In this document: positions 1 to 64,000 of the stretch, one piece after another | Layout of the letters: every line of letters starts with the position of its first letter | How positions within the stretch are numbered: position 1 is the stretch's first letter | Source: Citrus sinensis | Taxonomy: Eukaryota > Streptophyta > Magnoliopsida > Sapindales > Rutaceae | Reading direction: 5' to 3' | Assembly: GCF_022201045.2 (NCBI RefSeq) | Contig: NC_068560.1 | Location: 33,753,001 to 33,817,000, forward strand | DNA length: 64,000 nucleotides | Notes under the pieces: model-generated | What the model was told of the DNA's origin: nothing | The model's input: the letters and a program-made list of their open reading frames with translations, nothing else | Database searches by the model: none | Translations under genes and position numbers: made by a program

Positions 1-411
1 TTCCTGAAAAATACCAAAGATTTCATTTAGCTAAACACAAGAAATCATAAAGGACACTAAATTACCATTGACAAAAATCATGAAATAATATTATTTAGGA
101 ATAATCGTCAATCAATATGAAGAAAACCAACAAGATCCAAGCCACAGCCAGCAGTGTTTATTGTCCAACCCTTATAACTAATAAGTTTTGGACCCAAGGT
201 AAAGGTCCTTAGGGCCATAGGAGCAAACTTTTAGCATGCCTACCTTTTGAGATATGGGTAAATTACAGATTTGACTGGACAGGTGGCAATAAACTTAAAA
301 GTATTAATATATGTGCCATGCAAAAATCTTGTGATGATATAGGATAAAGCAGTTTCCAGTGATATGTATCCAGTATTGACATAAATTTCAAGATGCACAA
401 GAAAGGTTTAC

Positions 412-3400
412 CTTTTCCATACTTTTGCTAGAACGCTGCTGATGCACCAAATTAATGATCTTCTCATGAACTGCTCTCTTCTTCTTCATCACATCAACCC
501 ATTGACTAGATGGACCCTGCAATTCAGTTGGGTAAGGTAGACACAACATATCAGCTGGTGGAGAAAACAATTGTACATATAAAATAGGGAATATACAAAA
601 TATACAAACGAGCACAAGAAAATACCCACATTTACAGGCAAACAGCATTGCTATGAGTAAATTTTCAATAAATGCAAAGCATTATTCTCCTATGTTGCAT
701 TACAAGAATAAAATGAGAGATCTTAGTGTATAACAACATATGGATGGAGAGATAGAAGGACATAGGAATCAAAAGTAGTATTTTGCAAGGTAGCAGATCT
801 CTTTGGGTGTAAGTAGATTGGTCGAAAGAGATAGGCCTCAAGGTTTGGGCCACGAATATTCTAATAAAACATTGTCTCTAAACACAAACATAACTCTGAG
901 CTGCACAAGCTTGAAACCTTGACAAATCACAATTTGATAATATTCACTTCCACCGGAATAACTAGGTCACAACTTCTCAATTCATACTATTTTCTCAAAC
1001 ATATATACTCTTCAATTTTGTCTGTTCAATAACAAATAAATAAATAAATAAATAAAATTGTGAGATAACAATCACTATCATCTTATGGTACTGTTTCTTC
1101 AAGACCCAAGGTTGGTTGGCAGTATGGGAGTGAGAATGTTTCATAAAGGAGTGGCGAGCACATCAAGTATAGTGAATCTGCTAAGTAAATTAAAGGAAGA
1201 AGAATCCGAGAGTTGGTTTGAATTCATAAAGTTTGAGATGTGAGACTTTATGAATTTGACAAACTTCAAGTTAACAAGAAAGTAGCAGTAAAAGTAACAG
1301 AGTTAAGATGCTTTTTAAAGGCTTCAAGCTCCAAATTTTATCATGAAAGCCAGTCATCGGCATAAATAAAACATAAAAAGACATAGAATCCAAATGCTGA
1401 TCGTCAATGACAAGTAAAGAATAATTAGAAGCTAAGATAGAATATGAACGAGGAACCATTACTATAGTAAATGCAATAGAGATAGTGACTTTCTAAGTAT
1501 CTACATCTTAAGTCATAAAATACGAGATGTTACCTGCAGATGCTTTGATCTGGCTGCTTCACCTTCAGCTTCCAGAATTGTCTGCTTTGGCCTAATAGCA
1601 TATATCAGTCAGTGTTGCGTTAAAATTTTTTGCAACATCAGATTCAGAGAGAAGACAAAGAAAACCAATCCATGTATAATGTTTTAGCATAAGCATAGCA
1701 CAGACCTGAAAGCCTTCAAACGTTCAGAAAAGGCCAGTGCCATCAATTCACCACCTTCCAGAACATTTTTGAACATAGGATGCAATCCTTCGCGTGGTAA
1801 ATCTTTCCCTCTTCTAATAGACTCCTTTGAAGGTAATGGTTTTGTCTTTGAATACAAGCGGAAAGCATTTGTACAAGTTCTCTGCAAAGAATTCAGATCC
1901 GCAGACGAATCAATGATTTCTCGAACTCGGTCTGAAACAAGATCAATGACTGTCTGAGGAAATCGCCCATAGATAGTTTCTCCATTTGCAATGGCTTGAT
2001 CAATCTTGGACATAACTCCATCCATATCCAGCAAAACCTCCTCCTCAGAGGGTGCAGCTCTTATTGGTTTTGAAAGAAACAGATGAAGATCTAAAAGGTA
2101 TGCCATATCCTCAGATGTCACAAAAGAAAATGCAGTACCTGTTCGCCCAGCCCTTGCAGCTCGCCCTACTCGATGGACAAAAATTTTAGGCTTTGGGGGA
2201 AAGTCCCAGTTTATAACGTTATCAAGTAGGGGGATGTCAATGCCCCTGGCAGCAACATCCGTCACAATTAAGAACATAGTCTTTCTAGCCCTAAACCTAG
2301 ATACATGAATCTTTCGAGCATCTTGATCCATATCACCATAACATACAGAAGGCTCTAAACCCTCTTCTCTGAACAATACATTAAGGAACTCCACATGATG
2401 TTTCGTTGAAACAAAGATCAATGTCTGCTGATCAGAACTAATATGCTCCCTTATCATATACAGTAATGCTGCATGTTTTTCCTCCTGCCGTAGAGTGAAA
2501 AAGGCAAGTTTCAAGTCAGGGCTAATCTTAGTGTCCACATCAAGTCGCACAAGATGAGGGTCACGGAGTCCAGCCTTGGCAAACTCAGCAAGTGCACTTG
2601 GTAATGTGGCACTAAAAAGCAAGGTCTGACGGTTCTCACTGAGCTGGCCAAGGATTTTATGTAACTGCTCAGCAAAACCCATGCCAAAAAGACAATCTGC
2701 TTCATCAAAAACAACATACTCCACTGATTTTAAGGACATGTCCTCAACCTCGGACAAATGGTGCATGAGCCTACCAGGAGTTGCAATTATAATATCTGGG
2801 TTCTGTGCTAATTCCTCAAACTGACTTTCCATGCTGTCCCCACCAACCAGTAAACTAATACGAAGATCTACAGCAGAGAAAAGATTATAACACTTCATCA
2901 ATCCAGGCCGGAAGAAACACCATTCAAGTTAATTTAACAAAAAACTAGTGCAATAGTAACCATTAGTTAACATGTACTATTCAGTTAGCAGTCATACCAC
3001 TAATATAGCTTTCAAATAGCTTAAAGAGACTCTAGAAAAGAAGTCCTTAACTCCAGAACGTAGGGGATAGGTTGAATACTGAAATCGTGTTTAACTACTG
3101 AAAGACTGAAATTAGAATATCGAATAAAACTATTTATGAGGATGTGCTTTTACAGATCCGCTTTGCAGCAATTGCACAAAATAAAAGTACAAAAAAAAAT
3201 GTTAAGGATAAAAGGTAGTTGGGTTATTTTTTGGACAAGCACTTGATGCTGATTTTCTAAGAAGTTCTTTTAGCTCTAAATGCACTTCAAATATTTTTAA
3301 TTTTAGAAAAAACTATTAAATGCTATTTCAGAAAGCAGTGCCACCCAAAGGCACTTTCTATTGAAGTGCTTACAAACACACCACAACAATCTCAATACTG

Positions 3401-3911
3401 AAAAACAAAAAATGGCCCTTTACTGATTTCATTTTCTATAATCAAGACTTTATTAACTTCTAATAGCAACTAGAAACAACACAAATGGACCTAAAGCTTC
3501 AAACTTTTAACATTTAGAAAAATACTTTCCAGTAAAGCACAAAACTTTACCAGTATATCTTCCCAGCTCTTTAGTAAACTTCAAGGTCTGGAGAGCCAAA
3601 TCACGTGTGGGGGACAAAATGAGAGCCCTGACGCCGCCCTGAGGCACGTGCTGGTTCAATCTCTGAAGCATGGGGACTAAAAACGCAGCCGTTTTACCAG
3701 AGCCAGTGCGGGCCATGGCTACGACGTCCGCGCCGGAGAGAATTAACGGCATGGTCTTGCGCTGAATGGGAGTGGGCACTTTGTAGCCCTTCCGTTTGAT
3801 TGCTCTGAACACATTGGGGCTTAAGTTTAAGGACTCGAAGCCGCCGGATTTCGACTTCTTTTTCTGCTTCTCTCTGCGTTTCAGCTCCGCTTTCGAGCTG
3901 ACAAGCGACAT
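412..3911 (-). CDS. RH29: DEAD-box ATP-dependent RNA helicase 29-like, 5' part of gene
   Basis: Four exons are visible: 3551-3911, 1706-2867, 1534-1591 and 412-516. They give 562 residues in one frame; the rest lies beyond the left edge. A Q-motif precedes ARTGSGKT (motif I), PTRDLA (Ia, with D where most families have E), TPGR, VFDEAD, SAT, ARGID and HRVGRAAR. After the helicase core come the segments [11 protein letters not shown] and [15 protein letters not shown], typical of the Dbp10/DDX54 branch and very close to what I recall of Arabidopsis RH29. Family members act in the nucleolus on large-subunit pre-rRNA; that role is inferred from the family. I chose the Met at 3909-3911 ([15 protein letters not shown]) over one 12 codons upstream, because family proteins start near this lysine-rich stretch. 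The basic C-terminal tail should lie left of the window. Confidence 0.93.
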
Positions 3912-4823
3912 CGAAACGAATCGCTTCGGTATTTTCCCAGGTAACAAACGGAGGCCGGAGAAAATAAAGTGGAGAATAACGAAGACGGACTTTCTGCGAA
4001 TCGGTGTCCGCCTCTCCTTTCTCTCCCCCTTAAACCCTCGACTTGAAACGGTTTTTTTGTTTTTTTTTTCAATAATTTTTTTGCCATAATTACATGCTTT
4101 TCCCTGATTTTTAATAAAATCATAAATATAAAATACATTATATTATTTTTTTCACACTGGTCCCTTCTGTACCTGTTACTAAACTTAATCAAACTTTTCC
4201 GCGATTGAGAACGACAAAGAAGAAAGGGAAATTAAAACATTTTTTAGTTAGCCATTGAGAGCACCCGATGGGGCTCCCAATCTCTTTATAATCGTTGTTT
4301 TGCAAATTGTGAAATAAGAATAAATTTGTTTCATATTAATGGAAGTAAGTCTCATCATTAATCGTTGTAGATTTCCAAACTACCGTAATAGATCTATAAA
4401 CTATAACAATTGAAAAAAAAAACATACAATTAAATTTGTTTAAAAAGATACAACTAAAATTGACTAGTAATCATCATTAAATATTATTTTTGATTTTAAA
4501 TATTTACTACTAAATTGCATGAGATTTATAGACCATACCCAAAATAATAATAATAATAATCATCTTAAATGTTAATAATTTGCAGAATAAATAGATCTTA
4601 AAGAACATTGAGGCAAATAACAACTAAGGGCTAATCATACATGAACAGAGCAACCAGGACTAACTTCTTGAAAACTGAGCTGTAGCCCGGCACAATAATC
4701 AACTAATAACAGTTTTTCAAAAAGTGTAATGGGAAAATACATCAATGAATATTTCTTCTCTCTCTGGCTTGGCCGCCGTTCAAAGCCTATATAAAAACCG
4801 CAAGAAAAAGTCAAGGGGTCTGG
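3912..4823. other. Spacer between RH29 and the PP2C gene
   Basis: This holds the RH29 promoter and 5' UTR (transcribed leftward) and the PP2C 3' end. It is AT-rich with T-runs and A-runs and a short AAT repeat near 4545-4560. I see no gene in it. Confidence 0.6.
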
Positions 4824-7800
4824 TCATGAGTTCTCAAACCGAACAACGACACAAGTAATGTTGTCAGAGCTCCCACGTGCATAAGCTTCTTTGATGAGCT
4901 TCCTTGATGCTGCTTCTGCATCGGTTATGTGTTCCACCATTGCAACAGCATCCTGAAAGCAGAAGAGAGAGCAGATTTTGATGCTTAGATATATCATTAT
5001 AAATGATTCTTGCAGCAAATGCTTTCCAAATTCCAATCACCTGGATAGAAGAGACATTTATAACTATAGAATCCAAGCTTTAAACCCTTCATTCGTGAGT
5101 TAAAAAAAAAATGCAAACCGAGTCCGTAGGAGAACACGCCTAAATACTTCTACCAGAATTTAGACTAGTTCAAACAAAAAAAACCTTTATCTAACAGCAA
5201 GCACTCCCCAAACTTAAACCATGCCCTAAACCCATAACATTTAAAGGTACTAACACAGAGTCATTACTCAACTGGATTGGGTAAGCTTTCAGAGCTGATT
5301 TACATTCATTAGATTAACTATAATAGGCCTTCCCGGCAGACTTATACCCTCGATGAAGGGCAGATAAATCTCAAAAAATTGAAAAAAGAGCTACAAAGGT
5401 CTGCAAATGGGGGGCATCTTTAGCTACAGCAGTGCTCCTTCCAGAAACTCACACAAAAACAATCTTATATTCAAAAGGCATAGTTCTCACAATGAGTGGG
5501 TACCATAATTGAAACACGCCAAGAACTTGGCTCGGAGATCTTTTTGTTACTAAATACCATAAGACAAGCATTTACCAATGCACCCAATTCATATTTCATG
5601 CTCCAACTCTTGCTTTCATTTCCTGAATAATACACTTTACGGCTTATCCAAAAAATTAAAAAAAAAAAATGGTAGCCTTACAAAATCCCCACTTCTACAC
5701 TCTAACCTCCATTTAAGATGAATTATGTACTCAAAATAGCTTTCAAGTAATCATAATTATAATTGTAAATTTAAACATCACATAAAGCATCTCTTGGACA
5801 GCAGTATCAGAAGTGTTTGCACATAGGGACATTTTTAACAAATTTATTGTCTCACAGAAGAGAAGTTAAATACATCAATAAACACTTACCCTATTTGATA
5901 TGACATTCCAAAGTCCATCACTAGCAATGATTATAAAGTCGACACCATCAATTTCTTCTTCCTACGCATTGAAAGGGGCACAGCATCAGTAACAAGGAAC
6001 TAAATAAGAAAAAGAAAAGGGTACTACGAGAGGTAGCTATTGGAATAGGAAGTTGTTGTGCAAGATAAACAATAAAAATTCTACAGACACTAGATGTGCA
6101 CAATGTCTCAGAATATGCAATTCCCTGCAAGATGTCAAGAAAAAGAAAAGGAGAAAAAATTGTTCAATTCACATCCATGGGAAATTTTGGCAATAAAAAT
6201 TGGAGTTGGACAATAGTTAACATGATAGCTTATTCTGCATCTTTTATGCAGCTTTAACATTCTTGAAACTAAGATGGTTTTGAATTGAAATATCTCATGC
6301 TTAAATGCAGGCAGGCCAATTATAGAAAACCTTTTGCTACCTGAATTTCTGGCTCGGCAACGACATATTGCTTAAGTAATCTGTCCCCAAATGCACGAGA
6401 AACAGCAAGAACACCACCAACCCGCCATGTTCCTGGAAAGTTAGTAACTTTCTTTATATTTCATTCAAGCAATAGAATCAAACTTCAAACACTTGATTAA
6501 AGTGATATGTACGATTTAAGTAACATATTTTCATTTTCTATCCCTGTAACTTAATTATTTTTTTATCTCTCTGTTAAGTAACTTAATTGCTAACTTAAAT
6601 ATCATAAATGTAAGCCAAAACTTAGAAAACTCAAAATTACATAATAACAATCTCAATTCAAATAGGAAACGTAAAGCAAATGTCACCCTTGCTGGCATAT
6701 AATAAAGCATATAAATAACAACCCAATATTACATATTCACCTGCCCAAATAACAAAACCTCCAGCCTCTTCAATTCTTTGTCGTTCATCAGATCGATCAG
6801 GTTTATGATCAATAGACAGTGGAATAGCTGCAATAAATCACATAAATTTTCATCCAATAACCAAGAACTATGAAAACAATTTCAATTGTTAGTCATATAT
6901 AGGTATTTCATCAGTAAATATGAACTCAAATCTATATCCACAGAAATGTCCTCATCTGACAACTCTAACTTGACATAGTATTTATAGAAGTACACAGAAG
7001 AAGGAGAAGAGCAACTTCTTTGATTGAACTCCACTTTCTTTTTATACGGAATTTTCGACCCTGTTAAGCTGTATTCAGGAACAGTGAATTAGGCCATACA
7101 ACTGGAACTAGGTGGAATTGGAGGTTTCCTTCTTTGAAGAATTACAAATTAATATCTCTAATTCCAGTTCCTAATATCTAATTCCACTCAAGCATGTATC
7201 TGCTTTCAGCATATGGTAACCCTATTACGCCCAACCTATATAGTAAAGAAGACATCAACCTGAGCCAGCTCTGGAGGCCACCACTCTGGAATCACCAACA
7301 TTTGCAACAAGCAGCCGATCCCCTAACAGCACAGCAGTTGAAGCAGTTGACCCAGCATCTTTGTGCTGGCCTTTTTCTTCACTAAGGTAATTCTCATCAG
7401 TTTTTTTAAAAACTTCAACTGCAATACAAAAGTTGTGCCTATTCAGTGATCCACAAAGACAATATTCCAAATTCCAAAAAAACTCATAAATATTCATGCC
7501 CACAAAACACAATAAACATTTCGAACAACTTCATACCAATAGCTGTCTTTGTGTCCTTTATAAAATCTGGATGGCTACTTAAATTTTTGAAGAGATGGTT
7601 TTTAAGATACTCTGCAGTTCTGGAGCCTCCATGACCTAAACAGGGAAAAAGAGTCCTTTATGAACCCACAAAACAAAAAGTAAGAAAGATACAAATCCTC
7701 CCCCACAGTTATACAGAAATGTTTAAAAATATAACAAGTAGGCAGAAGGCATAACAACAAATGAAAGCCACATCAATAAAATTTGCTAGTGCTATTAAAA

Positions 7801-8682
7801 AACAAAAAAATTAAAAAAAGGGCAGCAGCAACATACCGTCATAAACACCGAAAAAAGCAACCATCTGACCATCAACCTCAGATAAACTTGTCTCATAAAA
7901 ATCTTCCATTGAAGACCTTTTACCTTTAAAAGTGGAATATCCATAGCTAAACTTTGCAGTTCGGCTTCCAGTCAGAAAGCTAAAAAAACAGATAACATTT
8001 ATTCAGGCACATATGTATACCGCCGGTTCTGTTGTGAGATTAAAGTTTAAAAGAGTTTCTTAAAAAAAAAAAAATTGCAGGACAAAAGCAGACATAACCT
8101 GGCATCTGGCCAAAATTTCATGGCCATTTTTAGTAAATGCAAATATATAATAAAACTTCAGCCGATCCATGTTAAATACCAGAGTAACTATAATATTAAT
8201 AGAAGAACAGGCATGGTCCATTTCAAAAAGATATGAAATTCCGCGCAAGATATGCATAACCATATACGAAAACTTAATATTTTCACAGGACGGTTTAGTT
8301 GATGTGCTTTCAAAATGCAAAGCAGAATCAATCACATCAATACAAACAAACGTACCCTTAACAGAACATATCTAAATTATGTAAAAGAAAATAAAATATC
8401 GTTAGCACATAAATTTCATCAACTAAGAATTTTAAACATAGAATCCCATCACTCATTCAGTGAAGGAAGTACCCAATTGGATTAATTAAAGCTATTGAAG
8501 GAAATGGGAAACCTCATGCCTCCGCCGCTGAAGAGGGCATCCGGATCCCGAGCCGCTATCATAACATCTAAAGGCTTGGCATCAGCATCCCGGGAAGAAG
8601 ATGCAGACGGCTCCGCTTTCGAATCTGCAAGTGCTGCCGCTGTTGGTGTAATTGTTATTTTTGTAAGTTTTGAGTCATTCAT
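4824..8682 (-). CDS. Protein phosphatase 2C, clade I (PP2C11-like)
   Basis: Eight exons: 8513-8682, 7837-7979, 7537-7635, 7260-7418, 6741-6827, 6341-6432, 5890-5961 and 4824-4952. They encode 316 residues. The catalytic PPM fold appears complete: [19 protein letters not shown] (metal aspartate and glycine), [52 protein letters not shown] and [13 protein letters not shown]. It removes phosphate from Ser/Thr using Mg/Mn. The sequence and the N-terminal SGGG block are closest to my memory of At1g43900. The ABA co-receptor clade A differs in these blocks, so an ABA role is not implied. The start is the first in-frame ATG (8680-8682); the frame is open a little further upstream without an ATG. The first ~55 residues are low-complexity, rich in Ala, Ser, Thr and Lys. 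Confidence 0.92.
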
Positions 8683-9406
8683 ATTCAATATTAATGTTGA
8701 TGTTGATGCCGCCGCATTTTTTTGTTTCAAGGGGATTTGCTCTTTATATTAATTTAAAATGGCTTCCAATTCTTTTTTTTTTTTTTCAATCCAGCGTACG
8801 TAGTACCAGTCGAATCAGGAGCGAGCCAGTTCTTCCATTCCACCGTGTTAATGATCGATTTTATTTTTATTTTTATTTGATACTTTTTTTTTTTGATATG
8901 CCAATAAAATGTGTTGTGTTATATTATTGTGTAAGATAAGCGTTTGACCTTATTATTTTATTGTTTTTACATTTAATTAATTTAATTCATATTTATAATG
9001 ATTCAAACAAAAATTCATATTAAAAAAATAATTCAATCTTTTGTTACTGCAATTTTGTTATAAAAAAAAAAAAAAAAGAGTTCATTTTCTGATTGGTGCA
9101 AATAATCCAACGAACTCAATTCAACGTGCCCGGTAATTGCACGTTGAAAAATACAGGATGGCAATTGGCTTGAGGAAAGTCAAGGAGTGACATTCGTGAC
9201 TATTATTTGTTACAGGAGCTTCATTTTGTTCTTAATAAAAAAGAAAATGCATGTGGCAAAGAATGAAAGAAACATTCAGCTGTTTTGAGAAAGAAAAACT
9301 TGAGAAACCAACAGTCATACATGCGCACAGAGGACCTGAAAAGGTGTACAAACAAAACGAACGGACTAGTTGAACAAAGAAAGTCGTAAGAATAATAACT
9401 AGTCCA
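8683..9406. other. Spacer between PP2C and RABC1 genes
   Basis: Promoter side of the PP2C gene and 3' side of RABC1. It contains long T-runs and one perfect 10-bp inverted repeat (listed separately). No gene is seen. Confidence 0.6.
9120..9148. repeat. Perfect 10-bp inverted repeat with ACGTG cores
   Basis: The arms TTCAACGTGC (9120-9129) and GCACGTTGAA (9139-9148) are exact reverse complements around a 9-nt spacer. Each arm has an ACGTG core, the centre of bZIP/bHLH sites (ABRE, G-box). It lies about 440 bp upstream of the PP2C start and about 260 bp past the RABC1 stop, so it could be a paired transcription-factor site or a hairpin near the RABC1 transcript end. Function is inference. Confidence 0.5.
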
Positions 9407-11812
9407 TCACGATGAGCAACACCCAGTAGTTGAAGCATCATTTTGCGGAGGACTTTCTTTGAAGATGTTCTTTTTCACACCACTTGAGCCCTCGCTCAAC
9501 AGACTTGGGGTGTCCAAAATCTGCCATCAACATTCAAAATCACCAATCATGCTTAATTGTCATGAATCACAATTATGGTCACTGCCTAAATGAATGCGCA
9601 CAAGGGGGTAGAGAGAGAGAGGGAGAGGGAGAGAAGCTTCATCAAAGCATGAACTATGTTTGCAATGCACTGGCAAGCATAATAAATTAAACTTATAATG
9701 GGCAACCAAACAGTTATCATCAAAGTACCAAACAAGCATCAGGACCACACTTAAGTAAGTTTTAGCAGGGGAATGATCATGTCTTCTTAATGCATGTGTA
9801 CATGCTATGCATGAAACCATGTTTGGTTTCATCCAAATTCACTCTTCACTTCTATTAAGCTTTAAATAACTCTAATCTAGCTTTCTGTCTCTGAGGTACC
9901 TCCTTACAAAAGGAGTAAGAAGAAGGGCACATTTTAGCAGCCAACAGAATAACTTTTTGCAAAATAAGTGCAGGTGGAGGAAAGTTTTGAAAAAAACAAA
10001 TAAGGCTTCCACAATATGTACCTTTAAAACAAGCTCCTCAAAGCACTGCTCTACATTGACTCGAGTTTTAGCACTACACTCCAGAAAAAGGCAGCCGTAT
10101 TCCCTAGCGAAGTCGATACCCTCTTTTTTGCTGACAACCCTTTCACTTTCCTGCATAAGTATCATTTTACATGCACAGGATAGCATTAAATGGACTACAA
10201 TTCGAGATAAATTCATGAACATAACATCTAACGTGCCCATGAGACAACACAGAACCAATATAGTTATAGAATAGAGAACTAACTAGAGCAATAGAACTTA
10301 CTAAGAAGAAAATGCCAGAAGCCTGACAAAAATAATCTCCAAGGACATACCTTATCAACTTTGTTTCCAACAAGCAACTTGATGCAGTCTTGATTTGTTG
10401 AGTACAGATCAATTTCTTTAGCCCAAATATCGGCTAGGTTGGTAAATGTATCCCGTCGTGTCACATCATAAACTGTTATAATTTCAAAATGCAGTCAGTT
10501 ACATAACAGAACATACTCAAAGTAAAGAAATAAACACAAGGAAAACACTGCCACTAAAATGGATCTAAAAAGAACATCGGACGCTTCCGGAAATCAATTA
10601 AATATTTCTACAGCTATAGCAAATTATAAAGATGAAGGACATCTTATACCATATGAACAAGACAAAACTACATACCCATGATTATCCCTTGGGCTCCCCT
10701 GTAATAGGAACTAGTTAGTGTTCTAAATCTTTCCTGCCCAGCTGCATTAAGGCAGAATAGATTAGTACATTCGTCAAGTTACATATATAAAAGAAAGTAT
10801 CATTTTAGCAGGAATGAAAAGGCTATTAAAATTGTCAATTATAACTCTTTAATTGAGGTCGTGTATATAAGCAAAAACCATAGCAAAACAGGCGAGAATA
10901 GCTTTCCTCATGAATCATCATAAGAGGAGATAAAAATAAGTACCCTGCAACAGAATTAGAGATACCCTACAGGAAAATGGGAGAGGCACTCTCATTGGAG
11001 ACCATTTCATCCTATGGCCCAAACAGGAAGTCTCTCTAACTCCTCCTTCGGTGTGAGCAATTTTGTTCCCAATTTTTTTGTATAATGAGATGTGACCTTG
11101 CCGGCTAAAATTCCCAATTCTTACCCTCTCAACTGAATCTCCCATGTTCAATGTTTACCTTTGAATTGTTTATCAATCAATCTAGTTTCAATCATAATGG
11201 TCTATAACCTTCTTCTAATCACATGCATTCTTAATTTTTTGACAACAGATTCAAACAGGATAAAATACCATAACTTCTCGGTAAAACAGGTCACTAGCTT
11301 AAGAAAGCCAACAGCCTTTGGCGATAAATTGGGATGTATTATAAACCTCTAGATATAAACAATAAACCTTCAATGCCTTCTCAACAAAAAACTGCAAAAA
11401 GAACAAATACATTCAACAGCATATTTCCTCTTGATATATAAGTTACACAGCACATTAGTAGTGCAAGTGAATGTAGCAGTCACAAAATGGAAGGAAAATA
11501 AAAAAGATACTCACCCGTGTCCCAAATGGCAAGCTTCATTTTTTTACCACCAAGAGCAACATGCTTTATCTTAAAATCCACACCTGCCAAAATGATCAAA
11601 TTTTTTACCGATCCCAGTTCCAAATTTTGATATTAAAAAAAAATCTAAAATCTAAAACATGACAGGAGAAGATTACCAATGGTAGGAGAGAGCTCCTCAA
11701 AGGTATCAGAAGTGAAACTCAATAGCAAAGTACTCTTGCCAACCCCAGAATCTCCAATTAACAGCAACTTAAACAAGTAATCGAACTCCTGCTGACTCGT
11801 TGAAGAAGCCAT
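9407..11812 (-). CDS. RABC1: Rab GTPase RABC1/Rab18-like
   Basis: Six exons: 11677-11812, 11515-11583, 10676-10741, 10351-10472, 10022-10150 and 9407-9520. They encode 211 residues. All GTPase motifs are present: GDSGVGKS (P-loop), SPTIGVDF (switch I with the conserved Thr), [11 protein letters not shown] (switch II), NKVDK and ECSAKT. The protein ends in CCSS; the two cysteines are the usual geranylgeranylation site, so it should be membrane-attached. The residues around [13 protein letters not shown] match plant RABC (Rab18 group), whose animal relatives act on lipid droplets and ER contacts. The Met at 11810-11812 fits the family N-terminus (a short linker, then EFDYLFK). No key residue is missing. 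Confidence 0.95.
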
Positions 11813-12854
11813 CAAACAAACAAATAAAAATGAAGACTTTTGGGTTCAAGCTGATGGGTTTGGATCTGAAGGTGATGTTTTCATAAAATGTTCAGCAATG
11901 TGGAGGCGAAAAACAGGAAAAGCAAATAGCTTTGGGCTTTGCAGAGATGCAAAGAAAACTCTAAAGTCTTCTTCTTTCTTTCTCTCTCCAATGCATCTGC
12001 GCCTGTCTCTGTCCACCGCCTTTCTTCTTATTGCAAATAACGTTCGGGTTCTCAATGTTTTTACACTTTGTTGATTAAGGGAATATTTTACATTTGTATC
12101 AAACACGTCCTAATCTCTTTCGCACAGACTGAAATATCCTCTAGTGTGTCTGTGCTACTGTTTGTTAAAATTTTTATGTCAAATCAGAATTTTTGGGTGG
12201 TAATCTGGTGCTGAATTTACTATTACGACTAAATAGGTTATTTTATTTCAATTTGGATTAGAGACCTAATTGATGTAAGGGGAGAAACGTATATCCTTAA
12301 ACGACATATTCAATAAGAATAGGGATCTATGCGTTATTATTTTTTCTTTCCTGTATTCACCTCGGTATGTAGTACTTTCCGAGGCAAGTTATAACCGACG
12401 TTTAGCAGCCGTTGATTACAATCTGATCTTTGGTTGCTTCCGGTTTCCGGAACGTATTTTCAGACAATGATTCATTATTAAAACGAGGATTAGTTAAGCA
12501 TGATATGAGTTAGTCACCAACTGTGTGGCAGAAATAATGATTTGTTTGTGGGTAACTGCTTCTTTAATCCTGTCCGTGTATTTTTAAAAAATTATCAAAA
12601 ATATTATTCTCATTACTTTTATAGATGTTCACATAATTTTTCAACGATAGATATAATATTTTTGTTCAATATAATTTAAAATTCAAACAAATTTATCATG
12701 TAACAAATAAAAAATATACAATACTTATGTAACTTTTAACGGAAAATATATATACACAACAAATCTTTTAAGTAAATTCTAATAATTGAGGAATTAGTTC
12801 AAATTATAAAGACAAAAAAGATATTTACCTCCTATTTTTCAATTAGAATGTCTT

Positions 12855-12875
12855 CCCCCCCCCCCCCCCCCCCCC
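12855..12875 (+). repeat. 21-nt poly-C tract
   Basis: Twenty-one consecutive C residues in very AT-rich surroundings. Long pure C/G homopolymers are uncommon in plant DNA. Its length is the sort of value that assemblies often get wrong. Confidence 0.9.
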
Positions 12876-13605
12876 AAGCCTCCCTTAATGAGTGCTAACA
12901 ACTAATGTTAAGAAAATTATTTACAATGAATAATTTATATAATTATAAAGTTAGGGTATAAAGTTTATATCGTAAATGAGGTGACTTTGACGTGTTATTC
13001 ATTCATTAGTACTATGTCTAATTAATGAAAATATAAAAAATTAACTATTACCTTGCAATCTTTGTATCCCAATTTTATAAACTCATCATTAGTTATTTTG
13101 AACAAATAAGCCAACTTATTAACCGCCCATTTTTTAAACAATATATCAATTTTCTTTTCTTTTTTTTAATTTTTTTTTCTGTATAAATGCAAAAGTTTTA
13201 TTGAAGGAAGAAAAAAGAGACAAAAAGTGAAGAGCAGAAACTCTGTAAATGAAACAAAAATTAGAGGCTGAACCCGTAAAAAGGAAGCCCCACCAACCCC
13301 AGTGCAGCTGGCGATTTAGTAATAGGCTAATTGCCGTAGAGGAGAATCCTACCAGTTAAAACAAACGTATTTTTGTTTTCCACCGCCCCGAAATTTGAGC
13401 TATCATCTAGTCAATACAATCAGTAGAGATTGTATTTAACCAAACCTTAGAGGTGTTGATATTTGAAATTATTTTTGTTTTGCTATAATCTAAGGTATAA
13501 TTCCAGAAAAAAAAAAAAAATTGTGATCATTTGTGAAACCATTGGGGTCTATATGACCATTTAACTAAATCTTGAGGTGCGCGTGACTTTTTTCCTTATA
13601 AATAT

Positions 13606-13830
13606 AACATAAAATTAATAAATCTACATTTAGTGCAAAATAAAATATAAATGAAATGAAAAACTTATAAATAGAAGATAAAATAAGTAAATTAATATAA
13701 AACTAATAAAATGGTAAATATAACATTAAACTAATAAATAACATTAAGTGTAAAATAAAATATAAATTTTATAGATTACATTTAAAACTTATTAATAAAA
13801 GGTAAAAGAAGTGAATTAATATAGGTGTTG
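13606..13830 (+). repeat. Imperfect direct repeat, about 116 bp, two units
   Basis: A unit starting AACATAAAATTAATAAA at 13606 recurs at 13722 (AACATTAAACTAATAAA). Both contain the shared block AAAATAAAATATAAAT and, later, AAGTAAATTAATATA or AAGTGAATTAATATA. Low-complexity AT sequence makes chance resemblance a concern. Confidence 0.45.
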
Positions 13831-14581
13831 TTGAAAATAAATATAAAAAACTTATAAATATAGAATGAAAACTCATTATAATATTGATTACCTTATATAT
13901 TTAATGATTTTGTACTTAAACTAAATAATGATAGTTTTAGGTTTATATAACACATATGATGTGTTATTAAAGGTAAAGCTTATTCTTAAAAATTAATTGT
14001 GAAAAAAAAATCCTTTTAATGTTTTTCAAATCTATTGTAAGATGAGGCGATTTTACATCCATCTAAACTTCCTCACAGCAACCCCCAAATGATTTTCAAG
14101 TATAAGTAAGGAGCAAAGTAATTAATTAATATAAGGATACCATGTTTATTTTGTTTTAGCTTGATTTACATTTGTAGTTAAACCAATTCAATAAAATTTA
14201 ATCCACTTGCTTTTAGTACAATTTGTTTTGTTTTCAATTAATGAGTTTTTTGTTTGTTTAATTAAAGTAAATGAATAAACTGTTTTTTCACTAAATTTTT
14301 GTAGAAACAATTTTAGTTGTTTTAATAATTAATAGTCTTATATTAATTTACTTGTTTTAACTTTCACTAATGTAATTTACAAAAAAAATATGTTTATCAT
14401 GGCATTGATGTCGTAATTTTGAACTACAACATTATAGAATTTTCCCCTATTATGTAGGTTACATTTGCAGCTAAAATATCAAAATAAGTTTCCTATATCT
14501 TCTCTCCAATTTAATTATAAACCCAAAAAATAAGTTTATCTTTAAGCAAAGTCTCATTGATTAATTTTGTCAAAATACAAT

Positions 14582-15167
14582 GAGTAAAGCTATTGGCACC
14601 CTCAAATATCCTTTAAAAACCCCTATTATAAGTACACACCATTAAACAATGTTAGAAATTTTATATTTATTATTAACACCCACTTTAATTCAAAAACTGC
14701 TCTTCTTCTAAATTTGATTTTCTCTCCAACACCCAACAATAAACATCAGCAATATTTCTGCTGCCTATCTCATTTCATGCTTTTGGTCCCTCACTCATGC
14801 AATTTCCTGTCCATCTCTTGACTTCTTCTTCATTTGCAATTTTGCTACTTGATAAACTATTTTAGTCCCACTCCTTGAATTATGTTAAGCCATTGGACAG
14901 TCCTAAGGGTTTTCAACAAAAGATTGTTGCTTGTATAACACTTTATTTTGGCTTTTTAGATGTGTAAAACTCAAAACAATTCATTACTATTTGGAATGGG
15001 ATTGATGATGCCAAGAAATCGTAACCAATTGAAAATTGTACTTATGCGGAGTATGGCACCATTTGAATTTTAGAGAGAAAAATATAGTTGATACATTTGT
15101 CCTTAAATGTAATTGTAGAAAATAGGGGTTTTATAAGTTCAATAAGGGGTTGCCAATAGCTCCACTC
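14582..15167. mobile_element. Mutator-like MITE, family A copy 1 (586 bp)
   Basis: The terminal inverted repeats begin GAGTAAAGCTATTGGCACC on the left and, read from the other end, GAGTGGAGCTATTGGCAACC. Similarity continues inward through AAACCCCTATT. The element is flanked by a perfect 9-bp duplication AAATACAAT (14573-14581 and 15168-15176). A 9-bp duplication and long TIRs are the signature of Mutator-like elements. No transposase is seen, so it is non-autonomous. The right end shares the stretch TTGTCCTTAAATGTAATTGTA with family A copy 2 at 42.4 kb. Confidence 0.88.
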
Positions 15168-15176
15168 AAATACAAT

Positions 15177-16290
15177 AAAGTTTCTCTATAATCATAATAT
15201 TGAGACCATATTAATTTTATTATTATGTGGAGATTATAACTCAATGGAGGTGTAGTTACAAAGAATATTGATTTGACTTAATTATTCTTAGTGTAGGTAA
15301 TATAGATGTGAAGTAATCACTAAATTAATAATTAATTAGTGGATAATGTCAAATCTAATTTACAGATATTGTTAAAGAGATAGATATAATTTTAAAAAAC
15401 TAGCATATATTTTTTACAATATATGAGTATTAATTGTTACTATGTGGAGGCAAATTCCTAAAGACGGGATTTAGAATATTTATAACTTATTATAATGTGA
15501 AATTTATTCTTATTATAATTGTTTCAAATTGGGACAAAAAATTTTTACGACTATATGGAGGTTATTCCTTTATAAAATATCATTATGGACAGGTTTTACT
15601 ATAAAAAGAGAAAAGATATTAGGTTTAATTTCTATCTATTTATAATTTTTTATTCCGCTAAATTATTTCATGTTTGACCTTGGTAGTTTTGAAGTCCAAA
15701 TTCTTCCTTATTTGTTTAGCGTGACCCACGGCCACCAACAAATTAACATGTAGATCGGTCTGAAGAGGATGTAGCATTTTTATTATGTCTCTAATTATGT
15801 GACATATGGACTATATTGAGATATCTTATACAATCGTTAAGGAATATGTGATTAAAGAATACTGAGATAATTCTTCCTCTGATATATCGTTATCCCAATA
15901 TCCATAAAAATCCTTCTCATCAATTTGTTAGTCATTGCCTATCCATACATGCTAGAATGAAATATGAAGTTTGTTTGTTAATATCATCAAAAGTCAAAAC
16001 ACAAGTGGCCTGTATCATTCGAACATTTGGACAGTCAGTATTCATAAGTACACTATACACGGATTTTGTCATTATAATGAGATCTACAATTGTTTATACC
16101 ATTCAATACACCATCAACTTAGAAAAGAATTGACTCAATACGCATAATCTACTTACAAATGAATCGGGATTCTCTACTGATGATCTGAAAGAGAATGTAA
16201 CTCAAAAGAAGTTAATTTTGACTATATACATATAAAAGTAATGCGTATGTGCTGACATTTGGCATCATAATGCATTACAAAATTCACCTT
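15177..16290. other. Spacer upstream of the YUCCA gene
   Basis: AT-rich sequence with no coding signal I can support. Its last several hundred bases must contain the promoter of the YUCCA-like gene. Confidence 0.5.
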
Positions 16291-16296
16291 ACACGC

Positions 16297-16303
16297 TATA
16301 AAA
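16297..16303 (+). promoter_or_regulatory. TATA box of the YUCCA-like gene
   Basis: A TATAAAA motif lies about 60 bp upstream of the ATG at 16361. That spacing allows a start site near 16330 and a short 5' UTR. This is pattern-based inference. Confidence 0.55.
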
Positions 16304-16360
16304 TGGTGTTATCATCACCACCGTTCACTCATTAGCAATATAGTTTCTCCTACGAAGCTA

Positions 16361-16974
16361 ATGGAGGAAGTACCTGTAGTCATTGTAGGTGCAGGCCCTG
16401 CTGGTCTAGCAACCTCTGCTTGTCTAAACAACCTCTCAGTCCCCAACATAATCTTAGAAAGAGAGGATTGCAGCGCCTCTTTGTGGAAGAAGAGAGCATA
16501 TGATCGCATGAAGCTGCACCTTGCCAAGCAGTTTTGCGAGCTTCCTCATATGCCATTTCCTTCTCGCACACCAACTTTTGTCCCTAGAATATCCTTTATC
16601 AATTATGTAGATAACTATGTGTCCCAAATGGGAATAAACCCCAGGTACCACAGGTCTGTAGAATCTGCGAGCTACGATGAAAATGCGAAAGCATGGATCA
16701 TTGTGGCCAAGAATACAGCCTTGGACGCATATGAAGAGTATGTTGCGCGATATCTTGTGGTAGCAACTGGTGAAAACGGTCAAGGGTTGATTCCGGAGGT
16801 GCCAGGGCTGGGTAGCTTTGAAGGGGAATACATGCACTCAAGCAAATATGAGAATGGTGGCAAATTCATTAGCAAAAATGTTTTGGTTGTCGGCTGTGGC
16901 AATTCAGGCATGGAGATTGCTTATGATCTCTCAAGCTGCGGTGCATGCACGTCAATTGTTGTTCGTGGCCCGGT

Positions 16975-17007
<33 letters not shown>

Positions 17008-17912
17008 ACTAGGGTTTTAGTAAAAAATATGTACATTCATACTAAATGTTACTCGAGGATATGGCTATGATAAAACGAGGATATGGATGTAATTTGCGTA
17101 TGTTAGACTTAAAACCTGAAATGTTAAATTCGTATAACCCGCTCTTTCGTTTATCTTGTTCAGGTACATGTTCTCACTAGGGAAATTGTATTTGCTGGAA
17201 TGCTCCTGCTGAAATTCCTCCCATGCAAATTGGTGGACTTTATCGTTGTGATGCTTAGCAAAATGAAGTTTGGGAATCTCTTCAAGTACGGGTTAGAAAG
17301 ACCAAAAAAGGGACCGTTTCATTTCAAAGCAATTACTGGTCAAACCCCAACTATGGACGTTGGTGCCATGGACAAGATTCGAAAAGGAGAAATCCAAGTA
17401 TTTATTTATTTTTTCCCTTACAAATTAATGTTTCTTCACATTTACATGATGGCTAATTCTTTCATGCAATAATTGTGATGGTTATTGCAAAAAATATGGC
17501 AGGTTTTTCCTTCTATAACGAGTATAAATAGAAACAAAGTGGAGTTCGAAAATGGCAAGATCGAAGAATTTGAGGCTATTATCTTTGCTACTGGCTATAA
17601 AAGTACTGTGCGCAACTGGCTTAAGGTACAATAATTTTTTCTTGTCAATTACAATATACCTAAGTTTCATAAATTGATTGCAAATATTTCGACTATGTCT
17701 AATGCATCTTGATTATCTTCTAAATCAAGCAGGATGACAAAGATTTTTTCGATGAATATGGTATGCCAAAAAGAAATTGCCCAAATCATTGGAAAGGGGA
17801 GAATGGCCTTTATTGTGCTGGATTCTCAAGAACAGGATTGCATGGAATTTCAATTGATGCAAAGAATATAGCAAATGACATCAATTTGGCTTTGACTGAT
17901 CACCAAGTTTAA
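16361..17912 (+). CDS. YUCCA flavin monooxygenase (YUC10/YUC11-like)
   Basis: Four exons: 16361-16972, 17164-17397, 17503-17625 and 17733-17912. All are in phase 0 and encode 382 residues, the length I recall for YUC10. YUCCAs convert indole-3-pyruvate to the auxin IAA with FAD and NADPH. The FAD motif VGAGPAGLA is near residue 9, the NADPH motif [11 protein letters not shown] near residue 180, and FATGYKS near residue 310. [21 protein letters not shown] and the C-terminal [15 protein letters not shown] are also YUCCA-like. There is no N-terminal hydrophobic segment. The family is typically seed-expressed in Arabidopsis (established for YUC10/11; not visible here). Intron 1 begins with a CT microsatellite four bases past the splice junction. 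Confidence 0.95.
16977..17004 (+). repeat. (CT)14 microsatellite at the start of YUCCA intron 1
   Basis: Fourteen CT units begin four nucleotides after the exon 1 boundary at 16972/16973, so the donor reads GTAA followed by the repeat. Length variation here would change the sequence next to the 5' splice site. Confidence 0.9.
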
Positions 17913-19843
17913 GGTTTATCAATAAGATTGTAAACGATCTTGTGTGTTCTAGATAGTCTCTGTGCTAAATCATGGTCACATGCTATGTGTTAATGCAACA
18001 ATCATGTAACTAGACACCAACAATCCGGCTTTGCAGATTCCTTGTGCTTTCTCAATGTTCCTGTATGGTTCATCATATCATAATAAAAATAATAGACTTT
18101 ACTTTATGGAAGCCTCTTTATTATTGAATTTTTCTCTTTCATAGTTGTCTATAATTTTGATTCGAAACGTAACAGAAGTTTCACATAGATCTCTTAAGTC
18201 CTCCCCAAATCCCATGATAATTTTTTTTTTCAATGAGGTCCTCTTTGGCCAAATTTTGACCGATAAATCAAATTATTGATGTTTTCATTTATATCTCTCC
18301 CTCTTTGGGAAATAATTGACAGCAACACGCGTATCATCAATATCTATTTATTAAAATACATTCTTTTTTTTTCCAGTTTATTTGGGGTGGATTGATTGAG
18401 TCATCGAGAGATCGAAACCATTCAAGTAAATCTTGCTTACGTAATGTTGTTTTCAATTTTCATAGGCTTTTTAATGTTACCCATGGCTTAGTAATGATTT
18501 TATTTTGCGAGATAATAATTGCTATTTAGGATCCGTTTGGGATTCAAGTTGACAGCTGAAATTTTTATAGTACTAAAGTGTTTGGTAAATATTAGTTGTT
18601 GTAGTTTGAAAGTTATATTAATACGATTTTTTACTTGTATGATAGAAAATCTATTATATATTTAATAATGTTGTCAAAATTATTATTTACAATTTATATT
18701 TACTATATATTATTAATTTTATTTCATAGTTACAGTTTTTTTCATAACAACTGTAACTTAAAAATTATAGCATCTCAATTACAAACAGGACCTTGGCAAT
18801 ATACAATTTAACAAAGGAATTTATTTTTTTTATTTATAAATGTTTGTTATTTCATTTAGAAGGCATGCTATTGTGAAAAGTTATAGAAAGGATTTACTTA
18901 ATTATGCTTTGCTTTAAGATTAAAAAAGAAATTAATAATTAAAAAACCACGAAAATTAGATGTTGGAATCGTACGTAAGATATAACTGATAGGTATATGC
19001 TTTGTCTTTTAAAATTTATGGGTCATTGTTCTTATCGTTTTCAATTCTCGAGCAATCCGATCAGCTTATATACGTTTCCTCTCGTATGCTCGCACGAGCT
19101 TTACAATGTTGCCACATAAACTAATGGAAATGACAAAAACTACGTGTTAGCATTAATATCTGCCCTACACTACTGAAATAAATATTGTGTAATATAGAAT
19201 AGTAATAATATAGGGAGAAAAGATAAATATTGAGTTTTTTTTTTCCTAATTACACTGGAATCTGTTGATAATTACAATAGAAATTCAAGTAATCTTCTAG
19301 GAGGAAGAGAAGATGTCCCAATAAATTGATCAAGTAATTTTTAACCGTTTTTTAAAATTATTTGTGTTTAGATTCCCAAAACGTGAAAAATGAAAAATTA
19401 AAGTAAGTAATTTTAGAAAGTGCAAAGACTATTAAATAAAAGGCTCAACCTTTTAAGAACTTTCTATATTCAAACGTTTTTATCGGAACATTTCGAATAG
19501 AATTATTCTATTCTATTTTTCGAAATTAAGTTCCTATAAAACTCAAGTCCAATCATGAATCAACCCATTGGGTCACAGTGGTGCGTGGGCTTAAATTTTG
19601 CCAAAGCACATTTCAGCCACTTAATTGTTGATACAATTGTTACCAATTACCATGACAGTAATTGATTTTGCTAAGAGAAAAATTCCACTTGCACATAGAA
19701 ATCGATTAATAGTAGTATCTCAGCATTATTTGTATATGGTAGTTGATATTCATGGCATAACTTTCTGCTTACACAAAAACTAATGTTACCGCGATTATTA
19801 TTTGTATTGTGTCGTGCATATCAAATGAATTTACGCAAGTCAA
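17913..19843. other. Spacer with one hAT-like MITE candidate
   Basis: It contains the YUCCA 3' UTR (AATAAAAA-type signals near 18080), the repeat D1 at 18529-18792, and otherwise AT-rich sequence. No gene is seen. Confidence 0.5.
18529..18792 (+). mobile_element. Dispersed repeat D copy 1, MITE-like
   Basis: About 264 bp starting GGATCCGTTTGGGATTC and ending CAATTACAAACAGGACC; the ends are imperfect inverted repeats. The inside matches the reverse complement of 33175-33446 over nearly its full length, including AGTTGTTGTAG, TTGTCAAAATTATTATTTA and CTGTAACTTAAAA. Two copies with inverted-repeat ends indicate a short non-autonomous DNA transposon. I could not find a target duplication, so the superfamily is open; hAT is a guess. 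Confidence 0.65.
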
Positions 19844-20860
19844 TCAAACCTCATAGTGCTCTAGCTGAATATCCTTGGACTTCAACGGAACATATTCCCC
19901 TAAATAAACTTCAAGATGATCCGATAGCGCCGATTTGTCGATATTTTCATGGTGATATGATTTGCAGACGAAGTAGATCACAGTCTGAATCACAAGTGCA
20001 AACAACATCAACTTGAACAGCAGCAACAAGCAAATAACTCCGAACAAAACCCTAGTCCCCGTCCCAAGCGACCACCCATGAACCACCAGCCTCCAAAAGA
20101 TCAGTTGAACGGCGAAAAGTGAAATATTCATTATGAAAAGGATCACCGCGGTGACCAACATCTTCCCTTTAATCAACGCTTGACTCTTGATCATGGCTGC
20201 GAATCCGCAAGATTCTTCCAACACGGACACAACGCTAGCCAAATGCCATATTACGGACAGATAAAAATGCCCCGCTACGTAGAAAACTAATATGACATAA
20301 AGAATTGAGAGCATGAATTTTATATCCCCGCCAGCTGTTAAAATCCCCCATAAGACGACCCACAAGCTGACTACCACGATTGCAGCGAAGTTGTACAGGA
20401 AGTATGCGAGAAAGGTACACAAAAATGTGACCATTAGCCTCTTCCAAACTTTTGGCACCACGCTCATGACCTTCTTGAAAGAAACATCTTTGCCGGTGTA
20501 AACACACGCAACGGTGTAAACAACAGCCGAGGTTGATAATAGAGATAAGACTAGGTAGAAGGTTAAGTAAGCGACTTTAAAGAACCAATACAAGGTTCGG
20601 TCTTCGGAGATGACGTCGGTGAGTTTGTTGAATCTAGCGGAGCCGGCTGGAGTAAAGTGCCGTTCCATCTTGTCGTGGACGACTTTCCTGTGAAGGAGAT
20701 CCGTCAGTTCAACGTGGGCAAGGAAGATGAATGATAGAGGCAGGATTAAGGCTAGCGTGATTTTGCTGAAGATTCGTCTCCATGTGATGATGACCTTGCA
20801 GGCTTCTCTGTATATCCCAAAGATGCCTAAAAATTGCATCTCTTCTTGTTCTCTATCCAT
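19844..20860 (-). CDS. Plant multi-pass membrane protein, uncharacterised family
   Basis: A single uninterrupted reading frame of 338 residues. About six hydrophobic segments are visible: near residues 30-50 (ALILPLSFIFLA), 95-120, 145-180, 185-215, 235-260 and 270-305. The N-terminus MDREQEEMQFLGIFGIYREA and the loop after the first membrane segment (FTPAGSARFNKLTDVISE) resemble a family of plant membrane proteins of unknown function, some annotated as polyadenylate-binding-protein-binding. I know of no tested function. The intronless structure is normal for the family as I recall it. The ATG at 20858-20860 is preceded by a T-rich leader. Confidence 0.8.
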   Translation of the reverse strand: MDREQEEMQFLGIFGIYREACKVIITWRRIFSKITLALILPLSFIFLAHVELTDLLHRKVVHDKMERHFTPAGSARFNKLTDVISEDRTLYWFFKVAYLTFYLVLSLLSTSAVVYTVACVYTGKDVSFKKVMSVVPKVWKRLMVTFLCTFLAYFLYNFAAIVVVSLWVVLWGILTAGGDIKFMLSILYVILVFYVAGHFYLSVIWHLASVVSVLEESCGFAAMIKSQALIKGKMLVTAVILFIMNISLFAVQLIFWRLVVHGWSLGTGTRVLFGVICLLLLFKLMLFALVIQTVIYFVCKSYHHENIDKSALSDHLEVYLGEYVPLKSKDIQLEHYEV

Positions 20861-22273
20861 AGTGTTTCTGAATTTTTTTTTGTGATCAATGGGTATTTTG
20901 TTGCACGAAAATAGAAGCGAATAAGGATGGAGGAGGAGATGGATGGATATAGGATATTAATTTGGACGTTGACGATATCAAAAGAAACACGGATATCCAA
21001 ATAAACCAGCCAAGTCAACGCAATTACTTTTTTCCAAGGGAAGGACGTGGAGAAAAAGTGAGGGCTATTTTCGGAAGTTCAATTTTTTTTTTTTGTTTGA
21101 TCTTTTAGACGGACGGCAAAGACTAGGTCATTGCTTCGCGTTGCTAATCGGGTCGTGCACGCCGAGGCAAATATTCGCTTTCTCAAAGTCTTTGTTTGAA
21201 TCGAGTGGAGTCAACACGCTCCTATTTCTCTATCCTCGAAGTTTCCTTTACGTTGATCAATGGAAAACTTGACCATTGGATGCTGCTCCGAAAAGTCATC
21301 TATGCACTAAATTCTTTGAAAGGCTAATTTTTTTTTTTTCCCCCCTTTCCTCTTCCTAGAACTCTTATAAGAATTATATGTCCTATTTAATTAGTATGAA
21401 AATTTCTATACCTAATACAATTAATAGTACAGATAGCATTAATAAAATGACAAAAATTTTCGTCTCATTTAAATGACGTACTAAACAAAGCTTACGTTTC
21501 GTCTCACAAAAAATTCTACTATCGTAATATAATTGTGTAAAAAAAATTATTCACTAAAGTTGCAGCTCTTGCGAGATATATTTGAATTTTGATTAGATCC
21601 TTGATTTGCATATATATTTTCTAGTTAAAGATTAACACGGCCACAAGATTTCGGAAAATACTTGAAAATACATTCTTCGTGCTGCACAATCAGATTAAAC
21701 CTTGTGAAAAAATTAAAAAAAAATAAAATTAACTATAGTCTCTAGTATCCACTAGCCATTTTTTTAGATTAACATCATAAATCATTGTAATTATATTAAA
21801 TATTAATCATACCAACTTCAGATATATAATTATAATCTCATATGTCTATTAAGGGCAGTCCATATCATCACTCAGAGAAATTTTAGAATTCACTAATGAT
21901 GTGTTTAGGCTGGAATGTGAATGGAGAATGAAAATAAGAATAAGTTGTTTACTTAAACTATAGGAATCCAAATTGGAAAAAGTCATTTTATCTTAAAATT
22001 GGAGTTGGAATGAGTTAGATTATAACAAACTACCAAAAAATACTTAATGAATGGTTGTTGAAATTATTATTTTGTATTTTAATTATTGTGATTATTTATT
22101 CAAAATTTGTTAAGATTAGTAATAATTGTTGTTAATAATATATTAATTAATTGTAGAAATCTTTATCAACAATGATAATAACAAACATCACTTTATTAAT
22201 TAATTATAATAATTTTTATCATCAATAATAATAATAAATAAAAACATTAATCACTACTTATTATTATTTTTAT

Positions 22274-22307
<34 letters not shown>

Positions 22308-23420
22308 TGAAAATATATAAATTAATTAGAATAGTTATATTAATTAATTATGATAATATATAATATACTAATTATGAACACACCATAAAAGTATTACGAA
22401 CAACTTACGAGCTCCAACCAGTGAGGAAATTTATCATCCCTACCCGTATCAAGCCTGAGAAAAGTCTGACACAAAGACCCTCTTGCTGCAGTTATATATC
22501 TGTTATGGAGAATATGCCCGTGAGCTTATCAACACTTTTTTAAAAATCAAAATACTACTGGGTTGAAGTTAAAATATGCCTATTAAAACGGGGATTGGGC
22601 AAATTACCCATTTGAAAATGGTGATGCGTGGGTTAAATTAAATGGTACGCTATGTCTCCCCAAGTACTAAACAGAAGTTGATGAAGTTCTAAATTTAATG
22701 AATAACAAGTTTACTAGACAGACAAGGACTCTTTTCTAATATTTTTTTCCCCCTTCTAATCCCTCCTAAAGAATAGGAGAGAATCCTAATCATTGCTAAA
22801 CAACAAGAGTGCAAGAGAAATTTTATGACTTTCTTCTTCTAAATCAATTAATGTCAATCTCAGTTACTACTTACTAGACTACCAAAAAAAAAAAAAAAAA
22901 GACAATCTCCAGATATCTATAGATCTCTTGCCATGACGGAGCGAAGAGGAAAATTGTTCACGACAGTTCTTTTGTTATTGCAATATTCATGGAGAATTGA
23001 ATAAGAAATTGTACTCTATGTTCTAATACATATTTACTATCCTAAAAATTTATTACAACAAAATTACTATATTTTTTAGAAGCATTGGATAATTTTTTTT
23101 AATTATAACTGAATGACAACTCAATTTTCTCCGCATTCATGTGAGCAAGGTTTGAATTCCAAACCTTTTGATTCCAAACTAATTAATTAAACTAGTTATC
23201 ATCCACGAGAAACATTAGATTAGTTAATTGTATATTTTTTTCTTGCATCGATGATTCTCAAACTGAATTATTAGAACGAAACTACACATCAAGTGATGAA
23301 TCTCAATTACAAAGCCTACAGAAAGAATTAATCTTACAAAACAAATCCCTAGCAAAAATTAATTAACAATATGGTCGTTATCATATGACTTAGGGTTGGT
23401 TCGTGATTGAGGTGCTGTGA
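20861..23420. other. AT-rich spacer
   Basis: It includes the promoter of the membrane-protein gene and a pure (AAT)10 at 22278-22307. At 21900-22060 a stretch starting GTGTTTAGGCTGGAATGTGAATGGAGAATG resembles MITE ends but shows no partner. No gene is seen. Confidence 0.45.
22278..22307 (+). repeat. (AAT)10 microsatellite
   Basis: Ten AAT units inside a larger AAT-rich region that begins near 22200. Confidence 0.85.
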
Positions 23421-24104
23421 TCAATCTGATCCGGTGGTCGTGCAAGGCAGCGTGAACCGGCACGTTGGGCAGTTGTTGCCTGTCACAAGCCACTTGAGGA
23501 TGCAATGCCGGTGATGAACATGCGAGCATTGCAAGCTAATAACTTCATCTCCTTCCGAGAACTCTTCTAAACAAATAACACACCGTTCTTGTCCAAAAAC
23601 CAAACCCGAACCTTCTTCAAGAATCGCTATCTCCCATGTTTCAATCACTCGCACAACTTCAAGTTGCACTCCGACTGCGACCAAGCTACACTCCGGGTCG
23701 TAGGGAGTGGCGTGAGCCGCCGCTTTTGCTTCATCAAGAATCGTTTTCATCAAAATTTCTTGAGCGCATTCCCCTAGCCCTTGAGTACTTAACAAGTTGG
23801 CACGCAAGTCCTCAAGAAATGAATCTTGATCACTATCTTCGAAGAATATTTCATGAAGCTTCAAATGAAACGTGTGTTCTTGAGCATTCAAGGGAATCCT
23901 GACTCGGACCTGTGGATGTATGAGCTCATCCGTGTTGAAGATTTGGATTATGAAGTAAAAACCTGGAGACAAATTTCGGTCCTGATCGGGTATGTAATCA
24001 TTGGACAAATGCACAACTTTCAGGTGGGCATTATACCATTGAGCAGCATCCATGACAAAACGAGAGAGCTTTTGGCAAAATCCTTTATTTTGTAATATAT
24101 TCAT
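23421..24104 (-). CDS. RING-H2 finger protein, probable E3 ubiquitin ligase
   Basis: A single-exon frame of up to 227 residues. Near the C-terminus (about 174-215) is a complete RING-H2: CVIC, then CSHVHHRHC, then CPTC, with the two histidines in ligand positions 4 and 5. Such domains bind E2 enzymes and catalyse ubiquitin transfer. The rest, including a region around DYIPDQDRNLSPGFYFI, has no domain I recognise, and no membrane segment is visible. A TA-run lies only a few bases upstream of the first Met. If it is the TATA element, the transcript would begin downstream of that Met, and translation would start at Met18 (24051-24053, MDAAQWYNAHLKVV). That is the start I favour, giving 210 residues. 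Confidence 0.85.
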   Translation of the reverse strand: MNILQNKGFCQKLSRFVMDAAQWYNAHLKVVHLSNDYIPDQDRNLSPGFYFIIQIFNTDELIHPQVRVRIPLNAQEHTFHLKLHEIFFEDSDQDSFLEDLRANLLSTQGLGECAQEILMKTILDEAKAAAHATPYDPECSLVAVGVQLEVVRVIETWEIAILEEGSGLVFGQERCVICLEEFSEGDEVISLQCSHVHHRHCILKWLVTGNNCPTCRFTLPCTTTGSD

Positions 24105-25163
24105 TGCAAATATATATATATATATGCATATGGATTGTGCTTACTGAAAAAGGAAACCTGGCAGCGGAAGGAATAAGAGTTTTCTTAAACTTGGGTCTCA
24201 CGCAGAAATTTCCAGTTAAGCCCTTTTTAACATTTAAATTTCAAGTAGATAATACTGACTAAATATTTTGATTAAATTCTTTTATGTAGATGTAAAATTA
24301 TTAATAGGGTTTATTTATTTGAATTTTATGAATATAGTATTTACGTTATGTTTCACTTTATTTTTATTAATTTTAGGAGAACTTTTTGATTAAGAGTCGA
24401 TATCGAGTCCTCGCCGAATGGTCACAGGCGTACAAGTACTGAGCACTTGCACTACTCTCCTCTGTTCCCCTCATTTAGCATTTAAAAATTAAAAAAAAAT
24501 AGTTTTGTTATTTCCTAAAATATCTCTTAAAAAAATTAAAGATACTATTTAAAGAATAATTAAAGATACTATTTAAAGGAAAATATCCTAAATTTTGGCA
24601 TATATATAAAAAAATTAATAATGAAATTATATTGTTTATTTTTATTATTATAAATCGTTAGGTTTAGCCTTAGTTAAAAGGTAAATTCTAAAAAAATAAT
24701 AATTAAAGGATAAGACTATTTACACTGTAAAAATTTCTGTAAGAATTAAGAAAAAAAATTCAAAATTCCAAAAAAAAAAATCCTAATTCGAAATCATTGT
24801 TCTCTTCCATGCTTCACCTACCATCAAACCCACCTGGTCCAATTTCACTTATTATCAAGTATCGCTTTGGTCCAATTTCGATTCATTACTTCATTGTAGG
24901 CTCTGATCAACCCACTTGTAATAGTAGCCACATCTAAGAGAAAACAAATTCTCAAATATTTAATACAAATTAAAAATCATTCATAAGAAAAATCTTATCA
25001 GGAGCTACAAAGGAACATAAACAAGCAGTAGCAGCATACAATAGGTTTGACAAGACAAGAAAAATCTTATAATTGAGCAAGGAATACGTAAAAGCTAATT
25101 AATAGTTATTAGCTAGAGAGAGTTTTTCCTTAGGCCGTGCTAATTAACTCATCTCACAATTTA
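24105..25163. other. Spacer between RING gene and plantacyanin
   Basis: A TA-rich run at about 24110-24126 may be the RING gene's TATA region. The rest is AT-rich, with short repeats such as AAAGATACTATTTAAAG twice near 24540-24580. No gene is seen. Confidence 0.5.
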
Positions 25164-25671
25164 TTACATGGCATTAATAGCAATCTTCATGCCAGATCCA
25201 CAGTGCCCAGCAGAGTTGCAAATGAAGAAGTTCTGCCCCCTCACCAACTTTATGCGATCCTTCCCTGAGCTGTACACTTTTGCCCCTCCCGGAGCTGTGC
25301 AGCTGCGGTAACCTGCTCTGTTCACGGCTACCACATTGTGGAGCGTTGGATCGTAATTGAAGACTGGAACATGCATTCAATATACATTTAATATAGTGTA
25401 CATCCATAATATGCTATCAAACGTGCTTCAAATCTTGAAAATTTAACTTGCAGGACAAATCCGAATGCGGTGACAAACTAAACTTACCGAGAGTGTCTCC
25501 AGCTTTGAAGCGCTTCCCTTTCGCCCAACTAGCCATATTGAAACTCCAACCACCAGAGTCTCCAACAGTGTAGGTTGTTGCATCAACAATTTCGATGTAA
25601 ACCAGCAGCAGGCAAATTAGAAGTGCAGCCATGATAGTGGCACATCTAGCACTGCCTCTTCCCTGGGACAT
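25164..25671 (-). CDS. Plantacyanin (basic blue copper protein)
   Basis: Two exons, 25488-25671 and 25164-25363, encode 127 residues. A signal peptide covers about residues 1-31 (hydrophobic core MAALLICLLLVYIEIV), followed by mature TTYTVGDSGGWSF. The type-1 copper ligands are present: His in LHNVV, Cys in YRSCTAPGG, His in SAGHCGSGM and Met in the same block. YSSGKD and GQNFFICN are phytocyanin hallmarks. There is no C-terminal GPI-type tail, which separates plantacyanins from uclacyanins and early-nodulin-like proteins. It should be secreted to the wall; in Arabidopsis the homologue is tied to pollen-tube guidance and anther function (family knowledge). The intron after TLG sits in the usual phytocyanin place. 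Confidence 0.94.
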
Positions 25672-26778
25672 TCTCTAAGCAGAAAGTTAACTAAATTACC
25701 TAGCTAGCTGAGAGTGAGAGAACTTAAATGTTCTAGACTCAAGAGTGTTATGTGCAAAACTAAGGGGGTCTATGAATGATTTTATAACGTGGAAAAGCAG
25801 AGAGTAATTCCTATTGTTCGACAAAATGTGATCAGTCTAAAGAAAATAATGCTGATTTTGATCTCTAAAGGGTATTTTATTTTATTAAAGTTGAAGCCAA
25901 CAACCCCACAATAATCACTACCTAGAACTTTATGCTGTTGATGAGATGAGAAATGGGCAAAAACAGGATAACTTTGCTGAGTGGTGTTTGAAGAGTAAGT
26001 TTGGGGCTACCACAAGTGGAGTGACTGCCAAAAAATTTATCGAGTGTTTTGAAAGGGAAAGTTGAGCTAGTGCTACGTAAAGTGTGCCCGCCACCTGCGC
26101 GGTATGGCTCACAAGTGCCATAGTCAGTTCGCCCGTGAACTCTTTATTTGGACTATATTGGTTTTGCTTACGTTTTAGGCAAATTATAGATGTAGAAACC
26201 TGATGATCCGTGAACTTTGTGGTCCTGCATTAGTTAGGGGTTCCAATGTCTGAGCCAAAGGGGGCATAAATCTCCATACCATACCCCCTCGTAAGCATGA
26301 AAACGGAGAGAAGTTAACCGAACAGATGATTTGCTGACAGAAGTGATACGTGAGACGTAAATTAAAGAGGCTATATTTGTCTCAAGTATAAAAATACTAT
26401 AATTTAGATAATATAAAGGTTCTATTTGAGACAGAGGTAGTATAGAAACACCCAGGGTTTATCTTATTCTTTTGTGAATGATTAAGAGTAGTTACACAAG
26501 AGAAAATTATGAGCGGCAATGAATTTACATTTCAATTTGACTTGTTTGCAGAGGAAAAGGGCAGCCATACATTACGGTTGAACAAGCAGTAGTCAGCACA
26601 ATCATAGAGACAAGACGTGATCATCAGTCAATAAAAATCAAAGGCCGGCCAGGAATTCTAAGCTTCCAACCCAAAGACAGGAAATTTATTTGTGCAAAAT
26701 GATCCATATCTTTTTTTGTTTGACCTTGCATGCTGCTTCATTAAAGAAGTGAATGTTAGGTTACCTTCCTCTTCTCTA
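25672..26778. other. Plantacyanin promoter and spacer
   Basis: It has mixed composition, somewhat richer in GC around 26040-26340 than other spacers. I see no frame or repeat here that I can support. Confidence 0.45.
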
Positions 26779-29453
26779 TCAATATTTTTTCTCGACGGCC
26801 TTCTTAAAATTTGAATATCTTCCTTCAATCTCAAACCAAGACTCCAAGTTAACCAACTGATTGAATTCCTCAAAGGTGCCCATCTTTTCAAGATGGTCTC
26901 TAGTAGTTCCACTCTCCTTCAGTGTCTTAAGAACATCAACTAAAGCACGAGCTGATGCATACAGTGCTGTCAGTGGGTGCACAGTCAGATGAAAGCCCAT
27001 AGCTTTCAGCTCCTCAGGGGTGTGCAAGGTGTGACCCCACCTTCAAGCATATTACAAACTCTGTACCCCTTTGTCTGACACCCAATTTGCTTAAGCTCAT
27101 TGTCATTCCTTGGTGCTTCCACAAAGCTAGCATCAGCTCTGGCCTGCACAACCCATCCCCATCCAAATTATAAAAGAGCTTGTAACCTTACCAATGTCAA
27201 ACAGTCTGGCTCAAACATTTCTTTCCTAATTACTCCAAACATGTAACCACACATCAGAGCAACAAAAAATTTAAACACTGCGTATGTACAGGAAAATGTT
27301 GAAGCAGGGTATCACAGGCAAATTTGCAGGGTTCTTAAGGAGACCTTCTTCAACGTGTTATTAGCATGAAACGCTTTCTCCATGTTTCCCCTCAAGGACA
27401 TAGTGGCAAGCTAGTTTATAGTTTATTGATCAGTGTATATTTAAAATCAAGAAAAAAAAAATTAACCTTGGCTGAATTATGTACAATTTCTTTAAGTTAT
27501 AGAACCGTGCCAGGTCATCTGAAGATACGCATGCTCACAAGTAGTTTACTATTTCAGGACCATGGAAGAGGAAGATCGGGACGCATTTCATTTGAATAAA
27601 CCAATCTTTAGCTTAAGAGTTTCTATGTCAGAATCCTTTGTATTTGACAGCTTTCATATGCTGAACTACATTTATGTTAGAATGAAATGAGTAGTTCCCG
27701 GATTGAAAAAAATGGTATTCCATGGAGTATACTAGTTAGATACATCCAATTCTATGACGTTCAAAAGGTAGAAAACAACAGTCAAAACACAATTATATGA
27801 CTGCAAAATCAAGTGCCTGAAAAAAAAATTTCTTAGTCAAAACTATTGAAAAGATCACAATTCAAGCTAATAATTGTCTACTTAGCAGGCCCCAAGTTAA
27901 ATGGTTTTTAGCAACCCTAGTTCCTGTAAGTACATAGTCAAGGAGATGTAGGAAGACACAGCTCTTTGAATAAGCACAGGAAGCTTAGATACAAAAAGTT
28001 CTACTGCTACTGCAATAACACGACAGACGAAATCTATCCAAGTGGGCAAACTTTATGAGTTTGTAGACAGAAGGGAAAATGAGAGATAACGAAAATCAAG
28101 CATCTGCAAGCTAAAATCATACATAAGCACAAACTCCAAAGTTGAATCTGTTGCTCCAAAATGAAAATGGGAGATAAGAAACTTGAATCTAGGTGTCAAA
28201 AGAATTAGTAAGAATGAACACATATAAACTCAATTGGAATTGGTTACCACAGGCTGACTACAATAAGTCGGTAACATCAAGATTCAAGAACCTTACGACA
28301 AAGAATGAGAATGCAAAATGGATACCTCCATGTATAGATTAGCCCTAGCAATGGCATCAGATAAACCTGTTTTTGCTGATGTTGCTCATGCATCAGTCCG
28401 GGCCACGAGAACAAAGTCTGAATCCCCTATTGCATCCCTCGCAGATGCTATTTTGGCAGCATGCTCCTCAGCAGGTATAATCTGAAGCATTGTATAGGGT
28501 GGAAAGGTTTCATAGATTCTTTGAAAAATTAGTTGACGGTAAATGATTATATATAACAATTTAAGAGATCTTGCAAAATCAACACCACCTGCTTGGGGTT
28601 TCAACTAAGAAACTGGCTACTCTCAGGAAAATCGGTTGAGTTGATCCTATAAAACCAATCAAGGATTCCAGTGAGTACCTGTTTGCCATGCATATGTCCT
28701 AATTGTGAAAGCACAAGAAGAGAAATAATAAGCAATGTTAGTGAGATACCAAACAAAAATCTGAAAAAGGGATCATTATCTATTCCCTGCTCATTCGAAT
28801 CTAGGATAAAGCAAAAGCTGTGTTCGATCCTCACTAAACACACCATTTGGGAGTGGTAAAGAGCCTTAACTGTGACTACACCCCGAATCCGAATTAGTCG
28901 GGGCCCAATGCGGTCGCCGGAAATCGGATGGTTTAAACCAAAAGCTGTGTACTCTTACCACACTTCTTTGGCCAAGATTGATCCTGAAAGGAAAATATCC
29001 CACCATCATTTGATACATATCCTTTTCAGGATATCTGAGTTAATAATATTCATGATGAGGGAGCAACAACATTTAATTCTGAACATGGCAATGACAGAAT
29101 GATCATGAATGGAGCAACTGCGCCTGGTCTGTAATGCTACAAAAGCTTTGTATATCCCCGGTTTGCAACTAGACGTTCTAAGTGAGATGAGATTTTGTAA
29201 GTAGAAATTTTAGAAGTTTGAACAACATATTCTCAAGTACCAGAGAAATGCACTCAAATTGAGGAATTTCACATAAAACTAGTAAGAAGATCAAAACAAA
29301 CAAAGCAATTTTCAATTATCAGGGTTTGTCTGAACACCTAAGTTGATGCGAAATAGTGAAGAAGTAGTACCTCAAGAAAGCAACCAGCAGCACCCGCTGC
29401 AACCAAGTCTTTGACAGTCCTCTGAACATTAAGAGCATTCCCGCCACCAGTAT
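26779..29453 (-). pseudogene. PEP-mutase/isocitrate-lyase family gene, decayed and 5'-truncated
   Basis: Recognisable exons, in gene order, are 29371-29453 (TGGGNALNVQRTVKDL), 28959-28983 (DQSWPKKC), 28679-28698 (HMHGKQ), 28326-28481 (IPAEEHAAKIASARD to ANLYME) and 26779-27143 (ASFVEAPRNDNELK to the C-terminus). They match the carboxyphosphonoenolpyruvate-mutase-like plant proteins (At1g21440/At1g77060). Splice sites are intact, but three lesions show decay. The exon(s) for the N-terminal third are absent upstream. At 28386-28388 a TGA replaces the arginine expected after VARTDA, as a CGA-to-TGA change would. One T is missing near 27030, shifting frame between GGVTP and HTPEELK. A Gly-to-Arg change (ARADAS, where relatives have AGADAS) also fits relaxed selection. 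A SINE sits in one intron. Confidence 0.85.
28824..28938 (+). mobile_element. 5'-truncated tRNA-derived SINE in an intron of the pseudogene
   Basis: This 115-bp insert is flanked by a perfect 12-bp direct repeat CAAAAGCTGTGT (28812-28823 and 28939-28950), as expected for target-primed insertion. It begins at TCGATCCTC, which with the preceding GT resembles a tRNA-type B box. It continues through ATTAGTCGGGGCCCAATGCGG, a motif I recall from the 3' body of several eudicot SINEs. The A box is absent, so the copy is 5'-truncated. It is oriented opposite to the host gene and much richer in GC than its surroundings. Confidence 0.72.
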
Positions 29454-30640
29454 CTGAAGCATGGAAATAACATAACTGGTATTAATTATTAAATCTCCAA
29501 TTAAGTGCTTTTCAACTATACAATAGCGATAGACTTAGGGAATGATTTGTAACCATTGTGCATCAGCTCAACTTTGAAAGCAGAGCAGCTAAAAGCATGT
29601 CTGGTAAACACCCACTTTTTACCACGGATTCAACTCCACAAACACAAAAGCAACGGATTAAAAATCGCAGTATGTCAATCCCAAACATACTCTTATTTAG
29701 CCAGATTGAAGCCTCAATTTTCCTCTTCATCCATAAAACACAGTGGCTCTAAACTGAACTCCAAGATTTTACACGGTAAGTATTTGAGATTAAGGTATGC
29801 GCAATATATATGACTATCATTTTAAATATGCGCAATATTAGTGTTGCAGTTAAGTGGAGGAGTAGCTTTTGCTGCCATCATCATCGTCGGCACTTTCGAG
29901 GAGGACGACCGGAGGTGGAGGGAGGTTTTGGGAAGGTTTTTTATTGTAAATTTGTAACTTTAAATTGGAAAAGTGAGTGGAATTACGCGGCATAACAGCA
30001 CGTGTAAGAGGTTTTGGAGCAGTACAGGTTTAATCGCGTGCGGAGCTGACCACGTTAAGGCTTTTGTTGGTTGAACCAACGTGTTTTTGATTCACATTCA
30101 CCATAATCCGTAAATTTTAAAAATTCTAAATTCAATTATTAATTTTTTTCCTTTTCTCTTCTTTTTTTTTTCCTTTTCAGTAGACGTATTAAAACAAAAT
30201 TTTTAAGCTTAATATAAAATTTGAACAATGTAGACAAATTTATAGATACACAGTTATTCAACCTAAAATTAGTTACTCAATTTAAAAGTAAAACTTGCTT
30301 TGTAGTCAGGTAGTTTTAAAAAATTTTTATTTAGGGTTGGTTATTTAAGTTCAGAAGTGACAATTCTTTTCGAAAGTTATAGCCAGCCAAATTTTGAAAA
30401 AAAAAAATTAGGGTATATTAGGTATTGTTTTCAAATCACGTTTTCTGTTTTTTGAATTCATAAAACACTAAATACATGTTCAGTAGATCGTTTTTGAAAA
30501 TGTGAAATTCATTCCACACTTTTAACAAAGGAAATAAGAAAATAATTTTTACTTATTTTTAAATATAGTATTAAGTTTTAAAATGAACAATTTTCTTCCA
30601 CTATCTTGCAAAATAATAATGATATCAACAACAACAACAA

Positions 30641-30726
<86 letters not shown>

Positions 30727-31559
30727 CCAAAAAATCAATTTTCCTCACAATAATCTTTTTTTATATACATTAGAATATTTATGTTTTTATATATTAATTA
30801 AATTAAATATGTAGAGTTTATCATTTTTCTTTAAACAAAAAAATTAACAAGAACATCTAATTTATTCTTAAAATTAAAATAATCAAACTAATTAAATAAT
30901 AAAAATAATTATTCATTACTTAAGTTTAATTTTTCCGAAATTATTCCAATAATAATCCTTTAAAATATTCCTACCGAACGTATTTTATTTTTTTCCATTT
31001 TGAAGATTATTTTTTAAAATGATACCGAACACATTTTTAAATTTTAAAAATAAATTTGAATATAACATTTTCATTCTCATTTTTATTTCATGAAAACATC
31101 ATTTAGAAAACAGTACTGAACAGGGGCTTAGTTTCCCACATTTCTTTTTTTTCTTTTTAATTTAATAATCTATCCCTTTCATATTTAAACTAATATTTAA
31201 ATCTTAAAATTTAAAACCCAATAACTATATTGTTATTAAAAGATTACTCGCATTTTATCGTACACCTCCATGCCATAAGGCTTGTTTTAGTGGTAGCTTT
31301 TGTTACAAAATTAGATAAGTGTATATATTTCCACAAATATTAGTGGGAGTATATTTTTCTGAATTATTTTCGACTAAACGTATGAATTATATTATAAATG
31401 TGAGTAGTTAAATTCCCATTAGGCTTCATATGGTAATATACAGAATGCAGATTGTAAAAAAAAAAAAAAAAGGAAAAAAATTTAAAAATAAGGCTGGTTG
31501 TTAAGCACTTGAAGGTGTTATATGATTTATAACTTAAGGCGTCTTAAGCCACACCCTAT
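29454..31559. other. Spacer where the missing mutase exons would be expected
   Basis: Upstream of the last recognisable mutase exon I looked for the N-terminal block (active-site loop and the stretch before DTGGG) and did not find it. The region is AT-rich with one long ATT microsatellite. A stretch from about 30420 to 31130 has MITE-like flanks (CAAATCACGTTTTCTG and GAAAACAGTACTGAACAGGGG) but no proven partner. Confidence 0.5.
30642..30725 (+). repeat. (ATT)28 microsatellite, preceded by a short CAA repeat
   Basis: Eighty-four bases of uninterrupted ATT units, directly preceded by about five CAA units (30626-30641). This is the longest pure microsatellite in the window and a likely polymorphic marker. 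Confidence 0.95.
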
Positions 31560-31750
31560 TCTTTTTTAATTGTTAAATTTATTGACAAAACATACAAGAT
31601 AAAAGAAAAGAACAATAGTAAAACCGGAGATAACCAAAAGGCAATAACCACCAAACACACTCGGATCCGGTCTCTGAGTTTTGGGCCTTTTGGCGAGGAA
31701 AACGTCGGGCTACCTAAGCCTTTCATTTGAAAAAAAGATGTCATCTGATT
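31560..31750 (-). mobile_element. Possible 3' tail of a retroposed sequence (LINE-like)
   Basis: On the minus strand this GC-richer island reads from mixed sequence (GGCCCAAAACTCAGAGACCGG) into a T-rich end with CAATAAATT just before an A-run. That is the form of a LINE or processed-transcript 3' end. No coding part is seen. It abuts repeat C1. Confidence 0.3.
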
Positions 31751-31759
31751 AAGCAAGGG

Positions 31760-32308
31760 GGGTGAATACTCGATTAGTCTTCATATTTGACTTAAATATT
31801 TATTTAGTTTCTATATTTTAAAAAATATATCAAAACACCATTATGATAAAATATTACATCTTTACTCTTATTTTTTACTTCTATTTTACAACTACACCCA
31901 TGAACAATATTGCTGACATTAATTAATTTATTTAAAATAAGTTAATTAACAAATTAACCAATAAATATCAATGTGAAAAAACTAATATTTTTTGTGCATG
32001 TACAATAATCTTACTAATAATTATTCTATAAAAAATTAGTTTACCAAATTATTCCTAAAAGTAAAATTATAATATAAAAGTGTGTGCAAATTGTTACTTT
32101 TAAAGGTTAATTTGATAAATTGTCAATTTTTTATTTTCATTGATATCCTTTTGAATATTATTAAAGGGTATTGTTGTAAAAATAAAGAAAAAAATAAGGG
32201 TAGGAGTTAACATATTTAACCGCATGGGTATCTTGAGGTACTTTTTTTAAATATAATGAATAAATGGGTATTTAACTCAAAATATAAGAGTTAAGCGAGC
32301 ATTTACCC
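31760..32308. mobile_element. Dispersed repeat C copy 1, MITE-like (about 549 bp)
   Basis: The left end GGGTGAATACTCGATTAGTC and the reverse complement of the right end, GGGTAAATGCTCGCTTAACTC, form imperfect inverted repeats extending about 50 bp. The inside is similar to 44.0-44.7 kb, including AATTAACCAATAAATAT, TTTGATAAATT and GGGTATTGTTGTAAAAA. No target duplication is clear, so the superfamily is not assigned. Confidence 0.7.
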
Positions 32309-32939
32309 AGAACAAAAAAATGAGCCTAATAATCATTGCTTACTCCATTGTATTTGATTATCTATTAATCTAAAACATATATTAATACAGTTGTTATTGC
32401 TCATTGTACATAGTTTTTCTCCAAAGAGTAATAGTATTTCAAACGTCAATTAATTTTTCTTGCATCAACATAAAGATGAGTCTATTTACTTCTTCAGTGA
32501 TAATGCTAGTTACTTATGGCATATTTATAACAGAGATGCAATGTTATACATGATTTTATTTCCTAGGGTTAATTTCCACCCTTAGATTCATAAAAGTATG
32601 GTCACAATTTTTTTGGAAGGAATAGATGTTATGTTGTAATTATTTGATTTGATCTTATATATATTATGGATTACCATAAATTATTATAATTATTTTATAA
32701 TTTACCAGATTAATACATGATTAATTTTAAATATTAAAGAAAAATTTTGACATACTCATTTATTATGTAATTAAATATTATATTAATGAATCTAATTTTG
32801 ATCTCCTTATTTAATAATATATTACGAACAAATATATATAACCTTAAATTGTGTTATCGTGGCTCGAGACCAACAATTGTGTAACTAACACATTATTAGG
32901 GGTTCCCACACTAATATAAACATATATGTATAAGTGGTT
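32309..32939. other. AT-rich spacer
   Basis: No coding or repeat signal that I can support. Confidence 0.4.
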
Positions 32940-33133
32940 TTAGCTCATTGAAGATCACTTTTGTCACTGTCTACACTTGGGCGAGAGTGTGTATAGCCCT
33001 CGTCTCTCTCTGGCTCTCGTTTGCTTTGCTTGTCCATATGCAGTGAGTTGAAGCTGTAACTGAAGCTAGTTTTGGAACAGGGCGGCGGGTGTCGAAGGGC
33101 TCAATGACAACAACTCATTAATGGCAAATCAAG
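32940..33133 (+). other. Orphan exon-like stretch
   Basis: A GC-richer island (CT-rich leader near 33000-33020, GGGCGGCGGGTGTCGAAGGG near 33080) with an ATG at 33121 and a good donor GTAACC after ATGGCAAATCAAG (33134). It looks like the first exon of a plant gene. No matching downstream exon is seen: repeat D2 follows at once, and the next possible frame (about 33690-33858) resembles nothing I know. It could be a non-coding transcript or the promoter relic of a lost gene. Confidence 0.3.
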
Positions 33134-33174
33134 GTAACCCATTTTCTCTCTTTCATTTGATATGTTTGATTGTT

Positions 33175-33446
33175 GTCCCATTTGAATTGATGTGTTGTAG
33201 CTTTTAAGTTACAGCTGTTGTGGAAAAAAAATTGTAATTATCAAATATAAATTAATAATATGTAGTAAACATAAATTTTAAATAATAATTTTGACAAAAT
33301 TATTAAAGATATAATAATTTTTTTCATTATACAAGTGAAAAATAATATCAACATAGCTTATAAGCTACAACAATTAGTGTTTACCAAATATTTTAGTACT
33401 GTACCTTTTAGTGCTATAATTACCCAACTTCAATCCCAAAACACCC
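33175..33446 (-). mobile_element. Dispersed repeat D copy 2, MITE-like
   Basis: Reverse-complement copy of 18529-18792, with ends GTCCCATTTGAATTGATG and, from the other side, AGGGTGTTTTGGGATTG. It lies in what would be the first intron of the orphan exon-like stretch. Confidence 0.65.
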
Positions 33447-35172
33447 TGTGAAATGCAGGATCATGGGATTTATAGTGAAAGCAATTTAGCATGCTATTCG
33501 TCAATTACAGTTTAATTAATAGAAGAAAACAATATAAATATCATTGCTGGATCCTTCTTGGTTCTTTAAATTGAAAACTTTTAACCAATTACCCATATCC
33601 GTTAATTAGTCATACAAGTTAATCATTTACGAACTCTTACTCAAACTAAAATATATTAAAATATTGTGGCTATCTAGTTTATTAACCATGAGATGCAATG
33701 AATGTCACCTTGGAAGAAAAATTCTGCAAGAAAACCAGGGTTACGTGCAGAAATTAACAAGACAATTCTTGTGCAAGCATTATGCACTTCGCAGACGATT
33801 TGTTAAAGAAATGAAGACGGCATCAACAATGGGGAAAATGATCAGATTTAAATATTGATTATCATACGTAAATATCTAATAAGGTTTTTAAGAGCTTGGA
33901 TTACAAGTTAATTAATGCCGTTGCATCTCATTCACCAACCTAGATTTTATAATCATAATAATTAATTAATTGTATTTCTTTCTTTCTGCTTCTTTTATTA
34001 TTGTTATGATTATTATTATTATTTTTTTCATTTCGGGATTTTAATTTAAATATGCATGAATATTGACATGAGGATTTTTTTTGGAAGGCATGACGTGTGA
34101 ATTGGAATCCCAGACCCAGAGACTCGTTCAAAGCAGCTGTACACCCAAAGACATGCAATTATTCATTGATACATATATTGTCACGTATAGATCTAACTAA
34201 TACAAAGTTTAACGGCATAACCCATCGGACGAAAATAAATTAAAGTACGTTCAACAATTTTAATTTCACTGCTTGATCGATACTTTGCTTGCTACCATGT
34301 TGTTGGCATTTATAAGCCTTTTTCCATACAATTCTAAACCCAAAAACAAGGTAGAATTATTGCCATTGGATTGTATTATATATATGATTGATTATGATTA
34401 TCATCAATCATATATATTCTTAAACGAAAGATTTTGCTGATAATGACACAATAATTCTAACTAAGTGCTTGCTTACATATCAATTACCATTAAGACTACA
34501 TAGGTTAACAATCAGTTTTTGTCTCTAGTGATCGAGTTGATGTGTCATTCATGTAGTTCTGATATGAAATCATCAATTTACAATAAATGTGGGAAAACGA
34601 ATATGACATTCCAGTGAGTTATTATGCCTGTTTTTACTACTTAGCTAATCTGAAAATTTAGAGATGGATATAACACGATAACTTAGGACAGGGCTTCTTT
34701 TCATGGACATAATATACGCATAAATCATCATTGATTTGCTACATACATACAGCTGTCATAATGTCACGATTGTTAGTAATTACACTACAAAAATATTAAT
34801 GGCCTGAGCACATATTGTTTTAACCCTGTCTCACTAATATAAAAGAAGAAGAAGAAGAAGAAGAAGAATTTAAGCTTAAACTATTATTCAGACTCAACCA
34901 GTGTTTCAGTTCATATATAGATCAAGAGCATTTCACATAGGAAAGAACTCATATTTATGTGGCACTACATGATTATCTAAAATCTATTTTGCCTATTAAT
35001 TAGGCATAATCAATCAGAAGACAAACTTATATAACAGCAAATAATTATTATTAATTAAAAGCTAAATCTTTGGTTTTCTATCAATATATTATATATGACC
35101 AAAAAGTGAAGCTAAAGCTAAAGCTAACACTTATAAGAGCAAAATCAGTTAAATAAACAGCTCTTTTGGTAA
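33447..35172. other. Spacer downstream of the MYB gene
   Basis: AT-rich. It contains an AAG microsatellite at 34843-34868 and a 14-bp perfect hairpin at 34379-34416. No gene is seen. Confidence 0.5.
34379..34416. repeat. 14-bp perfect hairpin
   Basis: The arms TATATATGATTGAT (34379-34392) and ATCAATCATATATA (34403-34416) are exact inverse complements with a 10-nt loop. Being AT-rich, it may be chance or a MITE remnant. Confidence 0.6.
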
Positions 35173-36318
35173 TCAAGAAGTGATACCGACACCGAGGAAA
35201 TCTATGAAAGGAACTTCTTCATGATGTTTGATAGATTGATCATCTGCTTGAGCTTGTTGTGTACTCAATCTTAATTTTAAGTGTGATGGCGAGTTATCGG
35301 AAAATTTAATCACCTCCTTCTTGATCACTCCATGGCTTTCATAATCATCACCAACTTTAACATACCCAAATGGACTTGGAACAAACCTTCTATAATTTGT
35401 AACCCCAAATGAACTAGAACCGCGATAGCTGCCATATGCTGAAGAATTCGGATAACATGATCTATAAGGATGTTGGTCTGAAACTTTTGTGCTAGTATTA
35501 AAGAAATCTCCTGCTTCTCTTCTTGACAAATCCACTGAAGAATTATTTGAACTTGTCACGATTGGGGCCGCGCCAAAAGCCCATGTAAGGGAAGAACTAG
35601 GAGGTGGTGACACTGCAAAAGTCCTATCATGGTTGGGGTTTCGAAATTCAAAGATTCTACTATTTTGATCAAAGCCAAATTTTGAGCTAAGCATAGCATC
35701 TTGGGATCTTGATCTTCTTGCATGAATAAAATTTTGATCAGAAATAATATTTCCTGTGTCTTGATGACTTCTCTTTCCACATAGCTTGGATTGCTCTCTC
35801 TGCTTTCTTGCCATTATAACATGCCAATGATTCTTCACAGCATTATCAGTTCTTCCAGGAAATAGTCTTGCAATTAGTGCCCACTTGTTTCCATGAATCC
35901 GATGAGCTGCAAGTAGCCTCTCTTCTTCATCTTCTGTAAATGGCCTTCTGTTGATTCTAGGGTCAAGTTGATTAAACCATCTCAATCTGCAACTTTTCCC
36001 TTTCCCCCAAGAAAACAAAAGCCGATTATTTTATTAAAATAAAAATCATAATTCTTGATACATGTTCATGCTTATAAAATACGAATCAAGAGTTATGAAC
36101 CCTAATGATCAGGGTTAATTATATTATTCATAGATTATTATTTAATTACCTGATCTTCCTTGGAGCTTTTCAGCAATAGAATTCCAATTTTGAGCACCAT
36201 ATTGTTCAACAAGTTGCCGGAGTTTTTCATCCTCAGCAGGTCTCCAGTGACCTCGAGGACAAGTACTTGTACTGCTTTTGGTAGCATCATCACTAGAACC
36301 AGCTCCTGAATCCTCCAT
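35173..36318 (-). CDS. R2R3-MYB transcription factor, MYB52/54/56 group
   Basis: Two exons, 36150-36318 and 35173-35999, separated by a 150-bp intron, encode 331 residues. R2 runs from RGHWRPAEDEKLRQLVEQYG to SGKSCRLRWFNQLDP, and R3 from RPFTEDEEERLLAAHRIHG to TDNAVKNHWHVIMAR. The tryptophan pattern is normal, with W in both R2 turns and the usual substitutions at the start of R3. Intron 1 falls in the codon after GRSG, the classic MYB position. The C-terminal PFIDFLGVG matches the end motif I recall for subgroup 21. Arabidopsis members act in secondary wall and meristem/organ-boundary programmes; which applies here is not visible. The ATG at 36316-36318 opens an acidic, Ser-rich leader (MEDSGAGSSDDATKSST). 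Confidence 0.94.
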
Positions 36319-39300
36319 GGATCGCGCTCAATAATATTATTATTGGCGCCGTAGAGCAGCTGAAATTTTCTTGTTCATCAATTCAATAAGCAGCGCAAAA
36401 GATGAAGAGAAGATATATAGAGAACATAAGCAGAAGAAGAAAAATGAGCACCAACAGAATAAGAAAGTGGGGTTTGGTTTAGGGTATGGATGGCAAGTCA
36501 CTTTTATTGATTTTACACGACACATTTTTACCCTAATGTAATAATATTATTTGTACAGAATGAAACTACTAACCTTTCTTGTTATGCTATTGGCCCATGA
36601 ACTTCTCTATCAAATTCCCAAATGTTTCTTAATTAATTAGTCTTTCTTTCTATCTCGTTACCATTAATTTTGCGCCATGGTATTACGTTAATTCGAACCT
36701 TGATATTATTTGGGTACCTTATAGTTTCTATTAAAGGGACAGCTCTCCTAGTGCAAAAGCTTACTATCTTCCTAATTCCTTTCATTAAGAAGGTACCCCA
36801 TTTATTAATTGGAGTCATCTTCATAAAAAAGGATCAATGTCTATACAAAGGTTGGTGTAACTGCGCATGCTTTAATGCATTTGAGAAACCATAAAATTAA
36901 AATTTATATTATTATATAGTTTTTTAGTGTACTTCTACGGTATAAGGAATTCTATTAATGAAAAAAATATTACAAAAAGTTATAAATGGGCACAATGTTG
37001 AACCCTAAAAAATAAAAATTAAAAATTAAATCTTTTGTAAAATTGACAACACATCATTGAACCACAATTAACTCGATGGAGTATAAAATATTTAGGAGAC
37101 TTCAATATAAATAATTTTATTTTTTATTTTTTGAAGAGAGAGGGGAGGAGGGAGAGAGAAGAAGAGTAAAAGGTCCAAATCAACGAAAATTAATATGCCA
37201 TTTAAACTTAGCTATTTTTGACAGCATAATGCTTCATATGGCATCAAGACTTGCATGGCAGATGGACTAAGTATAAGCTTGTGCATTAAGTAGTGCCAAA
37301 TTAAGTTGGTAAATTCCAAGTTGTCACTCTCTAAATTAGTAAGAGATTAATGTTTGGATCGGTAAGAATTTAAAGCACCCACATGCACATCATCCACTTT
37401 GCAATGAAGAGAAAGCTACGTAATTATTAATTAGCAATTGGAGGAATTTGTTTGAGATGATTAACTGATTAAATAGGTAAGAAGTCAAGGGTTATACTCG
37501 AAATAACATCAAATATTTACTATTTTTATCAATGAATTACCTAACATTGAGGTCAAACCTAAGGTTACATTGTAACCATATGATTAACACTCAAACTAGA
37601 AAATAATCCTAGATCATAATCGCTTTTAACTTTATAATTATCTTTCATATATAATAAGTGTTGATTTCAAGATTTTATGATGACCAAAATATTAATTAGC
37701 TTTCGGCTAAAATTTTTCCAAATAAATAGAAAACGTTTCCAAATGAAAAGCCTCTTCATTAGTTTATATATATCTTAATCTGGTAATGCCAGGCATTCCG
37801 CATATTCAATTCCATCAAGAATTGCAAAAACAATTATATATACAGGAGAAAATTTTTCAATTTAGAATTAATGTTCTGGGATTAAAGTTCAAGAGGAATT
37901 TACGACGCCGTAAATTTTCCCCAAATTTTAAGTGTGGATATAATAATCATTCTATATATGTTATTATTGTAATTATTTTTTGGCTGTTTTATTTGAATGC
38001 AAAAAGCTTAAGGGTTAATATTTGATATGCCGTGTAAGGGCAGCATCAAGAAAAGCATAGATAACCCGTCTGCCTTTTTCGATACTTCCATGCAGATGGC
38101 AAGTCAAAATACAAAATGTTGAAACATTTTTAGAAATAATTTTAAACTAACCATATTAATTACAATTATACTTTTCTTAACTGATTGAGATTTTATACCC
38201 CACGAAATCAAACACTTAAAATCCCATCAAAATGTGCTTAAAATAGCTTATCCATTAACGTCAAAATAAAATCAGTTTAAGTAAACTACACATCAGCAGC
38301 TAATTAATAGTTGGTATCAAATGAGCCAATATTTACTAAATTTATTTATTTTTATTTGAAAATTAATTTGCAAACTGAGCTTAAAGGGAATTATCAATAA
38401 CCAGATGTATATTGATTTTGGGCCATAAATAACTCAATGAAGTGGAATTTATACATATTTTTGGAAATTTTATAGTTACTTTAACAAGTGAGAATTCATT
38501 TATATGTAGAGTGATTAGTTGAATAACATGTAAGAATTCATTTATATGTACAGTGATTAGTTGAAATTTGCTCGTTTTCTAATTTAGTTAATTAACAGAT
38601 GCATTTAATTTAAAAGATTATTGAATTATTTGATTGGAATCTGCTCATTGGCTTCATCAGTCCGAAAAATTGAAAATAAAATGCCGATCCACACATTTAA
38701 AATTTAAATAATTAAATTAAATATAATGCATTATAGTCACTTAGGCTATAATCTAGTGGTAACCCACCCTTCCTAGTAGATCTTTTATTATACAAATTAA
38801 TATAATCCTGATCGTAAATATATAAGTATTCAAGAAAAAATCGAATGATACGTTATAAAATTCTAAATTTTGTTTTTTTAGGTAAACCTCAGAGGAGGAA
38901 AGAAAACTTTATTAATTATTAAATTCTGAATTTATTTGATCGATGCTGTTGTTTTCGATCAAGTATTTACTTTTAGTTCATGCAACTAATTTGAATACAT
39001 AGAAAAATAAAATTATCGAGCGATCAAATTATTTTCGAACAACAAATTAAGATGGACTGTCAAAATTAATGGATGTGAAGAAGATAGCTTTATATAGAAA
39101 TTCATTTGATGAGAAAGTGGCCAAGTTGAGGTGATAGTACCTCAAATTTGAAAATGACTTCAGCAGAATTATGAATAACTATTTCATAGTCTTTGGTAGT
39201 TGAATAGTGCAAGCAAAAACTTAATGGCTGCATCCTTTAAGGGAAAAATTAAAATGCTCCATTGATGGAAGAAATATAGAGTGATGGAGTTGTTACTCTT

Positions 39301-41869
39301 TGAAAACAAAGGATCGGGTAAGAGTTGTGAGTTTGAATGATTTCGAACAACTACTAGAATTTTTAATTTTAACATTCCTGATAGGATAAATAGCTATAGC
39401 ATTTGCCTTATGAACTAACAATTAAAAGTTATTTCCATGATTTCGTCGAATTGTAATGATTTCATCGAATTGTAAATGATAAAAAGGATCAGTTTAGTTA
39501 ATTTTACAGTCCAAAGAAAGTGCAATGCAAGAAAATAAATTTTCTTCACTATTCAAGCCTTAAAAAAAATACACAAAAACGAATTTTAAGTTAGCTGGAA
39601 GAAGATTTGGCTAATATTTGCTTGAGCTGGCCTATTTAACTTTTTCTTAATTATTGCCAATTTTTGTTTTGATTCTTATCCTGCAATTAGTCTTACCAAT
39701 ATCTTGTTAGAAGTTATTATTAATCGTATCAAGAATTTCAATAGTTGCGAGAGAAACTTGGAAAAGTTTTATAACTTTTTCCATCCACTTTTCGGAAACA
39801 ATATTAACAATCCTATCAAACCAATCAAATTGCTGTAATTTTTTTGTTTCACCACCAAACAACAAATGCAAGTCAATATTCTTAATGGAAGCCCTTATAA
39901 TTTTTTGTTGTTTCGAGGTGCATATATTACCAACTTTGCTGTTATTGTGTGTGAAATATTTCTTTTTCACAGGGAATTGACCGTTAAGAGAATAAGAAAT
40001 ATCAGCTAGTATTTTGTGTGTGTGCGCATGAAGCATAGACAGAAGGGTTCAAGATTGCTTTCAAACAGTGAAATCAAAGTATTTCAGTTACCTGCACACC
40101 CACAAATTCATTTTCTTAAAATGTCTTTATTTTGTGAAAATTATAACATACCTTTCCTTCCAGATTTTCAAGAAATCCGTGGCCACTACTCTCTTATAAT
40201 TATCTTCTCAGCAAACCCTATTGATGGCTAATTACCCCAACAACAAAAAAAAATAAATTTATCACCCTAATTTGTGTGTGTGTGTGTGTGTGTGTGTCGT
40301 GTAAAATTCTAGTTCTTGAAATTGACATTTTTGTTATTTTCCAAAAATGCACTTTGTTACATGGTAGATGATGATGATGATGGTGCTAGCTTCATTTATT
40401 CAACTTCTTGAATTAATCTCATCATCATGGGAAAAATAGACCAAAATTTACTTTCAAGTATTACCATTCTATCACGTTACTATATATATCATCATCTCAT
40501 CACATAAAATATCACAGTTGTCAACAATATAGATTTCAAAATCGTCTTTTGCATATTATAGTATATATTTTTTTCTTGTTTAGAATTAATTTTTAAGTTG
40601 CGTTCGTCGTTGTAATGTTGATCGTATCACATAGCAGTCCTCAAAAATATTTTTGACGTATCGGCATTACTTCTTGCGTATGTGTAGCTTTTCAATTTGA
40701 ACACTTGTCAACGTTGATCTCAATTACGGGCAGAAATTTGACGCTGGCTTCTCTAATCTCTAGCCCTAGGTCATTTTCTTCTAAGTCTTAGATAGCAATC
40801 AATTCTACGACAACCAATCTACAAGGCTCTGTTGAAAAACCATGACGTGTTATCCAACACAAAATGGTACTCAAGTGAAGTAACCCATAAGGATTAATTT
40901 TGTTGAATTAGTTGGTCTCTTCTAGTTACTCAAATGATCATGCTCAATAAAACTAACCTCATTTTAACATGAATAATATAATGTGTTTTTAATACTATTT
41001 TCAAGTACAGTTAGTTGGGGGTTTTTTTTTCTCCTTTTTTATTGATTGATTTAATTATTCTATTCATTAATTATTTCGTCAAACAATAACGACGTTTTGA
41101 TTCTCCATTATGATGCCTAACAATTATAATGCTGAGTGATGATGACAGTTTAGCTACCTTTATGGTTCTCTCTCAATTAATCCTATTAAATAGTCTTGCT
41201 TAGAGTTTTTGGCTATGATTTTTCCTTATCTACACTTATCATGTAATGTAGTGAAGAATTTAGAGAATATTACATACATTTTCGTCGAGAAAGTAAAAAG
41301 GAATTTTCATTAATATGAAACGTATTTCTAACCATTCATTAATTAATTATTATCCTTACACCATCCCATGGCCAGTTGTTTACCATTTAATTAGCATTCG
41401 AAATCAAAGTAGGTGAGTATCGAAACTATATATAGTGAGCCAAATTTTCTTTTGAGCAAAATGGTATGTTAAACATAAAATAAAAATAATTGTTTAACTG
41501 AAATCGCCCAAGTTGCTAGCCTAATCTAGTTATTGCTTAACTATTTTTCAATTCGATGAGGAGGGCAGTTTGGTCGGTTAATATTATACCTTTACTTTGC
41601 TGCTAGTATGACACACTACCTAGCTGCCACTTCATAAGCAAAATTAACGATGATTTAATTTTGATTAAATCATCATAAAAAACTTCAACTTGGCTAATTA
41701 TGCTAGTCCATTCTATTGAGTTCATATGAAAAAAAGTAATACATTGGTGATTTCCATCCCATTATTCAATCATACCCCTTAATCACAGGTGTGAGATATA
41801 TAAGAAGATATCAAGAGGTATCGATATATTACAAAGTTTGAATTCTTACTAAATGTAATGCTAATGCAA
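36319..41869. other. Long gene-free spacer
   Basis: The first several hundred bases are the MYB promoter. After that comes AT-rich sequence with a (TG)n at 40273-40297. A 109-codon frame on the minus strand (39707-40036) resembles no protein I know; its lysine- and isoleucine-rich content fits translation of AT-rich DNA. No supported gene. Confidence 0.5.
40273..40297 (+). repeat. (TG)12 microsatellite
   Basis: About twelve uninterrupted TG units in AT-rich spacer. Confidence 0.9.
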
Positions 41870-41878
41870 ATTTATTAT

Positions 41879-42506
41879 GAGTCGGACGACTACTAGCACC
41901 CCTCCAAGATCCTATTGAAATCCTTGTTTCAATTATATATCATTTAATACCAAAAATATCATTTATTTCTAAATGAATATTCTTTTCATTTATGAATTTT
42001 TCAATTTCTAATAATTTTTTCACTCTTTCATTCTTAATATTTGTATTTCTCTCTTCAGACTTTCTTTATTATTTAATTTCTAAAGAAAAAGATCTAAAAG
42101 AAAAAAGCAAGAAGAACATTATACTTAAGAAAATAATGAATATTTTATGGGTCAAATACAATTCTATCCTCCCTATAAATTTTGGATTCAGCAATTAGTT
42201 TGGGAATCCTTAAAAAATTATCTGCATTGGGATAAATTTTTATTTAATTTATTTTTTCACTATGTTGTATCTTAATTAAGTTGTTATGTTTAATTACAAG
42301 AATTTTGCTTTGGCTTAGAGGATTACTTTTTAAATTCAGATTATTTTAATGATAATAAAAAATTTATATTGTGCGAGGAAAATAAAATTGAAGAGAGAAA
42401 AAAAAGGATATAAATAGCTTAATTCTATTTATATTTGTCCTTAAATGTAATTGTAATATAACATGGGTTTTATGAGATTAATGAAGGGGTGTCAATAGTC
42501 TAACTC
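41879..42506. mobile_element. Mutator-like MITE, family A copy 2 (628 bp)
   Basis: The termini GAGTCGGACGACTACTAGCACCC and, from the right, GAGTTAGACTATTGACACCCCT are inverted repeats. They are flanked by a 9-bp duplication, ATTTATTAT (41870-41878) and ATTCATTAT (42507-42515), with one mismatch. The right arm shares TTGTCCTTAAATGTAATTGTA and GGGTTTTAT with copy 1 at 15.1 kb, showing one family. The inside is AT-rich with no transposase. Confidence 0.82.
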
Positions 42507-42844
42507 ATTCATTATTTAGATAAGAAATAATAAGACTCAATAACTAATTAATTATTGCATGACCTAATAAGAAAATGTCACATCATCTATCATATTAGTT
42601 GAAAATTTGGATACGAACTTTGTGTTCAAATTTTGTAAGTTTATAATTAAAATCATTGTTAAAATTGAGGGATTGAGAGGTAATTTTTTAAGTTTTCAAG
42701 ATTTGTTGATAAAAAAAAAATGATGCATCTCGTTATATAGTTACTAACTTTATTTGTAATGCGAGCTTAATTTGTTAGACTATCTTTAGTGATTTTCGTA
42801 ATATGAAAATAGAAAAGCAGCAGACACAAAGCTTCCATTCAAAG

Positions 42845-43034
42845 GTGGTGCTACACATCCCAAATTTTTTATTTAAGAAAAAAAATCGCAAATGATATGA
42901 TATTCATAAATTAGTTAGTGAGATAATACAATTAATTCACTTAAATTTTGTAAAGAATTATCAACTACTTAATGAATGACATATCACATGAGATGAAATT
43001 TAAGATAAGAAATTTTGGAAATCTATTATTACTC
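42845..43034. mobile_element. Possible small MITE (about 190 bp)
   Basis: The left end GGTGCTACACATCCCAAAT and the right end, ATTTAAGATAAGAAATTTTGG, form an imperfect inverted repeat (CCCAAATTTTTTATTTAAG against CCAAAATTTCTTATCTTAA). No clear target duplication. It is typical in size and form of plant MITEs. Confidence 0.4.
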
Positions 43035-43232
43035 AGCATTTGTATATATGGTTTCAGTAAATGAAATTCCATAGCCCTTTTTCTTTTTGGAAAGCCAGAT
43101 TAAATTAAAAGAAAGTGCAACGTGTATAAAATATTATAGGCCTAGTCCTTCGCTTGGAGCCCAATTGTAGAATGTAGAGTTTGCCTAATGGGCGTCTGGA
43201 TACCCAATTTAACTGGGACTTTTAAGAAGGAG

Positions 43233-43987
43233 AGTCAGACTACTGACACCCCTCGAAAGTCCTAATAAACCCCTCTAAATAAGATAAAAACCCATTAATT
43301 AATTAGTAGAGTTCGTCATTTTCATCAACAGCTGCGTTCTCCCTTAACGACCCTCAATGCTGCTTCGTGTAGAAAGAAAATAAGAAGTTTCATTGACGAA
43401 GAATTTGAGAGGGGAGATGAGATTTCGCCTACCCTTTTGAAAGCAATCGAGGGATCAAAGATTGCAATTAACATTTTCTTAAAGGATTAGGGTTCTTCGA
43501 AATGGTGCTTGGATGAACTGGTCAGTCAATTCACAATTAGGTAAAATGAATGCACCAGATATCTGCCGTGTCGGTCCATTTGATGTGCGGAAGCAAATTG
43601 GAACTTTGTAAAGCAATAACACGATTTTATTGGAACCCATTGAAATTAATAACACTAGGGCATAACTGTATTTCAATGAAAATCCACCTCTTTTCCATGA
43701 CTACCACTGTACAACTCAGTGGCTGGAGGATACGCCTCCGGAAATGACCATTTTCTTGTTATTAATTAATTATTATTATTATTAATGAGTATTAATTTTT
43801 CAGAACATCATTCACAAGGAGGAAAGTAGCACTTTACTAGAAAGGAATTGAATTAGGGATAGTTTTGGAAGAATTTAGGTGTTCTTCTGCAAACAATGAA
43901 TTCTTTTAAATACTTATTAGGATTTTTTTAATAGAAGTTGGGTTTTATCATGACGTTAAAGGGGTGCTAAATTGCTAATTGTCCAAT
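43233..43987. mobile_element. Mutator-like element, family A copy 3, carrying a captured gene fragment
   Basis: The left end GAGTCAGACTACTGACACCCC and the right end, read inward as GACAATTAGCAATTTAGCACCCC, carry the CACCCCT block of family A. The inner arms AGTCCTAATAAACCCC and GTCATGATAAAACCC also match it. No clean 9-bp duplication is visible, so the outer borders are approximate. Between the arms lies sequence unlike the other two copies, richer in GC and encoding part of a TIR domain. This is the structure called a Pack-MULE. Confidence 0.62.
43344..43620 (+). pseudogene. Captured fragment of a TIR-type NLR immune-receptor gene
   Basis: From 43344 the plus strand reads ASCRKKIRSFIDEEFERGDE, then ISPTLLKAIEGSKIAINIF and, past an in-frame TAG near 43488, GSSKWCLDELV. 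In TIR domains of plant NLRs this is the run from helix A/strand B (AALCRKKIRTFIDEEL) to SKWCLDELV. A second piece, in another frame at 43564-43606, reads CRVGPFDVRKQIGTL, matching the later TIR block YHVDPSDVRKQTGTF. So the fragment covers a large part of one TIR exon with at least one stop and one frameshift. No NB-ARC or LRR part is present. It sits between the arms of a Mutator-like element. Confidence 0.75.
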
Positions 43988-44019
43988 TAAAATAAATAAA
44001 TAAATAAACAAATGGTACT

Positions 44020-44722
44020 TGTGATTTACGATTTAAGTTCTTGCCCTTACTTTTTTTTTTACAATAATATTCTTGATATTAATTTATTTATCTTTTAAAA
44101 TGTTAATTTTAAGAAATTAGTTGATAATTATTTATTAGCAAATTAACCAATAAATATAAATAAAAAAGAACTAGTAATTGCAACAATCTTTCTAATGAGT
44201 AATGATATAGCCACAAACTCTTGTACAAACTGATGTGGCATGATAATATTGGTTGAATTAAATATCACTCTACCCACATGATTTGTTTTTATTATTTTAT
44301 ATTTTCATTTAACCAATAAATTAATGCCGCGTCAGTTTGTACAAGATAAATTCATACAAGAGTTTGTGGCAGTATCATCACTCCTTTCTAATAATTATTT
44401 TCAAATAAACCAACTTAACACAATTTTATATTCTTGCAATGATCTTATTAATAATTATTTTATACGAAATTAATTTATAAAAAATCATCCTTATAATAAT
44501 AATAATAACAATTTTTATGTTACTTTTAAAGTTGATTTGATAAATTATCATTTTTTATTTTCATTAATATCTCCCATGATATTTTTGTAAGGGTATTGTT
44601 GTAAAAAGAAAGAAAAATTAAGAATAGGAATGTAACAAATTTAACAGTTGAATTTTTTTTTTAAATATAAGGATTAAATAGATATTTAAGTCTAACTATA
44701 AAAACTAGATGATCATTTATCC
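44020..44722. mobile_element. Dispersed repeat C copy 2, split by a MITE insertion
   Basis: It shares with 31760-32308 the blocks AATTAACCAATAAATA, the ATAATTATT motif next to AATCTT, CTTTTAAAG, TTTGATAAATTATC and GGGTATTGTTGTAAAAA, in the same order. The right end (from the right: GGATAAATGATCATC) matches copy 1's right end. The left border is uncertain. Confidence 0.62.
44197..44383. mobile_element. Mutator-like MITE, family B (187 bp), nested in repeat C
   Basis: The left end GAGTAATGATATAGCCACAA and the inverse of the right end, GAGTGATGATACTGCCACAA, are near-perfect inverted repeats; both continue with ACTCTTGTA. The internal blocks TTGTACAAACTGATGTGGCA and TGCCGCGTCAGTTTGTACAA pair as well. 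A perfect 9-bp duplication CTTTCTAAT flanks it (44188-44196 and 44384-44392). Copy 1 of repeat C has a single CTTACTAAT at the matching point, that is, the empty site. Confidence 0.9.
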
Positions 44723-47400
44723 TTGAGTATTTTACATATTCACATACGACCAGTGAGTTTACAAGAGAAATAATTTCTAATATAATTGTCCGTTTGTAGA
44801 ATAAAAACTAATGAACCTAATAATTTGTATTTACTTTAAAAAGTACATGTCTAGGATGGTTTACCAAAGTCTTTTAGACACAGGCCCAAAACAAAATTGT
44901 TCTCTTTTAAGGTTTAGTAGTGAATGCCATATTGAGTTCATTGGAAGAGGACACTGTGTCTATAACTAATTTGACGATAAAGAGAATTGCAATGGTGATT
45001 TTTTTTTTCAGAAATAAAAATCGATTTTCTCGTTTTTGTTAGGTGAAGTCCAATTCTACGCCTTCTAATTGAAGTCTGTGGTCGCCTCGGTTTGTGAAGA
45101 AAATGATGGATTTGGCGCTGTTTTATTGACCAAATGCACCACTAATGAGAAGACAAAGACGTAATTTTAAAAAAATGGAGGTCCTACGAGGAATTTAGTT
45201 CACCTATTTTGTTTATGGGTAATTGTCCAATTAACTTTAAATCATCATTTGGGTCTAATCAAAATATTTTTATAAACATTTGAAGCTTTTTTAAAAACAA
45301 AGAAAACACAGGAAGATCCGATCGACGATCAAGTGTATTTATTCATTTGCCTTTTCATTCTTGTGTCAAATCGTCGCAAGCCAACATACTCCACCAAAGA
45401 TCTTTTGTTAATTACCATAATCAATTCAATTTAATAATAGCTTAATGCTAGTTATTAAATTACTTTTTTAACATTGCTAGCTAATTGATGATGCTCTTGC
45501 CAAACTACAATCCAAATAATGGATAAGATAAGGCATGGGATGATTAGGATTTATTATTAAGATATTATTCTTACTTGTATCTTACAACTTTTTTTTTTTT
45601 TTTTCAATGCCTAATTTTAACTATTTCTTAATCCCATGATTGATGACCTTTTGATTCATTTCCCACTAGCAACTATAGATTTCTTGCTAAATAGACTTTT
45701 TCTTCTATTTTGATTGGAAAAATCCCACTTAATTTCACATCTTCTTTTTGACCGTCTATTTTACAATTCCGTACCCCCCGAACTTGCCAAATTGCCACCG
45801 CATGATTGTTCTGCATTTTAGTGCCTTCTTTACTTTTTTATTATGAGTTTAATGTATTATTATTTGTTTTTATAAATATTTTCTATTACAACAATTCATT
45901 TTAATTTTATAAGTAAAATACAATGTCAATAGGAAATTTTAAAAACAAATGGATTGTCACAAGTGTCAAATGGATGAGTATTTTTTTTTTCTCTCCTTTT
46001 TTTTATACAACAAGAACTATTCAAGATTTTGTGTGAAAACTTTTTTTAAGCACGATTTAGTCCGACACACTCAATTGACTCCTCCATTATACATTTCAAA
46101 GAAAAAATAATCTCATTTTTTAATAGACCCGTGTCAATTTTCGTGCATATTTAATACTTCAAAAATGATTTACTTCATAGAGGGGAATGTTCTTCGAGGG
46201 CATACATGTCTTTTCGAGTACATACGCGTTTGAAAATTAGATTACACGTCAAAAATGCTTTTTTTTTTTTTTTTGCAAAAGAGAAAAAAAAATATATTAT
46301 AAAGAAGAGGGAATGCGAAGCAAAATCCTTTGACTTTTTTTAACATTAAAATGTGGATAACAGCTCCCATTCGTTCAATGACGTTTGATCTAACGTCACT
46401 AACCACCATCAAAACTTTTACTCCATCACCGTACATTTGTCTTCATCGTTTAATTTATCACCGACGCATGCATATTTCCCCTTTAGCCCTTTCTTGGTTC
46501 TTGTTGATTTATTCACAACCATGCGTGCAATTCTTAAATTCCACAGATACAGTTAGTTTACTAAGATTAATTTAAATATTTTCATTTCAATTGTTTTTTT
46601 TTGTTTTGTTTTGATTCTAATACAAAGAAAATTCATTAGTGGGTTATGACAGGGATCCCCAAGTTCTTACATTTTTTCAAATAATGATATAGCTTATCTA
46701 TTTATATCAACTGGATCCTCACCTTTTATGAAAATTACATTATGGTCTACGAGACTCATGTAAGATGCATTAAAATTTTGTTAAACTTACTTTACTAATG
46801 TCTAGTGTCCCGTCCCACTCGAGAAATTTTCAAAGAAGAAAAATTATATTCCTACCTACAACATAAGTTGAGATACTTAATCTTTCGACCTTAATAATAA
46901 AATAAGAAAATTCACTAAAATAAAGAGTGATTTCCATAATTAAAATACTCAATGTATCAGGACTTGTCTCTACTCTTGTTGAAACAACCGAAATATTATT
47001 TAGTGTTGAGTTACATAGCGTCTCGTTGCTATGGTCAAAATTCAGTACTACGAAAGGGTGATTTGATCATTTAAGTAGGAACTGGGATCTATTTGATACA
47101 AATACAAAAACATATGTCATAATTTGAAAAATGTGAAAGTCAAGAGAATGAAATGTTCATTTAATACAATATTTTTGCCCGGAATTTTCGTAAGATTGCC
47201 GTTTATTTTTTCATTGTTTTAATTTTGCCCAAGGTTTTTCACATTTTACTACCTAAGTCAAAGTGTGCGGTGTCGATGCTAGTTGATAGGCCATATGAAT
47301 GGCTATGATTGGTTGATCAAAATTCTAAATGATGATACCCATGATAGCATATTGGCACCTCACCATTGGATCAAGAAAGTCTACTGTCAAACAAACTTTC
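44723..47400. other. AT-rich spacer
   Basis: No gene supported. A somewhat GC-richer patch near 45050-45140 (CCTTCTAATTGAAGTCTGTG) gives no protein I recognise. Confidence 0.45.
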
Positions 47401-47523
47401 AGTCAGACAAGTTGGTATAAACATGCAATGACTAACGAAACTCGAAAAGAAAAAAGAAACTGCACTTTTTGTTGAATCTAAGAAGAAGTTTCTCTAAAGA
47501 GGAAAAAAAAAAAAAAGTATTTG

Positions 47524-48483
47524 GTAAGTTTCTCACTACTTTTCTTCTATTTTCTCTAATTTATTGCTGTCAGGAATTGGAATATTGATATGTTTCGGAT
47601 TCTTGAAAATTCGGTTGCTCATATGATTTCAATTAATTAACTAATATTATTTTTGTGTATATGTATGCTTCTGCCTTATCTGGGCCTAATTGATTGTATT
47701 TATTTTATTGTTCAAGTTTGGTTTTTTTCCTGCTGCTTTGTTGTGGTTTGTTGGTTTTCAACTGCACCTAACTTCACAATCTAAATGGTTTTTTTATTAA
47801 CGCATGGATACCATATAAGGAGACTGAAATTGTCTTAAATAACTCTAATACAAGGTCAAAGGCTAATAGCTTTTCTCTTCCTTACTGAGGTTTTATCTTC
47901 ATATGGGATTCTTCTGAATTGCAGGATTTGACTATTTTGATATCTTTTGCTGTTCCCTTTGGAGGCCATTTTCTTGCATTAGGTATGTGACTGAATTTGT
48001 TCAATTCTTGCTCTTCCATGATTGGTTTTATTGTTCTGACGTTTATGTTTGTATTGTTTGTCTGCAATAACACTTCTTTGGACATAAATTGGTTGCCATA
48101 TTGCATATAATCTTTTCTATTCAAAGATGAAATTCCTCAGGTTCTGGCAAAAGTTTGTTCATGTCAGAAAGGAGAATTTTTTTTTATTGGTCCATCTCAA
48201 ACATAGGCTTTGACATGTCCTATTTCACGGATTGATCCCTGACTAATCATGGATTTTGAAAATTTTCACACAATTCGCAAGTTTGTAAAGTTCATCATTC
48301 TTCAAAGGTTAATCTTGCACTTGCATCATTATGGGTAGATGCTTTGTAGTTCATACAATTGCCAGTTGTTTGGCAATACATGGATACAAATTTCTTTGAT
48401 CTCATAACTTGTGGTTATAAACGATAAAATAATTCTCTTTCAGTGTATCTACTGTAAAACCTGTGTGGCCTTTTGTGTGGCAG
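47524..48483 (+). other. Probable 5' UTR intron of the SCL1-like gene
   Basis: The donor TTG/GTAAGTTT at 47523/47524 and the acceptor GTGGCAG/GGTTC at 48483/48484 bracket 960 bp without a coding frame, ending 60 bp before the SCL1 ATG. SCL/PAT1-type GRAS genes often have an intron just upstream of an intronless coding region. A second short leader exon in between cannot be excluded. Confidence 0.5.
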
Positions 48484-48543
48484 GGTTCAAATTCTGTGGT
48501 ACAACTTTCCTTCCTTGAAACTGGAACAACTTGATAGAAAAGC

Positions 48544-50307
48544 ATGTCGTTAGTTAGTTCTCCAGAGCCATCTGCTACTTCATATAGAAAAACGAAGCTC
48601 TACACTTTGAAGGGAAGCGGTCATAGCTCTGCTTTGTCTACCCAAGCATTTGGCTCTGATAAGCATAAGATGATGTGTCAGACTGACTCTTACTCCAGTG
48701 AGAATTATGAGGATTATATCCTTGACTCCCCAACAGAAGAACTAATACATCCATCAAGTTCTGCCGACTCAGGAAATTCATTTCAGCGACAAGGTGCCCC
48801 TTCTCACCAGCTAAGAGCTGGTTCGAGCTTCCCCATGGCTGCTCAGAGCCCACTGGACAGTTCTTTTATGTCCATGAGACGTTGTCATGGGTATCAACCC
48901 AGTTTTGAATCAGGTTACTTGGAAAATCAATGCCCAGATCCTGTTGATTATGACGAAGATACAATGAGATTAAAGCTTCAAGAACTGGAGAGAGCACTGC
49001 TTGATGATACTGTTGGTGATGAAGATGATGACATGTTTACCACTATTCAAAACATGGAAGTTGAAGGTGAATGGCCTGAACCTGTCCAGAACGTGCCCTT
49101 CCATGACTCTCCCAAGGAGTCTTCATCCTCAGATTCTATACTCAGCAGCATCAGCAGCAACAAAGAAGTATCACAATTATCTCCTCGGACTCTTAAACAG
49201 TTGCTTATAGATTGTGCTGCTACACTTTCTGATGGAAACATTGAGGAAGCAACAACTATAATAAATGAACTCCGGCAGATGGTTTCAATTCAAGGAGATC
49301 CTCCTCAGAGGATTGCAGCTTACATGGTGGAAGGTCTTGCAGCTCGCATGGCTGCCTCTGGCAAGTTTCTCTATAAAGCTCTAAAATGCAAAGAGCCCCC
49401 TTCTTCTGACAGACTAGCAGCAATGCAGATCCTCTTTGAGGTGTGTCCTTGTTTTAAATTTGGATTTATGGCAGCAAATGGTGCAATTATAGAGGCATTT
49501 AAAGGTGAAAAGAGAGTACATATAATAGATTTTGACATAAATCAAGGTAGTCAATATATAACACTGATACAAACAATTGCTTCTCTGCCTGGTAATCGAC
49601 CTCACTTGAGGTTAACTGGGGTTGATGATCCAGAGTCAGTTCAACGTCTGGTAGGTGGCCTTCAAATTATTGGGCTAAGACTTGAGAGTCTAGCAGAAGC
49701 GCTTGGAGTGCCATTTGAGTTTCATGCAGTGCCCTCAAAGACTTCGCTTGTTACACCATCAATGCTGGAGTGCAGGCCTGGGGAAGCACTTGTAGTGAAC
49801 TTTGCTTTCCAGCTTCACCACATGCCCGATGAGAGTGTTTCAACAGTAAACCAGAGAGACCAGCTACTCAGGATGGTTAAGAGCTTGAATCCAAAGCTTG
49901 TAACTGTTGTTGAACAAGATATGAACACAAACACTTCCCCATTTTTCCCAAGGTTTATTGAAGCCTACAATTACTATTCTGTTGTGTTTGAGTCTCTTGA
50001 TGCAACTCTCCCAAGAGAAAGTCAGGATAGAATGAACGTCGAACGGCAATGCCTGGCACGTGACATTGTTAACATCATTGCATGTGAGGGAGAGGAACGG
50101 ATAGAACGGTATGAGCTTGCAGGGAAATGGAGGGCAAGGATGACCATGGCTGGGTTCACTTCATGCCCAATGAGTGCTGATGTGACTGATATGATTCGGA
50201 AACTTATAAAGCAATACTGTGACAGGTACAAGTTGAAGGAGGAATTGGGTCTACTGCATTTTGGGTGGGAAGACAAAAGCTTGATCGTTGCTTCTGCATG
50301 GAAGTAG
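48544..50307 (+). CDS. SCL1: GRAS transcription regulator, SCARECROW-LIKE 1 type
   Basis: An intronless frame of 587 residues. The N-terminal ~210 residues are acidic and Ser-rich, with YILDSPTEELIHPS and RLKLQELERALLDD, segments seen in the PAT1/SCL1 branch. The GRAS domain runs from about 215 to the end: LHR I (LKQLLIDCAATLSDGN), VHIID (KRVHIIDFDINQGSQY, near 327), LHR II, PFYRE (FPRFIEAYNYYSVVFESLD), RVER (MNVERQCLARDIVNIIACEG) and SAW (GWEDKSLIVASAWK). Nothing essential is missing. GRAS proteins of this branch work in the nucleus; PAT1 relatives act in phytochrome signalling, while SCL1's own role is poorly known. The length is close to Arabidopsis SCL1 (593 aa, from memory). Confidence 0.95.
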   Translation: MSLVSSPEPSATSYRKTKLYTLKGSGHSSALSTQAFGSDKHKMMCQTDSYSSENYEDYILDSPTEELIHPSSSADSGNSFQRQGAPSHQLRAGSSFPMAAQSPLDSSFMSMRRCHGYQPSFESGYLENQCPDPVDYDEDTMRLKLQELERALLDDTVGDEDDDMFTTIQNMEVEGEWPEPVQNVPFHDSPKESSSSDSILSSISSNKEVSQLSPRTLKQLLIDCAATLSDGNIEEATTIINELRQMVSIQGDPPQRIAAYMVEGLAARMAASGKFLYKALKCKEPPSSDRLAAMQILFEVCPCFKFGFMAANGAIIEAFKGEKRVHIIDFDINQGSQYITLIQTIASLPGNRPHLRLTGVDDPESVQRLVGGLQIIGLRLESLAEALGVPFEFHAVPSKTSLVTPSMLECRPGEALVVNFAFQLHHMPDESVSTVNQRDQLLRMVKSLNPKLVTVVEQDMNTNTSPFFPRFIEAYNYYSVVFESLDATLPRESQDRMNVERQCLARDIVNIIACEGEERIERYELAGKWRARMTMAGFTSCPMSADVTDMIRKLIKQYCDRYKLKEELGLLHFGWEDKSLIVASAWK

Positions 50308-51221
50308 CAAGTACAATTCTGGATTTTTTCGTTTTCGTTTCCCCTTTTTTTTTTTTTTCATTTTTTTACCGAGTGATAGTTGTAAAATATTTTTCGTGGT
50401 TGTCCACTTGATATTTCATTTAGATTGAGGTTGAAGAACGAAGAAGCTTGTTAATGTTTTGCTAATGTAAATTTCGCTGATGATTGGGCTTGCTGATTAT
50501 CTAACGTTTATGAATAATTTATTCTGCTGCTTCTTTCTCTCCATGATTTTTACGATACTCATTTCTTTAAAAAAAAGAAAAAAATCTGCTCACTCAGGTG
50601 TCTCACAGAAGCATTAGACGACCAACTGTATTTTATTATTACTTTTATTATTGTATTTTTATTTTATTTTTAGTATAACTTATTCTTTCTCTGCCATGCG
50701 AATGGAATTTTAAACTCCACTTCTTATTTCCACACAATACATTTCACAAACTGAACTAAGTGCAGGGCACCCCCAACATTCAGCTTTATCAGTGTATCCC
50801 TCAACATTCACTATGACCATGTCACTCCAAAGCAAAGAAGAAACGAATAGTCAGTAGACAACAAAAGCAAACAAAATTGCCGAAAATTTTCACTGTTGAA
50901 TAACATTTCATAAAATTTGTGAGCTTGAATAACAAAATCTCCCTGTCATGGTAGTTTGACTGTTGTATTAAGATTGTGAAAGCTTGACACTTGCATCAGT
51001 GCTATGTCCCAGAGGTTCAAATCCTTCTGTCCCAGACTGGGGAGAATAAAAGTTACAAATTCCCGTTTGAGCAACCCTCTTTAACTATAATTTTTGATAA
51101 AATATAGGTGTACGCCTTTTTCTAATTAGAAAATTTTCTTTTCTGAAGCAGATATTTTTTCACAAATTGCGTCTATATTACAAATCTTTTGGTGAAAAAA
51201 TAAAAATACCAAATAGATACT
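50308..51221. other. Convergent 3' ends of SCL1-like and SDN5-like genes
   Basis: The two genes point toward each other here. At about 50946-51045 there is a tRNA-like B box (AGAGGTTCAAATCC) with only a poor A box upstream, possibly a decayed SINE. Nothing else is seen. Confidence 0.4.
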
Positions 51222-54200
51222 TCAATGCTTCACACCAACAAAGCACAAGGCCACTTCAGCTTGAGCCTGAAGCTCTTCCAAGACCTTCACAATCATCTTC
51301 CGGGACATTGAGTTTTTGCTCTGTTCTCTGAGCATTTCCCGTAATCTTCATCCATGCAAAAATATTAAATAATTAAACAAATGTACAATTAAATTAAAAG
51401 GCTCGATATACAAGAGTATGCATCTCGATTTCTGCCTATTCATATGAACACAATTCTTAGAGATGCCATGCCAAGTTCAACAATTTTGACACATTAAAAT
51501 AATGATGATAAGTGCGATGGAACAGAACCCTTTTTCAACCTGGACTTCAAGAGATGTTCAATAAATGATATACTACAGCCACTCTAGTACCTCCAGTAAT
51601 GCATACATACTATATGGAAATAGTTCTCAAATCTATGCTTTCATGGTTAGATAGCTGAAGATGATTGAATGGGGTGTCAGATCAACCAACATAATGAACA
51701 GTTGCCCAGATTATGAAGCAATATAATAATTCTGAACTTCATCTTGGACAACTAAAGAGATACAACAATGAAGAGATACCATTCGACACAAATCTAATAT
51801 GAGCTTAAACACAAAAATCTTGCATGTTTTTGAAGAATTGACCAAACTAGCAACTAGATTGCACATATTTAGTAGATAATAATGCACTTATACACCATGG
51901 CCAGGAAAATGAAAAGTTTGCCAATTAAATAAGGAATACATAATTTAATAGGATGCACATTTATCAGCTCAGTTTTAAAAGTTTTACTTGGCAAGAAGTG
52001 ACAGAGATATATGAAAAAGCACACAGAAATCATGGCATAATATCTGACTAAAAAGGTAATAACAAAAATGTACCTATGAACAATTGCTGTATCTCCATGG
52101 CCAGTGCAAATAATGAGCATGGTGTTCGTGGGTAATGCTGTATAAAGACTGTTAACCCTAGCATCTGTTCGTGCTAGAATTTCCTTAATTTCAGGTGTGA
52201 CAAAGCTTTTAAAGCGTTTCGAGTCAGAAAGCTTCTTATCACACGTAGCCAACGATATCAACTCTGCAAGTTTTTCATTCAGCTTTGCTTCATCCTTGGC
52301 TTGTTTCTTGAAATGCAAATTCAATTCTGAGAACTGGGTCCACACAAAGTGTATCCGATCATTCTTCACCTAAACAATTCGTAAAAACAAACAGGCTAAG
52401 AAGAATACAGCAGTTGCACAAGAGAAGACAAAAATAGACATCTATCCACGTAACTTACCTCCTTTCTAGCCTTTGAAAGAACTTCATCATCAGAAGACAC
52501 AGGAATTGCGTGCGAGGACTCAGAAGCATATCGTTTGATTATTGAGACGTTGTCAATGAGAGTGGATGTTTTGCCATACTCGAACAAAACTTTAAGGAGC
52601 TTTGTCCGCATAACTGATGGAGGAGAACCAAAATCAGGTCCTACATGTGGAGCCAAATGCATGCACGACAATTAGTAAATAATTTTACATCAATGGCCCT
52701 CACTGAGAAACAAATAACCAAATAATACGCATCAAAGCCAAAGAGGTATATGTCGGAAAACTTTAGAAAAAGAAAATAATCCTTGAAATAAAATTGTCAA
52801 CATTCCATATTTGCCTGTTTAAAACCAATTAAGAGTAGTATGCCACGCTTGCCATCAAAAGTGGGTTGAAAGAAAATCACTTGTTTTGAAATTGACATGT
52901 AGAAAACTTGCCATTTCTAATCTTTAAAAGTGCCAGTTCCATAGCGGCTCTAGCATCTTCAGTACTGTCGTGTCCAAACCCTGACTGTTGTATCTCCCTG
53001 GAAAGAAATTTCTTGGCAAGAACTCGGAGAGAAGTTTTATGAGATCCACCCTGCGGATGCTTGTACAATACTGCAGTATCAATCACCAAACCGTGGGAGA
53101 TCTTCAAAGCTAACAAGTCATTCTCCAAGGAGTGCCCAACTAAGATAGTCTCTTTGTAAACCAGCTTTAAAAATTCTTCCTGAAGATAGGAACCAACTGT
53201 AAATAGATTACATAACAATATTACAACACGACATTGCACCATTGACCCCTCAAGCACTGAAGCAACAACAACCTCAGCCACGGACAATAGAAAACGGCAT
53301 AAAAATAAAAGAAAAACAACAGTTAAGCTATGAACCTGAATATCTTTAAGACTCGTAGTAACCCCACTCAACATCTCATGCGTGATTCCACTGTATCTGT
53401 GCAATCCATAACAATTTCGCAAATTCAGATTCAAGAATCGGAGTGAGGAAAATTCCCGCCAATAAAAACTACAGGCCTAATGGTAGTCCCTACCTTGTGT
53501 TGTAATCAACAATGGCGTTAGATGGTTTTACCAATTTATCTAGCAGAACCTGTAACAAGTCATGCAAAGTTAGTTTAAGGGACACAACATATTTTCTCAG
53601 CTTAATTTTACCAATCATAGGTTGAGAAATTAACATCAATAAATCACCCAGTGCTGCCTGAGCTCAAATTTTTCTGCAGAGTATGGAGAAAGAAGGTAGA
53701 GCAAACCTGGCCTTTAATATCCACCAGGGTCACTCTTGTGAGCTCTAAACCCTCATTTGTGTAGCACTAAAAATACAAAAAATAAGTTATTAATAAAACT
53801 TAACAGTGAAGATGACATTAGAACACAAATGACAGTACCTATTATTGTCCTATAATACAAAGAAATCAATTTTTCTTTTTCTTTTTCTTTTGCCTTATAA
53901 ATATCTTATCAAAGACCAAACATAATGTATGCACAAAAAATAACATGAATCAATATACCATCTCACAATCAAGTGCCAATAATTCATAGGGAGAAGATCC
54001 AGAAGGAGCAGGAACAGTTGAAAGAAAACCTGGATAAAATGATCAAAGAGTCAATAAACTACCAATTCAAGTAGAAATTTACAAAAATTCTAAAGTGTAC
54101 TACATTATAAAGGGGAAATGAATGCAGATTCTTTTCACCTGGTTGATTGTAACAATAGTTATTGTCTTCCAATTGTTTTTCTGTAAGCGTGTAATATGTA

Positions 54201-56200
54201 ATAGGGAATGGAATATCTTTCAAGAGTTCTGCAGAAGAAGAATTTTCTGTAACAGTAGAACAGTTTTCTGCATAACAAAGAAGATATCAGAATACTGTGA
54301 CACAGAGGCTTTCAAGTCAGGTACAGAAACCATGTTAATGTTTTGTTGAATGATTTAATGCACATACACGAAAGCTTACAGATGATGTTCATATACCACA
54401 GTCCACACAACAATCCAAGCTTGTAATGTAAGTTTACCAAACATTGGCAAAAAGGTAGGTTGAGAAAAATATTTTAAGCAAGAACCTATGATTATCAAGA
54501 TGCAGTTGACTAGTGGAGGCTATAAGAACATCTAAAGCAAATAGTAGAATTGTAGATAACAATAAGAATAAAAATTACTGATAACAAGTTCCATATATGA
54601 TTTGGGAGTGATGACGAAAGCATACGAATTCTAACCAGAATAGTAAATGGAAGATCTGATCAACTCCAAGATGGATTAAGCACATCAAATTTCTGAACAT
54701 AAACCTTAGTATGCCACAAATAACTAAATAGTTTTTAACAGGAACTAATCTTTCTAAGCAGGTCTGTACGATCTCTCCTTTTAAGCTGTTCATCAATTTT
54801 CTATTATCACTACTTCTTGCTCCAGGATATCTATATCTGTTAATGTAAATCAGTAAATTGATGAGTTGGCATTTCATTTCAAGGAGAAACATGGTAGTCA
54901 CTGAAGCCACGATCAGCACAAAGAATTGCTAAACCCCTGCAACAACTTCTACGCCTCCATCAAAAAGAGTGCACAGGCTACTTTATGAGGAACATTCAAG
55001 AAAACTTATTTCTACAAACAAACAATTGGAACATGAAGGAAAGAATTAAGGTTTTAATATATATTGCAGGACCTTTTTGAGATGGCTGGGTAGATTTCGT
55101 CATTGAATCAACTGCATTTCTCTTTCTTTTCAATTTGCATGTTAGGAGTCCATCTATCGTCAGCATAGTGTCTGATAGACAGCTAGAAAAAGACACCAAA
55201 AAGCATTAGGAATTTGCACCCAATAGATTGTATAATGAACCAAAATCATTACTAACCTCAGAGCTAAAAGGGCCCTTGGTTTGTCACAACATTCTTTAAA
55301 TCCAGCAAGTGTTTTGGATTGTGATAAGTACAAAGCTGCATCCAGGCCAGGGACATAAAGCATAACCACTTTTTGAATCAGAGGCTTGTTCTGCAAAAAT
55401 AGAACTATCATTTTTAATACTTCTAACAATGCATCATTTCTATGACGGTAGAATAAGGAAGATAATTAGTAAACTTCTGCTAAAATGAACGCAAAATTGG
55501 ATTTGCATTTTCAACAATCTACCAATACTTCTAGTCCCGAACTCCAAAAACAATTTTGCAACATTAGAGTCTTGTGTGTTTTCCAAAACAATCTTCCTTT
55601 CCAAAAATACCCCCCAGAATAAAATAAAATAAAATAAAGAGTCCATAGAAGGCTTCTTGAGTTGAACAGTAGCTTGTCAATAACATTTTCTATCAATGAT
55701 TATTAAATCAACAACTTAAACAACATATATACAATTCAAAAGAAAAGTAAAAGGAAAAAGAATGTTGTTACCTTAATAAAAACCCAAGAAGGCATTATTC
55801 CGTCAGCAAGAACCCATGTAACAAGCCCTTGAACGTCCTGAGAAATTTTTAATTGAAAAAAAAAAATCAATCTCAGTGCATGTACAGAGATTAAGTTAAT
55901 TTTATATTAGTGATTGATAGAATAATATGAACGGGTGTTGCAGTAACATACCGTCAAGTTCAAAGTAGACTCATTCTTGAAAATCACTTCTGCTTTTCCC
56001 TGCAAATTCATATCGTATTGATATGTGTCAATTCTCTAACAGATTAAACACCAGTATTTTTCTTTTAATTAGCTTGAAATTAAACTCATTAGTACTTGAG
56101 GCCCGTAGATGTCGTAGAAATTGTTGCCGTTGTTTCGGTTATTGTTGTTGTTGCTGCTGGAAATATCTTCATCAGAGGACTCGTGCTCTGTAGACGACAT
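51222..56200 (-). CDS. DEDDh 3'-5' exonuclease, SMALL RNA DEGRADING NUCLEASE 5-like
   Basis: Fourteen exons: 56096-56200, 55952-55999, 55772-55837, 55257-55390, 55073-55182, 54139-54267, 53959-54029, 53707-53766, 53494-53549, 53336-53396, 52912-53179, 52459-52640, 52074-52369 and 51222-51345. They sum to 569 residues without a stop. The RNase-T/REX-type domain is in the middle: Exo I LLALDCEM, Exo II around [11 protein letters not shown], and Exo III with the DEDDh histidine in [15 protein letters not shown]. Upstream is a conserved block ([25 protein letters not shown]); downstream a basic, partly coiled-coil region. The best match I recall is SDN5 (At5g25800). SDN relatives trim small RNAs; REX-type relatives trim structured RNAs. 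The substrate here is unknown. The N-terminus has an Asn-rich run. Intron 11 uses a GC donor. Confidence 0.88.
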
Positions 56201-56535
56201 TTTGATTATTCTCGTCTTACTTCTCCTCTGCTTTTGCCTTGTGTAAGGTTTTTTCCTCCCTTCTCTTTTCTCTTTGGCCACTGAGAGGGAAAGGTAATAT
56301 ACATGAAAGTACATAACCGGCAATGAAAAACCCTTCTAATTTTCTTGTAAGTGAAACTGAACATTTGGGCCGGGCCGATTCGAAATTCAGGCCCATTTTA
56401 ACGAAAGCTATAATAACATTTAGGTCCCTAAGTTTATCGCCATAAATATATTACTCGAAGAGCGACGCGTTTGTTCGCTTGTTTTGCATAAAACCTGGAA
56501 ACTGATTGCGAAAGCTTGAGAAGAAAGAAAGAGAG
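56201..56535. promoter_or_regulatory. Short divergent promoter between the exonuclease and SBDS genes
   Basis: The two start codons face away from each other, 335 bp apart, so both promoters and both 5' UTRs must fit here. The piece is richer in GC than typical spacers and contains GGGCCGGGCC and TTAGGCCCATTT-like motifs (GGCCCA, a site II/telo-type element common in ribosome-biogenesis promoters). The pairing suggests shared control; that is inference. Confidence 0.6.
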
Positions 56536-59110
56536 ATGTCGAAGACACTGGTTCAGCCAGTAGGCCAAAAGCGGCTGACGAACGTCGCCGTCGTTCGTCT
56601 CAAAAAGCATGGCATGCGCTTCGAAATTGCTTGCTACAAGAATAAGGTTCTCTCTTGGCGCTCCCAAGTGTAAGTCATCGCCATCGCCAATTCTTGTATT
56701 TATGCGTCGTGTATTTGATTATTATATTAATTCGAATTAACCTATTTTAGTTAGGTATTATTTAATTTATTTTGTGGTACAAAGGAAAGAAATCATTATG
56801 AGGTCTAGATAATGAAATTTTTGGAACAGAGAGAAAGATTTGGATGAAGTATTGCAGTCGCACACTGTTTATTCGAATGTGTCAAAAGGAATTCTCGCGA
56901 AGTCAAAGGATTTGATTGCAGCATTTGGTACTGATGATCAAACAAAAATATGTTTGGAGGTCGGTAAAATTTGCTTCGTAAACGTTTCTGTTATGGTTTG
57001 GTATTGGTTAGTGTTGTTTGTTTTTTAATGTTTTGGGTTGGCTTCAAGTGAAATGATTTGTTTGTTTGTTTGGTAGATTTTGGAGAAAGGGGAGCTTCAA
57101 GTTGCTGGAAAGGAGAGGGAAACACAGTTCTCTAATCAGTTTCGGGATATTGCAACCATTGTTATGCAGAAGACTGTTAATTCTGAAACTCAACGTCCTT
57201 ACACTATTAGTATGATTGAGCGACTTATGCACGAAATTCATTTTGCTGTTGACCCTAATAGCAGCTCGAAGAAGCAGGTGAGTGAGTGCTAAGAGTTGAT
57301 GTAATCTTCTGAAACTTGGTGAATTTTTGCTTTACTATTGTTAAAGCAGTTTTCTACTCGTGGAGATATTGGACTTACTTGTTTTAATTTAGTAAATTTA
57401 GTTGTTGTAATATTCCGAGACTTGGTGAGATTTTGCTTGTTATTGTTAGAGTAATTTTCTACTTGTGGAGATATCAGACTTGCTATAATTTATTAAGTTT
57501 AGAGGCGTTGTAATTAAACATAAAAAATAAAAAAAAATAAAAATAATAATAATGAATAAATGTCACTGGATAATAGCTGAAAAATGTTTTGACTTTTGAG
57601 CATCCGTTTTCAAAGTCATTACTATGTAGTATTACTGTTTGCTAGAATTTATGTGGCTGATGTATTTTGGGGTTTAAGTTCTCAAGCCAATTGTACTTCT
57701 TATGCAGGCATTGGAAGTCATTCGTGAGCTTCAGAAGCATTTCCCAATAAAAAGGTCTCCGATGAGGGTGGGACTTACTGTTCCAGAGCAAAATATTTCT
57801 TCTTTAATGGAGAAACTAGATGCATGGGATGCTAGCATTGTCTCCAAAGATAATTCTGGAAGTCAGCTGTCTCTCGTAAGTGTTTTCCTACTACTGAAGT
57901 ACAGTCCTCTCCCACTAACTATGTCTCCTCTAATGTGGTGTTTTTTTTTTTTTAAATAAATTATCTATATGTGAAGGATCAAATGAGAATGTGTTGGTTT
58001 GAATTCATTCACAGTGGTTTTGATTTATCATACGTACACATTGAACTTCTGATGTGGTCAGAAACCAAATTTCTGGATATTCTATGCTAGTTTGCTATTC
58101 TTTCTATGTATACGATTTTTGTTATCAGTGAATTTCAACTGTCGCAAAGTTTATAGCTTTGTCATAATGTCTGAAAGTAACATGTCATGTTTACTTGTGC
58201 CATTATTGTTCTTCACCTGCTCGACTTTCTTCAGACAGCTAATATAATAGAGTAAGGATATATACGGTTAACACATCTGAGTAGGGACTTGTATTGACGC
58301 ACGGTACTAGGACTTTGCTTGCTGCTTTCACTCAGATTTAATCGGGCAGAGCAAGGCATATTGGCTTTGCTTGGTCATTTTATGGTTGTCTTGCTGGCAT
58401 AATTTTCGTGCTTTTAGAACCATAAGGAAGACTTTTGTAATCACTAAGTGGGTTTTCATTTCGTAAGTCTTCATCTACTTGTAAAGGTTGATATTTGATT
58501 GAACTCACACACTGAGAGCATTCTGTGTTTTACACTAGCATAATTATTCCCATCTCTCCTGTATTTTCTTTGACATATGCCCCATGATGGCTAACGTCTC
58601 CTCAACATCTAAATGTTGAAGTTTAGTTTCTTTTTGGAGGTGTTAATCTTTCTTATTTTTGCTGTTCAGATTTGTGAAATGGAGCCAGGTCTTTTTCGGG
58701 ATTGTGATACCCTACTGAGGAATCTGCAGGGCAGGTTGGAAATTCTTGCAGTGTCAGTGCATGCAGAGGGGGATACAAGTGTGGATCACTACGATGATCA
58801 CGAGGATGTGCCATCACTCCCACCCAAGGAATCTGCTGATGATGTTCTCAAACTTAGTGAGAAAATTGAGAAACAGTCTCTCTCTTCTGGAAATGGGAAT
58901 ACTGAGGGGAAGGTAAAGCAAAACAAGTGTAGTACATGCAATGCTTATGTGGGGGATGCCAAGCAATACCGGGATCACTTCAAGAGCGACTGGCACAAAC
59001 ACAACCTAAAACGCAAGACCAGACAACTTCCTCCACTAACCGTAGAAGAGTGCTTGGCTGACATGGAATTGGATGACTCGAAAGCAGATCTGAAGGAATA
59101 TTCATTTTGA
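56536..59110 (+). CDS. SBDS: SBDS ribosome-maturation factor with a plant C-terminal zinc finger
   Basis: Five exons: 56536-56669, 56830-56959, 57077-57277, 57708-57875 and 58670-59110. They encode 357 residues. Three SBDS domains follow in order: the FYSH domain ([45 protein letters not shown]), the helical domain ([35 protein letters not shown]) and domain III (RMKVGL-like block and [16 protein letters not shown]). SBDS with the GTPase EFL1 removes eIF6 from new 60S subunits. After an acidic linker the protein ends in a U1-type zinc finger, [18 protein letters not shown] with SDWHKH; animal and yeast SBDS lack it, and I recall plant SBDS (At1g43860) having it. The start agrees with the family N-terminus. 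Confidence 0.95.
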
Positions 59111-59808
59111 AATGGTATTGAGAGTTTTAGCCAGCTGTTTGGTCAATGTCTGTATATAGCTAGCTGTTTTGTGATTTGTCAATGTCTGCATATAGTTTCT
59201 TTTTTAACTCTTTTTTGTTTTCGTTATACATTTTGAGGATTTGTTTGTGTATCAGGAACAAATAGCTGAGCTCTGATATCACCTCCTACTATCCCTGCCT
59301 TGGGGGGAAAATGAATTACTAGTCTAACGTTGAATTTAAATTTTGATGTTACATGTTAAATCTTAAGCGTTGGATTGAAAATGCAAATGTTTTAAAATTT
59401 TAGGATCACATGAAACCAAAAACAGTGTAGGCCATGCCTTTAATGGGTTCAAGTAATGGCCCAAAGCTGCTTTCATAGTGGATGAGAAGCTTATGGTGAA
59501 TCAAAGAGGAGTCGCAATAGCATGAAAAATCTAGCCTCCACTCCGAATATTTGGTCCATTGGATTAAATAGCTGGTTGGTTCAATGTAATCCACATAATT
59601 TGTACACTTTCAGCACCTCAGAAATGTGTTGCCATATCCACATGATAAAATTACAAAATCCAAAACACAAGGGATGCAAGAGAAAAAGAATATCAGTCAT
59701 CGCCCAAAAGACCAAGGCCACATCTTCTTCTATACTCCTATCAATACTCTTTTAACTTGCTGTGAACAGACACATACCCAGCAAAAGAAAAAAGAAAGAC
59801 AGAGAAAA
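59111..59808. other. SBDS 3' end and thioredoxin promoter
   Basis: The two genes run in the same direction. No further gene or repeat is seen in these 700 bp. Confidence 0.5.
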
Positions 59809-60434
59809 ATGGCTATGAAGAATTGTTTTCAAGTTAGCTCAGTGTATAGCACTAGAGCTGGTGTGGTACAATGTTACCAACCATTTTCATCTGTAAAGAA
59901 GATTCATTTGCCGATTAGTAACGGGTTGAATAAATCCAATTTCTCATTCACTTCATCATGCTCATCTCTTTCTCTTCCACTCGGAAGCAGAAGCAGAAAC
60001 TCCTTGATTCTCTGCAAAGCTCGGGAAGCTGTCAATGAAGGTTTGCTCATCTCACCATCCTGACAACCATTTTCCCAGGTAAAAGTGTTTTTTAACATAT
60101 GTTTTTGCTGTATGCAGTTCAAGTGGTGACAGATTCAAGTTGGGAAAACCTTGTGATATCAAGTGAAAACCCTGTGCTTGTGGAGTTTTGGGCACCTTGG
60201 TGCGGACCATGCCGGATGATAGCGCCAGCTATTGAGGAATTAGCCAAAGAATACGCCGGAAAAGTTGCCTGTTTCAAGCTCAACACCGATGATTCCCCCA
60301 ACATTGCAACTAAGTATGGAATTAGAAGCATTCCAACTGTGCTCTTCTTCAAGAATGGAGAGAAGAAGGAGAGCATCATTGGTGCTGTTCCCAAATCTAC
60401 TTTGTCCTCTACTTTAGATAAATATGTAGAATGA
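59809..60434 (+). CDS. Thioredoxin m, chloroplast precursor
   Basis: Two exons, 59809-60040 and 60118-60434, with a 77-bp intron, encode 182 residues. Residues 1 to about 72 are Ser/Thr-rich, basic and almost without acidic residues, as in plastid transit peptides. The mature part begins near [13 protein letters not shown]. The active site WCGPC lies in [16 protein letters not shown]; other thioredoxin marks are the buried Asp region KLNTDDSPN and the cis-proline in [23 protein letters not shown] is typical of the m type, which reduces Calvin-cycle enzymes and thylakoid targets using ferredoxin-thioredoxin reductase. The intron separates transit peptide from catalytic domain. A second donor-like site (CCCAG/GTAAAA, 60079) lies in the intron but would break the frame. 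Confidence 0.94.
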
Positions 60435-61011
60435 ATGGCCAAAAATCACATTTACATGTTGTATGAATGACATATTAATCCAAGTTTATGTTTCATTTCA
60501 AATGTAGAAATCTCTTTCCTTCAATGTGTAAATATCGTCATGAAGTTGAAATTTTCTTGAAAATGTACGACACTCTTTGTCATTTGAATGAAGTGCTTCA
60601 GCTTTTCTTTTTCCAAGCTGCTGATGTTTTTGTATTAACTAAAAATTAGAAATACAATTTTGCTTCACCACCAAGATTCATCCCATGAAGACGAAAACAA
60701 AATACCAAACAAAAGAATCAACTAGTGAAAATCTGAAATTTCTTTGTCTATTATCATCAAATTTTCCAAAAATAAGAAGAGTAGATACAATAGACCGATA
60801 GAGGTAGTTGAAAGTTGGTAATTAAGATAACTTACAAAATCAAAAAGTAATTCATTTCATTAAACAAATAGTACCTTAAATAGATCCATAATAGATATTA
60901 GGATCGAGTTAGAGATACACCGCTACAATAAAGAATCAGTTAAGTTATTACAAATTTACAATATGTCACCTAATTAAAGAACAGAGAGGAAGAAAATGCA
61001 CAAGAGAGTGA
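60435..61011. other. Thioredoxin 3' flank up to the retroelement
   Basis: It contains the thioredoxin 3' UTR and AT-rich DNA. The five bases before the element's TG end are AGTGA, which would be the left copy of the target duplication if the right copy is found beyond the window. Confidence 0.5.
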
Positions 61012-62398
61012 TGTTGAGTGTTAGAAAATGCATATTTATAAAGGAGAAAACCGTCATTTTATATTTCAAGTCTTACTAACAACCCTTACTTTTATGTATT
61101 TAACCTTCTTGTGATTTAATTACATGTGTTTTATTTTAATTAAGTATTTTATGTATTTTAGGGGCATTATAGTCATTTCACAATAAAGGAGAAATCAGAC
61201 GGCAAAACAGACATCACTTTTGAATTGAGGACGGTCAAAAACCTTAGGAGGAGCATAAAAGGAAAAATGGCACTATTCACATGTACGGTACTATTCACGT
61301 GTACGGTACTGTATACGTTACTGTTCACGACACTGTTCACATAGACGGATGATGACATGGCATTGACCGATGATGTGGCATTGACTGATGAGGTGTCACG
61401 ATCATGTTGGACTAAAATTCTTATGTACTGTTGATGGTGACGTGGCAGCATATCAGTGGACGAAAAATCTCGCGTACGGTGCATGCATCACACAGGATTA
61501 TTTTCAACCAAACCGCGTTACTGTTCATCCGGGTCAAACTGCGTTACTGTTCAAAGTCGGGTCAAGCCGTGTTACTGTTCATCCGTGTGGTCAAACTGTG
61601 GACTATTGACTGATGACGTGGCGCAATCCTGAGCGTCCAAACTGTTTTTAATCTGATGGCCATGATTTACTCCATGTATCTATAAAAATGGGGCCTCTCC
61701 CCCCTACTTTGATATCTCTGAATCCATTTTTGGACTCTGTTTTCTGTAATTCCCTCTCCATCTTGTATTTTCTTCATATTTTAATAAATTTTCATTTTGC
61801 CCCTAGTTCAATTATGAGTGGCTAATTTTCTTTCAAGCTTGGGTTGAAGGTGAAGTCTCAACATGTGTCATGGGCTTAATTTGGTAAATTTATTTTCTCT
61901 TCCCCTCTAGTTTTTGTGGATGTTTTGACTTCTCGTCGACAAATAATAATAATCTTGTCTAGATACCGCCTTGGTTACACCGACTATCTAGTATAAGGTT
62001 ATTATTATTTGGTATGATAAGCCCTTAGCACCATATTGATTAGAGCGTGATTCATGAGGTGTGGATTCCCCCCTCATGATTTAATTGGTATTAATAAGAA
62101 ATATTTAGCCCATGATGCATGTTGATACGGATCCAGATATCCAAGTACGTCAATTTAATAGATTTTCTCTTCAATTTATTCTCTCCATTGCAATTCCAAT
62201 TTTAGAATTTATTCTCGCCATTTTAATTTAAGTATTAGCATATTCCAAATCATTTCCACCATAAATCCAACTACCCATTTACAAAATTAATTCTATATAT
62301 AATTAAAATCCACCTCCTCGTGGGATCGACACTCGTCACCATTAGTCTATACTACAATAGATTCGTGCGCTTGCGAGTACATTAAAATTTGCACAACA
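61012..62398 (+). repeat. 5' long terminal repeat (1387 bp)
   Basis: It starts TGTTG and ends CAACA, the usual short inverted ends. A TATA-like CTATAAAAAT near 61680 fits an LTR promoter. Between about 61270 and 61620 a motif close to TACTGTTCA recurs many times, giving an internal repeat array in the presumed U3 part. Confidence 0.82.
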
Positions 62399-62404
62399 AG
62401 TTTT

Positions 62405-62421
62405 TGGCGCCGTTGCCAGGG
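62405..62421 (+). other. Primer-binding site matching tRNA-Asp
   Basis: TGGCGCCGTTGCC and the following bases are complementary to the 3' end of plant tRNA-Asp with about one mismatch, six bases beyond the LTR end. This primer is characteristic of Athila/Tat lineages. Confidence 0.8.
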
Positions 62422-62790
62422 AAGTAAGTAATTTTAATTCATAGAATTAATTTGTGTGAATAATTTCTTTTAAATTGTTGTCTTGTATTTTTTTTTAAAA
62501 AAAAGAAAAAGAAAAAAAAAGTGAATCTGCATTTAGAGGTTAGTATTTATTTTCTTTCTCTATTCTTTACAATTATGCAATTTAATTTTTAAGTTATTTT
62601 TCTTTGTAATTTTTGTTTATCTTAATTTAATTTTCTTTATTAAGTTTTAATTTGATTTTTAGTTAATTTCACGTATTTGTTTTTGTGTATTTTTATAGAA
62701 AGATTGTAATAGCGCAATAAGGTTAGTATCGTAATTTCTCCCTCTTCTTTATTTTTATTTTATTTTTTTCCCATCTTTATTTTTTTTTAT

Positions 62791-64000
62791 TTGTTTTGCA
62801 TGCATGGTCGTAGGTCATTATTACCCAATCTTGAACCTATAGACCTTGAACTTGAGAAAACACTTCGCACACACAAACAAGTAAAAAATAAAATGGATTT
62901 GCAACCACAGGAGAGACCATTTAAAGATTATTTCAGTCCTTTAGTAAATTTGAGCACATCATGTATAAGATACCCAAATGTAGCTGCTAGGAGCTTTGAA
63001 TTAAAACCTAGTGTGCTAAATTGTCTCCCCACATTTTATGGCCTAGAAAATGAGGATCCATATAATCATCTGAATGATTTTCATGCCATTTGTCAAACTT
63101 TTAAATACGAAAATTTTTCAGATGATGATGTTAAACTCATATTATTCCCATTTTCTTTAAAGGATAGAGCTCGTTCATGGTTAAATACTTTGCCTGCTAA
63201 TAGCATTACATCATGGGAACAAATGGTTACAAAATTTTTGAATAAATATTTCCCAGTGCATAAAACCAATGCTATTCGCAGGGAAATCTCGGAGTTTACC
63301 CAGAGAGAGGACAAACAATTTTTCGAAACATGGGAGCGATTTAATGGGCTACTCTTGAAGTGTCCACATCATGGGTACGAGAAATGGCACCAATGCCAAT
63401 ACTTTTTGGAGGGATTACTACCAAATGTGCAAGAATGGCTAATGGCAACAAGTGGAGGAGAGCTAATGTCAAAAAATGCATAAAAAATTTGGGAATTCTT
63501 CCAGCGACAAGCAGATAATTCCCAACAACGGAGTCGATCACTCAGGACTACTAGAAGAATTAAAGAAGTGAATGAGGTTCAAATTGGCGAATTAACTTCA
63601 GGAATCAAAGAAGTCAAGGAGATGGTTGAAGGTCTTGCTCGACAAATAGCATCGTTATCGACTGCTAAATCAACAGAATCACATGACCATGACTCATACT
63701 CATATCAAGCCAATGCCATAGGTGTAATGAAAAAACCATCGAATTATAACCCATACTCCAACACATATAACCCTGGATGGAGAGACCACCCCAATTTTTC
63801 ATGGTCTCAAGGATTCCAACAGAATGGACCAGCAGCTCCAGCTCCACCAATGCAACCAATTCCACAAAATCCTCAAGCCTCTCAGCCCCCATTCAGACCA
63901 TATAATCAGAACCAGAACTACACTCAGCCCAGACCATGGGAGGATGCATTCCAGAATTTCAAGAATGTTACTCACTCCACAATTGAGCAACAGAACTGCA
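62791..64000 (+). pseudogene. gag region of the retroelement (fossil, partial)
   Basis: The sequence encodes a plant retrotransposon gag domain: a block around FPFSLKDRARSWLNTLP, then SWEQMVTKFLNKYFP and FFETWERFNGLLLKCPHHG, all typical of the capsid part. Further right the gag-like motif NPGWRDHPNFSW and a Pro/Gln/Asn-rich stretch continue to the window edge. It looks broken; protease and polymerase are not in view. Confidence 0.8.

Follow-up and report, generated by a model that had tools for sequence, protein, structure and literature searches.

The question raised by this locus is whether a short, repeat-flanked stretch of the Citrus sinensis genome is a Mutator-like element that captured part of a TIR-type immune-receptor gene, as a preliminary description proposed, or an ordinary relic of such a gene (NLR) between repeats. 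The locus lies in a window of 64,000 nt, i.e., the whole stretch of DNA analyzed, and genome searches were run on the assembly from which the window comes (299.7 Mb in 11 contigs). The reading preferred here, with a probability of roughly 86%, is that the element, referred to as A3, is Pack-MULE-like: a small non-autonomous Mutator-type transposon in which part of a TIR-coding exon was copied between the terminal arms. It is based on arms that belong to one family, 9-bp target-site duplications in sister copies, the sharp edges of the gene piece, and a second genomic site where the piece accompanies the left arm. The weak points are the lack of a duplication around A3 itself, the lack of a linked autonomous partner among the tips and candidates listed, and the second site (C5:3.1 Mb), where a left arm alone was recognized. 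The features discussed below are as follows.

43232..43989, + strand: A3, read as a Mutator-like element, non-autonomous and decayed, that captured a TIR-exon piece (position of the right end approximate)
43232..43352, + strand: left terminal arm of A3, 68% match to L043 1707-1841, inverted copy of the right arm
43353..43607, + strand: captured TIR-domain exon piece, pseudogenised, 255 nt (based on Pfam TIR, frame, genome match, and alignment)
43493..43519, + strand: 27-nt exact match, encoding SSKWCLDEL, to at least five TIR loci (among the six best rows; L005 and L015 are one place)
43608..43714, no strand: interior stretch of A3, no other copies found
43715..43989, - strand: right terminal arm of A3, 67% match to L043 2156-2398
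14582..15167, no strand: A1, sister element without the TIR piece; target-site duplication AAATACAAT (9/9), matching tips
41879..42506, no strand: A2, sister element without the TIR piece; target-site duplication ATTTATTAT/ATTCATTAT (8/9), matching tips

The element and its family

The left tip of A3, GAGTCAGACTACTGACACCCC, is similar to the tip of its family, and both arms match the ends of a sister element on contig C3 (L043, see below) with order and orientation kept. The two arms form terminal inverted repeats in which 72 of 99 aligned bases (73%) are identical, and the right arm has eight further partial matches in the genome. A genome search with 43596-43760, covering the interior stretch 43608-43714, returned the self-match only. 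No target-site duplication could be recognized around A3: the score at the expected place is 5/9, and scanning 480 offset pairs raises it to no more than 7/9, a value that 95 of 200 random pairs of places reach or exceed as well. Since the arms are 73% alike over their aligned part and the right tip is altered, A3 is probably old. The element had originally been placed at 43233-43987; the element itself stands, and its ends have shifted to about 43232-43989, the right one being without a target-site duplication to fix it. Adjoining A3, the stretch 44194-44386 contains pairs of inverted repeats (41 and 44 nt, with 80-82% complementarity) and looks like a separate short hairpin element. A 160-nt stretch at 42858-43019, which aligns to its reverse complement with 65% identity, is possibly another.

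The arms had been described as resembling two other elements of the same family, and they do represent one repeat family. These two elements, A1 and A2, were not shown by a self-comparison of the window with 42800-44500, because AT-rich matches dominate it, and they were found with L043 as query together with the tip pattern. For A1, nine places including itself cover at least 467 of the 611 query bases (40 candidates scored); for A2, at least 40 places including itself were obtained (40 scored of 253 candidates). These DNA searches with A1 and A2 gave family-like matches alone among the 40 scored candidates each. L043 (C3:47.749 Mb, L043:1717-2409) is a 693-nt sister element that is collinear with the arms of A3. 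With up to two mismatches, the family tip GAGTYDGACTATTGGCACCCC has 745 matches in the genome and its reversed control has none, so that the arms belong to one family rather than being the unrelated repeats that had been named as the alternative.

Target-site duplications were assessed in the other copies examined (n = 11: A1, A2, L043, L053-L059, and L062), leaving out L057, L058, and L059, which have no clean tips. MULE target-site duplications measure 9-11 bp. In all eight copies with two clean tips, 9-bp duplications were found, scoring 9/9 (A1, L043, L053, L056, and L062) or 8/9 (A2, L054, and L055), while the chance of at least 8/9 at a fixed offset in the window is 0.0005. L043 and L053 share flanks and represent one duplicated site, and the sites are therefore seven in number when counted independently. 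Long terminal inverted repeats were present as well, with 94/128 (A1), 152/215 (A2), 163/222 (L043), and 70/95 (L062) identical over aligned bases. Together, the duplications in sister copies and the long terminal inverted repeats uphold the assignment to Mutator.

One member, L062:24-4069 (C1:6471403-6475448), is 4,046 bp long, bears the tips of the family, and is flanked by a 9/9 duplication; none of its ORFs exceeds 97 aa. No MULE transposase was seen between two facing tips when 150 of 899 candidates were compared by eye with 100 of the 745 tips. A family tip with one mismatch at C1:22270001 and a MULE transposase domain at C1:22279779 are 9.8 kb apart, the sole pair under 10 kb noticed by eye among those listed; this transposase is possibly the autonomous partner, or the proximity is due to chance.

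The same family has a subfamily that carries a piece of a different gene. The L043 group comprises eight near full-length places, four of them at 95-100% and four at 82-86% identity, namely, C3:47.749 (L043), C3:48.00, C6:1.67, C3:46.60, C5:36.81, C1:3.50, C7:9.68, and C8:26.74 Mb. Besides L043 itself, three places are thus 95-99% and four 82-86% identical to it; given the 95-99% identity, some members of the group moved rather recently. The places at C3:47.75 and C3:48.00 Mb have their flanks in common. In this group, about 109 nt derive from a MurB_C gene and are oriented in reverse. The Pfam MurB_C match is slightly below the Pfam cut-off in L043 (E=2.4e-5) and L054 (E=1e-5), and exceeds it at three further group places (C7, C1, and C8); in the other three of the eight, the MurB_C stretch is covered by the DNA match. 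C6:23708856-23709128 is the sole strong MurB_C place in the genome (E=8.4e-30), and is the probable donor, its gene being 83% identical to the piece at the DNA level over 109 nt. Duplications around MurB_C carriers occur at four independent sites (L043/L053, L054, L055, and L056), which supports that these copies moved as a unit. This capture is the clearest sign of Pack-MULE-like behavior in the family.

The TIR piece and its origin

Between the arms of A3, translation of the TIR piece confirmed the frames that had been noticed from the sequence: SFIDEEFERGDE and SKWCLDELV are in one frame, and VRKQIGT is in another. The coding-like sequence is from a TIR domain, as had been proposed: Pfam TIR was matched at E=7.7e-8 by the open 49 aa of 43341-43487, and at E=4.3e-13 when the in-frame TAG at 43488-43490 was read as X, so a TIR hit is present. 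Relative to the TIR locus L010, the piece has deletions of 1, 5, 3, and 2 nt between 43524 and 43540. Its absence from the two other copies in the window also holds, since BLAST of the piece against the whole window gave self alone below E=1e-3 and no match in A1 or A2 up to E=1.

The whole-element genome search that the preliminary description had suggested recovered both donor-type TIR loci and sister elements. It gave at least 44 matches (40 scored of 82 candidates), and by our own count at least 36 places match the TIR part of A3 alone (40 of 82 candidates scored). The best TIR match listed, C3:35002534-35002795, is 78% identical over window 43353-43603; this locus is an open TIR exon with the start MASPSFGQTSQTKYDVFLSFRGEDTRDNF, and its TIR match has no internal stop. 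Donor-type TIR genes are thus present on C3. For both TIR (C3) and MurB_C (C6:23708856), a fragment of a host gene lies between the arms and a gene of the donor type is present at another genomic location. A perfect family tip was also observed at C3:34660209, between the TIR loci of the C3 cluster, and the family therefore also inserts among the possible donors.

The edges of the piece are sharp. Among 27 TIR loci, the match starts at 43353-43358 in 18, at 43371-43373 in six, at 43433 in two, and at 43345 in one, and it ends at 43602-43607 in 23, at 43524-43525 in three, and at 43614 in one. No gene sequence beyond the piece was found, as matches among these 27 loci reach at most 43345 on the left and 43614 on the right. 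These edges bear on the alternative that A3 is the ordinary remnant of an NLR gene, with repeats on either side that are unrelated or were inserted separately. Such a reading could account for the absence of a target-site duplication, and relics of this kind exist in the genome, e.g., L049 on C2. However, a mere 255 nt of one exon is left in A3, with sharp edges adjoining arms that are mutually inverted and collinear with the 693-nt sister element, and the piece recurs behind the family left arm at C5:3.1 Mb. L049 (C2:6597000-6600500) was first suspected to be a further copy, given a match start at 43319, and was rejected as such: it reads as the relic of a TIR gene, disrupted by several frame breaks and with a start region of its own, and the family arm is absent from the stretch looked at. 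By contrast with A3, it retains the start region and sequence beyond 43607. An ordinary relic is accordingly considered improbable, and capture of a TIR-gene piece by a Mutator-like element, as originally put forward, is sustained by the Pfam TIR match, the one-family arms, and the sharp edges.

A second occurrence and the number of captures

The TIR piece was also detected at C5:3.112 Mb (L041 and L014) and C5:3.182 Mb (L042 and L036), which are copies of one duplicated site, as their flanks are shared on both sides. Both copies have a left arm of the family ahead of the piece, and a search of the 5-kb loci for a right arm found none. The piece is therefore known from two sites, namely A3, without a duplication, and C5:3.1 Mb, where no right end was found. 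At C5:3.11/3.18 Mb, the piece ends earlier, at about the equivalent of window 43481. When the window is compared with C5:3.1 Mb, the gene-side left edge is equal within a few bases, and the two junctions differ on their arm side by about 45 nt. In L041, approximately 670 nt of extra sequence (about 2600-3270) lies inside the left arm and is absent from the duplicate L042; this is perhaps a nested insertion.

The relationship of these pieces to TIR genes was assessed with an unrooted tree of 29 rows and 132 columns, from which 7 of the 37 TIR loci (L001-L007) had been dropped as identical to others, and L030 and L038 as having too few letters (29 of 31 rows used). The window piece, L014, and L036 form one clade (support 95/95), found in 92% of 200 bootstrap trees, which adjoins L010 and L011 (85/85). 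At 43356, 43412, 43467, 43471, and 43480, positions chosen after the alignment was seen, the window and L014 share a base that occurs in at most one of 26 gene rows. A topology constrained to place the window piece with L010 was only marginally disfavored (p-AU 0.055); the test spoke somewhat more strongly against grouping L014 and L036 with L016 and L017 (p-AU 0.030).

The three-copy clade thus favors one old capture, and a single capture with subsequent deletion is, on these sequence comparisons, favored over several captures, short of proof. The alternative of two independent captures from similar donors, one for the window copy and one for the C5:3.1 Mb copy, would fit the difference of about 45 nt on the arm side of the junction, the different right edges, and the value of 0.055 obtained for the window with L010. 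It is at odds with the near-equal gene-side left edge, the rare bases common to the window and L014, the 95/95 clade, and the p-AU of 0.030 for L014 and L036 with L016 and L017, and is regarded as unlikely; the window copy would be a Pack-MULE either way. Under the single-capture reading, a donor gene would have been copied a single time, probably through repair synthesis, and the closest living donor-type TIR genes are those on C3; the element would then have moved on C5, and the TIR piece would have decayed since. A3 is today most likely an inert relic.

Related systems and possible small-RNA action

Gene-piece capture by Mutator-type elements is a known class of event, and A3 is a further case. 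In one source (PMC13317346), Pack-MULEs are given in thousands for rice. For maize, that source describes gene-capturing elements (Helitrons, Pack-MULEs, and Sireviruses) as reservoirs of siRNAs with the capacity to silence the genes from which the pieces came. Like the rice Pack-MULEs (Jiang et al. 2004, cited in PMC13317346), A3 encloses a fragment of a host gene within a non-autonomous element of Mutator type, and its piece is pseudogenised, as captured fragments there usually are (PMC13317346). Unlike those described in that source, A3 is old, has no target-site duplication, and contains a piece of a TIR-type receptor gene. Pack-MULEs outside the grasses have already been reported, e.g., 1,447 Pack-mutator-like elements in a report on sacred lotus (PMC4053705), and A3 likewise occurs outside this group. 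For Citrus, a further report has 82 Mutator families of MITEs (PMC6466647). Like A3, these are short Mutator-type elements, e.g., DTM63, for which 9-10-bp duplications were used; an autonomous partner was found neither for DTM63 nor, among the tips and candidates compared, for the family of A3. The terms "gene fragment", "captured", and "MULE" are absent from the main text of that report (PMC6466647). Among titles and the beginnings of abstracts, taken from partly incomplete lists, no TIR piece captured by a Mutator-type element was found.

The preliminary description further suggested that A3 could act on living NLR genes via antisense or small RNAs. Against 35 TIR loci, some of them overlapping, exact matches were obtained for 7 of the 235 21-mers of the TIR piece, and 33 of the 235 matched when one mismatch was allowed, while none of the 235 21-mers of a control stretch matched below three mismatches. 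Such action would be in line with these exact 21-mers (7/235 versus 0/235 in the control), with the 27-nt stretch that at least five TIR loci share without a mismatch, and with the capturing elements of maize, which are described as siRNA reservoirs able to silence donor genes (PMC13317346). On the other hand, the 27-nt match is what homology to a conserved motif produces, and it implies no more than that small RNAs from A3 could match; homology alone explains it, such that an NLR relic would match likewise. In addition, the piece is a pseudogene, no inverted second copy of it was found within the window, and Rfam gave nothing at gathering score over the window. Action on NLR genes is considered very unlikely. 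Of the window's ten open frames that reach 150 aa or more, the Pfam-bearing ones nearest to A3 are those of a MYB (35176-36018, - strand) and a GRAS protein (48544-50304, + strand). An open frame with a retrotransposon gag domain match was noted at 62791-63480.

It is likewise very unlikely that this eudicot Mutator-type family both captures host gene pieces repeatedly and, by way of its TIR-carrying copies, feeds small RNAs that match a set of living TIR-type NLR genes on C3 exactly and help to dampen them. What the locus does indicate is that one small Mutator-type family has taken sequence from no fewer than two host genes that are unrelated to each other, one for a TIR-domain immune receptor and one of the MurB type, and that this family offers defined places for testing whether captured NLR pieces ever yield small RNAs.
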